Notes under the pieces: model-generated
Told to the model about the DNA's origin: nothing
What the model saw: the letters and a program-made list of their open reading frames with translations, nothing else
The model's database searches: none
Translations under genes and position numbers: made by a program
Source of the DNA: a virus
Virus record (IMG/VR): IMGVR_UViG_3300041809_000928
Location: 1 to 39,600 of that record
Strand: one strand, 5' to 3'
DNA: 39,600 bases
In this document: piece by piece, positions 1-39,600 of the stretch
How the letters are laid out: each line of letters opens with the position of its first letter
How positions within the stretch are numbered: position 1 is the first letter of the stretch

Positions 1-1762
1 TTGCAGTTTCCACGCCCTCCGCTCGCGCAGTCTCCACCCCAACCGCAGCATCGGTATAGGCTGTCGTCGCCACTTTAGTGCTGTTATCGAGCGCAGCCCG
101 GGTTGTGGCCGTGGTGCCATTCGGCAGCGCTGGTGTCCCGCTGAGTCCCGCTGCTGCGGTTGCCGTAGCCGCATTGCCCCCAATATTAAGAGCCGCTGCC
201 GTGCCGGTTAAACCAGTACCAGGGCCAACAAATTTTGTGCTTGCTTCTATCGCAGTACCAGCCGCGATGGCGCCGGCGACGGTGATGCCGTTTGCGCCGT
301 CCGAGGAGAGTCCAGAAATGATCCCAGAGTTCTGCTGAAACATGGTGCGGTCATCCTGGATGCTGGTGATCGAACTCGCGCCGGCGACGACGGTTGCGAT
401 GGGAATGTCGCTGGTCGTGAACGCCGTAGTCTTCACCGCGGGTGCGCACGATGCGGCCGTGTTGAGGTAAATGTAGTTAGTCGTCGAGGCGGTAAGCGCC
501 AGCGCGGTAGCGGAGTAGTTTTCGATGGTACCGGCACAGTTTGCCGTTCCAGCCGTCAGAACAACGGAAAGGCCGCTTCCCGCGGTGGGCCAGAAGCCTG
601 GACCTACGCCCTGGACGTACTTTGCATTAGCAGGGAAGATAGGCGCGAGTTGCGTCTGCGGCTGAGCGCCCGTCGCGGCCTGGACCGTGATGCATTGACT
701 TGCCTGCGGTGCAGGACCATAGGTGGAGTTACCCGCCTGATTTGCCGCCACGCACACGGTTCCCGAGCCGGTGAAGGTCAACGTGCTGCCGGAAAGCGTA
801 CCTGGTCCCGACAGAACGCTGAATGTCACCGTAAGTCCAGAGGTGGCCGTGGCTGTCAGAGTGATCGGCGCGGCGCCGTAGGGTTCCGTCAACGGTGCGG
901 TAAAGCTGATGGTCTGACTCGGCAAGGTGACCACGATGCTCTGAGTGATTTCCGGAGCGGCGGCATAATTGGCGTTGCCCACCTGGTCAGCGGCGATCAC
1001 GATGGTTCCATTGCCGGTGATGGTCAACGTGTTACCCGCGATGGAGCCGGGACCGGAGAGAATGCTGAAGGTCACAGTCAGTCCGGAGCTGGCCGTCGCG
1101 GAAAGGGCAACAGGTGAAACGCCGTAGTATTCGGGCGATGCCGGCGCAACGAAATCGATGGTCTGCGACGCCTGAGTGACGACGACGCTTTGAGTAATCT
1201 CCGCAGCCGCCGCGTAGGAGCTATTGCCAGCCTGATCCGCTGCGACCACTATCGTTCCCACGCCGGTGACTGTCAGAACATAGCCGCTAACCGTGCCAGG
1301 TCCCGAAAGCACGCTGAAGACCACTGGATTGCCCGATCCACCGCCCGTAGCCACGAGCGTGATGGGCGAGACCCCATAAACCACAGGTGTGGTTGGTGCG
1401 GTGAAAGTAATGCCCTGCGCGGTCAGCGCGGGACCGACAACAATAGAATGGCTCACCGAAGGCGCGGGAGCGTAGGTAGTATTTCCGCTCTCAGTTGCGG
1501 TGATCGAGATTGTTCCAGTTCCAGTGACTGTGAGGGTGTTGCCGGAGAGCGTGCCAGGCCCGGAAGTCACCGTGAGGACGACAGGCTCGCCCGAAGCGCC
1601 GGGTGATGTGTAGAGCGTGATCGGCGCGCAGGGATAAGATGCGGGCGTTGCGGGAGCATTAAAGGTCAAGGTCTGCGGCGTCGTTCCAGCAAGCGCCACG
1701 GGTGACAACGCAAAAAGAAGAGCTGCAATGAAAGCGATAAGAACACCACGAAAAAACGTCAT
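1..1762 (-). CDS. tail fibre-like protein with signal peptide and four Ig-like repeats (3' end cut by window)
   Basis: The reading frame starts at ATG 1762-1760 after a strong GGAGG and stays open for 587 codons to the window edge. Residues 1-25 look like a Sec signal peptide: an arginine, a long hydrophobic stretch, and a possible cleavage after ALA. Residues about 30-109, 117-195, 199-278 and 282-361 are four tandem Ig-like repeats sharing cores such as SGPGTLSG and a following TGTGTI-like strand. The rest (about 370-587) is fibre-like, with a stretch DNSTKVATTAYTDAA typical of phage tail fibres. It is the last gene of the tail cluster seen here, where receptor-binding fibres usually lie. 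A secretion signal on a virion protein is odd, since fibres assemble in the cytoplasm. It may instead be an exported adhesin. Confidence 0.8.
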   Translation of the reverse strand, partial: MTFFRGVLIAFIAALLFALSPVALAGTTPQTLTFNAPATPASYPCAPITLYTSPGASGEPVVLTVTSGPGTLSGNTLTVTGTGTISITATESGNTTYAPAPSVSHSIVVGPALTAQGITFTAPTTPVVYGVSPITLVATGGGSGNPVVFSVLSGPGTVSGYVLTVTGVGTIVVAADQAGNSSYAAAAEITQSVVVTQASQTIDFVAPASPEYYGVSPVALSATASSGLTVTFSILSGPGSIAGNTLTITGNGTIVIAADQVGNANYAAAPEITQSIVVTLPSQTISFTAPLTEPYGAAPITLTATATSGLTVTFSVLSGPGTLSGSTLTFTGSGTVCVAANQAGNSTYGPAPQASQCITVQAATGAQPQTQLAPIFPANAKYVQGVGPGFWPTAGSGLSVVLTAGTANCAGTIENYSATALALTASTTNYIYLNTAASCAPAVKTTAFTTSDIPIATVVAGASSITSIQDDRTMFQQNSGIISGLSSDGANGITVAGAIAAGTAIEASTKFVGPGTGLTGTAAALNIGGNAATATAAAGLSGTPALPNGTTATTRAALDNSTKVATTAYTDAAVGVETARAEGVETA

Positions 1763-1777
1763 ATCAAACCTCCGGAG

Positions 1778-2146
1778 TTAAACGAACAAAAGCGCTTTGG
1801 CAGTGACGCCCGCATCGGACGCGATCAGGTTGAGATTGACGGCGTCGAACGAGACCAGGCAGATCTGGCCAAGCGAAGTCATCGTGATCGTGACAGCCTC
1901 GGGCGCGGCGCTGAGCCCGTGAGCCACAGTGAAGTTACCCGGCGCGGATGGGGCGAGCGCAACAGAACTCACCGACAGCGGAGCTGCGGGCGCGGGTGTC
2001 ACATTCACCCAGGCCGCGCCGTTGTCATACCAGGTGGCCTGGGTGTCGGTGGCGAAGTAAATGCGGCCCGCCATGCCGGCTGCGGGAATGGCAGCGTAGA
2101 GACCCGCCATGAGGACGCTTGAAAGGTTGATCGTCGGGGTTGCCAT
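1778..2146 (-). CDS. small tail-associated protein, 122 aa
   Basis: The start overlaps the stop of the upstream tail-tip gene as ATGA, so the two are probably translationally coupled. The segment GRIYFATDTQATWYDNGAAW (residues about 27-46) resembles short motifs found in phage tail fibre and neck-appendage proteins, where a small beta module ends in a Trp-Tyr turn. The C-terminal half has alternating hydrophobic residues suggesting beta strands. No catalytic motif is visible. Position between tail hub and fibre suggests an adaptor or fibre accessory protein; this is inferred from context only. Confidence 0.7.
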   Translation of the reverse strand: MATPTINLSSVLMAGLYAAIPAAGMAGRIYFATDTQATWYDNGAAWVNVTPAPAAPLSVSSVALAPSAPGNFTVAHGLSAAPEAVTITMTSLGQICLVSFDAVNLNLIASDAGVTAKALLFV

Positions 2147-5100
2147 CAGTCCTCCACGACGTAGATCACGTCGCCATTCAGGTAAATGTACTTGCCGGTG
2201 TCATCAGTCAGAATCGCTTCGCCTGGCGGTAGGCTCGAAGAAGGCGCGCCGAAAACCGTCACGGTTGCAGAGCCTTTAGCTGCCGGATCAGCCACGCTGG
2301 TCGCGGTGATGGTGTGAGCCCCCGCGAGGTTCGGTGCGTAGACGCCGGCGGCGCTGATGGTTCCCACGGTCACGTTGCCGCCCGCAATGCCGTCAACGCT
2401 CCAAACCACGTTGGGATTCGCGTTGCCGGTGATGGTGGCCGTAAATTGCAAAGAGCTGCCGGCTGCGATGGTTGCCGATGCGGGCGTAACTCGAACCAGT
2501 GTGGGCGCGGCCGAGCCAGGCGTGTGATAGATGCCGAAGACATCGGCAGTGCCGGGCCACACGTCTCCGGAGCCATCCTGAAAATAAATGTGAACGATGT
2601 TATCGGAATCGAGATAGCATCCGCCGATGCCCTGGGCGTGAGCGGAGCCATTTTCCGGCAGGCCGTTGTGCGAGCCTATATTCACTTCGAGCGTCGATCC
2701 GTCTCCCGCGGATGCGGGCAGCTCAAAGGTTGCGCCGTTGGCCATGTTCAGTGCACATCCCGCGCCGAAGATCGTCCCGTCGGTGAGCGTGATCTCCATC
2801 CAGGTGCTACCGCCGAGCGCTTGCGTGGTGACTGTGCCCATGTTGTTTTTCCACGCAAAAACCAAAACGGAGGCGTTGCCATACCAGTGATTGCCGGAGC
2901 CGTCGGTGATGTCGTAATGCACTACCATGTCAGCATCAACATACGCACCCATCAGGTGCGCCACGTTGCTGCCGCTCGTCGGTCCGTCGTGCATGTCGGC
3001 GACGGCAAAGCACTGCGCGCTGGTGAAGCCGGCAGGCAGCACAACGGCATCGCCGTTCGCAAGAATCCCCTGGCCGAAGAGAATGACCTCACCGCCTGGC
3101 AGCGTCAGTTCGAGCCAGGTCATTACGTTGCTTGTGGTGGGCGCATCAGGGCTGAGCCAGGCAAGCGCGGCATAGTTCACATCACCGCCCCACTCCATCC
3201 CCTCCCAGTCGCGGTATTCCAACGTCAATAGATTCGCCGCATCAACGGCGCAAAGCACGATGGCGCTGGCGGAGTGATCGTTGCCCGGAACGCTTGAGCC
3301 TGCGGCGGACGCCCAGGCCAAAAGGTTGTTTGGCGGAAAGCCCGACGCCGGCAACTGAAACGCCTGGCCGCTGGGGAGCTGCCCGCTGAAGAATACAAAG
3401 CTGCCGCCATTCGCGAGAGGAATGCTGGTGTAGTTGCTGTCATTGCCCGGATCGCTGCCCGGCACTGACTGCCAGCCCGCCTGCAACGGATCGCTGGTGT
3501 CGTACATAACCGCTTCGTTGTACGGCCCGAGCGGAAACTCAATCTCGCCGCTGCTCTCTTCGGGCTTGAGCGCGATCGAGCCGCCGGAGCCCGAGGCTTG
3601 CGCTGTTGGAGGACAGAAGATGAGCGGCTCAAGCACCTCATATTCGCCGGCGTATTGAAAATCCAGCGTGGGATCGACGGTAACGTGATCGCCGGGTCGC
3701 ACGGCGCAGGCCAGATTGCCGTAGATGTCTTTAGCGAACATCGACGTGCGCAGCTTGGCGCAGGGCGGCGTGACATAGGGAGTCTGGTCGATCCCCAACA
3801 GACGGTCGCGCTCATACATCGTGAGGCGGCTGGCCTGATCCCATGTTGTGGTGGCAAAGTCGAGAGTCTGTTTTACCTTGTTGCGCTGGCGCGGAATGCC
3901 CAGTCCCACTGCGCCACGCGCAAGCATGTTGGTCTTATGCCAGAACTCCGGCGTGCGCTCTTTAAAGCGCGAATAGAGCAGTCCGCATCCGCCCACCATG
4001 CCAACGCTATCGGGATAATTCGAGCCTTTGGGCACGAGCACGAACGTAGTAGGATCGACCTCTTGCGGCGTGCCTTCGTTTTCGACGGCCGGGACACTGT
4101 AAACTTCCCACTGCCCGTCGTAAGTGGTGTTGGTGCCACCGATCGCAATCCAGTCATCGGCCTCGAAGGGATGCGGCTCAGTAGTGGTCACTGTTGGCCG
4201 CTGGCCCGCGCCGCAGGTGATCGATTCGATATAGCTGCACAGTGGCACCAGCAGCTCGCGGAAGTTGGCGATATAGCGGTTGGCGCTCTTGTGCAGCGCC
4301 TGGTCGCTCGCATCCCACGAGCCCGGCAGAATGTTTGCGCGGCTGAAGGTGAAGACGCTCGGCCGAGGCATGTCGCAATTGAGCGAGATCTTGCCGGCGT
4401 ATTCAGATGAGAAGCTCCGGCAGCACAGAAGAATCTGTTCGAGGCACGCCTGCAGCGTGGTTTGCGAACTGAAGGAATAGCTGCCGGCGAAGCGCGGACG
4501 GCCGTTGGCCAGGAACTCGTCACAGTACTGCGCGGTCTGATAGATCGATCCCCAGTCAAAGCGGTTCTTCACCGCGGTGGAGAGCGCATCCGGGCCGACA
4601 TCGAGCGTGAGGCCGTAATCGGGCATCAGCTTGCGGCGCAGCAGCACATCCACGAAATGCCAGACAGGATTGGTTGTGAAGGCGTAGCCGGTCTGATTGC
4701 CCTCGTCGTCGAAGAGGCGGCATTTCAAGGCGCGCCACATGCCGATCGGCGCGATGTCAGTCCACTGCGTTGGATCATTGCCGTTATTGCTTGTCTGGTT
4801 GACAATGGGCTGCTTGCGCATCAGCGTGTAGTAGGCGATGCGCGAGAAAGCCAGCGGCTGAATGGCGGGCGGGAAGAGCGGCCACAGGACATCGACGTTC
4901 TGATCCGGGCCGGTGGAAGACGGCGTAAGCGGCGCATAGAGCGGAGAGTCGCAACCGCTGTGAAAATTGAAAACGAAGCCTTCAGGATTGTCGAGCGCCT
5001 TCAGCCAGTTGAAGCCGTAGGTGCGGATCTGATTGGTCGAGGGCGCGTTGCCGCCCATCCAGACGAGCAGATCGTTGATCCACAGTGAAATAGGACCGTC

Positions 5101-5286
5101 CCATTCGCCGTGACCCAGCAGCCAGATCCCGAGGCGCGTATAGAGGTTGACCGAATCGCCGGTGTTCTGGAGCATGTAATACGCGTGGCGCTTGCCCGTT
5201 ACCCAGGCGTAGCCATAGGTCAGCGCTATCGGAGTCCCCGTGGTCTCGCTGGCGGAGCTGGTCGCTGTTGTGGAGGCATTCGCCAT
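2146..5286 (-). CDS. tail tip / central hub protein with three tandem modules and a C-terminal Ig-like domain
   Basis: At 1046 residues it is the largest protein after the tape measure and lies at the place of the lambda J or GTA host-specificity protein. Residues 1-600 carry the hub part (for example residues from about 20, TPIALTYGYAWVTGKRHAYY). Residues about 619-712, 722-820 and 827-925 are three related modules. Each opens with a strand like TWLELTLPGG, passes a segment with a conserved PASG/PAGF/PASA turn, and ends in a D-x-x-G-x-x-W-type strand. Residues about 925-1010 form a BIG2-like Ig domain (TPASATIAAGSSLQFTATI). Its start overlaps the upstream stop (TAATG). The modules and the Ig domain are likely surface- or glycan-binding parts at the tail tip. 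Confidence 0.82.
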   Translation of the reverse strand: MANASTTATSSASETTGTPIALTYGYAWVTGKRHAYYMLQNTGDSVNLYTRLGIWLLGHGEWDGPISLWINDLLVWMGGNAPSTNQIRTYGFNWLKALDNPEGFVFNFHSGCDSPLYAPLTPSSTGPDQNVDVLWPLFPPAIQPLAFSRIAYYTLMRKQPIVNQTSNNGNDPTQWTDIAPIGMWRALKCRLFDDEGNQTGYAFTTNPVWHFVDVLLRRKLMPDYGLTLDVGPDALSTAVKNRFDWGSIYQTAQYCDEFLANGRPRFAGSYSFSSQTTLQACLEQILLCCRSFSSEYAGKISLNCDMPRPSVFTFSRANILPGSWDASDQALHKSANRYIANFRELLVPLCSYIESITCGAGQRPTVTTTEPHPFEADDWIAIGGTNTTYDGQWEVYSVPAVENEGTPQEVDPTTFVLVPKGSNYPDSVGMVGGCGLLYSRFKERTPEFWHKTNMLARGAVGLGIPRQRNKVKQTLDFATTTWDQASRLTMYERDRLLGIDQTPYVTPPCAKLRTSMFAKDIYGNLACAVRPGDHVTVDPTLDFQYAGEYEVLEPLIFCPPTAQASGSGGSIALKPEESSGEIEFPLGPYNEAVMYDTSDPLQAGWQSVPGSDPGNDSNYTSIPLANGGSFVFFSGQLPSGQAFQLPASGFPPNNLLAWASAAGSSVPGNDHSASAIVLCAVDAANLLTLEYRDWEGMEWGGDVNYAALAWLSPDAPTTSNVMTWLELTLPGGEVILFGQGILANGDAVVLPAGFTSAQCFAVADMHDGPTSGSNVAHLMGAYVDADMVVHYDITDGSGNHWYGNASVLVFAWKNNMGTVTTQALGGSTWMEITLTDGTIFGAGCALNMANGATFELPASAGDGSTLEVNIGSHNGLPENGSAHAQGIGGCYLDSDNIVHIYFQDGSGDVWPGTADVFGIYHTPGSAAPTLVRVTPASATIAAGSSLQFTATITGNANPNVVWSVDGIAGGNVTVGTISAAGVYAPNLAGAHTITATSVADPAAKGSATVTVFGAPSSSLPPGEAILTDDTGKYIYLNGDVIYVVED

Positions 5287-5999
5287 TAGATTGTGCGCCT
5301 CCGGTTGGTCACGTTCAGCGCGGTATTCGCGCTGGTCTCGCCGAAGTTGGTCTCGTAGTTATTCATCACGCACATGATGCGGCTCAACGATTGGCAGGTC
5401 TGATAGCTGTAATTGCATTCGGTCGGCCCCTGCGCGCCACAGCGGACGCCGCCCCATTGGAGCTGGCAGGTTTCGCAATAGATTTCGAGCGGTGTGTCAT
5501 CCTGCGATGGATTCAGCAGTTGACTGCCCTTCAACTTCGCGGTCTCCGCATCCGCATCGTCGATGCTGAGCGTGCCATGCACCTCGATCCACGCGGCCGC
5601 CGCATCCGGCTGCCAGCAGCGATAAACGAAGAACGCGCCTTCCAATGCGCTGCTGCGGGCGATACGTTCAAAGTCGCGGCTGAGCGTATCGCCACTGAGG
5701 TTCTGCAGCACGAATGCTCCAGTGTCCGTCACCAGCGAGCGATGAAAGCTGATCTGCGGAACGCTCAGCAGCCAGGGCTTGTATTGCGTGAGGACTGGTG
5801 GAGGCGGCGTCCAGGTTGAAAGCGGTGCGCCGTAAGTGGGGAGCGGCGGTGCCGCGGTGATGGCGTTTGGAACGCGGATCTTCCGGTCAGCCCAGTAATA
5901 AAGGTTGCCATTGATGTCGCACACGTCGAGCAGATTGACGGGCGCCACGCCGGTGAATGCACCGCCGGTGGCGAGCAGAGGAGGAGCAAGGTTAATCAC
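5286..5999 (-). CDS. minor tail protein, lambda L / DUF2163-like, cysteine cluster
   Basis: The 237-residue protein has nearly the length of lambda gpL (232) and the same place between the distal tail gene and the large hub gene. Its C-terminal part carries Cys175, Cys178, Cys187, Cys195, Cys202 and Cys210. Lambda gpL binds an iron-sulfur cluster through four cysteines in its C-terminal domain, and the GTA gp13 (DUF2163) family is comparable. I infer a metal or Fe-S cluster here. The start is GTG at 5999, overlapping the upstream stop as GTGA, with a GGAGGTGAT ribosome site inside the end of the upstream gene. No K-like NlpC/P60 peptidase gene follows, unlike lambda and GTA. Confidence 0.75.
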   Translation of the reverse strand: MINLAPPLLATGGAFTGVAPVNLLDVCDINGNLYYWADRKIRVPNAITAAPPLPTYGAPLSTWTPPPPVLTQYKPWLLSVPQISFHRSLVTDTGAFVLQNLSGDTLSRDFERIARSSALEGAFFVYRCWQPDAAAAWIEVHGTLSIDDADAETAKLKGSQLLNPSQDDTPLEIYCETCQLQWGGVRCGAQGPTECNYSYQTCQSLSRIMCVMNNYETNFGETSANTALNVTNRRRTI

Positions 6000-6853
6000 C
6001 TCATCACCTCCAGCGCGTACCAGCTCACGGCAGCGCCCGTGGCGGCTACGTTCTTTGTGCCGGCGCAGACCACCTGGACGCGGTGAATATCCAGCGGCAT
6101 ATTCTGCTGCGCAACCACGATCTGCGGTCCGATGTCGGCGGCGTTGTAGAGATCGATTGTTTCCAACTCCACGCCGTCAACGAAGATCTGCGCCTGGCCA
6201 AACTCGGGACCTTTGAGCATATAAAGCCGGAAGCCGTAGCCGCGGTATTCGTAGCAGGCCCAGTCGCCGGCGGTACCGGGATCGTCCATGGTGACGTATG
6301 GCGTTCCCGCCACAGCCAGGCTCACATGCTCCGTGCCCTGCGCGCCAACACCGGATACGCGCGCCGTCTGTGTCCACGCGCCGCTGGTGGCCAGCTTCTG
6401 ATCGCCGAAGTCGTTGGTGACGAAAAATGCGATCGCATCGTCGGCCCAGTCGCTGGGGAACGCAACCATCTGCTGCTGCGGGATCTCCTCGAAGGTCACA
6501 TTCTGTACGTCCCATTTGTTATTGGCGGTTTCGGTAGGGACTACTTCTGTTGTGAAGCGGCCGACGTACTGACGGCCTCCGCCGTCCCAGTCGATAATGG
6601 TGAAGAAGCCGTCCTCATATTGCTCGTAATACCACTTGAGCTTCTGCACGCAAGCCAAGGTGCGCCCCAGCCAACTGAACTGAAAGACGTGTCCGGTGTT
6701 CTGCGTCTCGCGCGTCCAGGGAGTGCCGCCCACAGCCTTTTTGTGCAGTTGCGTGATGGCGCGCTTGCGCGTGAATCCGTAAGAAGGATTCATTGAGTCG
6801 CCCAGCGCGGCGTTCCAGCCCTCAGTCGGATTCAGAATGTCTGTGGCCGGCAT
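5996..6853 (-). CDS. distal tail protein with extra C-terminal beta domain
   Basis: It follows directly after the tape measure gene (ATGA overlap), the position of lambda M or of the distal tail protein. Residues 1 to about 145 look like the tail part: aromatic-rich, with LKWYYEQYEDGFFTIIDWDG at about 78-97. From about residue 155 the protein changes to a glycine-rich beta pattern (FFVTNDFGDQKLATSGAWTQ) that resembles a jelly-roll, carbohydrate-binding type module. The total of 285 residues is much longer than lambda gpM, fitting an added domain. Role inferred: ring at the tail end that joins tube to hub, with possible glycan contact. The C-terminal assignment is from pattern only. Confidence 0.7.
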   Translation of the reverse strand: MPATDILNPTEGWNAALGDSMNPSYGFTRKRAITQLHKKAVGGTPWTRETQNTGHVFQFSWLGRTLACVQKLKWYYEQYEDGFFTIIDWDGGGRQYVGRFTTEVVPTETANNKWDVQNVTFEEIPQQQMVAFPSDWADDAIAFFVTNDFGDQKLATSGAWTQTARVSGVGAQGTEHVSLAVAGTPYVTMDDPGTAGDWACYEYRGYGFRLYMLKGPEFGQAQIFVDGVELETIDLYNAADIGPQIVVAQQNMPLDIHRVQVVCAGTKNVAATGAAVSWYALEVMR

Positions 6854-9800
6854 CAGTTCATCCCTCCGCCCGAGTTCTCCGCGTAGCTGTCATTCACGGC
6901 CGAGCGGATCTGATGCTTATATTTGTCTAGGAACTGCGAGACGCCCTTCGCATCGATGGCGTGGATGTTCATATTCATCGTCCGATCGCCGCCGCCGGAG
7001 CCGCGCCGCGCATCGCTCGATTGCATCGCCCTCTGGTAGCTGGCATGGACCGCGCTCAAGGAAGCTCCGGACTCGACGGCGCGCGTGATGCGCTCATTCT
7101 GATCGGAAGGCATCACCCGCTCCTTGTCATGGAGCAGCGCATATCCAGTGCCAGGCACAGAGTCGGTGCCGAAGGCATATTGCGCAACGCTCGATGTGTA
7201 CTGGCTGCGCCCGGCTTTTTGCTCTGCCGTGAGCTTGCCCATGAACTGCAGGATCTCGGGCTTGATGGTGTTGTTGTAATAGCGGGTGTCGGCCGCCCCC
7301 ATCTTTTTCGTCGTTTTCTCGGCTTCCATTTCCAGGCTCTGACCATCCGAGAAGGCATCCATATAGTTCATGCCGCCCGAATGGAAGGCCGCGAGGTCGC
7401 TGGCGATGCGTGGCTTCACAGTTTTCTTGTCGTATTCAACGGCAGCATGGCTGGTGCCGATGGCTCCGATCACCGCACCGGCCGCCGCGCCAACTGCCGC
7501 GCCCATCGGCCCTGCAATTGCCATGCCCAATTCCGCACCACTTGCCGCGCCTTTCAGGCCGCCGCTTATGCCGCCGCCGCTTTCATGCGCGCCCCAGACA
7601 CCCATGGCGCCCTGAGCCGCACCGGTTACGTTCCCTTGGGTAAAGCCGTCGCTCGTCATCGAGCCGTTATCGCCGGACTTGCCGTTTTTGTCGGCTCCGC
7701 TTTTGTCATCCGACGATCCCTTCCCGCCTTGACTGCCTCCTCCGCTGAAATCATTAGCAAGCTGTTTTGTGAGGCTGACTCCCTGCGATACGTCGCCGAT
7801 TGCGCCGCGAGCCTGGTCGCGTTTTGTCGGCCCCACTCCCCCACCAGGCGCAGAGAGACTCGAAGCGACGGCGGCTGCGCTACTCATGCCCGCGCCGCCG
7901 GTGATCGAGCCCTTTCCGCTCGCGGACGAAGCTCCGGTCGACGCGGAAGAACCGCCTGTGCCGAAGCCGCCAGTTGCGCCGGTAGCTCCAGGCGCAAGCA
8001 GTGTTGTGCTGCCACCAGGCCCTACGCCACCCGCGCCACCGCCGGAGATCGATGCGCTGCCGATGTGGATGGTGGCCGATGAAATGCTGAATGCCTTTTC
8101 CGCCGCTCCATGGCCTCCGCGCATTTCTGCCTTCGCGTCCGCACCCGCGCCGGGTATCTTGTCCTTTTTACCGAAGCCGAAGCCGGAGATAATATCCCCG
8201 AAGCGGCCGCCTGCGCCACCTTTGGAGTCCGTCCCCGCGCCGCTCTTGGCTCCCATGAAATGCTGAAACAGCGATGCGGACGCTTCGCCCGCCGCCTTAT
8301 CGCCCAGCTTTGCGAAGTATTTTCCCGGATGCTCCATGCCTTCGAAGAATGACGTGAACTCGCCGGCCATCTTTTTGCGCGCTTCGGTTGCGGCCTCGAC
8401 CATCTCCGCGTTGGCTGTCTCCTGCGCAGCGGCTACGCGCCGGTTGTAATCGTCCTGCGAAATCTCCTGAGCGTTCAGCTCTTCGAGATATTTTTGTTTG
8501 CGCTCCTGCAGCTCTGTCTGGATCGCGGCGGTCTTCTGTTTTTCAGCCGAGAGAAATTTGGCGCGCGCCTGCGCTTCAAGCTGCTCGGTTTCCTGTGCGT
8601 TCTTTTTCGCTAATTCCCCGCGCTGACTATCCGCGCCTTTATCAACCGTTGCGGTCACCTGCTCCAGAAGCCGCTTGCCCTCCGCCTGGTCGGTCGTGAG
8701 CGGTCCAATTTTTGGGGCTACTCCATATTCCTTCTGGATTTTTTCCCGCCACGCATCGATTTGCTTCACTGCCTCGGCGTTGATGCGCGCGAAGCCGGAG
8801 ATCTGGTGCGCGGCGGATTCGTCCGAGATTGCATTGATCTCGACGGCCATCGTGCGCTTGCTTTCAAGAACCTCAGCATCGGTCTCGCGGCCGATGGCGG
8901 CAACGCGCCGTGCGCGATTTGCATCGTCGAGGTTCGGATCGGCGTTGATGTCGGCAACGCGGTTTGCGCCCTCTGCCCGCGTCTTTGCGATACCCGTCAA
9001 GCCGGCCAGCGAGGCCTGACGCTCGATCTTTTCGGTTTCTCGGCCTTCATCTTCCAGACGCCGCATCTCTTCGGCGTGAAACTTGGCATGGATGGCATTC
9101 CGCGCGGCCGTCGAGTCCATATCCTTGCTCTTCAGCTCAGCGATTGCGGCCGCTTCCTGAGCCTTGTAAAGAGCAATGCCGCGCAGCCCGGCCTCTAAAG
9201 CCTGCTCGCGGAGATGCATCAGCTCCAACGCGTGCTCGCGATCCGTCTCAAATTGCCGCGCTTGTAGCTCGGCAGCGGCGTGTGCCTTTGCGTCAGCGTT
9301 TTCAGCGTTTCCAGTATCTGGAGAAACGACGACAGCCTCTCTGTAGCCTTTATCTCCCGGTTTGAGGCCCTTGTTATTGATCCCTCGATTCGCGATCTCC
9401 GCGAGCGCCTGCGCCCTCTTGATTGCGAATTGCTGATCTTCATCCGCTTTTTTGTTCTCGGCATCCTGAGCCACGCGGGCTTTGGCGATGCCTGTCACCT
9501 TCGCTTCGCTGATCAGCTTGTTGTCTTCAATCTGCTGAAGATTTTTTCTGTGGGTATCCTCGATCAGCTTCAGACGAGTCGTATCGAGGCCACCCTGCGC
9601 GGTGTTCTGTGCATTAGCATCGGAGACGCCGAAATGCTCAGGCGTCTTGGCTCCGAACAGATGCGCGATTTTGTAGATCCCGGGAGTGGCAAATTGCGAG
9701 CCGCTCGGCCCCATATCAGCCTTCGGGGAATTGATCTTTTTCTGATTGAGCCGATCAAGTTCCTGGTTTGCCTTGATGAGGTCCGCATTGAGCTGATCGA

Positions 9801-10290
9801 GGCCAGCATCTTCATAGAAGCGCTTCGACGCTGCCTCCCCTGCTTCATCGTTATACCTTTTGATCGCCCCATCGACATCCAGCCATTTTTCGTAAAGCTT
9901 TTTGGCTCCCTCATAGAGCGCGGTGCCAACCATCGCGCCGATCTGGATCGCGCCCAGGGCGATCATCGCGCCACCAATTGCGTTGAGTGCAGCCGTCACT
10001 TGCGGGCTTTTTGAAATCACAGCCTGCATGGCGCGCGGAATGCGGATGCCGAATTCTTCGCTGACCAGGCGAACTTTCTCATGCGAGCTGAGCGCCGCCG
10101 CGCCGACCTGGTCGAGCGCCTGCTTTCCCTTTTGACCTGCCGCGGCCGCGCGCGTGCCCACTGCGGCCAGTTCCGTGCCGAGCTGGCGCACGGAACCCGT
10201 CGAGCCTTTGACTGCCGAATCGAATGCGCGGACGCCCGAGACAGCGCCCTTCTCATCCACCATCAGCTCGATTTGTACTGAAGTCGCCAT
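6853..10290 (-). CDS. tail tape measure protein
   Basis: The 1145-residue protein is the largest in the cluster and has the composition of a tape measure: long Lys/Glu/Gln/Ala helical stretches (about 230-680), a hydrophobic segment near residues 100-130 (AIGGAMIALGAIQIGAMVG), and a Gly/Ser/Ala-rich low-complexity region at about 690-900. A glycine-zipper helix follows at about 915-950 (AIAGPMGAAVGAAAGAVIGA), which could enter the host membrane during DNA injection. It sits between the chaperone-like genes and the tail-tip genes, as in lambda (G/T, H, M, L). By the usual rule of about 1.5 angstrom per residue the tail would be about 170 nm long; this is an estimate. Confidence 0.92.
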   Translation of the reverse strand: MATSVQIELMVDEKGAVSGVRAFDSAVKGSTGSVRQLGTELAAVGTRAAAAGQKGKQALDQVGAAALSSHEKVRLVSEEFGIRIPRAMQAVISKSPQVTAALNAIGGAMIALGAIQIGAMVGTALYEGAKKLYEKWLDVDGAIKRYNDEAGEAASKRFYEDAGLDQLNADLIKANQELDRLNQKKINSPKADMGPSGSQFATPGIYKIAHLFGAKTPEHFGVSDANAQNTAQGGLDTTRLKLIEDTHRKNLQQIEDNKLISEAKVTGIAKARVAQDAENKKADEDQQFAIKRAQALAEIANRGINNKGLKPGDKGYREAVVVSPDTGNAENADAKAHAAAELQARQFETDREHALELMHLREQALEAGLRGIALYKAQEAAAIAELKSKDMDSTAARNAIHAKFHAEEMRRLEDEGRETEKIERQASLAGLTGIAKTRAEGANRVADINADPNLDDANRARRVAAIGRETDAEVLESKRTMAVEINAISDESAAHQISGFARINAEAVKQIDAWREKIQKEYGVAPKIGPLTTDQAEGKRLLEQVTATVDKGADSQRGELAKKNAQETEQLEAQARAKFLSAEKQKTAAIQTELQERKQKYLEELNAQEISQDDYNRRVAAAQETANAEMVEAATEARKKMAGEFTSFFEGMEHPGKYFAKLGDKAAGEASASLFQHFMGAKSGAGTDSKGGAGGRFGDIISGFGFGKKDKIPGAGADAKAEMRGGHGAAEKAFSISSATIHIGSASISGGGAGGVGPGGSTTLLAPGATGATGGFGTGGSSASTGASSASGKGSITGGAGMSSAAAVASSLSAPGGGVGPTKRDQARGAIGDVSQGVSLTKQLANDFSGGGSQGGKGSSDDKSGADKNGKSGDNGSMTSDGFTQGNVTGAAQGAMGVWGAHESGGGISGGLKGAASGAELGMAIAGPMGAAVGAAAGAVIGAIGTSHAAVEYDKKTVKPRIASDLAAFHSGGMNYMDAFSDGQSLEMEAEKTTKKMGAADTRYYNNTIKPEILQFMGKLTAEQKAGRSQYTSSVAQYAFGTDSVPGTGYALLHDKERVMPSDQNERITRAVESGASLSAVHASYQRAMQSSDARRGSGGGDRTMNMNIHAIDAKGVSQFLDKYKHQIRSAVNDSYAENSGGGMN

Positions 10291-10308
10291 TTAAAGCCCT
10301 TCCGGGGT

Positions 10309-10336
10309 CCCCAGCAACAGGTCTTCGTTGCTGGGG
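10309..10336 (-). repeat. perfect inverted repeat, 10-bp stem, 8-nt loop
   Basis: CCCCAGCAAC at 10309-10318 pairs perfectly with GTTGCTGGGG at 10327-10336. It fills most of the 49-bp gap between the stop of the zinc-ribbon gene and the tape measure start. No T-run follows on the minus strand, so it is not a standard terminator. It may be a stabilising or attenuating mRNA hairpin between a chaperone-type gene and the tape measure gene. Confidence 0.75.
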
Positions 10337-10339
10337 TGG

Positions 10340-10705
10340 TTAGTTGATATCCTTCATGCATTCACGGCAGCGCAGCGCATACTGCTCATTCGGCATTCCG
10401 CAGTGAGGACAAGACGGATGCCCATTCTGAAACCGGATGCGTTCGCGCTTCAAAACCATCAGGGCCTCCACTTCCATGCCGCTCAACGGCACATCCACCA
10501 GCTCCAGAACGCGCTCCAGCCAGATCAGGTAATCGATCCACTGGAAAGCTCCATCCGGAACCGTGCGCGGCGGCATAAGGCTTTCGAGCGCCTTTGCCTG
10601 CAGATCCGGTGGAGTGGAGGCCAGAATGCGTCCAGCCTCCGGAGCCACAAAGCCTTCAATAAAAAACTCGGCCGCCGCGCGCTTGAGCATTGCCATATCG
10701 CGCAT
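10340..10705 (-). CDS. tail assembly chaperone-like small protein with C-terminal zinc ribbon
   Basis: It lies between a chaperone-like gene and the tape measure gene, where lambda-type phages encode the G/GT chaperones. The N-terminal 90 residues are helical and acidic (FQWIDYLIWLERVLELVDVP at about 54-73). The C-terminus holds a zinc ribbon, CPHC near residues 98-101 and CREC near 113-116. The gene begins 8 bases after the stop of the previous gene in another frame, which invites a G/GT-type frameshift, but no slippery heptamer is visible. A zinc ribbon on a tail chaperone is unusual. Real gene: high confidence; role: context only. Confidence 0.72.
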   Translation of the reverse strand: MRDMAMLKRAAAEFFIEGFVAPEAGRILASTPPDLQAKALESLMPPRTVPDGAFQWIDYLIWLERVLELVDVPLSGMEVEALMVLKRERIRFQNGHPSCPHCGMPNEQYALRCRECMKDIN

Positions 10706-10713
10706 GGCAGCCC

Positions 10714-11487
10714 CTACCCGATCGTGATTTCATCGTCCTGGTTGAAAAGCGCCAGCGCGGCCGCCGCCTTGTGCGCGCCATCCATCTCGCGCTTGATTGC
10801 GTCCACGCAAGTGAGCGGAGCGCCGCCGACGCTATAGCCGTCAACGCTCTCGATCAGATCGTCGTAGATCTTCATGGCGATGGCCTGGCGCGCGGGATAT
10901 GTGGTTATGCCGGCATCCGCCGTTCCAGTCACGCGCACCCGCGCCGACTCGAAGTTGAAGCGCTTCAGCTCCGCGATCCCCGGCTGGCGGAAGCGGTGGA
11001 TCAATCCCGAATAGAGCGTCGTCTTGCATGTCGAGTCCGCGCCCCAGTTGGCGTCCAGGCTCACTTCGACCAGGTCGCAAAGAATCGGCAGCTCAGCGTT
11101 GGCGGCGGCCTTCGACTCACCCACGCTGCGCAGCGCGACGCCGGCCGCAACGCGATGCTGGATCGGCAAACACTGCCGCCAGTTCTTCAACTTCGAGAGA
11201 TCGCCGTAGCCACTTACGGATGTAAGCGTGTTCTCCACCAGCTCCAACAGGGACGATTCGGTTTCAAAGACCTCCTCGCGCGCAGCTTTGCTTTGCAGCG
11301 TCTGGTGAACAATGCCCGTGAAAAACTTCTGCCAGTCTTCGAGCGAGATGCGCCGGAAGTGATAGATGAAAGCAGCCTTCTTGGTTTTGAAGGCCACGGA
11401 ACGTGGCGCATCGAGCGGCAATAGCACTGGCACGGGGTTTGCCTCGCTGATGTCGTTGCGGGCTGCGGTTGAATTCGATTTGCTCAT
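10714..11487 (-). CDS. putative tail assembly chaperone or tail accessory protein, 257 aa
   Basis: The gene starts after a strong GGAGGAG and follows the tail tube gene, which places it at the chaperone slot before the tape measure. The protein is soluble, without signal or membrane segment. A middle part, LELVENTLTSVSGYGDLSKL at about 82-101, and a conserved-looking helical C-terminus (AGITTYPARQAIAMKIYDDL at about 193-212) are visible, but I recognise no family by sequence. The likely partner is the tape measure protein. Confidence 0.65.
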   Translation of the reverse strand: MSKSNSTAARNDISEANPVPVLLPLDAPRSVAFKTKKAAFIYHFRRISLEDWQKFFTGIVHQTLQSKAAREEVFETESSLLELVENTLTSVSGYGDLSKLKNWRQCLPIQHRVAAGVALRSVGESKAAANAELPILCDLVEVSLDANWGADSTCKTTLYSGLIHRFRQPGIAELKRFNFESARVRVTGTADAGITTYPARQAIAMKIYDDLIESVDGYSVGGAPLTCVDAIKREMDGAHKAAAALALFNQDDEITIG

Positions 11488-11527
11488 TTACTCCTCCAAA
11501 TGTTGCGGTTGGGTAATTGAAAAGAAG

Positions 11528-11551
11528 GGGAACGGTCCCAGACCGTCCCCC
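11528..11551 (-). terminator. rho-independent terminator after tail tube gene
   Basis: On the minus strand GGGGACGGTC pairs with GACCGTTCCCC (one bulged base) across a 3-nt loop and is followed directly by TTCTTTTC. This is the standard shape of an intrinsic terminator. It lies 16 bases after the stop of the tail tube gene. It probably stops part of the transcripts and so favours the abundant tube protein over downstream genes. Confidence 0.75.
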
Positions 11552-11567
11552 CGGAGGAACTCGATAG

Positions 11568-12602
11568 CTAGACCGCGCCCAGATAAGCCGCGTCGGTATT
11601 CTCGACCGTCACGGTCACCGCCTCGCCGCCGCCAGCGGGTTGCAGGATCGACTGCTGATCCAGCTCCACGGTATAGGCGACAAACTTGTCCTGCTCGCCC
11701 AGATCGGCCTTGGGCAGGATGACGTTCGAATAGTTGACCGCCAGCGAGGTCGCGCCGGAGTTGACGGCGATCCCGATCGCAAGCGGCGTCTGGTTGATCA
11801 TCCAGTCCATCACGTCGGATGTGGTATCGACGGCGATTACCAGCTTGAGCTTGTTGACCGGATTACCCTGGCGCACGAAGTAGGGCTTGGTTCCGCAGCC
11901 GGCGGCGCGGAAGAGTTCGAGCGCATGATCGAACGTCGCCTCCCAGCTCAGCACGCGCGGCGCCAGCGAAACGGGCGCGCCGACAGGGCCGATGGAGACA
12001 ATCGAGTCGGAACCGTAGAGATACTGCGCGGTGGGCAATGCCGGCAGCGCGAGCATCGCGGTGCCATTGTCGGCGGTCACGGTGCCGAGGCCCATGAATG
12101 TGGCCTTGGCCATCACCGAGCCCTTATCCGCGCCCGAGAGCACCAGGTCAGAGCAGCCAAAGTCGCTCCATTTCCGCTTCAATCCCGCTGTGTCTTCGAT
12201 GTAGACGTTGGTCAGGTTGGCCGGATCGCCGGTGTCCTTCCATGTGAAGAGGTGAGTGTTGGGCAACTGGGGCGGCCCAACCGCGCCGGCGGTGAACGTC
12301 TCTTTGCCCATTACGAGGGCGAAGAGCATCCCGGCAAGGAAATCGTCGAGCCGCGCGGAGTAGTTGAACGTGGATGACTGCGCGATCAGGCGGCTCTCGG
12401 TAGCCATCGAGCGGCCGTTCTTGCCGGAGTAGTTGTAGTCGCTTTCCTTTTCGTAGGCGAGCTGCGCAAAGCCCGTGGTCTCCGCGCGGCTCAGATAGGT
12501 CAGCTCCGCATCTGTGAAGACTTCGCCGATAGTTTCCTGAATTTTGGCGCTCAGCACGATGTTGCGGGCGATGGACCTCTGGGTGGTAAACGTCGTTGCC
12601 AT
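11568..12602 (-). CDS. major tail tube protein
   Basis: The 344-residue protein starts after GAGAGGAGC and is followed by a good intrinsic terminator, as expected for a highly made structural protein. It is rich in beta-type alternation, Thr, Ala and Gly with few cysteines. A segment YNYSGKNGRSMATESRLIAQ (about 56-75) is followed by TFNYSARLDDFLAGMLFALV, and the C-terminus VTVTVENTDAAY resembles tube proteins of siphophages. It lies between the tail terminator-like gene and the chaperone-like gene, the standard place. Length is at the long end for tube proteins, so an added surface domain is possible. Confidence 0.78.
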   Translation of the reverse strand: MATTFTTQRSIARNIVLSAKIQETIGEVFTDAELTYLSRAETTGFAQLAYEKESDYNYSGKNGRSMATESRLIAQSSTFNYSARLDDFLAGMLFALVMGKETFTAGAVGPPQLPNTHLFTWKDTGDPANLTNVYIEDTAGLKRKWSDFGCSDLVLSGADKGSVMAKATFMGLGTVTADNGTAMLALPALPTAQYLYGSDSIVSIGPVGAPVSLAPRVLSWEATFDHALELFRAAGCGTKPYFVRQGNPVNKLKLVIAVDTTSDVMDWMINQTPLAIGIAVNSGATSLAVNYSNVILPKADLGEQDKFVAYTVELDQQSILQPAGGGEAVTVTVENTDAAYLGAV

Positions 12603-12619
12603 TGAAGTGCTCCTCTCGC

Positions 12620-13084
12620 TCAGTTGAGCGGAAATTCTCTTACCGGGTGAATGATGCGAACTGTGTGGCAGAGTACGCTGCCAAAGAAAACCACTTTGTT
12701 CCCCTCGACCTGCGGCGGCCCTGACCAGTCGAACTGCCCGAAACGGCGAACCGAATAAGGCAGGAAGGCTGCGCAGATCGCTTCAATGGCCGCTTCCCAT
12801 ACTGGCGAACTCACGCCATCCTGAAACGACATGAAGCCGGTCATCGCGATGTTGTGTGTCCGGCTCATGGCCTGCAGCTCTTCGTCCCTGGCCGGCGTTG
12901 CGTCTCTGCTCACCATCCAGGTGCGCACCACGGGCGCGGCCGGATTCGTCGTCGCGTCCACGAAAAGCGCCTTGAATTGCGCATCATCATTCGTGAAGCG
13001 GATCTGGTCGTAGACGTTCGGGCCAACGCCCTCGACGGTCTTGAGCAAGCCAAAGACGGCGGCAATTGCGGTTTGCAGGCTCAT
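12620..13084 (-). CDS. putative tail terminator protein
   Basis: It lies just upstream of the tail tube gene and overlaps the stop of the completion protein gene by 4 bases (ATGA). The 154-residue length and alternating helix-strand pattern, with a segment ending GPPQVEGNKVVFFGSVLCHT, fit the tail terminator (lambda U-like) slot that caps the tube before joining to the head. No distinctive catalytic motif is seen. The call is from order and size. Confidence 0.6.
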   Translation of the reverse strand: MSLQTAIAAVFGLLKTVEGVGPNVYDQIRFTNDDAQFKALFVDATTNPAAPVVRTWMVSRDATPARDEELQAMSRTHNIAMTGFMSFQDGVSSPVWEAAIEAICAAFLPYSVRRFGQFDWSGPPQVEGNKVVFFGSVLCHTVRIIHPVREFPLN

Positions 13085-13620
13085 GCCGTCGCTCCGGTGA
13101 ATCCATGCGCGGTGAAAGCGACCGCAATGTTGTGCTCCAGAATCGGGGGCGCCATTGGTTCAAGGGTTTCCAGAGCGCGCGAAAACATCTGATGGCCCTG
13201 CGTGCCTTTTTTTGCCATCGACTTCGCCACGGCGAAGGCCATGCCCAGCGCCTGCTTTTCATCCTCGATGCCGAACTTCTTTTGGATCCAGGGCAGCAGC
13301 GCCGACGCCGGCGGCATGTGCGGCCGAGCGCCTGTCTCCACCGGAGCGGCATAAACATCGGCGCCCACGTTGGGACTGACGCCGATGATCTCGCGGCACA
13401 TGGTGGCCTCGCGCACAAAGAGCGATGTGATGCTTGCGGCGAGGTTGCCGAAGCATACGGCTGGAGGGAGCGCTCCGTAAGGTGTCGTGATGTTTTCCTG
13501 CACCATCTCGGCGCCCTTGACGCCAAGCGCTTCGAGGCCGCCCTGTGTGCCTTCCTGTGTGGCAGCCAGCATCGCCGGCTCCAGGCCTTCCGTTCCCCGA
13601 ATTTGCGCGCTCCAGGCCAT
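13081..13620 (-). CDS. tail completion / minor head-tail joining protein, HK97 gp10-like
   Basis: The sequence has the pattern of the HK97 gp10 family: a segment PVETGARPHMPPASALLPWI (about 93-112), then a basic stretch and an AFAVAKSMAKKGTQGHQMFS helix with the typical KGT-x-x-H/R-x-F motif near the C-terminus. In known phages this family helps to finish the tail end and join it to the head. Its place, directly after the connector-like gene and before the tail terminator-like gene, agrees. Confidence 0.78.
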   Translation of the reverse strand: MAWSAQIRGTEGLEPAMLAATQEGTQGGLEALGVKGAEMVQENITTPYGALPPAVCFGNLAASITSLFVREATMCREIIGVSPNVGADVYAAPVETGARPHMPPASALLPWIQKKFGIEDEKQALGMAFAVAKSMAKKGTQGHQMFSRALETLEPMAPPILEHNIAVAFTAHGFTGATA

Positions 13621-13626
13621 CGCCGC

Positions 13627-14367
13627 CTACCTCGAATATTTGTCGTGGACAAGCCGGTCCACGCCGGAGTTCTGTTCCAGATACTGGTTGCCGATCGCGA
13701 AGGCCGGGCCGGTGTCGGCTTCGGTTTTGCCCTCTTCAATGCCCATGTGGTTGTAGTAGCGCTTGCGCAGCGCCTTGGCGCAGGAGAGCATCTCCGCGCT
13801 CTTCGAGCGGTACTGCACCACATCGGCCTGGAGGGTTGAGTCGCCGGTGCCCACATAGAACGTGGCCAGCTTCTCGGCGGCCAGGCTGGCGGCAAAGTCC
13901 GTCACCGCATAGAAGTCTTTGTCCGGCACGGTCGAACCGTCGCGCAGATGGCGCGCCGTCCAGGTGCAGCGGACGATCTCATCCGGCCCTGGCGTGTCGA
14001 AGTTCACCAGGATTGTCGGAGCGGCGCCGGGCGTGTGATAAATGCGGAAATCCGAATCGAGTATGAGCTGCGGAGGCTGCTGGAGAATCGGATATTCCAT
14101 GTGCTGGATGGTCGAGAAGTTTGGCTCGAAGACCGGCAGATCAGTGCCTTCACCAGGCGCGATGGGGAGCGGAAGGTAGTTGGTGCCGTTCCCTGGAATG
14201 TCGCTGCAAATACGCAGAGGCGAATCCGCCGAGTAGCGCTCCAGAATGGCGCGTGAGACCAGAGCAGGCAAAACCGTTCCCGCCACGCCGCCGAGCCGGT
14301 TGGCATCGTCGGAGAGCACGTTCAGGATCTCCGCCGTAAAGTCCGAGATTGCGTAAGGGAAGGGCAT
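13627..14367 (-). CDS. head-tail connector-like protein
   Basis: The 246-residue protein stands between the capsid/decoration genes and the completion gene. Head-tail adaptors normally lie here. The C-terminal part is helical with a run of Arg/Lys/Tyr (ALRKRYYNHMGIEEGKTEAD at about 203-222), a common feature of adaptors that contact DNA or portal. The N-terminal part, FTAEILNVLSDDANRLGGVA, is likewise helical. No family is recognised with certainty. Confidence 0.6.
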   Translation of the reverse strand: MPFPYAISDFTAEILNVLSDDANRLGGVAGTVLPALVSRAILERYSADSPLRICSDIPGNGTNYLPLPIAPGEGTDLPVFEPNFSTIQHMEYPILQQPPQLILDSDFRIYHTPGAAPTILVNFDTPGPDEIVRCTWTARHLRDGSTVPDKDFYAVTDFAASLAAEKLATFYVGTGDSTLQADVVQYRSKSAEMLSCAKALRKRYYNHMGIEEGKTEADTGPAFAIGNQYLEQNSGVDRLVHDKYSR

Positions 14368-14386
14368 CTATCACCTGGAAGGTTGT

Positions 14387-14411
14387 GGGGCGTCCGTGAC
14401 CTGGACGCCCC
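14387..14411 (-). repeat. perfect inverted repeat, 9-bp stem, 7-nt loop
   Basis: GGGGCGTCC at 14387-14395 pairs with GGACGCCCC at 14403-14411. It sits in the 97-bp gap between the decoration-like gene and the connector gene. No T-run follows on the minus strand. It may slow or end transcription partly, or protect the upstream capsid mRNA from 3' decay. Confidence 0.7.
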
Positions 14412-14464
14412 TGGTTAAAGCACCGGCCGCATCCCGATTGATCGCGCCGGAGCGTGGGGGATGC

Positions 14465-14857
14465 CTAAATGTCCACCTCTACCATGTCGAGCATGACGAA
14501 GCCGGCCTTGGGCGCGGTGGTAGCCGGAACGCTGGCCAGGTCCACCGTCACCACGTCGCCCGCGTTGATGCGCGCGCCGCCAGGGTACTGGTTGGAACCC
14601 TTGGTGATGCCGGTGCCGATCGACTTGCCGGCGGCAGCTCCGGCGATCGACAAGCTGCCGGCGGCGTTGACGGCCGCGCCGTTGACGTTGATGTTGATTG
14701 CCGTTGCGCCTGCGCCTGTGCCGGTATCGCTGAGGCAGAGCTGCGCGCCCGCGATGCGCTGCGGCCGCGGCGACATGTAGGTCACCTGGCCCACGCTTGC
14801 CGCCAGCGGCGCGGGCAGGGGGAGGGTGATTGTGCTTCTACGGAAACTGTCCTGCAT
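14465..14857 (-). CDS. head decoration-like protein, 130 aa
   Basis: The gene follows the major capsid gene and precedes the connector gene, the place of decoration proteins (lambda D) in many phages. The protein is small and rich in Ala, Gly, Thr and Val with beta-type alternation and no long helix. A segment ARINAGDVVTVDLASVPAT near residues 95-113 is typical of small beta-barrel surface proteins. It is flanked on both sides by hairpins, consistent with a highly expressed structural gene. Family membership is not certain from sequence. Confidence 0.62.
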   Translation of the reverse strand: MQDSFRRSTITLPLPAPLAASVGQVTYMSPRPQRIAGAQLCLSDTGTGAGATAININVNGAAVNAAGSLSIAGAAAGKSIGTGITKGSNQYPGGARINAGDVVTVDLASVPATTAPKAGFVMLDMVEVDI

Positions 14858-14883
14858 GGAGTCCTCGCTTCAATTGCTGGAAC

Positions 14884-14909
14884 GCCGGACCGGATTGCTC
14901 CGGCCCGGC
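14884..14909 (-). repeat. inverted repeat after capsid gene, 11-bp stem with one mismatch
   Basis: GCCGGACCGGA at 14884-14894 pairs with TCCGGCCCGGC at 14899-14909 with one A-C mismatch and a 4-nt loop. It lies between the capsid gene and the decoration-like gene. It is very GC-rich but lacks a T-run, so it is a likely transcript-shaping or mRNA-protecting hairpin and not a proven terminator. Confidence 0.65.
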
Positions 14910-14972
14910 GGCCTTGGCTGCATTCATCTGCAGCGGATGCGTGCGCTTGTCGTGCCTGGGGCTTTAGCCAAA

Positions 14973-16511
14973 TCAGGCTACGACGTTCTTGCCCACGCCA
15001 CGGAAGTCGATGATGGCGCCGTTGAAGACCATCTTCACCTTGTACTGCAGCTCATCCATCGTGAACTGCGTACCCACCGTCGGCTGGTTGGCGAGGAAGA
15101 TCTGCGGATTCTCGATGCCGTCGAGGAAGCCGATCTCCAAGAACGGAGCGTTTTCCTGCTTCGTCCCGTAGTACCAGTCGTTGGTGTCCGTCAGCTTTTC
15201 GTTGACGTAGATGCGCTCGTTGTTGGCACCGAAGCGCTGGAAGAAAGCGTTCGAGCCGGCGGTGTTGGTCTGGTTGATCTGGCGCGCGGTGGCGGCCAGG
15301 GCCGGAGGCACCATGATCCAGTCAAGCGGCAACCCCAGCGGCTCGCCCGAATCCTTCTCGGTCTGGGTGAGCAGCGCGATCTCGGCCGCGATCAGAGAGT
15401 CCTGCGAAAGAGCCGCAGAGCCCAGATTGGCGTGAGCCGCGTTGAACCAGGCCACCGTGTCCGCGCTGTAGTTGGGATTGTTGACGAAGAACCCTGTGAT
15501 GTAGTTCTTCAGGGTCCAGCGGCCGGCACGCGCCAGGCGTCCGGGGAAACGGGAGATCGCGCCGAGATCGTCATTGCGGATGGTCTCTTCCGAGATGGAG
15601 AGCATTCCGCCGCGCTTCTGCAGCGTGTAGAAGATGTGCTCGTCGGTGGGCCGCGTCACTTCGAGATAACTCGCGGTTCCGTTGCCCGTGTTGCCGGCAT
15701 CGCCGAGGCCGCCTTCACCCACGATCGGCAGCTCGTTGAAGTAGCCCTCGCGGACCCGGTCCTGTTGCTTGTAGTCGCTGATGGACTGTTTGGTGTACAG
15801 GTTCGACAATCCGTCGAGGGCCAGCTCTGCCCAGTCCTGCAGCAGCCGCTTGGTCATCGAGTTCAGCAGGATGTTCGGGAAGTCGCCGGTCAACACGGCT
15901 TCCGAAGCCAACATCCGCTGGCCGGAGAAACCTGCGCCGCCGGATAGACGCGCCAGATCGTAATCGCCGGTGATGGCGGTATAGGCCTCGCGCAGGCTGC
16001 GGAAAGCGGGAACTCCCTTGCCGACAGCCTCCTTGACGCCAATCGCCGCTTCCATGGCCAGCTCCATCTTGTCGGCGCTGTCGAGAACGCTCCATGCGCT
16101 TGGACGAACACTGCCCACGTTATTGAACGCGGCAAAGGCTGTGCGAACGCTGGCGATTTCCGTGTCGATCTTCGCCTGGGGAAGATCGGCCTCGGAGGTG
16201 AGCGCCATCTCCAGATGCGTGCGAGCCAGGGCCTGTGCCGGCACTGGCAGCTTGGAGGCCAGAAGGCTGGTCTCGATGCGGTTGCGGCTCTGGATGCGAT
16301 GCGCTTCGGCGAGCTGCGTTTGAGCGGCTTCGGCCGTCACTAGCGTGGGGCCAGGGGCCGCGGGCGTTTCAGTCAGGGCGTTCGTCACCTTGTCAAGAAA
16401 GGCGGGATAATCAGCCTCGGCGACGGTGTTGAATTGCAAGCTCAGCTCGGCGCAACGCGGGGCGTTCTTCTGCCGAAGCGCTTCGAGCAGTTGAAGGATG
16501 GACTTCTTCAT
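14973..16511 (-). CDS. predicted nested in-frame product: scaffold-capsid protein from internal start
   Basis: ATG 16511-16509 lies within the protease-capsid fusion frame and is preceded by GAAGGAG with 5 bases between, a better ribosome site than that of the full-length start. Translation from here would give a 512-residue protein with scaffold and capsid parts but no protease. This would supply many capsid subunits per protease, like the nested C/Nu3 arrangement of lambda, but here extended to the capsid itself. The residues before it (NRPNRGGAASATEGAS) look like an inter-domain linker, which supports a domain border. It is inferred from sequence only. Confidence 0.5.
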   Translation of the reverse strand: MKKSILQLLEALRQKNAPRCAELSLQFNTVAEADYPAFLDKVTNALTETPAAPGPTLVTAEAAQTQLAEAHRIQSRNRIETSLLASKLPVPAQALARTHLEMALTSEADLPQAKIDTEIASVRTAFAAFNNVGSVRPSAWSVLDSADKMELAMEAAIGVKEAVGKGVPAFRSLREAYTAITGDYDLARLSGGAGFSGQRMLASEAVLTGDFPNILLNSMTKRLLQDWAELALDGLSNLYTKQSISDYKQQDRVREGYFNELPIVGEGGLGDAGNTGNGTASYLEVTRPTDEHIFYTLQKRGGMLSISEETIRNDDLGAISRFPGRLARAGRWTLKNYITGFFVNNPNYSADTVAWFNAAHANLGSAALSQDSLIAAEIALLTQTEKDSGEPLGLPLDWIMVPPALAATARQINQTNTAGSNAFFQRFGANNERIYVNEKLTDTNDWYYGTKQENAPFLEIGFLDGIENPQIFLANQPTVGTQFTMDELQYKVKMVFNGAIIDFRGVGKNVVA

Positions 16512-17429
16512 GGATGCTCCTTCGGTAGCGCTGGCAGCGCCGCCGCGGTTGGGGCGATTTGGAGAAATCGCAGTGGTTGTCGCGTTGACGGCGCGCAGTT
16601 GCGCCGCAGAAACATCGTTAGCCGCAAAGGCCGCGGCGGTCAGGAACTCGCCGCCCGCGCCGGCCCTTGCGCAGAGATCGACGGAATAGAGCGTGCCGAG
16701 ATTCTCCGCCACCAGGCATTGCTTGCCTTCGATCACGCCGGGCTTATAGCCGACGCTGGCCAGCATCGAGATGCCGAAGAGATTGAGCTTGCCCGCCTTG
16801 CGTGCTTCGCCAAGGCGAGAGCGCAGATCGGATTCAGCAGAGAAGAGATTGACGAAGCCGACGGCGCGCGTGCCTTCGAGGGCGGCGCCATCGATCCAGC
16901 CCGCGATGCGCTCGGGCTGCGATGCGCCGGTAGGATCAGCGCTTCGCTGATCGGGATGCTTCCGGCCGAAGGGTTTGCCGCTTGCCGCCTCGGCAATCAA
17001 GCCGACAAATGTGGGCGGGTAGTAATGCGGCACGCTCTGGCCGCTCAGGGAACCTGTTCCCCAACCCGGCTTGAGAATCGTGATCTTGAATTTGCTTTCG
17101 TCGGGTGAAGCGCCGTCGGCTTCGGTGACTGTCTCGAACTCGCAAGCCTCGGCCACCGGCACATAAGCCGTGGTGACTTCCTGCGCATCGCCGAAAGTGA
17201 CCTGGTCGCCGTCGATGGTATAGGAAATGCGGAAGAGCTTTGCATCCGGACCGCGCGCGATCAGGTAATCCGCGAAAGTCTCAAAGAGATAAAACCGCTG
17301 GCAGCCCGACTCATCCAGGCCAAAGGACTCGCGCAGCTCGCCGTTGATGAGCTGCTGCTGCTCGTCAAGCGAAAGATCGGCTTCAGCCGTAAGCAGAAAC
17401 TGGGGGAGGGTCTTCATTTCAAGCCTCAT
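14973..17429 (-). CDS. prohead protease - scaffold - major capsid protein fusion
   Basis: One 818-residue frame joins functions that are usually separate genes. Residues about 140-260 look like a capsid maturation protease: GRKHPDQ (His158) and LFGISMLASV (Ser221) match the His and Ser positions of the U35/S78-type proteases. A Pro/Asn/Gly/Ala linker follows. From Met307 comes a helical, Glu/Ala-rich scaffold-like stretch (about 307-430) and then a major capsid-like part to residue 818, with typical segments such as SISEETIRNDDLGAISRFPG. Start choice is open: GTG 17441, ATG 17429 (chosen, after GGTGG) or ATG 17417 (after GAGG). A strong internal ribosome site precedes Met307. The fusion could be cut by its own protease during head maturation. 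Confidence 0.85.
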   Translation of the reverse strand: MRLEMKTLPQFLLTAEADLSLDEQQQLINGELRESFGLDESGCQRFYLFETFADYLIARGPDAKLFRISYTIDGDQVTFGDAQEVTTAYVPVAEACEFETVTEADGASPDESKFKITILKPGWGTGSLSGQSVPHYYPPTFVGLIAEAASGKPFGRKHPDQRSADPTGASQPERIAGWIDGAALEGTRAVGFVNLFSAESDLRSRLGEARKAGKLNLFGISMLASVGYKPGVIEGKQCLVAENLGTLYSVDLCARAGAGGEFLTAAAFAANDVSAAQLRAVNATTTAISPNRPNRGGAASATEGASMKKSILQLLEALRQKNAPRCAELSLQFNTVAEADYPAFLDKVTNALTETPAAPGPTLVTAEAAQTQLAEAHRIQSRNRIETSLLASKLPVPAQALARTHLEMALTSEADLPQAKIDTEIASVRTAFAAFNNVGSVRPSAWSVLDSADKMELAMEAAIGVKEAVGKGVPAFRSLREAYTAITGDYDLARLSGGAGFSGQRMLASEAVLTGDFPNILLNSMTKRLLQDWAELALDGLSNLYTKQSISDYKQQDRVREGYFNELPIVGEGGLGDAGNTGNGTASYLEVTRPTDEHIFYTLQKRGGMLSISEETIRNDDLGAISRFPGRLARAGRWTLKNYITGFFVNNPNYSADTVAWFNAAHANLGSAALSQDSLIAAEIALLTQTEKDSGEPLGLPLDWIMVPPALAATARQINQTNTAGSNAFFQRFGANNERIYVNEKLTDTNDWYYGTKQENAPFLEIGFLDGIENPQIFLANQPTVGTQFTMDELQYKVKMVFNGAIIDFRGVGKNVVA
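16517..16523 (-). promoter_or_regulatory. internal Shine-Dalgarno site GAAGGAG
   Basis: GAAGGAG on the minus strand with 5 bases to ATG 16511-16509, inside the long fusion gene. It decides that an internal start is likely. The three start choices of the full-length gene have weaker sites (GGTGG or GAGG). Confidence 0.6.
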
Positions 17430-17433
17430 TGTT

Positions 17434-17472
17434 GCTTCCACCGCCGCCGCTTCGTGATGCAGCGGTGGAAGC
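17434..17472 (-). repeat. inverted repeat covering the ribosome site of the fusion capsid gene
   Basis: GCTTCCACCGC at 17434-17444 pairs perfectly over 11 bp with GCGGTGGAAGC at 17462-17472 around a 17-nt loop. On the mRNA the downstream arm contains GGTGGAAGC, the ribosome site of the ATG at 17429. The hairpin could therefore hide the full-length start and push translation to the internal start at 16511. This regulatory reading is an inference. Confidence 0.65.
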
Positions 17473-17506
17473 TGTTTTATCTGGAATACTGCCAGCCCAA
17501 TGAGGG

Positions 17507-17986
17507 CTACTTTGACGCCTTTTCTGCGATGGCCGCGATCATCTCATCCTTCTTCAAGTTGGGATCGAGTTCGATGCCATGCACTTCCAATGCGTGAGTG
17601 ACGAGCTGCGCCTTGTTCATCGCCGGCAAATCAACGGGCGCCGCGATCGGGAAGCTGTATTTCCGGCCGTCCGTCGTGACGCAAAGGCTCACCTGGACGC
17701 CTTTAACTGTGCGAGTGGAGCGCAGCAGCACTTGCCACGGCTCCAGCTTGTCGATGTCGGCTGCGCATGTGGGCGCGGGCACGGCAAGAATGGCATTCGC
17801 AGCCCTGAGAGCCGCTGTGCGCTGTGCGCCGGGGTTATCGGGATAGTCGAGCTTGGCCTGGGCGAGCGCCTTGGTGTAAAGCGCGGTCCATTGCTTTTGG
17901 GCCGTTTCCGACAGGTGCGCTGGCGGAGCGGGCGTGACGACGGCCGGAGCCGTCTTCGATGGGAGAGTGGAGGCTGCAGAACCCAT
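17507..17986 (-). CDS. ChaB-like domain protein with C-terminal HeH/SAP-like motif
   Basis: The gene has a very strong start (AAGGAGG, 5 bases, ATG). Residues about 23-67 (HLSETAQKQWTALYTKALAQ and on, ending ALRAANAIL) match the pattern of the ChaB domain: L-x-x-x-A-Q-x-x-W, a following helix, and A-x-R-x-A-W/A. ChaB-like proteins occur in phages and baculoviruses with unclear role. The C-terminus, MNKAQLVTHALEVHGIELDP, is a short helix-extended loop-helix of the HeH/SAP type that often binds nucleic acid. Its place between the F-like head gene and the protease-capsid gene suggests a head-assembly or packaged protein. Confidence 0.65.
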   Translation of the reverse strand: MGSAASTLPSKTAPAVVTPAPPAHLSETAQKQWTALYTKALAQAKLDYPDNPGAQRTAALRAANAILAVPAPTCAADIDKLEPWQVLLRSTRTVKGVQVSLCVTTDGRKYSFPIAAPVDLPAMNKAQLVTHALEVHGIELDPNLKKDEMIAAIAEKASK

Positions 17987-17996
17987 GGGGTCCTCC

Positions 17997-18905
17997 TTAC
18001 GCTGCGTTGGTTACGACCGAGAGCCCGTAGCTTTTCAGCAGCTCGCGCTCACCGTCGGTTGGTTTCAGTTGATCCGCGCTGAACGCGGGGTATAAAAGGC
18101 AAGAGCAGTTGATGGTGTTCTCCGGCGATCCGCTGGGATCGCGCGGATATTGCAACTCTTCGCCGCCCACGAGAAACGGCTCGTCGGGCTGCTTGATTCC
18201 GTTGGCCGGCCCGGCCAGGATGTGGCTGATGCGCGGAACCATCGCCACAGGGATGTGCCGCCAGCCTTTTCCGAGGCCGGGATGATGCGGCGCCAGGTCA
18301 CGGATCCGCGCCATGGACACAACCGATTGCAGCCGCCGGATTTCGTTGGTGGCGATGCTCATGGCCCGCTCGCCCACCTGGCTGAAGAGTCCGGAGAATT
18401 TCCCGTCCTCCAGGATTCCGCCGATCTGCTCGACGAGCTGCTGGAGATTCATGCCGCCCATCGCCCCGCGCTGGATAGCCGCGTTGATTTTGGCGCTGGC
18501 GTCGTGTGTCAGCCCGCCAATCAGATCCGCCGTGTAACCCTGCACCACGCGAAGCATCGCCTGGTCGACCACCGGTTGCACCATCAGCGTCCCCGAGGCA
18601 GCCGCGACCGTCGCGTCGATCTGCACGGCCGTCTGCTCATAGGCTTTCTTTTCCAAGTCATCGATCTGACTTGCCGCCTGGCTGGCGAACTCGGCCATTA
18701 CGCGATCCACCTGGGCCTTCAGCGCCTGCAGCCGCGCGGAGCTGTAGCTCTCCGGCTTGCTGCGCGCCACATCGGCGAGGATCTCGCGGTTGGCGTCATC
18801 CAGCAGCTTCACGATGCGTATCCGCGCCTCGGGCGTCAGAGCCTCGGCCTGCCTGGTAAGCAGGTCGAGTTGCCCGGCGTATGCCTGTGCGCGTGAGTCA
18901 GCCAT
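17997..18905 (-). CDS. minor head protein, Mu F / SPP1 gp7-like
   Basis: The C-terminal 100 residues carry the signature of the Mu F-like head morphogenesis family: a basic stretch, LAGPANGIKQPDEPFLVGG, ELQYPRDPSGSPENTINCSC, that is, G-F-x-V-G-G-E-x-L-x-x-P-x-D-P followed by the C-x-C pair. The N-terminal two thirds are helical. In known phages these proteins follow the portal gene and associate with it inside the head. Here the start overlaps the portal stop (TAATG), which agrees. At 302 residues the length is normal for the shorter members. Confidence 0.88.
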   Translation of the reverse strand: MADSRAQAYAGQLDLLTRQAEALTPEARIRIVKLLDDANREILADVARSKPESYSSARLQALKAQVDRVMAEFASQAASQIDDLEKKAYEQTAVQIDATVAAASGTLMVQPVVDQAMLRVVQGYTADLIGGLTHDASAKINAAIQRGAMGGMNLQQLVEQIGGILEDGKFSGLFSQVGERAMSIATNEIRRLQSVVSMARIRDLAPHHPGLGKGWRHIPVAMVPRISHILAGPANGIKQPDEPFLVGGEELQYPRDPSGSPENTINCSCLLYPAFSADQLKPTDGERELLKSYGLSVVTNAA

Positions 18906-20653
18906 TACTTCGTCCCAATCTTGAGTTCATCCGCATCAAGCTGATCGTTGTCGGGGCCATTGCCCGCTTCATCCGCCGCGTTGGGCGTGGGCACGGGCGA
19001 CTTGCCCAGCTTGTTCAGGGCATCGGCGAGCTGCGATTGCGGAAAGAACTGATCCTGCTGCTTTTTGGCGCGATCCGCTTTTTCCTGCTGCGCGGCCGTG
19101 TACTCTTGCTGGCTGTCATCGATGTCCACGCCGATCTCGCCAAGCAGCGTGTGGAAAGCCCGAGCCGCGGTGATCCCCGTAACCCATCCTTCCTGCTGGC
19201 CGGTCAGCAGCGCCGTCGCCGCGCCCGAAAGCGTCTGCGCGCCCTTTTCGAGATCCTTGACAGCAACCTCCGGGAATTCGATCGTGAAGCTCAGATCCAC
19301 GACGGCCGGTAGCACGCCGGCGCGCTGCGCGCAATCGAGCACGAAGTTCAGCACGGCCTTGATGCAGCGGGACATCAGGTTTTGCCGCTTCTGGATCTTC
19401 TTGGTGAAGGGCGCATTCATCTCCAGAGCCGACGCGCGGTTGGCATCGTCGCCATCGCCCATCAGCACGGGAGGAATGCCCGCGCCGCCCAGGCCGTACT
19501 TCTTCACCATGCCGGCGCCCGCCGCCATGTCCTGGCCTTTGAAGTCCGGCGTCTGCGCCTGAATCGCCACCTGCTCGTTTGTCACGATCACGCCCCCCTG
19601 GCGCGGAGGATCCTTGGTGAGCTTGTTTTTGTACTCGTCCACCTTCTTGGGATCGGCGCCGGTCAGCGTGTAATGCCACACAAAGCTATTCAGAAAGCGG
19701 ACCTTGTCGCCGAAGTCGAAGATCATCTGGTCAAAGAGATCGATCCAGTCGGCCAGGGAGAATAGCTCGCTGAAGCCGCGGCTGGCGCTCTTGGCCTTGT
19801 TCAGCGCGAAGTAGAAGCACTCGCCATCGAGCCGTCCATAGTTCTCCTCGTTTGGATCCTCGACGCGGCGCACAATAAGCATCGGCTTCTGGAGAACCTC
19901 GCCCACCTCGCGCCGCAGCCGCACCGCAAAAGGCACGTTGATCGAGGCCGTACCGTCGGAGGTGGCCATCTCCGCAAACTGGATGGTGTCGATGTTCATG
20001 GGGTCGATGTAACCCACGCGCACCTTGCCGCTCACGGGATTCACCGCAACGGGCACGCATAGCTCGCCGAAAGTGGTCTGCTCGTCACACCAGCTCTCGA
20101 TGTTGGCGTCCATGTCGTTGACTTCGTCGTTCCAAAAATCGTCGATCACCTGCTGCACGCGCGGATCCGTGGCTGTCACCCGCACGCCTTTGCCCAGCGT
20201 GTAGTCAGTGAGGATCTCCACGATCCGCTTGCCGAAGGGCGTGGTCACGGCAAGGAAATAGCAGACCTGCAGCATCCGGTCATGCATGAGCGGATTCAGG
20301 TCGCGTAGCGTAGCTAGGCTGGTGATGCGCCGGAAACCGGGATCCTCGCCGTCTCCGGTGGTCAGCGTGAAGAGCTGGGGCGCCACGGCCTCGGCGGCGA
20401 GTTTGTCCTCGGCCGAGAGCTTTCCCGCGGCGAACATCTTCCGCGCGGCCGTGAGCAGCGTAACATCCTTGTCGCTCAGCTTCGCGAAGTTCGGCATTCC
20501 GGCTATCAGCTTGCGGGTCTCGACGATCTCGGCCTCGGCGGCCGCCGCGTCCCAGCGCTTGGCGTCGCTCAGGCTGAGCATCGTCATGCCGTTGCGCTCC
20601 TGGATGCCGCGCCGGCTAAAGAGGTTTTTCACTGCCTTCGGTATCAAGCCCAT
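18905..20653 (-). CDS. portal protein
   Basis: The gene lies between terminase large subunit and F-like head protein, the fixed place of the portal. The 582-residue length fits. The central part shows portal-like features: TPFGKRIVEILTDYTLGKGV at about 137-156, an acidic stem-like part, then GIPPVLMGDGDDANRASALE at about 396-415 before a long helix. The last 80 residues are Gln/Asp-rich and likely disordered. It would form the ring at the head vertex through which DNA passes. Its start overlaps the terminase stop by 10 bases; the ribosome site is GGAG. Confidence 0.88.
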   Translation of the reverse strand: MGLIPKAVKNLFSRRGIQERNGMTMLSLSDAKRWDAAAAEAEIVETRKLIAGMPNFAKLSDKDVTLLTAARKMFAAGKLSAEDKLAAEAVAPQLFTLTTGDGEDPGFRRITSLATLRDLNPLMHDRMLQVCYFLAVTTPFGKRIVEILTDYTLGKGVRVTATDPRVQQVIDDFWNDEVNDMDANIESWCDEQTTFGELCVPVAVNPVSGKVRVGYIDPMNIDTIQFAEMATSDGTASINVPFAVRLRREVGEVLQKPMLIVRRVEDPNEENYGRLDGECFYFALNKAKSASRGFSELFSLADWIDLFDQMIFDFGDKVRFLNSFVWHYTLTGADPKKVDEYKNKLTKDPPRQGGVIVTNEQVAIQAQTPDFKGQDMAAGAGMVKKYGLGGAGIPPVLMGDGDDANRASALEMNAPFTKKIQKRQNLMSRCIKAVLNFVLDCAQRAGVLPAVVDLSFTIEFPEVAVKDLEKGAQTLSGAATALLTGQQEGWVTGITAARAFHTLLGEIGVDIDDSQQEYTAAQQEKADRAKKQQDQFFPQSQLADALNKLGKSPVPTPNAADEAGNGPDNDQLDADELKIGTK

Positions 20654-22263
20654 CTCGATCTCCTGTCACGGCGCACAAAGTCATCGCCTCCACGGCTCTC
20701 GCCGGTCAATACCTCACCGCGCCCAAAGCTCTGCTCGCGGCCGCCTATCTGTACGCCGCTCGATGCAATCGCCGCCTGAAAGTTGATGGTGCGTGCGAGC
20801 TGCACCGCACCCTGCAGCGCGTCAGCCTGGTCATCCTTGATCTTGCCCAGAAAGAGGAGCTGCTGGATCAGAGTCTTCTGCGTTCCGTCCAGGCAGAACC
20901 GGATGGTGCCGTTCTCTACTAGCGATGAAATGCTGGAGATGCGCAAAAACTTGTCCGTGAGATTGGGCACGCCGACGATGTTGATATAGCGGCCCGTTAC
21001 GCGGCTCTGCTCATCCATCTCCTGTTTCAGCGCATCCTGGTAGGCCTGATTCTCGATACCAACTACGACGGGCAGTTCCTCGTCATAGCGGTTGAGGATG
21101 AACTCTTTCTGCTTGATGTACGGCAGCTTCACACCTTCAGACCGCTCGACATACAGGAAGCCTTTATCGTCGATGGCCAAAGTAACGCTGGCGAAGAAGT
21201 CTGCCCGCTTTTTCAGGCTGATTGCCGGATCGTAGTAAGTCACCCTAGTGAAGGCTTTTTGTTGCAGCTCCTCTCGCCGGTAGGCGTGACGGATGATCCA
21301 CTCTTCCTGAAAAACCTGTGTGTCCGCGCTGATGGGTCTGTTCCGGAACTCCTGATTAAAGAAGATGGAGCCGACGTCCTCTGACTTCAGCTTCAGAGAT
21401 TCGAGGTCCCATTTCGCCGCCCAGAGCACAGACTCCGGCGTCCACTCGTCATCAACGGCCTCATAGCGGCGTTTAATGAATCGCTTGAACTTCTCGGGAT
21501 CGAGGAGGTTCGAGAGGAACGAATCGAAGTGGAGAATGGTTCCCACCGCGAAGATCTGGGCGCTTTTGCCCAGGCTCATCACGGTCCCCTTGAACCACTT
21601 CATCAGCTTGTCGCGCGTCTCCGGGTTATCGACCGACTCTTCGTTTTCCAGATCGTCGATGATGACCAGGTCAGGGCGGTATTGCCGATAGCGCAGACCG
21701 CGCATACTCTGCCCTGCGCCGCGCGCAACGATAGTGATGCCGGTCGAGGTCCGGCAGTCGTTGACATCCCACTTTTTGTCGCCGACCAGGTCGCCGAAGT
21801 CTTCGCGCAGCTTTGCGTTTGTTTCCAGTTCTTCTTTGACGGCCGCGAGCTGCAGCGCTGCGTTCGGTTGTGTGTCGCCGATCAACACGATGAAGCGGCG
21901 GAGCTTATAGCAAATGCAATAAAGCGGGAAGATAACGGAAACGACGGTAGACTTGGCGTGTTCGCGGGGAGCTGCGATTGCGGCGAACCGTTCGGTCAGC
22001 AGAATTGTATAGAGTTCGCGGTGAAACTCCGCCGGCTCGATGAAGCGACCCGTTTCCGGATCCTCCATGAAGTGATGCAGATATTTGACCGCGAATTCCG
22101 TGATCTGATCCGCTAGCTCCCAAGCCTTTGAGAGCACGGCGATGGCGTCCGACTTTACGCCTGGAGCTGCCGAGGGAACCTTCTGGAAGACAGCCCGAAG
22201 GCTGTTTCCAGCTTCCTCACGCCGCTGACGCTTCGATATGTTTTGCGAAGGCCTCAGCGGCAT
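20644..22263 (-). CDS. terL: terminase large subunit
   Basis: The ATPase part has a Walker A-like segment AAPREHAKST with Lys104 and a Walker B LVIIDDLENEE with Asp203-Asp204. The C-terminal nuclease part begins with TRVTYYDPAISLKKRADFFA, whose Asp fits the first acidic residue of the RNase H-like fold of Terminase_6 family members. At 539 residues the length is normal. The protein cuts and pumps phage DNA into the head, here by the headful route if it works like Mu gp28. Start ATG 22263 follows CAGGAGC and overlaps the small subunit gene by 47 bases. Confidence 0.95.
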   Translation of the reverse strand: MPLRPSQNISKRQRREEAGNSLRAVFQKVPSAAPGVKSDAIAVLSKAWELADQITEFAVKYLHHFMEDPETGRFIEPAEFHRELYTILLTERFAAIAAPREHAKSTVVSVIFPLYCICYKLRRFIVLIGDTQPNAALQLAAVKEELETNAKLREDFGDLVGDKKWDVNDCRTSTGITIVARGAGQSMRGLRYRQYRPDLVIIDDLENEESVDNPETRDKLMKWFKGTVMSLGKSAQIFAVGTILHFDSFLSNLLDPEKFKRFIKRRYEAVDDEWTPESVLWAAKWDLESLKLKSEDVGSIFFNQEFRNRPISADTQVFQEEWIIRHAYRREELQQKAFTRVTYYDPAISLKKRADFFASVTLAIDDKGFLYVERSEGVKLPYIKQKEFILNRYDEELPVVVGIENQAYQDALKQEMDEQSRVTGRYINIVGVPNLTDKFLRISSISSLVENGTIRFCLDGTQKTLIQQLLFLGKIKDDQADALQGAVQLARTINFQAAIASSGVQIGGREQSFGRGEVLTGESRGGDDFVRRDRRSRWA

Positions 22264-22963
22264 GGGATAGCTCCTGGATCAAATCTTCCTGAATTGGGTC
22301 GATGACTTCGCGCACCTGTTTCCTTGTGCGCAGCTTCTTGAGTAAGTCCTGCGCGGCAAGCAGGTAGATCTCGCGCGGATCGCCGGCCTCGGCCGCCAGC
22401 TTCGCGCGTTCGGCGTCGATCTTTTTCAGATCCGCGTCAACCCGCTTCGCCTGCAGCTCCACGCGCTGAAGACGGCTGAGGGTGAGCGACAAGACGTTCA
22501 GGCCATCCAAAAACTTGGCCTGGTCGCCCGTGCCCACTTGCTGCATCAGTGTGAAGACCTGGTCGCGCATGGCGTTCATCACCGCCGCGTTCGTTCCCGG
22601 CAGATCGTTGCCTGCGAAAGCCGCCGCCCACTCGCGGGCCTTGGCGCTCTCGGCCAGGACTTGCTTGCGCACTTGCGAGACGCGCAGATCGAACCAGCGC
22701 TGCAGCGACGATTTGGGAAGCCGCAAGCCGGGGAACATGTCCAGCGCGTCGAAGTCCAACTGCTCCCAGTCGATGAAGCCGCCGCCGTCTTTATCCCACT
22801 CCGCGCTGTAGGGCTTCGCCGACTGCTCGGCGATCTCCACCCAGGTGCGGCCGCGGTCGTAGAGATGCTTGATCGCGTCCTGGACGCTCTGCGGCAGGCG
22901 GTCGATCTTGAGCGGCTGCCTGGTCGCGCGCGCTTCTCCGGTTTTTGGCTTAGGCTTGGTCAT
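22217..22963 (-). CDS. terminase small subunit, Mu gp27 / DUF3486-like
   Basis: The 248-residue protein begins with a basic tail, then KIDRLPQSVQDAIKHLYDRG (about 20-39), the typical N-terminal helix of the Mu gp27-type small terminases, and continues with an HTH-like part (LPKSSLQRWFDLRVSQVRKQ). The C-terminal part is a long, charged helix. It lies directly upstream of the large terminase gene and would recognise phage DNA for packaging. I chose ATG 22963 (MTKPKPKTG) after AAAGGAAAC over an upstream start at 23032, because the longer form would run through the inverted repeat at 22984-23018. Confidence 0.85.
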   Translation of the reverse strand: MTKPKPKTGEARATRQPLKIDRLPQSVQDAIKHLYDRGRTWVEIAEQSAKPYSAEWDKDGGGFIDWEQLDFDALDMFPGLRLPKSSLQRWFDLRVSQVRKQVLAESAKAREWAAAFAGNDLPGTNAAVMNAMRDQVFTLMQQVGTGDQAKFLDGLNVLSLTLSRLQRVELQAKRVDADLKKIDAERAKLAAEAGDPREIYLLAAQDLLKKLRTRKQVREVIDPIQEDLIQELSHAAEAFAKHIEASAA

Positions 22964-22983
22964 GTTTCCTTTGTCAAAATGCC

Positions 22984-23018
22984 GGAATGTTATTCCCAGA
23001 CGAAGGGAATAACATTCC
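22984..23018 (-). promoter_or_regulatory. double operator-like dyad / 14-bp perfect inverted repeat before packaging genes
   Basis: GGAATGTTATTCCC (22984-22997) and GGGAATAACATTCC (23005-23018) form a perfect 14-bp inverted repeat with a 7-nt spacer. Each arm is itself a dyad, GGAAT-N3-ATTCC. The two dyad centres are 22 bp apart, about two turns of DNA, so two protein dimers could bind on one face. It lies 21 bases upstream of the small terminase start. It may be an operator of a late promoter or an RNA hairpin; no T-run follows. The binding protein is unknown. Confidence 0.6.
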
Positions 23019-23035
23019 CTGGAAAATCGCAAACC

Positions 23036-23365
23036 TCAGTTGAAGAGCACGTCGTCATTGCTGCGCCCGGCGGTCACAAAGCGCAGACCAGCGGCGGTCA
23101 GCACGATCTGGCTGATCTCCACGTTGCCGGTCATTTCGTTGATCGCAGTTTTGAAATCGAGATAGTCGAGCACAGCGAGATCCTGGAGTAGCGTGTCAAC
23201 CTGCTCCCGGCCCATGCCCTGGCCCATCTTCTGCAGCACAGCCCAAACCTCGAAGTTGTCCATCCGGGAGAGCTGGTGCTCGTGCCCCTCGCGCACCATC
23301 TTCAGGATGATGCCTCGCCTGCGCCGCATCTGGATCGCTTTACGATCCGCTTCCATCGCCGCCAC
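23036..23365 (-). CDS. small winged-helix-like protein, 109 aa
   Basis: The protein has a basic N-terminus (RKAIQMRRRRGIILKMVREG), a helix pair and a C-terminal beta-type end VEISQIVLTAAGLRFVTAGR. Together these look like a small winged helix of the kind seen just before the terminase genes in Mu-like phages (near Mu gp25-gp26). DNA binding is inferred. It overlaps the upstream membrane-protein gene by 26 bases and ends 17 bases before the double dyad element. Confidence 0.65.
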   Translation of the reverse strand: MAAMEADRKAIQMRRRRGIILKMVREGHEHQLSRMDNFEVWAVLQKMGQGMGREQVDTLLQDLAVLDYLDFKTAINEMTGNVEISQIVLTAAGLRFVTAGRSNDDVLFN

Positions 23366-23879
23366 TTTGCCCTCCGCCCCGATTGCGCCGCTCCACCAGT
23401 GAATTCACTGACTGCGCAATCCCTTGCAAAACTTTGTCCTGCTCATCAAGCCGCGCGTAAACGCCGGGAAACTCGCTCGCTGCATAAATCGCCAGCCGCT
23501 CCACCTGCTCGAACTGCCGGTTGCCCTGGTCCGCCAGCCTGGTCAGCGCATCCGCCGTGCGCCCGGCGGAGCTGGCTGAATGTTCCAGACCGCCGGCCAC
23601 GATGGTGAAACTCTCGCGCACCGTGGCGTTCAGGCCCTCAAAGAGCCGCCCAACCGCGAAGATCCCCACAATCACGATCAGGAACATGGGCCCCCAGCCC
23701 TGAAGCAGCGCGAAGGCTTTATCCGGTTGCTGGCGTAAAACCTCGTATGCGCCCATCACCACAGCCGCGCCGCTCGCTCCGCTGATTGCCAGGCCTAAGT
23801 GCTTGAGCCAGCCGGCTCTGAAGCCCATGCCCAGCTCAGCCTTCGGTACGCCGCTTCCTGTCAGGTTCAGGCTCGTCAT
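23340..23879 (-). CDS. membrane protein with coiled-coil tail, 179 aa
   Basis: Two hydrophobic segments are visible, about residues 25-43 (LKHLGLAISGASGAAVVMGA) and 60-78 (GWGPMFLIVIVGIFAVGRLF), followed by a soluble helical part with heptad-like spacing (about 80-165) and a Gly-rich end. Such proteins stand before the terminase genes in Mu-like phages; a role in lysis or DNA ejection is possible but not shown. I chose ATG 23879 (MTSLNLTG) after GGTGG over a start at 23909. No catalytic motif. Confidence 0.65.
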   Translation of the reverse strand: MTSLNLTGSGVPKAELGMGFRAGWLKHLGLAISGASGAAVVMGAYEVLRQQPDKAFALLQGWGPMFLIVIVGIFAVGRLFEGLNATVRESFTIVAGGLEHSASSAGRTADALTRLADQGNRQFEQVERLAIYAASEFPGVYARLDEQDKVLQGIAQSVNSLVERRNRGGGQSGGDGSGS

Positions 23880-24126
23880 TTGGCGGCCACCTGCGATGCT
23901 TGCCAGCAAACCCCTACCCCAGCCAAAAACCTACCCATAAAACCCCCTCGAAACCCAAGAACCTCGTTTGCCGCCGCGGGCAGTTCAGCCCGCTTCCCTG
24001 AACGGGTACGACAGGCACCTATTCGCCTCACTGCGCCTCCCGCTCCGTTTTTGGCTACTACCCCCGCCAGAAATCCATCAGGCGGCTTCTGGAGCCTCCC
24101 GGCGCGTTTTTGGCTTTTGCCGGTTT
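23880..24126 (-). repeat. non-coding stretch with hairpins and GTTTTTGGCT repeats
   Basis: This 247-bp gap after the nuclease gene holds three copies of GTTTTTGGCT (inverted at 23921-23930, direct at 24047-24056 and 24106-24115). It also holds a perfect hairpin GCGGGC/GCCCGC (23976-23981 with 23988-23993) and a second CCAGAA/TTCTGG (24067-24072 with 24087-24092). A frame covering 23876-24178 runs through it and ends in an ATGA overlap with the next gene, but its composition is low-complexity and I do not call it a gene. Confidence 0.5.
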
Positions 24127-24720
24127 TCAGGTGCCGGCAACCGCCTGGGCGACGGTCAGATTGTCCGGCCTGTCCCACATCGCCGCGAACTTGGTTACGA
24201 ATGCTTTAGCGATCCCCGGATCGACCGAAAAGGTCGCTGAATTGTCCTGCCGGCTTTCACCCTGTTCGCTGAAATTGGCGGAGCCGTCTCGCACCAGGCC
24301 CGAATCGACGCAATAGCTTTTCAGGTGCATCAGAACTTTGGAGTGCTTGACGCGGATCTGAACGTTAGCCAGACCGATCAGCTCATGCAGCGGAATCCGA
24401 GCGCAGCTCGCGTCGCCGCGGCACTCGGCCTGCAGCTCGCCCCGGTCCAGGTATATCCGGATCGCCACGCCATGTTGCGCCCGATCCGCAAGCACTTTCA
24501 CAATCGCTTCGTCGGTCAAGCTGAAAGCTGCCAGGCCGATAGTCTCGCGCGCCGAACCGAGCGCGGCCGCGTCCTGCGCTTCCAGATTCATCTCCGGCGA
24601 GTAGTAGGTGCCCGAGGGCAGCGGCTGCTGCGCATAGGCATAGTCGTTGCAGCCCGCCAACCAGACGGTTATGGCGAACCCCACCGCCAGAAAAACCCAA
24701 CCACGTATTTGATTCCTCAT
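24127..24720 (-). CDS. phospholipase D-like nuclease, predicted lipoprotein
   Basis: The 197-residue protein has one HKD motif in the exact spacing H132-x-K134-x4-D139-x6-G146-S147-x-N149, the mark of the PLD superfamily. A single HKD copy and small size fit the Nuc/bacterial endonuclease branch that works as a dimer. Residues 1-24 form a lipoprotein signal: hydrophobic helix and lipobox LAGC with Cys24. The protein would thus be lipid-anchored outside the inner membrane. It is carried in the late phage strand between lysis-block genes and packaging genes. Possible roles are degrading DNA of incoming phages in the periplasm or clearing host DNA at lysis; both are inferred. Plasmid Nuc-type nucleases are the nearest known parallel. 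Confidence 0.88.
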   Translation of the reverse strand: MRNQIRGWVFLAVGFAITVWLAGCNDYAYAQQPLPSGTYYSPEMNLEAQDAAALGSARETIGLAAFSLTDEAIVKVLADRAQHGVAIRIYLDRGELQAECRGDASCARIPLHELIGLANVQIRVKHSKVLMHLKSYCVDSGLVRDGSANFSEQGESRQDNSATFSVDPGIAKAFVTKFAAMWDRPDNLTVAQAVAGT

Positions 24721-24758
24721 AGTGCCTCCGACATTCCAGTGATTCTGTTTCGCGGCAG

Positions 24759-24926
24759 TTATCCTTGCCCAAAGAATTCAAGCACCCGCACGAACCATGT
24801 ACGCTGCTTCCGATAGCGCCACATCCGGCCGCCGCATTCCCGGCACTTAGCGGGCATCTTTGCCCATCGCATTCGGAGAGTGGCGCCGCAATGAGGGCAA
24901 GCGCAGCAAATGCTGCCGATTCTCAT
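24759..24926 (-). CDS. 55-aa zinc-ribbon protein
   Basis: ATG 24926 overlaps the stop of the upstream gene as ATGA, which sets this start over an earlier one at 24998. The protein holds C-x2-C pairs: CPHCG near residues 10-14 and CRECGG near 28-33, so one zinc ribbon, then a basic and aromatic C-terminus (WRYRKQRTWFVRVLEFFGQG). It lies directly upstream of the lipoprotein nuclease gene. Role unknown. Confidence 0.65.
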   Translation of the reverse strand: MRIGSICCACPHCGATLRMRWAKMPAKCRECGGRMWRYRKQRTWFVRVLEFFGQG

Positions 24927-25174
24927 AGTGACTCTATCAAACTGAAAATTCTGCTGCTCACGTAGCCTTCTGTCTTCCACCAGAGCCGCTTTATGCATGT
25001 GAACGCCAGCTTCTCGGCGGCTTCATCGTAGGTCCATGCGATAGTGATGCCGTCGCCCGTTGCTGTTCCCTTATCGCCCTCACAGTCGAATTCGTCAGAC
25101 TGCGCCCGGATGCGCGCGCGGACCGCGTGATACCTCAGCCGGGAGATCGAACTGAATGTGACGCGCACTGCCAT
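24923..25174 (-). CDS. hypothetical protein, 83 aa
   Basis: The start follows GAAGAGG. The first part is basic (SRLRYHAVRARIRAQ), followed by an acidic piece and a possible beta hairpin (GITIAWTYDEAAEKLAFTCI). No family recognised. The gene is coupled by a 4-base overlap to the small zinc-ribbon gene downstream. A strong hairpin lies 25 bases upstream of its start. Confidence 0.55.
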   Translation of the reverse strand: MAVRVTFSSISRLRYHAVRARIRAQSDEFDCEGDKGTATGDGITIAWTYDEAAEKLAFTCIKRLWWKTEGYVSSRIFSLIESL

Positions 25175-25198
25175 CCGCGTGGCCTCTTCTTTTTGCTT

Positions 25199-25230
25199 CC
25201 GCCGCCGGGACTGGTAAATCCCGGCGGCGG
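25199..25230 (-). repeat. perfect inverted repeat, 12-bp stem, 8-nt loop
   Basis: CCGCCGCCGGGA at 25199-25210 pairs perfectly with TCCCGGCGGCGG at 25219-25230. It lies in the 187-bp gap between the lysis block and the 83-residue gene. No T-run follows on the minus strand, so termination would depend on something else. A smaller stem CCGAC/GTCGG follows at 25261-25274. The rest of the gap shows nothing more that I can name. Confidence 0.7.
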
Positions 25231-25361
25231 ATGGTTGGTTGAGTTCCCCAGGTAGGCGTGCCGACTCCTGTCGGTTCTTCTGAAAACCAGCGTGCTCGGT
25301 ATACTAATGCCGCTGGCCACAATCTGAGGTCTTGCTCTCTTTTGGGTTATGGGTTAGATCG

Positions 25362-25622
25362 TTAAAGCTTCTGCGCGTCTGCTTTCAGCTTGGCCATCAC
25401 CTTGGCCGCAATCTCCTCGACGTATTCCGCGTCGGTCTTGAGCGCGGCGCCAGCCACAAGCTCAGCGGAGCCAAAAGGCTTTTCGATGGCCGTCTCGATA
25501 GCGGCCAGCTTGGCTTCGAGGGTTGTCTCCAGGCTCTTTACCGCAGCGCCGATCTTGCCGTTGAAGACCGCGCCCAAAACCACGCCGACGACGAATACAG
25601 CAACAAACCAAAGAAAAATCAT
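25362..25622 (-). CDS. one-TM small protein with helical tail, 86 aa
   Basis: ATG 25622 follows a clean GGAGAG. Residues 1-22 form one membrane helix (MIFLWFVAVFVVGVVLGAVF); the rest is a charged helix with heptad-like pattern (LETTLEAKLAAIETAIEKPF). This topology resembles small accessory proteins of phage lysis blocks, possibly an anti-holin or spanin-like part. Function is inferred from position only. Confidence 0.62.
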   Translation of the reverse strand: MIFLWFVAVFVVGVVLGAVFNGKIGAAVKSLETTLEAKLAAIETAIEKPFGSAELVAGAALKTDAEYVEEIAAKVMAKLKADAQKL

Positions 25623-25636
25623 GCTCTCCGCCTCTC

Positions 25637-25933
25637 TCACTGTTGTGGGGGTTCAGGTCCCCGGTTCCGGTTATTGAGCACGTCCGCCGCCTTGTTGACC
25701 GCATAGAGCGTGCCCGTAATTCCAGTCACAAAGAAAGCCATGGGGCTCAGAATCGAACTCAGCTCCGCAACGCTGACCGGCCCGTGAACCTTGCTCACCA
25801 GGGCGGTCACCCAGCCCAACGCGAAAGTCACCACCAGCGCAACGCAGATCCGCGTGTTGCTGACCGTGCCGTCCGACTCGCTCAGCCAGGAGCGAACGAA
25901 GCTTAAGCTCTTGACCAGGTCAGGATTCGTCAT
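25637..25933 (-). CDS. holin-like membrane protein, 98 aa
   Basis: ATG 25933 follows GGGAGG and overlaps the upstream stop (ATGA). A soluble N-terminus ending SWLSESDGTVSNTRICVALV leads into two hydrophobic segments (about 30-48 and 58-80) and a short polar tail. The S-x-x-D-G-x-x-S-x-x-R entry before the first helix is common in phage holins of Mu-like and other phages. The protein would open the inner membrane for the soluble endolysin. Which of the small membrane proteins here is the holin cannot be settled by sequence alone. Confidence 0.62.
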   Translation of the reverse strand: MTNPDLVKSLSFVRSWLSESDGTVSNTRICVALVVTFALGWVTALVSKVHGPVSVAELSSILSPMAFFVTGITGTLYAVNKAADVLNNRNRGPEPPQQ

Positions 25934-26127
25934 TTGAACGCCTCCCACAAAAGAACGCCCGCGAATATGAGATCGGTGAGAGCGTAGAGGGCCAGCATTA
26001 CCCAGAAAATAAGGCCAAAACCTAAGTCCCCGTCGCCCTGCGAACCCACCGTCAGACGGCGGTAAAACAATCCCGTCGTGATGGCTTCGAAGACCAGTAC
26101 CACCAGAAACGCCAGGAGCGTTTTCAT
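25930..26127 (-). CDS. small two-TM membrane protein, 65 aa
   Basis: ATG 26127 is the likely start; the frame upstream of it has no good start. Two hydrophobic segments, about residues 3-20 and 37-60 (GLIFWVMLALYALTDLIFAG), are joined by a short polar, glycine-rich loop. It overlaps both neighbours by 4 bases and lies between the coiled-coil protein and the holin-like protein. It could be a holin partner or an antiholin. Confidence 0.6.
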   Translation of the reverse strand: MKTLLAFLVVLVFEAITTGLFYRRLTVGSQGDGDLGFGLIFWVMLALYALTDLIFAGVLLWEAFK

Positions 26128-26783
26128 TTCGCCACCTTCCCCGCCACGTATCCGGTGGCCACGCCGATTCCGATCCACTTGGCCGCTGTCAGCGTCTTGT
26201 GCAGCCAGCTTCCGCCCTTGGCCGTCTTTTCCCAGGTATCGCGCTGCGCCTCGGTAGCCTTCAGCTCGGTTTGCAGATCGGCGGTGGTCAGCGCGCAGGC
26301 GCTCAGTTTAGCCGAGTTCTCCTGGCAGCCGATCTCAGCGTTCTGAATCGCCTGGAAATCGGCCGCCGGAATCACAATTTGCTGCTGCGGACCTTTGGCC
26401 GAGTCCGGCGCGCCCGGCTGCACGGGTCCGTTCCCCGCCGCCGGCTGAGGAGCCGCCTGAGCCGTGAGGGGCTGCGCGAGCGCAATCAGCTTCGAAGTGT
26501 CCAGAATGATCTGCTGCGGAGTTGCCGGCTGGCTCTTCTGAGATTCAAGCGCGGCGAGAGTCTGCTTGAGCTGCGCGGCCGTCTGTGCAGCATCGCTCTT
26601 TGCCGCGTCGATGTCCTTCTGCTGCGCGGCCGTCTGCGCCTCGGCTTTGAGCCGCGCCTCGCGCTCCTGATTCCATTCGTAAGCGCCCAGCGCCAAGAGA
26701 GCAACGAGAAGCAACACGGCCAACGGGTTCGAAGCGACAGACGGCGCGGATGCGGCCGGAGTTGCAGGAGTCGGTGTCGTCAT
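26124..26783 (-). CDS. one-TM coiled-coil protein, spanin-like
   Basis: The 219-residue protein has an N-terminal membrane helix (about 20-37, NPLAVLLLVALLALGAYEW), a long Ala/Gln/Lys-rich helix with heptad spacing (about 38-90), a Pro/Gln-rich break and a second helical part with Cys pairs. It follows the endolysin gene with a TGATG overlap. This is the topology and place of an inner-membrane spanin (Rz), though longer than most and without a visible embedded Rz1 lipoprotein frame that I could confirm. A short hydrophobic Gly-rich end (IGIGVATGYVAGKVAK) is extra. Confidence 0.6.
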   Translation of the reverse strand: MTTPTPATPAASAPSVASNPLAVLLLVALLALGAYEWNQEREARLKAEAQTAAQQKDIDAAKSDAAQTAAQLKQTLAALESQKSQPATPQQIILDTSKLIALAQPLTAQAAPQPAAGNGPVQPGAPDSAKGPQQQIVIPAADFQAIQNAEIGCQENSAKLSACALTTADLQTELKATEAQRDTWEKTAKGGSWLHKTLTAAKWIGIGVATGYVAGKVAK

Positions 26784-27220
26784 CACGCCTTACCTTTCCA
26801 GAGATCCACTTCCGCCTGGCGCCGCGCCTTGAGGGCCGCGACTTCGACAACGCCGGAGTGATCCCATTGCAGCAACTGCTCCACCGCCGCATCGTAATTG
26901 CCGGCGTTCAGAACCTTGAGAAGAGTTGAAGCGGCCAGCCGCCCCGCGCCCAGGTTGAAAACGAAATCGACCAGCGCATCGAACTGACCCTGGCTAAGCG
27001 TGACCTTGACCAGGCGTTGCACCGCGTCACACGCGGCATTGACATCGGAAATAAGAATGTCCGAGGCGTCGGACTCGCTGATCCCATCGGCAAAGCTATT
27101 CGGATGCAGCAGGCGGTGGCCATAGCCGATCGTCGGAAAGCCGGCCACGTCGAGATAGACCTTGCCCCGGAATCCTTCGGACTTTTTGAGTAACACCATT
27201 CCCGCCGCGCTGAATTGCAT
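26783..27220 (-). CDS. endolysin, GH24 lysozyme (T4-type)
   Basis: The N-terminal segment holds the GH24 catalytic pattern: Glu15 in KKSEGFRGK, then Asp24 and Thr30 in YLDVAGFPTIGYGH, matching the E-x8-D-x5-T triad of T4-type phage lysozymes. The 145-residue length is normal. There is no signal peptide or SAR helix, so export must need a holin. It would cleave the glycan strands of the host wall at the end of the infection. The gene is preceded by a 280-bp structured leader with a heptamer repeat and followed by a membrane gene set. Confidence 0.95.
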   Translation of the reverse strand: MQFSAAGMVLLKKSEGFRGKVYLDVAGFPTIGYGHRLLHPNSFADGISESDASDILISDVNAACDAVQRLVKVTLSQGQFDALVDFVFNLGAGRLAASTLLKVLNAGNYDAAVEQLLQWDHSGVVEVAALKARRQAEVDLWKGKA

Positions 27221-27233
27221 GGTTGCCGCCTCG

Positions 27234-27268
27234 TCCCTATTCCCTATTCCCTAGTCCCTGTTCCCTGC
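27234..27268 (-). repeat. five tandem 7-bp repeats upstream of the endolysin gene
   Basis: On the plus strand TCCCTAT, TCCCTAT, TCCCTAG, TCCCTGT, TCCCTGC follow one another without gaps. On the mRNA strand this gives a row of AGGGA units, each like a weak ribosome site, ending 13 bases before the endolysin ATG. The number of units could change by slippage. Similar GGGAATA-type heptamer rows are known between genes in some bacteria; whether this one is host-derived is unknown. Confidence 0.75.
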
Positions 27269-27280
27269 TCTTCAGAGGCC

Positions 27281-27465
27281 GGGTGTTGGATGTCTCCAAC
27301 CCCACGGACACTCATTCGCTCTGGCAACTCCCCGGTCTCCTTTGTGAGTCTGGGGATGCATACCGTTCAGGTATGGAGACAGCCTAAGACGCGGCTTCGC
27401 CGCGTGATGAGAGAGGTGTTTGAGGCGTGATAACTGGAATGATTCGCGCCGCGGGGAGCGGCGCG
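27281..27465 (-). ncRNA. structured leader upstream of endolysin gene (several stem-loops)
   Basis: Four hairpins are visible: GTTGGA/TCCAAC (27285-27290 with 27295-27300); CATACC/GGTATG (27359-27364 with 27370-27375) inside an outer GTCTCC/GGAGAC pair (27335-27340 with 27375-27380); ACGCGGC/GCCGCGT with a UUCG-type loop (27389-27405); and CGCGCCGC/GCGGCGCG (27445-27465). No gene is seen in 27221-27502. I know no riboswitch family with this shape. It may be a regulatory leader of the lysis genes or a separate small RNA. Structure is read by eye only. Confidence 0.45.
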
Positions 27466-27482
27466 GGGTGGCGAGAAACGAG

Positions 27483-27512
27483 ATATTATCTGCTTTATGA
27501 ATTTATAAACTG
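27483..27512 (-). promoter_or_regulatory. possible promoter in an AT-rich island before the lysis leader
   Basis: Within very GC-rich DNA the stretch 27481-27512 is strongly AT-rich. On the minus strand it reads TTTATAAATTCATAAAGCAG then ATAATATC, so a -10-like TAATAT (27483-27488) is present, but no clear -35 box at 17 bp. Transcription from here would make the structured leader and the lysis and late genes. An activator-dependent phage late promoter is possible. Confidence 0.3.
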
Positions 27513-27742
27513 AGGTCTTTGATGATGGCAGCGACGATCCCCGAGACCAAGCCGTAAAGGCATAACGCGCCGAACACTGCCCAGAATACACCCTTGGCAG
27601 TTAAAGGGAGCGAAGCCGCCGCCTGCCCCGCCCTGGGCCGCACATCTTCCACGGGGAGACCAGCCGCTTGAGCCTCATAGCAGGCTTCGTGGTAATCCAC
27701 CCTCCAGCCAGCAGGCTTGCCGCAAAATCTACAATCAGCCAC
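27503..27742 (-). CDS. 79-aa protein with N-terminal zinc knuckle and C-terminal membrane helix
   Basis: GTG 27742 is the start. Residues 4-21 hold C-R-F-C and H-E-A-C (CRFCGKPAGWRVDYHEACYE), a small metal-binding unit, and residues about 50-72 (KGVFWAVFGALCLYGLVSGI) form a membrane helix. The topology suggests a cytoplasmic zinc head held at the membrane. It lies between the regulator genes and the lysis leader. No known family recognised. Confidence 0.62.
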   Translation of the reverse strand: MADCRFCGKPAGWRVDYHEACYEAQAAGLPVEDVRPRAGQAAASLPLTAKGVFWAVFGALCLYGLVSGIVAAIIKDLSL

Positions 27743-27817
27743 CGCGTTCTCACTTTCCGGTTAAAACCTGTAGCAACAGCTTACGCTATCTGAGCTTCAG
27801 CAAATCGCCGATCCATT

Positions 27818-28141
27818 TCAAGCCTGTATCCGGGGCGCTGGGCAATCAGGGCGCCTCGGTAAACAGGCGTCCAGAACATCCCTGACGACGGACTGAAGCT
27901 CCGGCAACCGCTCCACACTGAGCAAACTGGCACCTTGCCGCGTTCTGGTCTCCGGATCGGGGTGCGCATTGTTCACATTGATATTAATCTCGATCCGGTC
28001 GCCGGCCACAACGCAGTTATCCGGCGAATTCACGTTAATCGTGACCCCGTGGTCTCGCTGGTCCTTCTTCCCTTCCGGTTCGACCGCTCTCATAAAAACC
28101 CCCATCTTCTCAACCAGGTGCAACCGTTCTCTTTCTGTCAT
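27818..28141 (-). CDS. hypothetical protein, 107 aa, downstream of repressor
   Basis: A hydrophilic protein with an N-terminal helix (TERERLHLVEKMGVFMRAVE) and a beta-rich middle with repeats of Asn-Val (INVNSPDNCVVAGDRIEINI). No family recognised. It is 33 bases downstream of the repressor gene on the same strand and may be transcribed with it. The ribosome site is poor. A frame in another register at 27781-27969 is a shadow. Confidence 0.5.
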   Translation of the reverse strand: MTERERLHLVEKMGVFMRAVEPEGKKDQRDHGVTINVNSPDNCVVAGDRIEININVNNAHPDPETRTRQGASLLSVERLPELQSVVRDVLDACLPRRPDCPAPRIQA

Positions 28142-28174
28142 CAGGGGCCCCAGAGCTAGGATGTCGATCGCAAA

Positions 28175-28654
28175 TCACGCGGTCTTTAAGAATCGCTCCA
28201 CCATAGCAGGGTCCTCGGTCTTCATTTTGTGACACAGCTCATAGTAAAAAATAACCTTTTCTGCGTATTCCCGATCCGAAAAGCTGCCCGTTTTGACCCC
28301 AAGCTTCTTGTTTAGCGCCTCAATCACCACGCCCAACAGCTCCGGGTCCCAGCGAGGCTGCGGATCCGGCTGTTGATTCTTGTCTCGATTTATTTCGCGG
28401 AGTCTCCTGTTTGCGTTCAAGAATCCGCCATCACGCATTAATTCCCGCTGCAGATCACTGTTTGCCGGTGCCAACTGTGCCATCAGGCGATATGCGGGTC
28501 GTCCCGGTATCCCTTTATCGTTTTCCCATTTAGACACTGTGCCTTGATCTACATTGATCCGTTCAGCAAAGGCGATCTGGTCAAGACCTAGCTGGCTCCG
28601 TAGCTGGAAAATCCGCTCTGCCCGAGGTGTCCGTGCTTTTTTAGGCGAATGCAT
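28175..28654 (-). CDS. XRE-family phage repressor (c-type)
   Basis: Residues about 12-68 form an XRE helix-turn-helix (RIFQLRSQLGLDQIAFAERI, then VDQGTVSKWENDKGIPGRPA), typical of phage repressors. The C-terminal 60 residues are helical and may serve dimer formation; no LexA-type protease residues are apparent. ATG 28654 is chosen because it follows AAGGGA and because a longer frame would run through the operator. It is divergent from the Ner-like gene with a 63-bp control region holding the early promoter and palindrome. Role inferred: keep the early operon silent in the lysogen. Confidence 0.85.
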   Translation of the reverse strand: MHSPKKARTPRAERIFQLRSQLGLDQIAFAERINVDQGTVSKWENDKGIPGRPAYRLMAQLAPANSDLQRELMRDGGFLNANRRLREINRDKNQQPDPQPRWDPELLGVVIEALNKKLGVKTGSFSDREYAEKVIFYYELCHKMKTEDPAMVERFLKTA

Positions 28655-28665
28655 ACAGATTTCCC

Positions 28666-28694
28666 TTGACATCGATATGCGTGACGCATATGCT
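28666..28694 (+). promoter_or_regulatory. early promoter (Pe)
   Basis: TTGACA at 28666-28671, a 17-bp spacer, and TATGCT at 28689-28694 form a near-consensus sigma-70 promoter reading rightward to the Ner-like gene and transposase operon. A start site near 28701 would leave a leader of about 17 bases, with the ribosome site AGGAG at 28706-28710. The promoter overlaps the palindrome at 28675-28691. Confidence 0.8.
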
Positions 28695-28705
28695 TCTCGC
28701 ATATC
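28675..28705. promoter_or_regulatory. operator: 17-bp palindrome plus third half-site
   Basis: ATATGCGTGACGCATAT (28675-28691) is a perfect 7-3-7 palindrome lying in the spacer and -10 box of the early promoter. A third half-site CGCATATC follows at 28698-28705, so the whole GATATGCG ... CGCATATC set is symmetric as well. Binding by the repressor or the Ner-like protein would block the polymerase. This fits the c/ner operator logic of Mu, but which protein binds is not shown. Confidence 0.72.
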
Positions 28706-28717
28706 AGGAGCACCAAC

Positions 28718-28936
28718 TTGAACTTGCACTTTAAGGGTACGACACCGGAACTGGAACAAGCGGCTTTGTTTTTCGGGATTTATAGCCGGGTGGCCAGGAA
28801 GTTGGGGGTCACTCCCCAGCACGTCCGTCATGTTGCCAAAGGTCTGAGCACGTCGAAGCGGGTTTCCGCCGCGATTAAGCGTGAGATCAAACGCATCCGC
28901 GAAAGTACCTCCGAACAAAGGGAGCGCGCGGCATGA
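28718..28936 (+). CDS. Ner/Cro-like small DNA-binding regulator, TTG start
   Basis: The 72-residue protein has a helix-turn-helix (YSRVARKLGVTPQHVRHVAK, about 22-41) and a basic second half. It has the size of Mu Ner (75) and its place as first early gene, facing the repressor. The start is TTG at 28718, 7 bases after AGGAG (28706-28710); no ATG gives a comparable protein. The weak start may keep its level low. By analogy with Ner it would turn down the early promoter after transposition has begun. Confidence 0.8.
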   Translation: MNLHFKGTTPELEQAALFFGIYSRVARKLGVTPQHVRHVAKGLSTSKRVSAAIKREIKRIRESTSEQRERAA

Positions 28937-29436
28937 CAAAGGGGAAGTCATCACATCCACAGATTGCCTCCGCTCGTTCCGCCGCGTCTACGGCAATTTC
29001 TGAACAATCTTTTGCCGTGAATCGCGAGCAAATGCTCTTTGACCAGGCCCCGCAGATGGTTCCAGGCTCCATGAACGACGCATCTCTGGTGCGCGCGGCG
29101 CTGGTCGAGAGCATCCGCAAATGCGGAAAAAGCCGCGAAACCATTGCCGATCAGATGTCGATGCTCACAGGCACCGAAGTCACAGTAAGGCGGCTCAACG
29201 CTTTTACGGCGGAATCGCGCGAAGACTTCCGCTGGCCCGCCGAACTCGACCGCGCCTTCTGCGCCGTTACCGGCTGCAACGAACTCATGTGCTGCCGCGC
29301 CGAGCTGGCCGGTTTCAGGCTCATCACCAAAGATGAAGCGGAGCTGCTCGAATTGGGGCGTGAATACATCCGCCACAAGCGCGCCCACGAAAGAGTGGAG
29401 ATGCTGGAGAAGCGCTTGCAGGGGGTGGATCTATGA
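28933..29436 (+). CDS. early protein with HTH-like segment, 167 aa
   Basis: The start overlaps the Ner-like stop (ATGA) and the stop overlaps the transposase start (ATGA), so the three are coupled. The middle part (RKCGKSRETIADQMSMLTGT, EVTVRRLNAFTAESREDFRW) looks like a helix-turn-helix with a following helical part. The C-terminus is a charged helix. Proteins of this size stand between ner and A in other Mu-like phages. A role as transposition accessory or regulator is inferred. Confidence 0.68.
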   Translation: MTKGKSSHPQIASARSAASTAISEQSFAVNREQMLFDQAPQMVPGSMNDASLVRAALVESIRKCGKSRETIADQMSMLTGTEVTVRRLNAFTAESREDFRWPAELDRAFCAVTGCNELMCCRAELAGFRLITKDEAELLELGREYIRHKRAHERVEMLEKRLQGVDL

Positions 29437-31517
29437 GCGCACAGCCTCAGCTCTGCCTTGTCGCCCCACCGCCGCAGGAACGTTGGCTCACCGCCGAAGA
29501 GGTTATCGACCTTACGGGCTGGAGTGACCGCTGGCTACGCGAGAAAGACAGGTGCGGCGAGATCGTTTCGCGGGATTCCGAAGCAAAGGCAGCGAACGGC
29601 CGGCCCAAGAAGGTCTATCTGGCCGCATCGTTCCCGGCCGACATCCGCGCCAAGTTCGACCGCACTCAGCCAACTGCCAGCATTCAAGGGCCGCTCTTCG
29701 CTGATGCTGCCCCGGCTCGGGTCGTTGCGCTGCGCGTGGCGCTGCCCGATGCAGACGCCCAAGCCCAGGCCGAGCTGCGGCTGCAGATGCTCCAGATGGT
29801 TTTTGAGTATCAGTCCGATCCGCAGCGCTTCTCAGCTTTCCATCTCGCCGACGGCCGCGCCATCACTTCACAGACCACGCTGATTCAATACATCGCGCAG
29901 ACTCGCGGCATCTCCGAACGCACGCTCAAGCTTTGGCTGGCGCGTTTCCGCAGCGGCGGCTTTGCCGCTCTCGCCGATGCGCCCCGCCGCGATAAAGGCG
30001 TTTCGCGCTGGTCAGCGCAGAGCGAGCAGCACGCCGAGCTGGCGGATCTGGCCGCTCACGCCTACCTCAACGAGCACCTCAACAAGCGCATGGCCTTCGA
30101 GATCGTTGGATGCCGCGCCAAGCAGCTCCGCATCGAGCCGCCCAGTTACGAGACCGTCCGCAGCTTCCTCGATAAGCTGCCCACCGCCGTGACCACTCTG
30201 GCGCTGAAGGGCCGCGACAAGTATGACGAACTCTTCGCCCCCTACATCCGGCGCGGCTATGAAGACTTCGAAGCCGGCGAAATCCTCGTGTCCGATCACG
30301 CATGGCACGATGTGCTGGTTCAAAACGATCTCTTCGACGCCAAGGACCGGCAGCACATGCGCCTGCGCTTCACCGGCTTGCAGGACATGCGCAGTCGCAA
30401 ATTCTTGGGCTACGCCTGGTCGCAGGATGGCTCGTCACGCTCGATCAGCACTTGCCTTCGCCATTCGCTGGAAAACTATGGCACCTTCCGCGAGCTTTAC
30501 GTCGATAACGGCAAGGACTACCAGAAGATCGGCAAGGGTGCGCGAACATCCGCATGGAAGCTTGAGGAGATTCCGCCTGAAGCGATGGGCGTTGTGGCCA
30601 GGCTCGGCGCATCGATCACCTACTGCCTGCCTTATCACGGCCAGGCCAAATTGATCGAGAGCGCCAACCACATCATTCACCAGCGCTTCGACCGCCGCTG
30701 GGAGACTTATTGCGGCCCCACCCCGGAGCAACGCCCCGATCGCTGCATCAAGGCCCTGGAACGCCATCAGAAGCTGCTGGCGCAGGGACGCCCCGATGAA
30801 TCAGCCCTGCCGCTTGCCAGCGAGTTCATCCGCGCGGCCGCAGTCTGGATCGAGCAGGAATATCACCTGCGCTCGAAGAATGTTCCCGGCATGGAAGGCC
30901 TGACGCCGAACGAAGCTTTCGAGCAGTATCGCTGGACGAAAGCCGCGCCGCCGCCTGAGCCTCATGTGCTGGCCGCGCTGCTGGCCGAGCGCACCACGCG
31001 CATCGTTCACGAATGCGCCATCAAGATGGACAACCGCCGCTATATCGGCGTGGATGAGATCAGTTGCCGCGAGCTGCACGACCGCACCGGCCAAAGCCTG
31101 ATGGTGGCCTTCGATCCGCTGGATATGGACCGCATCGCGGCGATCGACGAAAACGGATGCGTCATTGCCCATCTTGAGCCGGAGACGCTGCTGCGCCAGG
31201 CCAAAGACGAAGAGACACAGGCTGCCATCGGCGCCAGTATGCGCGAGCGCAAGACGCGCTATCACGAAACACGCGAGCAGCTCAACGCACTCTCGCGCCG
31301 CGTTCTCCGCTCAGGTTACGTTCCCCAGAACAATCAAATGCTTCAACTCGGCGGCCTCCCCATCGAGATCTCCCACCTGGTGGTGCACCGGCCTCAGCCG
31401 ACGCGCCTCCAGGAGGGAGACAACAACGAACCAACGAACAGCCTAATCCCAGGCCAGGCAGCAGACCGCCTCGCTGAAAGACTTCGGAGGAACAGTGTCC
31501 ATTCTGAGCAATCGTAA
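29433..31517 (+). CDS. MuA-type DDE transposase
   Basis: Residues 17-75 match the N-terminal Mu DNA-binding winged helix (RWLTAEEVIDLTGWSDRWLR). The catalytic core has Asp288 (ILVSDHAWHD), Asp358 (LYVDNGKDYQ) and Glu409 (AKLIESANHI). Their spacings of 70 and 51 residues resemble those of MuA (D269, D336, E392). A C-terminal beta-barrel part (about 520-590, VHECAIKMDNRRYIGVDEIS) fits the Mu_transpos_C domain. With 694 residues it is close to MuA (663). It carries out integration and replicative transposition, using phage end sites. Start ATG overlaps the upstream stop. Confidence 0.97.
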   Translation: MSAQPQLCLVAPPPQERWLTAEEVIDLTGWSDRWLREKDRCGEIVSRDSEAKAANGRPKKVYLAASFPADIRAKFDRTQPTASIQGPLFADAAPARVVALRVALPDADAQAQAELRLQMLQMVFEYQSDPQRFSAFHLADGRAITSQTTLIQYIAQTRGISERTLKLWLARFRSGGFAALADAPRRDKGVSRWSAQSEQHAELADLAAHAYLNEHLNKRMAFEIVGCRAKQLRIEPPSYETVRSFLDKLPTAVTTLALKGRDKYDELFAPYIRRGYEDFEAGEILVSDHAWHDVLVQNDLFDAKDRQHMRLRFTGLQDMRSRKFLGYAWSQDGSSRSISTCLRHSLENYGTFRELYVDNGKDYQKIGKGARTSAWKLEEIPPEAMGVVARLGASITYCLPYHGQAKLIESANHIIHQRFDRRWETYCGPTPEQRPDRCIKALERHQKLLAQGRPDESALPLASEFIRAAAVWIEQEYHLRSKNVPGMEGLTPNEAFEQYRWTKAAPPPEPHVLAALLAERTTRIVHECAIKMDNRRYIGVDEISCRELHDRTGQSLMVAFDPLDMDRIAAIDENGCVIAHLEPETLLRQAKDEETQAAIGASMRERKTRYHETREQLNALSRRVLRSGYVPQNNQMLQLGGLPIEISHLVVHRPQPTRLQEGDNNEPTNSLIPGQAADRLAERLRRNSVHSEQS

Positions 31518-32484
31518 GCCGTATCTCAAATCGCTGGGCTTGCCGAGCGACGAAGAGATGATTCGCCGGACGCGAGCATTCGTGCTCCGCTCCGGCCTCA
31601 CACTCGGGGAGCTGGCGGACCTAGCCACTCTCAATCCAAGTTCGCTGCGGGTTTTTCTTTCCGGCCACTACGGAGAGCATCACGTCGCGGACGACAACAC
31701 GCTGGCGGTGCGCGCAGCGCTCAAGCAGGTGATCGACCGGTACGAGATCGAGCACGGCGCAGTTGCCCAGGGCAAGCATTACGATACGGCGGAATATGAC
31801 TCGGTGCGCCGCTCAATGTGGGCCGCGCTGCGCCAGGGCACGGCCTTCCTCGTTGACGGGCCTCCGGGAACGCAGAAGACTTACACCTTCCGCCGCGTGG
31901 CTGCTGAGATCAACCAGGGCACGGAAGGCCGCGCGGTTTATGTCTATGCCCGCGTCGAGCACAGCCCGCAATCGTTTCTGATTGAGTGCTGCACCGAGGC
32001 CGGCATTCCCAACCGCGGCACCATCGACCAGCTCCTCCGCAAGCTGCGTTACTTCCTGGGCAAAGGGCGGACGCTGCTGATCGTTGACGAAGCGCAGCAT
32101 CTGGGCCTCAGCGGCCTGGAGATTTTGCGCCAGCTCCTCGACACGCCGCCTTTCTTCGGCGTTGTGCTTGGCGGGTCGCACGATCTGAGTGTCCGTTTGC
32201 GCGACTGGCGCATGGAACAGTGGCGCAGCCGTTTGCGCCGCACACACCTGCTCAAAGGCCTCAGCGCTGCTGAGGCCTCCAGCATCCTCCAGGCCGAGCT
32301 GGGGCCGATGTATGCCGCGGACATCGCCGACAGCATCAAGGACGCCACAGTCGAAGCTGTGCGCGACCGCAAGGCCTTCCAGTACGTCTCCGCCCGCAAC
32401 CTCTTCTTCGCCATTGAAGACGCGCGCACCGCAATCGCGGAGGCGGCCGCGGCTGCCTCGACCAGAAAAGAGGCCATCGCGTGA
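31495..32484 (+). CDS. MuB-type AAA+ ATPase, target DNA activator
   Basis: Start GTG 31495 follows GGAGG and overlaps the transposase end by 23 bases. Residues about 28-60 form a helix-turn-helix (SGLTLGELADLATLNPSSLR), as in the N-terminal domain of MuB. Walker A is GPPGTQKT (about 122-129) and Walker B is LLIVDEAQHL with Asp198-Glu199. The 329-residue length is close to MuB (312). It would bind target DNA, deliver it to the transposase and give target immunity. The next gene overlaps its stop (GTGA). Confidence 0.95.
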   Translation: MSILSNRKPYLKSLGLPSDEEMIRRTRAFVLRSGLTLGELADLATLNPSSLRVFLSGHYGEHHVADDNTLAVRAALKQVIDRYEIEHGAVAQGKHYDTAEYDSVRRSMWAALRQGTAFLVDGPPGTQKTYTFRRVAAEINQGTEGRAVYVYARVEHSPQSFLIECCTEAGIPNRGTIDQLLRKLRYFLGKGRTLLIVDEAQHLGLSGLEILRQLLDTPPFFGVVLGGSHDLSVRLRDWRMEQWRSRLRRTHLLKGLSAAEASSILQAELGPMYAADIADSIKDATVEAVRDRKAFQYVSARNLFFAIEDARTAIAEAAAAASTRKEAIA

Positions 32485-32636
32485 GAAACAAGCCCGATTG
32501 GTCTCTTGAACTCGCCGCCGCAGACCGTCTGCTCAAGACGGCCGTGATTCTCGTCGCTGTTTATTTCTTCGTCACGATCGGCGTCGCGTTTCTTCCTGGC
32601 GGCGCGGTCGAGCGCGTGTGCGGAGGTGCCCGGTGA
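32481..32636 (+). CDS. 51-aa single-TM protein
   Basis: GTG 32481 overlaps the ATPase stop (GTGA) and its own stop overlaps the next GTG start, so the gene fits the coupled operon. Residues about 20-40 (TAVILVAVYFFVTIGVAFLP) form one membrane helix after a short charged N-terminus. No family recognised. A membrane protein directly after MuB is not part of the Mu plan. Confidence 0.6.
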   Translation: MRNKPDWSLELAAADRLLKTAVILVAVYFFVTIGVAFLPGGAVERVCGGAR

Positions 32637-32854
32637 GAGACGTATGCGCAGTTGACAAATTTCTGCTGAAGTCCGCTGCCCAGACCGAAGAGCTGAAAAC
32701 CCAGATGGCGCGCATTATGCGCATGGACTTGAACAATGGTTCCACGGTTGAAGCGATGGCCGTCGAGTTCGGACAAGCGCGAGTATTTGCGGACTGCATC
32801 AGCGACAACCTCCGCCACGCGCAGGCACAGCTCGACAAGATCGGAGGCCGCTAG
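32633..32854 (+). CDS. small helical early protein, 73 aa
   Basis: GTG 32633 follows GGAGG by 6 bases and overlaps the preceding stop. The protein is helical with a mixed charge pattern (KSAAQTEELKTQMARIMRMD) and no metal-binding cysteine set. No family recognised. Its stop overlaps the next start at 32854. Confidence 0.6.
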   Translation: MRDVCAVDKFLLKSAAQTEELKTQMARIMRMDLNNGSTVEAMAVEFGQARVFADCISDNLRHAQAQLDKIGGR

Positions 32855-33045
32855 TGATCGAGCGCTACATCCAAATTCGCTGCGACATTTGCCAGCGCTA
32901 CTCCGATACCGAAGACCTGGCTATTACGAACGAGATGCAATTGCGGCGCGATCTCAAAGAGGCCGGCTGGCAATTTGAACGGGCCACCAGGCTCCACGAC
33001 AAAGTTGACCGCTGCCCCGATTGCGCGATTGGAGACAAAAAGTGA
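32854..33045 (+). CDS. zinc-binding early protein, 63 aa
   Basis: GTG 32854 overlaps the preceding stop. Two C-x2-C pairs, CDIC (about 10-13) and CPDC (about 54-57), frame a 40-residue helical and beta segment, so a single zinc-binding fold is likely. The type is seen often among small phage early proteins. Function not known. Confidence 0.65.
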   Translation: MIERYIQIRCDICQRYSDTEDLAITNEMQLRRDLKEAGWQFERATRLHDKVDRCPDCAIGDKK

Positions 33046-33314
33046 GCGACCAACCTGTGAGCCGCGTTGCCTACATCGACCAGTTCGGCGACGTGAAATG
33101 CGTGAGCGCGAAGGGCGCCAAGCCCATTCCTTCCGAGTTTGGCGATTGCCTCCAAACTCTGTGCGACGATCTGCAACTCGCGCTCGACTGTCTCAAACTC
33201 TTCGGCGGCGTGCCTGTGCCGGTCGCCAAAGCAATCCTGCGCAACATGGAGCCTGCGCACGCCGCCATCGACATGGCTATCCGCTGTTCACCGAAAGCTG
33301 AGGTGACGAACTGA
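33042..33314 (+). CDS. hypothetical early protein, 90 aa
   Basis: GTG 33042 follows GGAG and overlaps the preceding stop (GTGA). The first part is beta-like (SRVAYIDQFGDVKCVSAKGA), the second is helical with Leu and Cys (LCDDLQLALDCLKLFGGVPV). No domain recognised. Coupled to the next gene by TGATG. Confidence 0.6.
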   Translation: MSDQPVSRVAYIDQFGDVKCVSAKGAKPIPSEFGDCLQTLCDDLQLALDCLKLFGGVPVPVAKAILRNMEPAHAAIDMAIRCSPKAEVTN

Positions 33315-33589
33315 TGCTAGCTCCACTGCCGGCCCCGCCCTACGTCTGCAAGGTCTGCGGCGCGCCCAAGCGCGACACCAACCACTGGCAGATGGCCATC
33401 ACCAAGCCGGGCTTCGAGGGCATCATCTTCCAGCCTATCGAGACCGTCGAAGAGCCGCGCAATCCGGAATTCATCTACGAGGAACTCTGCGGCCAAGGCT
33501 GCTCTCTCAAGCGCCACAGCCGCTATCTCGACGATCTCAACGAACTTTTTAACGCGCAAAAAAACGAGGATGACCATGACTGCAAATAA
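33314..33589 (+). CDS. zinc-binding early protein, 91 aa
   Basis: The protein has CKVCG at about 12-16 and a second cysteine pair ELCGQGCSLK at about 57-66, with a conserved-looking W near residue 25. Such a pair of knuckles at both ends of a small domain suggests zinc binding. Its 3' end overlaps the next gene. Function unknown. Confidence 0.62.
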   Translation: MLAPLPAPPYVCKVCGAPKRDTNHWQMAITKPGFEGIIFQPIETVEEPRNPEFIYEELCGQGCSLKRHSRYLDDLNELFNAQKNEDDHDCK

Positions 33590-34130
33590 AAAACGCCCCA
33601 CTCCCGAAATGGTTGACGGGCTTTGCATGAACTTCGACGCGGCGCGAGCTGCAGTCGATGAAGCGCAGCAGAAACTCTCCACCGCCAAAGGCGCGCTGCT
33701 TGAAGCCGTGCAAGATTTCGGCTACGTGCCCGCCAACGCCGAAAAGACCACGCGCCTCGAAGGCACGCTCTACATCGCCGACGCCACCGTGGCCTCCACC
33801 GTCGAGATCCTCGAAGCCCCCGTCGGCGAGCTGCAGAGCGAGCTGTCGCGCCTCGCGCTGCCCAAGGTGTTCACGGAACTCTTCGACCGCAAAGTGAAAC
33901 ACTCGCTGCGCAAGGACGCGGCCGGCACACTGAAGTTCTACATCGGCGGATTGCAGCCCAAGGTTCAGACCCGGCTGCTCTCGCTCTTCGCGACGTGCTT
34001 CAACGTGAACTCAAAGGCTCCGGCGCTCTCGGTGGAGCTGGCCGCCGCGCTCCGCCAGAAAGAAGCTGAGGAGATCGCGAAGGCTGAGCGCAAAGCCGCC
34101 AAGGCCGCGAAGAAAGCCGGCGCGAAATGA
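33576..34130 (+). CDS. early protein with helical N-terminus and basic C-terminus, 184 aa
   Basis: ATG 33576 is taken, after GAGG with a 6-base gap; an ATG six bases earlier is in the same frame. The N-terminal half is helical (DAARAAVDEAQQKLSTAKGA) and the C-terminus is Ala/Lys-rich (EIAKAERKAAKAAKKAGAK). The central part, RLEGTLYIADATVASTVEIL, is beta-like. In its place Mu has the host-nuclease inhibitor Gam and small genes; the sequence is not clearly Gam and I do not call it so. DNA binding through the tail is possible. Confidence 0.62.
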   Translation: MTANKKRPTPEMVDGLCMNFDAARAAVDEAQQKLSTAKGALLEAVQDFGYVPANAEKTTRLEGTLYIADATVASTVEILEAPVGELQSELSRLALPKVFTELFDRKVKHSLRKDAAGTLKFYIGGLQPKVQTRLLSLFATCFNVNSKAPALSVELAAALRQKEAEEIAKAERKAAKAAKKAGAK

Positions 34131-34333
34131 CACCGCTCGAACGCCGCATTGAACGCGTAGGGATGGTAATCGCCGAGGCACAGTCGCACCTGGACACCAT
34201 CAAGACGGAGCCTTTTACCGCTATCAGCCAGGGCGCTTTTCTCTGTGACGCCGCCGCGCGACTGCAGAAACAGGCGCACTATCTTCAGGAGATTTTGGTC
34301 AGTAAGTACGTCAAGAAAGGTCGCGCGAAATGA
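34127..34333 (+). CDS. small helical early protein, 68 aa
   Basis: The start overlaps the preceding stop (ATGA). The protein is two helices, the first mostly ERRIERVGMVIAEAQSHLDT, with a basic C-terminus. No family recognised. Its stop overlaps the next start in the same way. Confidence 0.6.
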   Translation: MTPLERRIERVGMVIAEAQSHLDTIKTEPFTAISQGAFLCDAAARLQKQAHYLQEILVSKYVKKGRAK

Positions 34334-34524
34334 CACCGAGAGAGACCATCCTCGCCGTTATTCCCGATGCGCAGCTCGATTGTTACGAGTGTTTGCGCGG
34401 GTGGGGAAAGCCCTGCTGGTTCATTCGGCATGGCCTCCAGGGCGAAGCGCTCAGCGGTATTTGCGCATCGCCGAAGGCTGCATGGAAGAACGCGCTCATG
34501 TGGCTCAGAGAGAAGGCTGCTTGA
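34330..34524 (+). CDS. small early protein, 64 aa
   Basis: It begins and ends with 4-base or shorter overlaps to its neighbours, strongly suggesting a real coupled gene. The protein has three cysteines and four tryptophans (DCYECLRGWGKPCWFIRHGL at about 17-36). A CYEC pair could bind metal with the later cysteines. No family recognised. Confidence 0.6.
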   Translation: MTPRETILAVIPDAQLDCYECLRGWGKPCWFIRHGLQGEALSGICASPKAAWKNALMWLREKAA

Positions 34525-34712
34525 TGGAAGCCGCCGCCATCGTCGAGCCGATGCCTCTTGAGTTGTGGGCCACCTGCCCCAACTGCGGGTCGATGCTTGA
34601 CGCATGGAAGACATGCCCGCAGGTATCGGCCGAAGTGGCGGCGGTGGCTTCTACATCGCGGCGGCCGCGCTACTGCTCAGGAAAGGACGACTCCGATGCT
34701 GCAACCGCCTGA
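34524..34712 (+). CDS. 62-aa cysteine-containing early protein
   Basis: ATG 34524 overlaps the preceding stop (TGATG). CPNCG (about 18-22), CPQ (about 31) and a late Cys form a zinc ribbon-like set: LELWATCPNCGSMLDAWKTC. The C-terminus is Ala/Ser/Arg-rich. The end overlaps the start of the next gene by 17 bases. Function unknown. Confidence 0.55.
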   Translation: MEAAAIVEPMPLELWATCPNCGSMLDAWKTCPQVSAEVAAVASTSRRPRYCSGKDDSDAATA

Positions 34713-35334
34713 GAAAACCACTGTAGCCCCGCGCGGAAAACGCTGCTCTGCCTGCCTCTGCTGTGAGGCTGTAATCGTCTTCGCCGGCGAGGCTCTCTGC
34801 GCGGCCTGCGACGACGGCACGCATCCCGCGCTGCCCGAATCGCACAACAAGTTTGAACCGGGTTCGGCCAACTGCCCGGCTCAAGAGGAGGGGGAGGCAA
34901 CGCCTACTGGGTCAATAGCGCGCGCGGCGACCTCCTCTGAACCTTCCAACGCAAAACCTTTGAAAGAGGCACAGATGAAAGTCACGCCTGAATTGAAACA
35001 GTTGATCCGCGAGGCCGGCCCAGACGAATCATGTGCGTCAATTGCGAAGCGTCTCGGCATGAAGCCCGGCACCGTTTGGTGGCATCGCAACGAGATCCGC
35101 AAAGAACGGAACCGCAAGGACTTGGCGAAGGTGAAGGAAGCCGGTTTGTCCAAGGCCATATCCTTGTCGGCCCCCACGCTTTCGCGCATCGTTCGCCCAG
35201 ACCTGGCGGTCGAAGCTAGGTTCCTCGTCGCCGACAAAATCGTGGACAACTGGTGGCGCGGTCTCAAGCTCGGCGACAAGGCCGCGATCTTCTCCGCCAA
35301 CTACGTGATCCGCGTCGAAGGGACGGTGGACTGA
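34696..35334 (+). CDS. zinc-ribbon plus HTH protein, 212 aa
   Basis: I chose ATG 34696 over an upstream in-frame start, because it gives a clean domain order. Residues about 17-40 hold CSACLCC and CAAC, a zinc cluster. A low-complexity link follows. From about residue 95 a helix-turn-helix appears: DESCASIAKRLGMKPGTVWW, with a basic helix after it. It thus looks like an early DNA-binding regulator. The C-terminal 60 residues are helical and beta-mixed with no known domain. Confidence 0.65.
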   Translation: MLQPPEKTTVAPRGKRCSACLCCEAVIVFAGEALCAACDDGTHPALPESHNKFEPGSANCPAQEEGEATPTGSIARAATSSEPSNAKPLKEAQMKVTPELKQLIREAGPDESCASIAKRLGMKPGTVWWHRNEIRKERNRKDLAKVKEAGLSKAISLSAPTLSRIVRPDLAVEARFLVADKIVDNWWRGLKLGDKAAIFSANYVIRVEGTVD

Positions 35335-35337
35335 GTC

Positions 35338-35601
35338 ATGGCCTGCGAGTTCATCCGAGACGGGAACGGCCTGCCAATGATTATTTGCGGCCGCTCGCGC
35401 CGTCAGACCTGCAAGTTCTGCCGCATCCAGCCGGTAAGCAAGCTCTGCGACTTTCCGGTGGGGCCCCGCGGCAAGACCTGCGACGCCGGCATGTGCTCTA
35501 AATGCGCCACGTCTATCGGGCATGAAGTTGATTACTGTCCCAACCACCGCGATCAGAAGCCCGCTGCGGAGCAGGCTTCGCTCTTCGGAGGTACTCAATG
35601 A
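35338..35601 (+). CDS. cysteine-rich phage protein, 87 aa
   Basis: The pattern ICGRSRRQTCKFCR, LCDFPVGPRGKTCDAGMCSK, CATSIGHEVDYCPNH has eight or more cysteines and two histidines in an order seen in a common family of small phage proteins (C-D-x-P ... T-C-D ... C-x-x-C-A ... D-Y-C-P-x-H). Two zinc sites are likely. Function of the family is not known. It is coupled to the next gene by ATGA. Confidence 0.75.
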   Translation: MACEFIRDGNGLPMIICGRSRRQTCKFCRIQPVSKLCDFPVGPRGKTCDAGMCSKCATSIGHEVDYCPNHRDQKPAAEQASLFGGTQ

Positions 35602-36065
35602 CTCAAGACACTCTCTTCCCGGACCTGGCTGTCTCCATCGAGCAGCGCAAGCAGATCATCGACTCGGAAATCCTCATGCTGCTTATGGGGCATCCGGGCG
35701 GTCCGTTGAACCTCACGCTGGCCGACGATGAAAAGGCAGTGCTCACGGCCATTCGCTACAGCCGCGGCGCGGCCAATGCATACCCGATCCGCGAGATGCA
35801 GCGGCGGCCGGGCTGCGAACGCCTCACAGATCGCGAGATCAAAAAGGCTGTGCGCACACTGCGCATCAACTTCCGCCTGCCCATCGGCAGCAGCAAGCAG
35901 GGAAGCGGCGGCGGCTATTTCATCATGCTCACCGACGAAGACCACTCCATCCTGCGCAACCAAGTTTTAGACCAGGTGCGCGCGGAGCTGGAGATTCTCA
36001 AATCCATCGACGGCCCAAGAGCCGCGATCGAACTGCTCGGCCAACTTCAACTGGAGGTAAGTTAA
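35598..36065 (+). CDS. winged-helix-like early protein, 155 aa
   Basis: The middle part (LADDEKAVLTAIRYSRGAAN, then LTDREIKKAVRTLRINFRLP and GSGGGYFIMLTDED) reads as a winged helix: three helices followed by a beta wing with glycine turn. Such proteins are often found in phage early regions and in replication-related genes. DNA binding is inferred. It ends right before the next ATG. Confidence 0.65.
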   Translation: MTQDTLFPDLAVSIEQRKQIIDSEILMLLMGHPGGPLNLTLADDEKAVLTAIRYSRGAANAYPIREMQRRPGCERLTDREIKKAVRTLRINFRLPIGSSKQGSGGGYFIMLTDEDHSILRNQVLDQVRAELEILKSIDGPRAAIELLGQLQLEVS

Positions 36066-36304
36066 TGCGTTTACGCTTTCGCGAGTCCCATCCACCCACC
36101 ATGCTTGTCTTCACAATCATCTATTGCGCCGTCGTTCTATTTATCATCGGCACCTTCGGCGTAGCGGTTTTCAGATCAGATCTGCCCGGCATAGAGGGGT
36201 TGAGGATCATCTTCTGCGCAATCATTGGGATCTTCGTCGTGGCGTTCATCGCGACCATCATCACATTCCGCTGCTGCAACCTCCCCGCGAAAAGAGGCCG
36301 CTGA
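36065..36304 (+). CDS. two-TM early membrane protein, 79 aa
   Basis: Two clear membrane helices, about residues 13-34 (MLVFTIIYCAVVLFIIGTFG) and 47-67 (IIFCAIIGIFVVAFIATIIT), are joined by a short polar loop; the C-terminus is basic. No family recognised. Superinfection exclusion is one role known for small early phage membrane proteins, but nothing in the sequence proves it. Confidence 0.65.
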   Translation: MRLRFRESHPPTMLVFTIIYCAVVLFIIGTFGVAVFRSDLPGIEGLRIIFCAIIGIFVVAFIATIITFRCCNLPAKRGR

Positions 36305-36666
36305 TGTTTGTCAGATCGATACACAAGGTCGATGCGCAGGCCGCCTCCGCGAACGGTACGCAGCGGCCAACGAAGGCCATCACGGTCTGCCAGATTCCCG
36401 GCTGCGCGGTGGCCATCGAACGCACTCAGCTAATGTGCCCCGCGCATTGGTTTGAAGTACCTCAGGCTACGCGCACGGATGTCTATCTCACCCTGGATGC
36501 ATGGCTCAAAGGAAGAACAAACCTGCGGCCCTACATGGTCGCGCGACTTACCGCACTCATCCACGTTTGCAAGCTCCATAGCATCGACGCCAGCGCGCTC
36601 GAAACCAAGCTCGACCGGGTCCGCGAGGATCTCCGGAAAGAAGCTGCGGAAGGGAACAACTTATGA
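36304..36666 (+). CDS. C-x-x-C/H-W zinc protein, 120 aa
   Basis: ATG 36304 overlaps the preceding stop. The segment CQIPGCAVAIERTQLMCPAH followed by W is typical of a small phage protein family with C-x4-C ... M-C-x-x-H-W and then a helical part with aromatic residues. A zinc site from three Cys and one His is likely. Function not known. The start of the next gene overlaps its stop. Confidence 0.7.
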   Translation: MFVRSIHKVDAQAASANGTQRPTKAITVCQIPGCAVAIERTQLMCPAHWFEVPQATRTDVYLTLDAWLKGRTNLRPYMVARLTALIHVCKLHSIDASALETKLDRVREDLRKEAAEGNNL

Positions 36667-37100
36667 GGCCTAAAAAGAAGATTCTACTGGTGGGCGCGTC
36701 GGAGGATCGACTCTCCATTCTCCAGTTCATGCTAGTTACAAACGGCTTCGCTGTCGCGTCTGTGATCGGCGCGGCCGCCGCCGTCGAGCAGCTCCACGCC
36801 GAGAGCTACGATCTGCTGTTCTGTGACCACTGGACTCTGGCCGGCGTTGACCACCTGCTCGACCAGGCCTATGAAATCGATCCCGCCATGCGCTCTCTGG
36901 TGTTCGCTCCATACGTCGCTACGTCGCCGGCCGGGCTCAATACCGACGCTGTGCTGCTGCGCGGCAATTGCAACTCGTTTGAGCTGCTTGACAGAGTGAA
37001 GATGCTCACCGCACGCAAGCGCGGCCCGCGCTCGATCCGCAAGCAGCCAATAGCTGTGCCGGTATCCATAACGCCCGCAGTAGATCGGAGGTTCGCATGA
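36663..37100 (+). CDS. degenerate response-regulator receiver (CheY-like) protein
   Basis: The 145 residues follow the receiver fold order: KKKILLVGASEDRLSILQFM (strand 1, helix 1), SYDLLFCDHW with Asp55 at the phospho-acceptor place, MRSLVFAPYVATSP (strand 4) and ELLDRVKMLTARKR (last helix). The acidic pair normally found at the end of strand 1 is Gly11-Ala12, and the conserved Lys before the last helix is replaced (LLRGN). It is therefore probably a pseudo-receiver that does not work as a normal phospho-switch. Two-component parts are rare in phages; it may mimic or bind a host regulator. It overlaps both neighbours by 4 bases, so it belongs to the phage operon. Confidence 0.75.
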   Translation: MRPKKKILLVGASEDRLSILQFMLVTNGFAVASVIGAAAAVEQLHAESYDLLFCDHWTLAGVDHLLDQAYEIDPAMRSLVFAPYVATSPAGLNTDAVLLRGNCNSFELLDRVKMLTARKRGPRSIRKQPIAVPVSITPAVDRRFA

Positions 37101-37498
37101 AAGCTCTCAGCGTACGAGCGCCCTGGTGGTGGTACATCCTGCATGGCGGCAAAGACATTGAGAACCGGGACTGGCCGACGCGCGTTCGCGGCCGCGTGCT
37201 GATCCATGCCAGTAAGTGGTGGGTCAAGGAAGACATAGCTCTCGACGATTTCGACGCGTGTGAGATGGCTGCCAAGGCCGAGCTAATCTTCCCACTTTCT
37301 GACTGGCGGAAGATGCGCGAGTGTTGTGGCTGCATCGTTGGCTCGGTTGAGATAGTCGATTGCGTGGCTCACAGCGATAGCCCGTGGTTTGTGGGTGACT
37401 ACGGCTTTGTGCTACGCGACCCGGTGATCTTTGCCAAGCCTATTCCACTCAAAGGCGCGTTGGGGTTCTTTGGAGTACCAGACGATCTGGTGAGGTGA
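37097..37498 (+). CDS. ASCH (PUA-like) domain protein, 133 aa
   Basis: The sequence begins ALSVRAPWWWYILHGGKDIE, then NRDWPTRVRGRVLIHASKWW. The motif G-x-K-x-x-E and the following basic R-G-x-x-x-I-H-A are those of ASCH domain proteins. The end GALGFFGVPD is the usual closing strand. ASCH domains are thought to bind RNA or modified nucleosides. Here the gene is coupled (ATGA) to the pseudo-receiver gene. A role in handling RNA or acetylated cytidine in the infected cell is possible. Confidence 0.82.
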   Translation: MKALSVRAPWWWYILHGGKDIENRDWPTRVRGRVLIHASKWWVKEDIALDDFDACEMAAKAELIFPLSDWRKMRECCGCIVGSVEIVDCVAHSDSPWFVGDYGFVLRDPVIFAKPIPLKGALGFFGVPDDLVR

Positions 37499-37501
37499 GC
37501 T

Positions 37502-37708
37502 ATGACCAGCGAGGAGCGTTCCTGCCTAAGTAAGATTCGGCACGGTAACCAGCGCAAGGCTATCGCAGCGCTCAGCGGATCAAAGCATAAGTTCCACGCA
37601 GCGCCCGGCGAGTTACAGGCTTACTGGTGCCGGATTTGTCATGGATGGCACATCGGACATGTGAAGCTTCACCCCGAGCCGATGCGCAGGCTACCAAGGC
37701 CAAAATAG
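37502..37708 (+). CDS. small Cys/His protein, 68 aa
   Basis: The C-terminal part YWCRICHGWHIGHVKLHPEP carries two Cys and four His, a likely zinc site of a type common in small phage proteins (C-x-x-C-x-x-W-H-x-G-H). The N-terminal part is helical and basic (SCLSKIRHGNQRKAIAALSG). Function unknown. The gap after it (37709-37757) shows no feature besides the next ribosome site. Confidence 0.65.
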   Translation: MTSEERSCLSKIRHGNQRKAIAALSGSKHKFHAAPGELQAYWCRICHGWHIGHVKLHPEPMRRLPRPK

Positions 37709-37757
37709 TGGTTTCTGTCAGAATCGGGTATTTTCCACGATTAGCTCCCTCGGAGGG

Positions 37758-37949
37758 ATGAAGTTGCAAGAACACGGGTATCAACGGCAATGCCAGCACA
37801 TGGGCTGCACAAATCTAATCGATCCGAAACGGCGGACGGCGAAGTTTTGCTCTGATGCCTGCCGCCAGGCGGATGGTCGCGAGATGCGTAAGTTACGGCC
37901 TCCGGTACTTTGCTCGCGTTGCAGAGAGGCTCTAAGTCACAAGGATTAA
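37758..37949 (+). CDS. zinc-finger protein, up to 63 aa
   Basis: The pattern CQHMGCTNLI, RRTAKFCSDACRQA is that of a small C-x4-C ... F-C-S-D-x-C-R-Q treble-clef zinc family known from phages and bacteria; CSRC follows near the end. The ribosome site GGAGG (37752-37756) is only 1 base from ATG 37758 but 7 bases from TTG 37764, so the true start may be that TTG and the protein 61 residues long. Confidence 0.68.
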   Translation: MKLQEHGYQRQCQHMGCTNLIDPKRRTAKFCSDACRQADGREMRKLRPPVLCSRCREALSHKD

Positions 37950-37951
37950 GT

Positions 37952-38470
37952 ATGTCGATCACAAATGCCCAACTCGGAAGGCTTCAGACTCTCTACTCGC
38001 AATTTGCCCGCCACGAGATAGATGTGGGCATAAGTCGAGAAGAGCGGATAGCTTGGGCGTCGCTTCGGCTTCGTAAGCCGGTGACGAGTTTCCGCGATCT
38101 CAGCGGCTCCGATGCGGGCTTCCTAATTGACGTGCTGCAGGGGAGCCTGGGCGTGAAGGCGCCGCTCAAGAGCCGGCCTAAACGCGCCCAGGCGCGCCGC
38201 GCGGGGTTGGATGGGCGTCACGATGGCCAGGAGTTCTCTAACGCGCCACAGATAGCCTCTGCGGCCGATCTGGCTCGCATTGAGGGAGCCTATGCACGCC
38301 TCGGTTGGGAGCGCTCGCAGTTCGACGCCTGGCTGCGCTCGCCGCGTTCGCCGCTGAAGCACAAGGCTGCGCCATCGATAGTTACGGTGGCCGATGCCAA
38401 CCATGTCTGGTGGGCGCTCAAAGGTATGCTGCAGCGCGCCGGTAAGTGGGAGAAAGAGAGGCCCGCATGA
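37952..38470 (+). CDS. GemA / DUF1018-like protein, 172 aa
   Basis: The N-terminal part (NAQLGRLQTLYSQFARHEID, REERIAWASLRLRKPVTSFR, DLSGSDAGFLIDVL) follows the pattern of the Mu gp16 (GemA) family, where a helical part precedes a short L-T/S-x-x-D-x-x-x-V-I-x-x-L end. The C-terminus DANHVWWALKGMLQR is also typical of longer members of this family. The protein lies near the end of the early operon, as gem in Mu. GemA changes host DNA topology and gene expression; the same role is inferred here. ATG follows AAGG. Confidence 0.68.
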   Translation: MSITNAQLGRLQTLYSQFARHEIDVGISREERIAWASLRLRKPVTSFRDLSGSDAGFLIDVLQGSLGVKAPLKSRPKRAQARRAGLDGRHDGQEFSNAPQIASAADLARIEGAYARLGWERSQFDAWLRSPRSPLKHKAAPSIVTVADANHVWWALKGMLQRAGKWEKERPA

Positions 38471-38715
38471 CAAGCTTCCGCCACGCCGATCAGTTATTGC
38501 TTCCGTGGAGCCCGCGCTTCTCTATCTCCACCGCGCGAGCTGCGGAGATCCTCGACGTGTCGATCCAGACGGTCACGCGTATGATAGAGGACGGCACACT
38601 GAAGGCTTACAAGGTCCGCGCCAAGCTCAACAGCCCATGGCGCATCAACTACGACTCACTGATGGCGCACATCGAACTTATCCACCAGAGCAATGGACTT
38701 GACCAGCGATTTTGA
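38467..38715 (+). CDS. excisionase-type (MerR-like HTH_17) DNA-binding protein, 82 aa
   Basis: ATG 38467 overlaps the preceding stop (ATGA). Residues 20-65 (FSISTARAAEILDVSIQTVT, RMIEDGTLKAYKVRAKLNSP, WRINYDSL) form the winged helix of the excisionase/HTH_17 family: S-x-x-x-A-A-x-x-L-x-V-S-x-x-T-V-x-R-x-I, then a basic wing. As the last early gene it might be the late-gene activator (the place of mor in Mu) or bind the phage right end close by. Confidence 0.8.
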   Translation: MTSFRHADQLLLPWSPRFSISTARAAEILDVSIQTVTRMIEDGTLKAYKVRAKLNSPWRINYDSLMAHIELIHQSNGLDQRF

Positions 38716-38794
38716 GACTATCTCAGGGCCTAAGTCTGGGCATAAGTTCGATAAGATAGAGTTATCCGGCTTCCTAACTCACAATCTAAGTCGT

Positions 38795-38854
38795 TTTTGG
38801 GGCGAAAATCGACCTTTTTTGGCCGGTTTTTGGCCCGGATTCGACGCCCCAAAA
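38795..38854. repeat. inverted repeat TTTTGGGGCG ... CGCCCCAAAA
   Basis: TTTTGGGGCG at 38795-38804 and CGCCCCAAAA at 38845-38854 are perfect 10-bp inverted copies 40 bases apart. The middle holds two GGCC-TTTTT-type runs. It could act as a bidirectional terminator at the end of the early operon, or be part of the phage end structure. Confidence 0.55.
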
Positions 38855-38877
38855 GCGCCGGCTTTCGGGTGCGCCTA

Positions 38878-39105
38878 CCGTTTTCCATAGTTCCGTTGGA
38901 TTTCGCCTAGATCGAGGTCTCGGATGGCGTTTTGAGGGAGTTCCGTTGGGGCTGGAGGGCGCTTCAGGCGGCGTCTGGCGCGGGGTTCTGAGGTTTTCCA
39001 CATTGGCGTTGTGGCGCCGTTTTAGCGAGTTCCGTTAGTTCCGTTGGATTCGGCCTGCGCTCAACGGTTTATCAATCACTTACGGCTGCGATCCAACGGA
39101 ACTCG
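38878..39105. repeat. repeated 22-23 bp elements, candidate transposase binding sites at right end
   Basis: Three directly repeated elements begin at 38878 (22 bp), 38927 (23 bp) and 39017 (22 bp). Each begins with C/G-CGTTTT, then 4-5 variable bases, then AGTTCCGTT and G or A, G. A second TTCCGTTGGATTCGG follows at 39039-39053, and an inverted copy ATCCAACGGAACTCG lies at 39091-39105. Length and uneven spacing resemble the R1-R3 transposase sites of Mu (about 22 bp each). The motif does not equal the Mu consensus, as expected for a distant transposase. Confidence 0.55.
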
Positions 39106-39224
39106 CCGCCGCCAGTGCAACCGAACGGCTGTATCGCGGTCCGCCGCTCGCGCTGTGAAAAACCCGCTATCACCCGCGCCAATCCCGCCGATTCCCGCCG
39201 CCGTCCGCGACATCCCCCCAGTGC

Positions 39225-39241
39225 AATACAATTTCTGTATT
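39225..39241. promoter_or_regulatory. operator-like palindrome upstream of host dehydrogenase gene
   Basis: AATACA-ATTTC-TGTATT is a perfect 6-bp inverted repeat with 5-bp spacer; the outer bases GTG and CAC nearly extend it. It lies 12 bases before the possible -35 box. A TetR- or GntR-type regulator of fatty acid degradation genes is a reasonable guess only. Confidence 0.4.
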
Positions 39242-39253
39242 CACACCTGCCTT

Positions 39254-39282
39254 TTCGCACTATTCCTCCGGCCTGCTACACT
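39254..39282 (+). promoter_or_regulatory. possible promoter of host dehydrogenase gene
   Basis: TTCGCA (39254-39259), 17 bases, TACACT (39277-39282). The -10 box is good, the -35 box weak. The gene's ribosome site GGGAGG lies at 39297-39302, 8 bases before the ATG. Confidence 0.4.
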
Positions 39283-39310
39283 CCCTGTTGTGTTTTGGGA
39301 GGACTTTGTC

Positions 39311-39600
39311 ATGGCCGAGATTCAGACCGTTGGAGTGGTAGGCGCGGGTACGATGGGTTCCGGCATCGCCCATGTCTTTGCCCGCGCGGGCTTTCGCGTG
39401 CTGCTGTGTGACGTGGAGCAGTGCTTTCTGAGCCGCGCCGTTGCGCAAATTCGCGCCAACCTGGGCCGCGAAGCCGCCAAGGGCAAGCTGTCCGAGGCCC
39501 AAATCGAGCCCACTCTTGCCCGCATCCAGACCACGCTGGACCGCGAGGCGCTTGCCGGCGCCGACATTGCCGTTGAAGCCGCATCAGAGCGCTTTGAAGT
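39311..39600 (+). CDS. 3-hydroxyacyl-CoA (3-hydroxybutyryl-CoA) dehydrogenase, N-terminal part
   Basis: The 96 visible residues begin AEIQTVGVVGAGTMGSGIAH, with the Rossmann motif G-x-G-x-x-G and the GAGTMG form typical of the NAD-binding domain of 3-hydroxyacyl-CoA dehydrogenases, followed by FARAGFRVLLCD, where the acidic residue binds the NAD ribose. The helix-rich segment (NLGREAAKGKLSEAQIEPTL) and DIAVEAASE are likewise typical. It oxidises 3-hydroxyacyl-CoA to 3-ketoacyl-CoA in beta-oxidation or butyrate-type pathways, in the cytoplasm. It is the only host gene in the window and runs off its right edge. Confidence 0.94.
   Translation, partial: MAEIQTVGVVGAGTMGSGIAHVFARAGFRVLLCDVEQCFLSRAVAQIRANLGREAAKGKLSEAQIEPTLARIQTTLDREALAGADIAVEAASERFE

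Follow-up and report, generated by a model that had tools for sequence, protein, structure and literature searches.

How the right, small number of protease molecules gets into a shell made of hundreds of subunits is a standing question. The protease C of phage lambda is thought to enter the shell by co-assembly, through sharing Nu3, and the I/Z nested protease gene of phage Mu is comparable to lambda C/Nu3. As the lambda record has it, a long protease chain is accompanied in lambda by a nested, in-frame shorter chain that shares its C-terminus. In HK97 the start codon of gp5 comes 2 bases past the stop codon of gp4, so that the region upstream of gp5 lies within the protease gene. Yet another arrangement, a single gene encoding protease, scaffold and capsid, is argued for in the section that a 2021 paper on phage MD8 devotes to this gene (PMC8508860). 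The protease-capsid fusion is thus already known, from this paper, from the NCBIfam entry 'prohead protease/major capsid protein fusion protein' and from PHROGs. An internal start goes unmentioned in that section of the MD8 paper, and the word 'internal' is absent from its main text (PMC8508860). Within the open-access literature we found the fusion itself (PMC8508860) and no description of a nested capsid start, which for protease-capsid fusion genes is apparently undescribed there.

The fusion gene considered here belongs to a 39.6-kb virus record of IMG/VR, the whole of which (39,600 nucleotides) we call the window. It lies on the minus strand, downstream of genes for terminase (20644-22263), portal (18905-20653) and head-morphogenesis (17997-18905) proteins. 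Upstream of the head genes, and on the same strand, 24127-24720 codes for a protein with a PLD-like domain (PF13091, E 3.9e-16). The open frame reaches GTG 17441 (14973-17441), with another ATG at 17429. A sequence-only reading of this DNA, which named no strand, had seen protease, scaffold and capsid protein joined in one gene, and this is borne out by the frame, by structure models and by a match to PF25209. Protease and HK97-fold capsid protein share one open frame, as in the prohead protease/major capsid protein fusion family, and the PHROGs annotation 'major head and protease protein' fits the product. The window protein scores 158 and 130 bits with NF045540 and NF045541, against curated cut-offs of 525 and 475, and is by those models a divergent relative outside their membership. 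The whole gene and the parts of its first domain are as follows:

14973..17417, minus strand: fusion gene for protease, scaffold and major capsid protein; 814 codons, counted from ATG 17417, the conserved start
16662..17171, minus strand: predicted assemblin-fold protease core, model residues 83-252
16956-16958, minus strand: catalytic His codon, a conserved position in the protease
16767-16769, minus strand: catalytic Ser codon, a conserved position in the protease

Sequence searches with the protease part gave nothing useful in Pfam and no match in the PDB, so that its assignment comes from a fold search. The region N-terminal of the internal ATG yields a structure model with a mean pLDDT of 82.5, to which T4 gp21 is the closest solved structure (Foldseek E 6.7e-4; VIA Z 10.6, rmsd 3.6 over 150 residues), the next-best matches being herpesvirus assemblins (Z 4-5.6). 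What had been taken for a protease on the letters alone thus models as a capsid-assembly protease, with a predicted gp21-like assemblin fold. The proposed catalytic residues His158 and Ser221, counted from ATG 17429, are H162/S225 of P0001 and H154/S217 when counted from ATG 17417; across 53 homologues the serine is invariant and the histidine at least 90% conserved, in keeping with that proposal. The predicted assemblin fold and the conserved Ser and His are those of an assemblin-type capsid protease.

The rest of the protein was modelled as residues 311-822; in the model some 145 residues form helices, after which comes a capsid protein of the HK97 fold:

14973..16511, minus strand: nested frame of 512 aa for scaffold and major capsid protein, corresponding to HK97 gp5
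16080..16511, minus strand: helical, delta-like scaffold region, model residues 1-144, from the secondary structure of the model
14976..16067, minus strand: HK97-fold major capsid protein (Pfam PF25209 Phage_capsid_4, E 3.6e-30)

The capsid model matches HK97 with a Z of 12.1, from about model residue 149-158 on. Stand-alone capsid homologues begin to align at about residue 453, in agreement with a scaffold/capsid border at that point. Three such capsid-only homologues (L100:3399-4568, L101:3366-4559 and L022:3953-5107), from two Acidobacteria assemblies and one viral contig, are about 50% identical to residues 453-822. They lie directly behind a phage-type repressor, in a common order of HTH-like genes, repressor and capsid, and in L022 a tape-measure-like gene is found downstream. 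L022/L023 and L100/L101 were considered as split fusions and rejected: what stands beside the repressor is a gene for the capsid alone, which holds no protease.

Two candidate starts, each with its ribosome-binding site, and one hairpin bear on the way the gene would be read:

16517..16523, minus strand: GAAGGAG, the internal ribosome-binding site, within the linker between protease and scaffold; it includes the Gly308 codon GGA
16509..16511, minus strand: internal start codon ATG, Met311 of P0001
17424..17427, minus strand: GAGG ribosome-binding site of the full-length start, for ATG 17417
17434..17472, minus strand: hairpin upstream of the full-length start, a 16-pair stem

GAAGGAG does stand 5 bases ahead of the in-frame ATG 16511 at the protease-scaffold border, as first claimed. 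The predicted pairing with the anti-SD sequence is −8.0 kcal/mol at 16511, compared with −6.3 at 17429 and −5.6 at 17417, so that the full-length start has, as had been claimed, the weaker site. Taken in this gene alone, the occurrence of the motif is not significant, because, when its codons are shuffled, 59 of 300 versions contain an in-frame internal ATG with a site that is as good or better. The significance of the internal site comes from its conservation, not from the window gene by itself.

To follow this conservation a sample of relatives was drawn from viral contigs and genomes, 70 distinct sequences of which 64 cover the protease-scaffold border; they are not independent samples, and all counts of conservation are to be read in this light. 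All 64 alignable relatives retain both elements: an ATG at or next to the window position, and a pairing of −5 kcal/mol or lower at that ATG (64/64, mean −8.2). Among 884 other in-frame ATGs, used for comparison, 14% reach −5 kcal/mol and the mean is −2.2. The internal site is also present in 26 out of 26 representatives at 70% identity, the most distant of which share about 22-33% identity with the window protein. The gene therefore shows, conserved and in frame, the internal ribosome site with start codon that marks nested genes of the C/Nu3 type. The Gly308 codon is GGA in 49/49 relatives that retain the glycine, while the share of GGA among all glycine codons of these genes is 15%, and none of 42 other conserved glycine columns goes above 34%. 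A codon so fixed against such a background argues for selection on the bases, not on the protein alone. Although relatives differ in both the length and the sequence of the linker, the site holds its distance from the start codon, and it is coded in several phases: A GGA GC in most relatives, AGG AGC in L019 and L087, and GAG GAG in L063. In L019 and L087, AGGAG is preserved despite altered residues and an altered phase. With a synonymous-codon test giving a p of 1e-4, the case is strong that, in the aligned genes of the window family, conservation of the internal AGGAG-ATG exceeds what amino acid constraint would impose. In 49 of 61 relatives the internal site surpasses the best N-terminal one, and in 10 it falls short of it (Wilcoxon p 5e-7, a value uncorrected for kinship). 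The strength of the internal site does not track that of the neighbouring SD sequences in this family (rho −0.31).

As to the full-length start, relatives conserve ATG 17417, with GAGG 6 bases upstream, rather than ATG 17429, which makes 17417 the more likely of the two. This changes the reading of the hairpin. The weak full-length site had been placed inside an 11-bp hairpin; a hairpin is indeed there, with the weak site of ATG 17429 inside it, but its stem is of about 14-16 bp (MFE −41.3, z −4.1), it ends about 17 bases ahead of ATG 17417, and it leaves the GAGG of this conserved start free. The idea that it masks the full-length ribosome site was dropped for this reason: with 17417 as the more likely start, the stem probably does not hide the main site. 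Compensatory changes preserve the stem across nine relatives, so that within this subclade the hairpin is probably a genuine RNA element: 11 of the 16 pairs show changes on both sides, the covariation score is reached by none of 500 shuffles, and sliding the partner by one column lowers pairing from 83% to 44-51%. The hairpin is also seen upstream of the fusion gene in L003, L004, L005, L006, L007, L008, L009 and L030, at a fixed distance and with little of the stem sequence conserved; the stem is absent in many of the other relatives examined. Possible roles are in mRNA processing, in stability or in hindering the loading of ribosomes at its edge. Separately, an extra N-terminal module of about 80 aa (KTKSVGGKEYPASDFAYVGDPEDISTW...), absent from the window gene, is present in L003, L005, L006, L010, L014 and L018; a Pfam search with it gave no match.

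The same internal start, at the protease-scaffold border, is found in four other divergent fusion lineages, whose proteases are of two unrelated types, ClpP and S78-like. The internal methionine is M221 in Gifsy-2, M220 in F10 and M211 in mEp043 (ClpP confirmed by PF00574), and M225 in a Nostoc phage, where the protease is again ClpP; it is M176 in yong2, M214 in Pmp14, M207 in S1 and M274 in a Microcystis phage, and M223 in MinM1 and M190 in PBb001, where the first half gives weak S78 matches. By lineage, the internal site is present in 51/51 ClpP (Gifsy)-type loci, in about 46/56 of the S1 type, in 7/7 of the Nostoc type, some of them weak, and in 7/9 of the Microcystis type. Averaged profiles of SD affinity show a sharp minimum at start-codon spacing in all five lineages. 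The synonymous-codon test is not significant in the four lineages outside the window family, since their Glu/Gly/Lys-rich linkers already permit the motif and leave the test with little power. Most exceptions fall in loci where other genes, too, have weak sites: S1-type loci that are devoid of the internal site have weaker SD sequences at their other genes (mean −2.3 vs −4.9, p 0.001). Eight S1-type phages of this kind (L219, L222, L223, L225, L226, L229, L254 and L267) have weak or no SD sequences at neighbouring genes. This suggests hosts in which initiation is not SD-led, in which case the missing site is what one would expect. As far as comparison of genes goes, the evidence is strong in the window family; in the other lineages it is good, though less direct.

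Other explanations have to be weighed against a nested start. The one that survives best would have the full-length chain made alone, the protease then cutting itself off, with protease and capsid protein in equimolar amounts. Free capsid protein could indeed arise by proteolytic separation alone, the frame is single and uninterrupted, databases annotate it as one protein, and the full-length start has a recognizable GAGG site. Yet this would place one protease per capsid subunit within the shell, and it leaves unexplained an invariant ATG, together with a rare GGA that is fixed at start spacing, in several phases and lineages; we consider it improbable. Codons resembling SD sequences are sometimes held to slow ribosomes, a disputed view, and the element might, instead of serving a start, cause translation to pause, giving the protease time to fold ahead of the synthesis of the scaffold and capsid parts. 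Its place at a domain border would suit this role, as would the slowing that some attribute to such codons. A pause, however, requires no ATG, whereas a start codon is retained a few bases downstream in every relative of the window family, and the element is lacking chiefly where the SD sites of other genes are weak, so that a pause seems very unlikely. Least probable of all, by a little, is a constraint on the protein only, from a Gly/Glu-rich linker and a conserved methionine at the start of a helix: the site does encode a conserved Glu-Glu in the ClpP-type lineage, and the synonymous test is without significance outside the window family, but such a constraint does not account for the single glycine codon that is always GGA, when other conserved glycine columns stay at or below 34%, nor for AGGAG in L019 and L087, retained in spite of changed residues and phase.

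We therefore hold it highly probable that one gene gives two in-frame products, a short scaffold-capsid chain that is the main subunit of the shell and a long chain that carries the protease. This explanation starts from what is observed, namely the domain structure, the conserved catalytic pair and the nucleotide-level conservation of the internal site; we infer initiation at the internal ATG, a ratio in which the short chain dominates, co-assembly and cleavage. Both chains would be translated from one mRNA. ATG 17417, with its moderate site GAGG, would give the full protease-scaffold-capsid chain, and the internal ATG 16511, with its stronger site GAAGGAG, a scaffold-capsid chain equivalent to HK97 gp5. 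The short chain would make up most of the shell, which the long chain would join through its capsid or scaffold part, bringing the protease into the procapsid; after assembly, the protease would cut away the scaffold parts.

We also lean, with less assurance, towards seeing the nested capsid start as a general rule of protease-capsid fusion genes, in which unrelated proteases (ClpP, assemblin-like) are joined to the same capsid family, with a separate start for the capsid, so that one gene provides the plain shell subunit as well as a version of it tagged with the protease, by which the protease is delivered. If true, such genes would solve the dosage of protease through gene layout alone, and many capsid proteins annotated in databases as long fusions would owe most of their synthesis to an internal start that the annotation lacks.

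How, then, does this layout compare with those already described? As in lambda, the nested start lies inside the protease gene. There, however, the nested product is the scaffold only, the capsid protein being encoded by a separate gene, E, whereas the nested product of the window gene includes the capsid protein and is not a scaffold alone. With no stop between the scaffold and capsid parts, the window gene is a variant of the C/Nu3 kind and not a member of it, and its long chain would co-assemble as lambda C does, but via the capsid protein itself. HK97 has the same succession of adjacent parts, a protease and then a delta scaffold fused to the capsid protein. A stop codon splits them into two genes; in its absence, a protease-capsid chain also becomes possible in the window gene. 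Because the gp5 start adjoins the protease stop, the window layout would arise in one step if an HK97-like arrangement lost the stop but kept the start. Nearest in organization are the MD8-like phages, F10, Gifsy-2 and mEp043 (NF045540/NF045541, phrog_133, phrog_4523), where a single gene likewise encodes protease, scaffold and capsid. The sequence-only reading had seen in the nesting of the capsid itself a different design; the predicted nesting is widespread, recurring in other lineages, and is hence not peculiar to this phage, while the fusion as such is no novelty. In F10, Gifsy-2 and mEp043 the internal start stands at the same position as in the window gene, but the protease of the MD8/F10/Gifsy-2/mEp043 group is of the ClpP type, where that of the window family has a predicted gp21-like assemblin fold.
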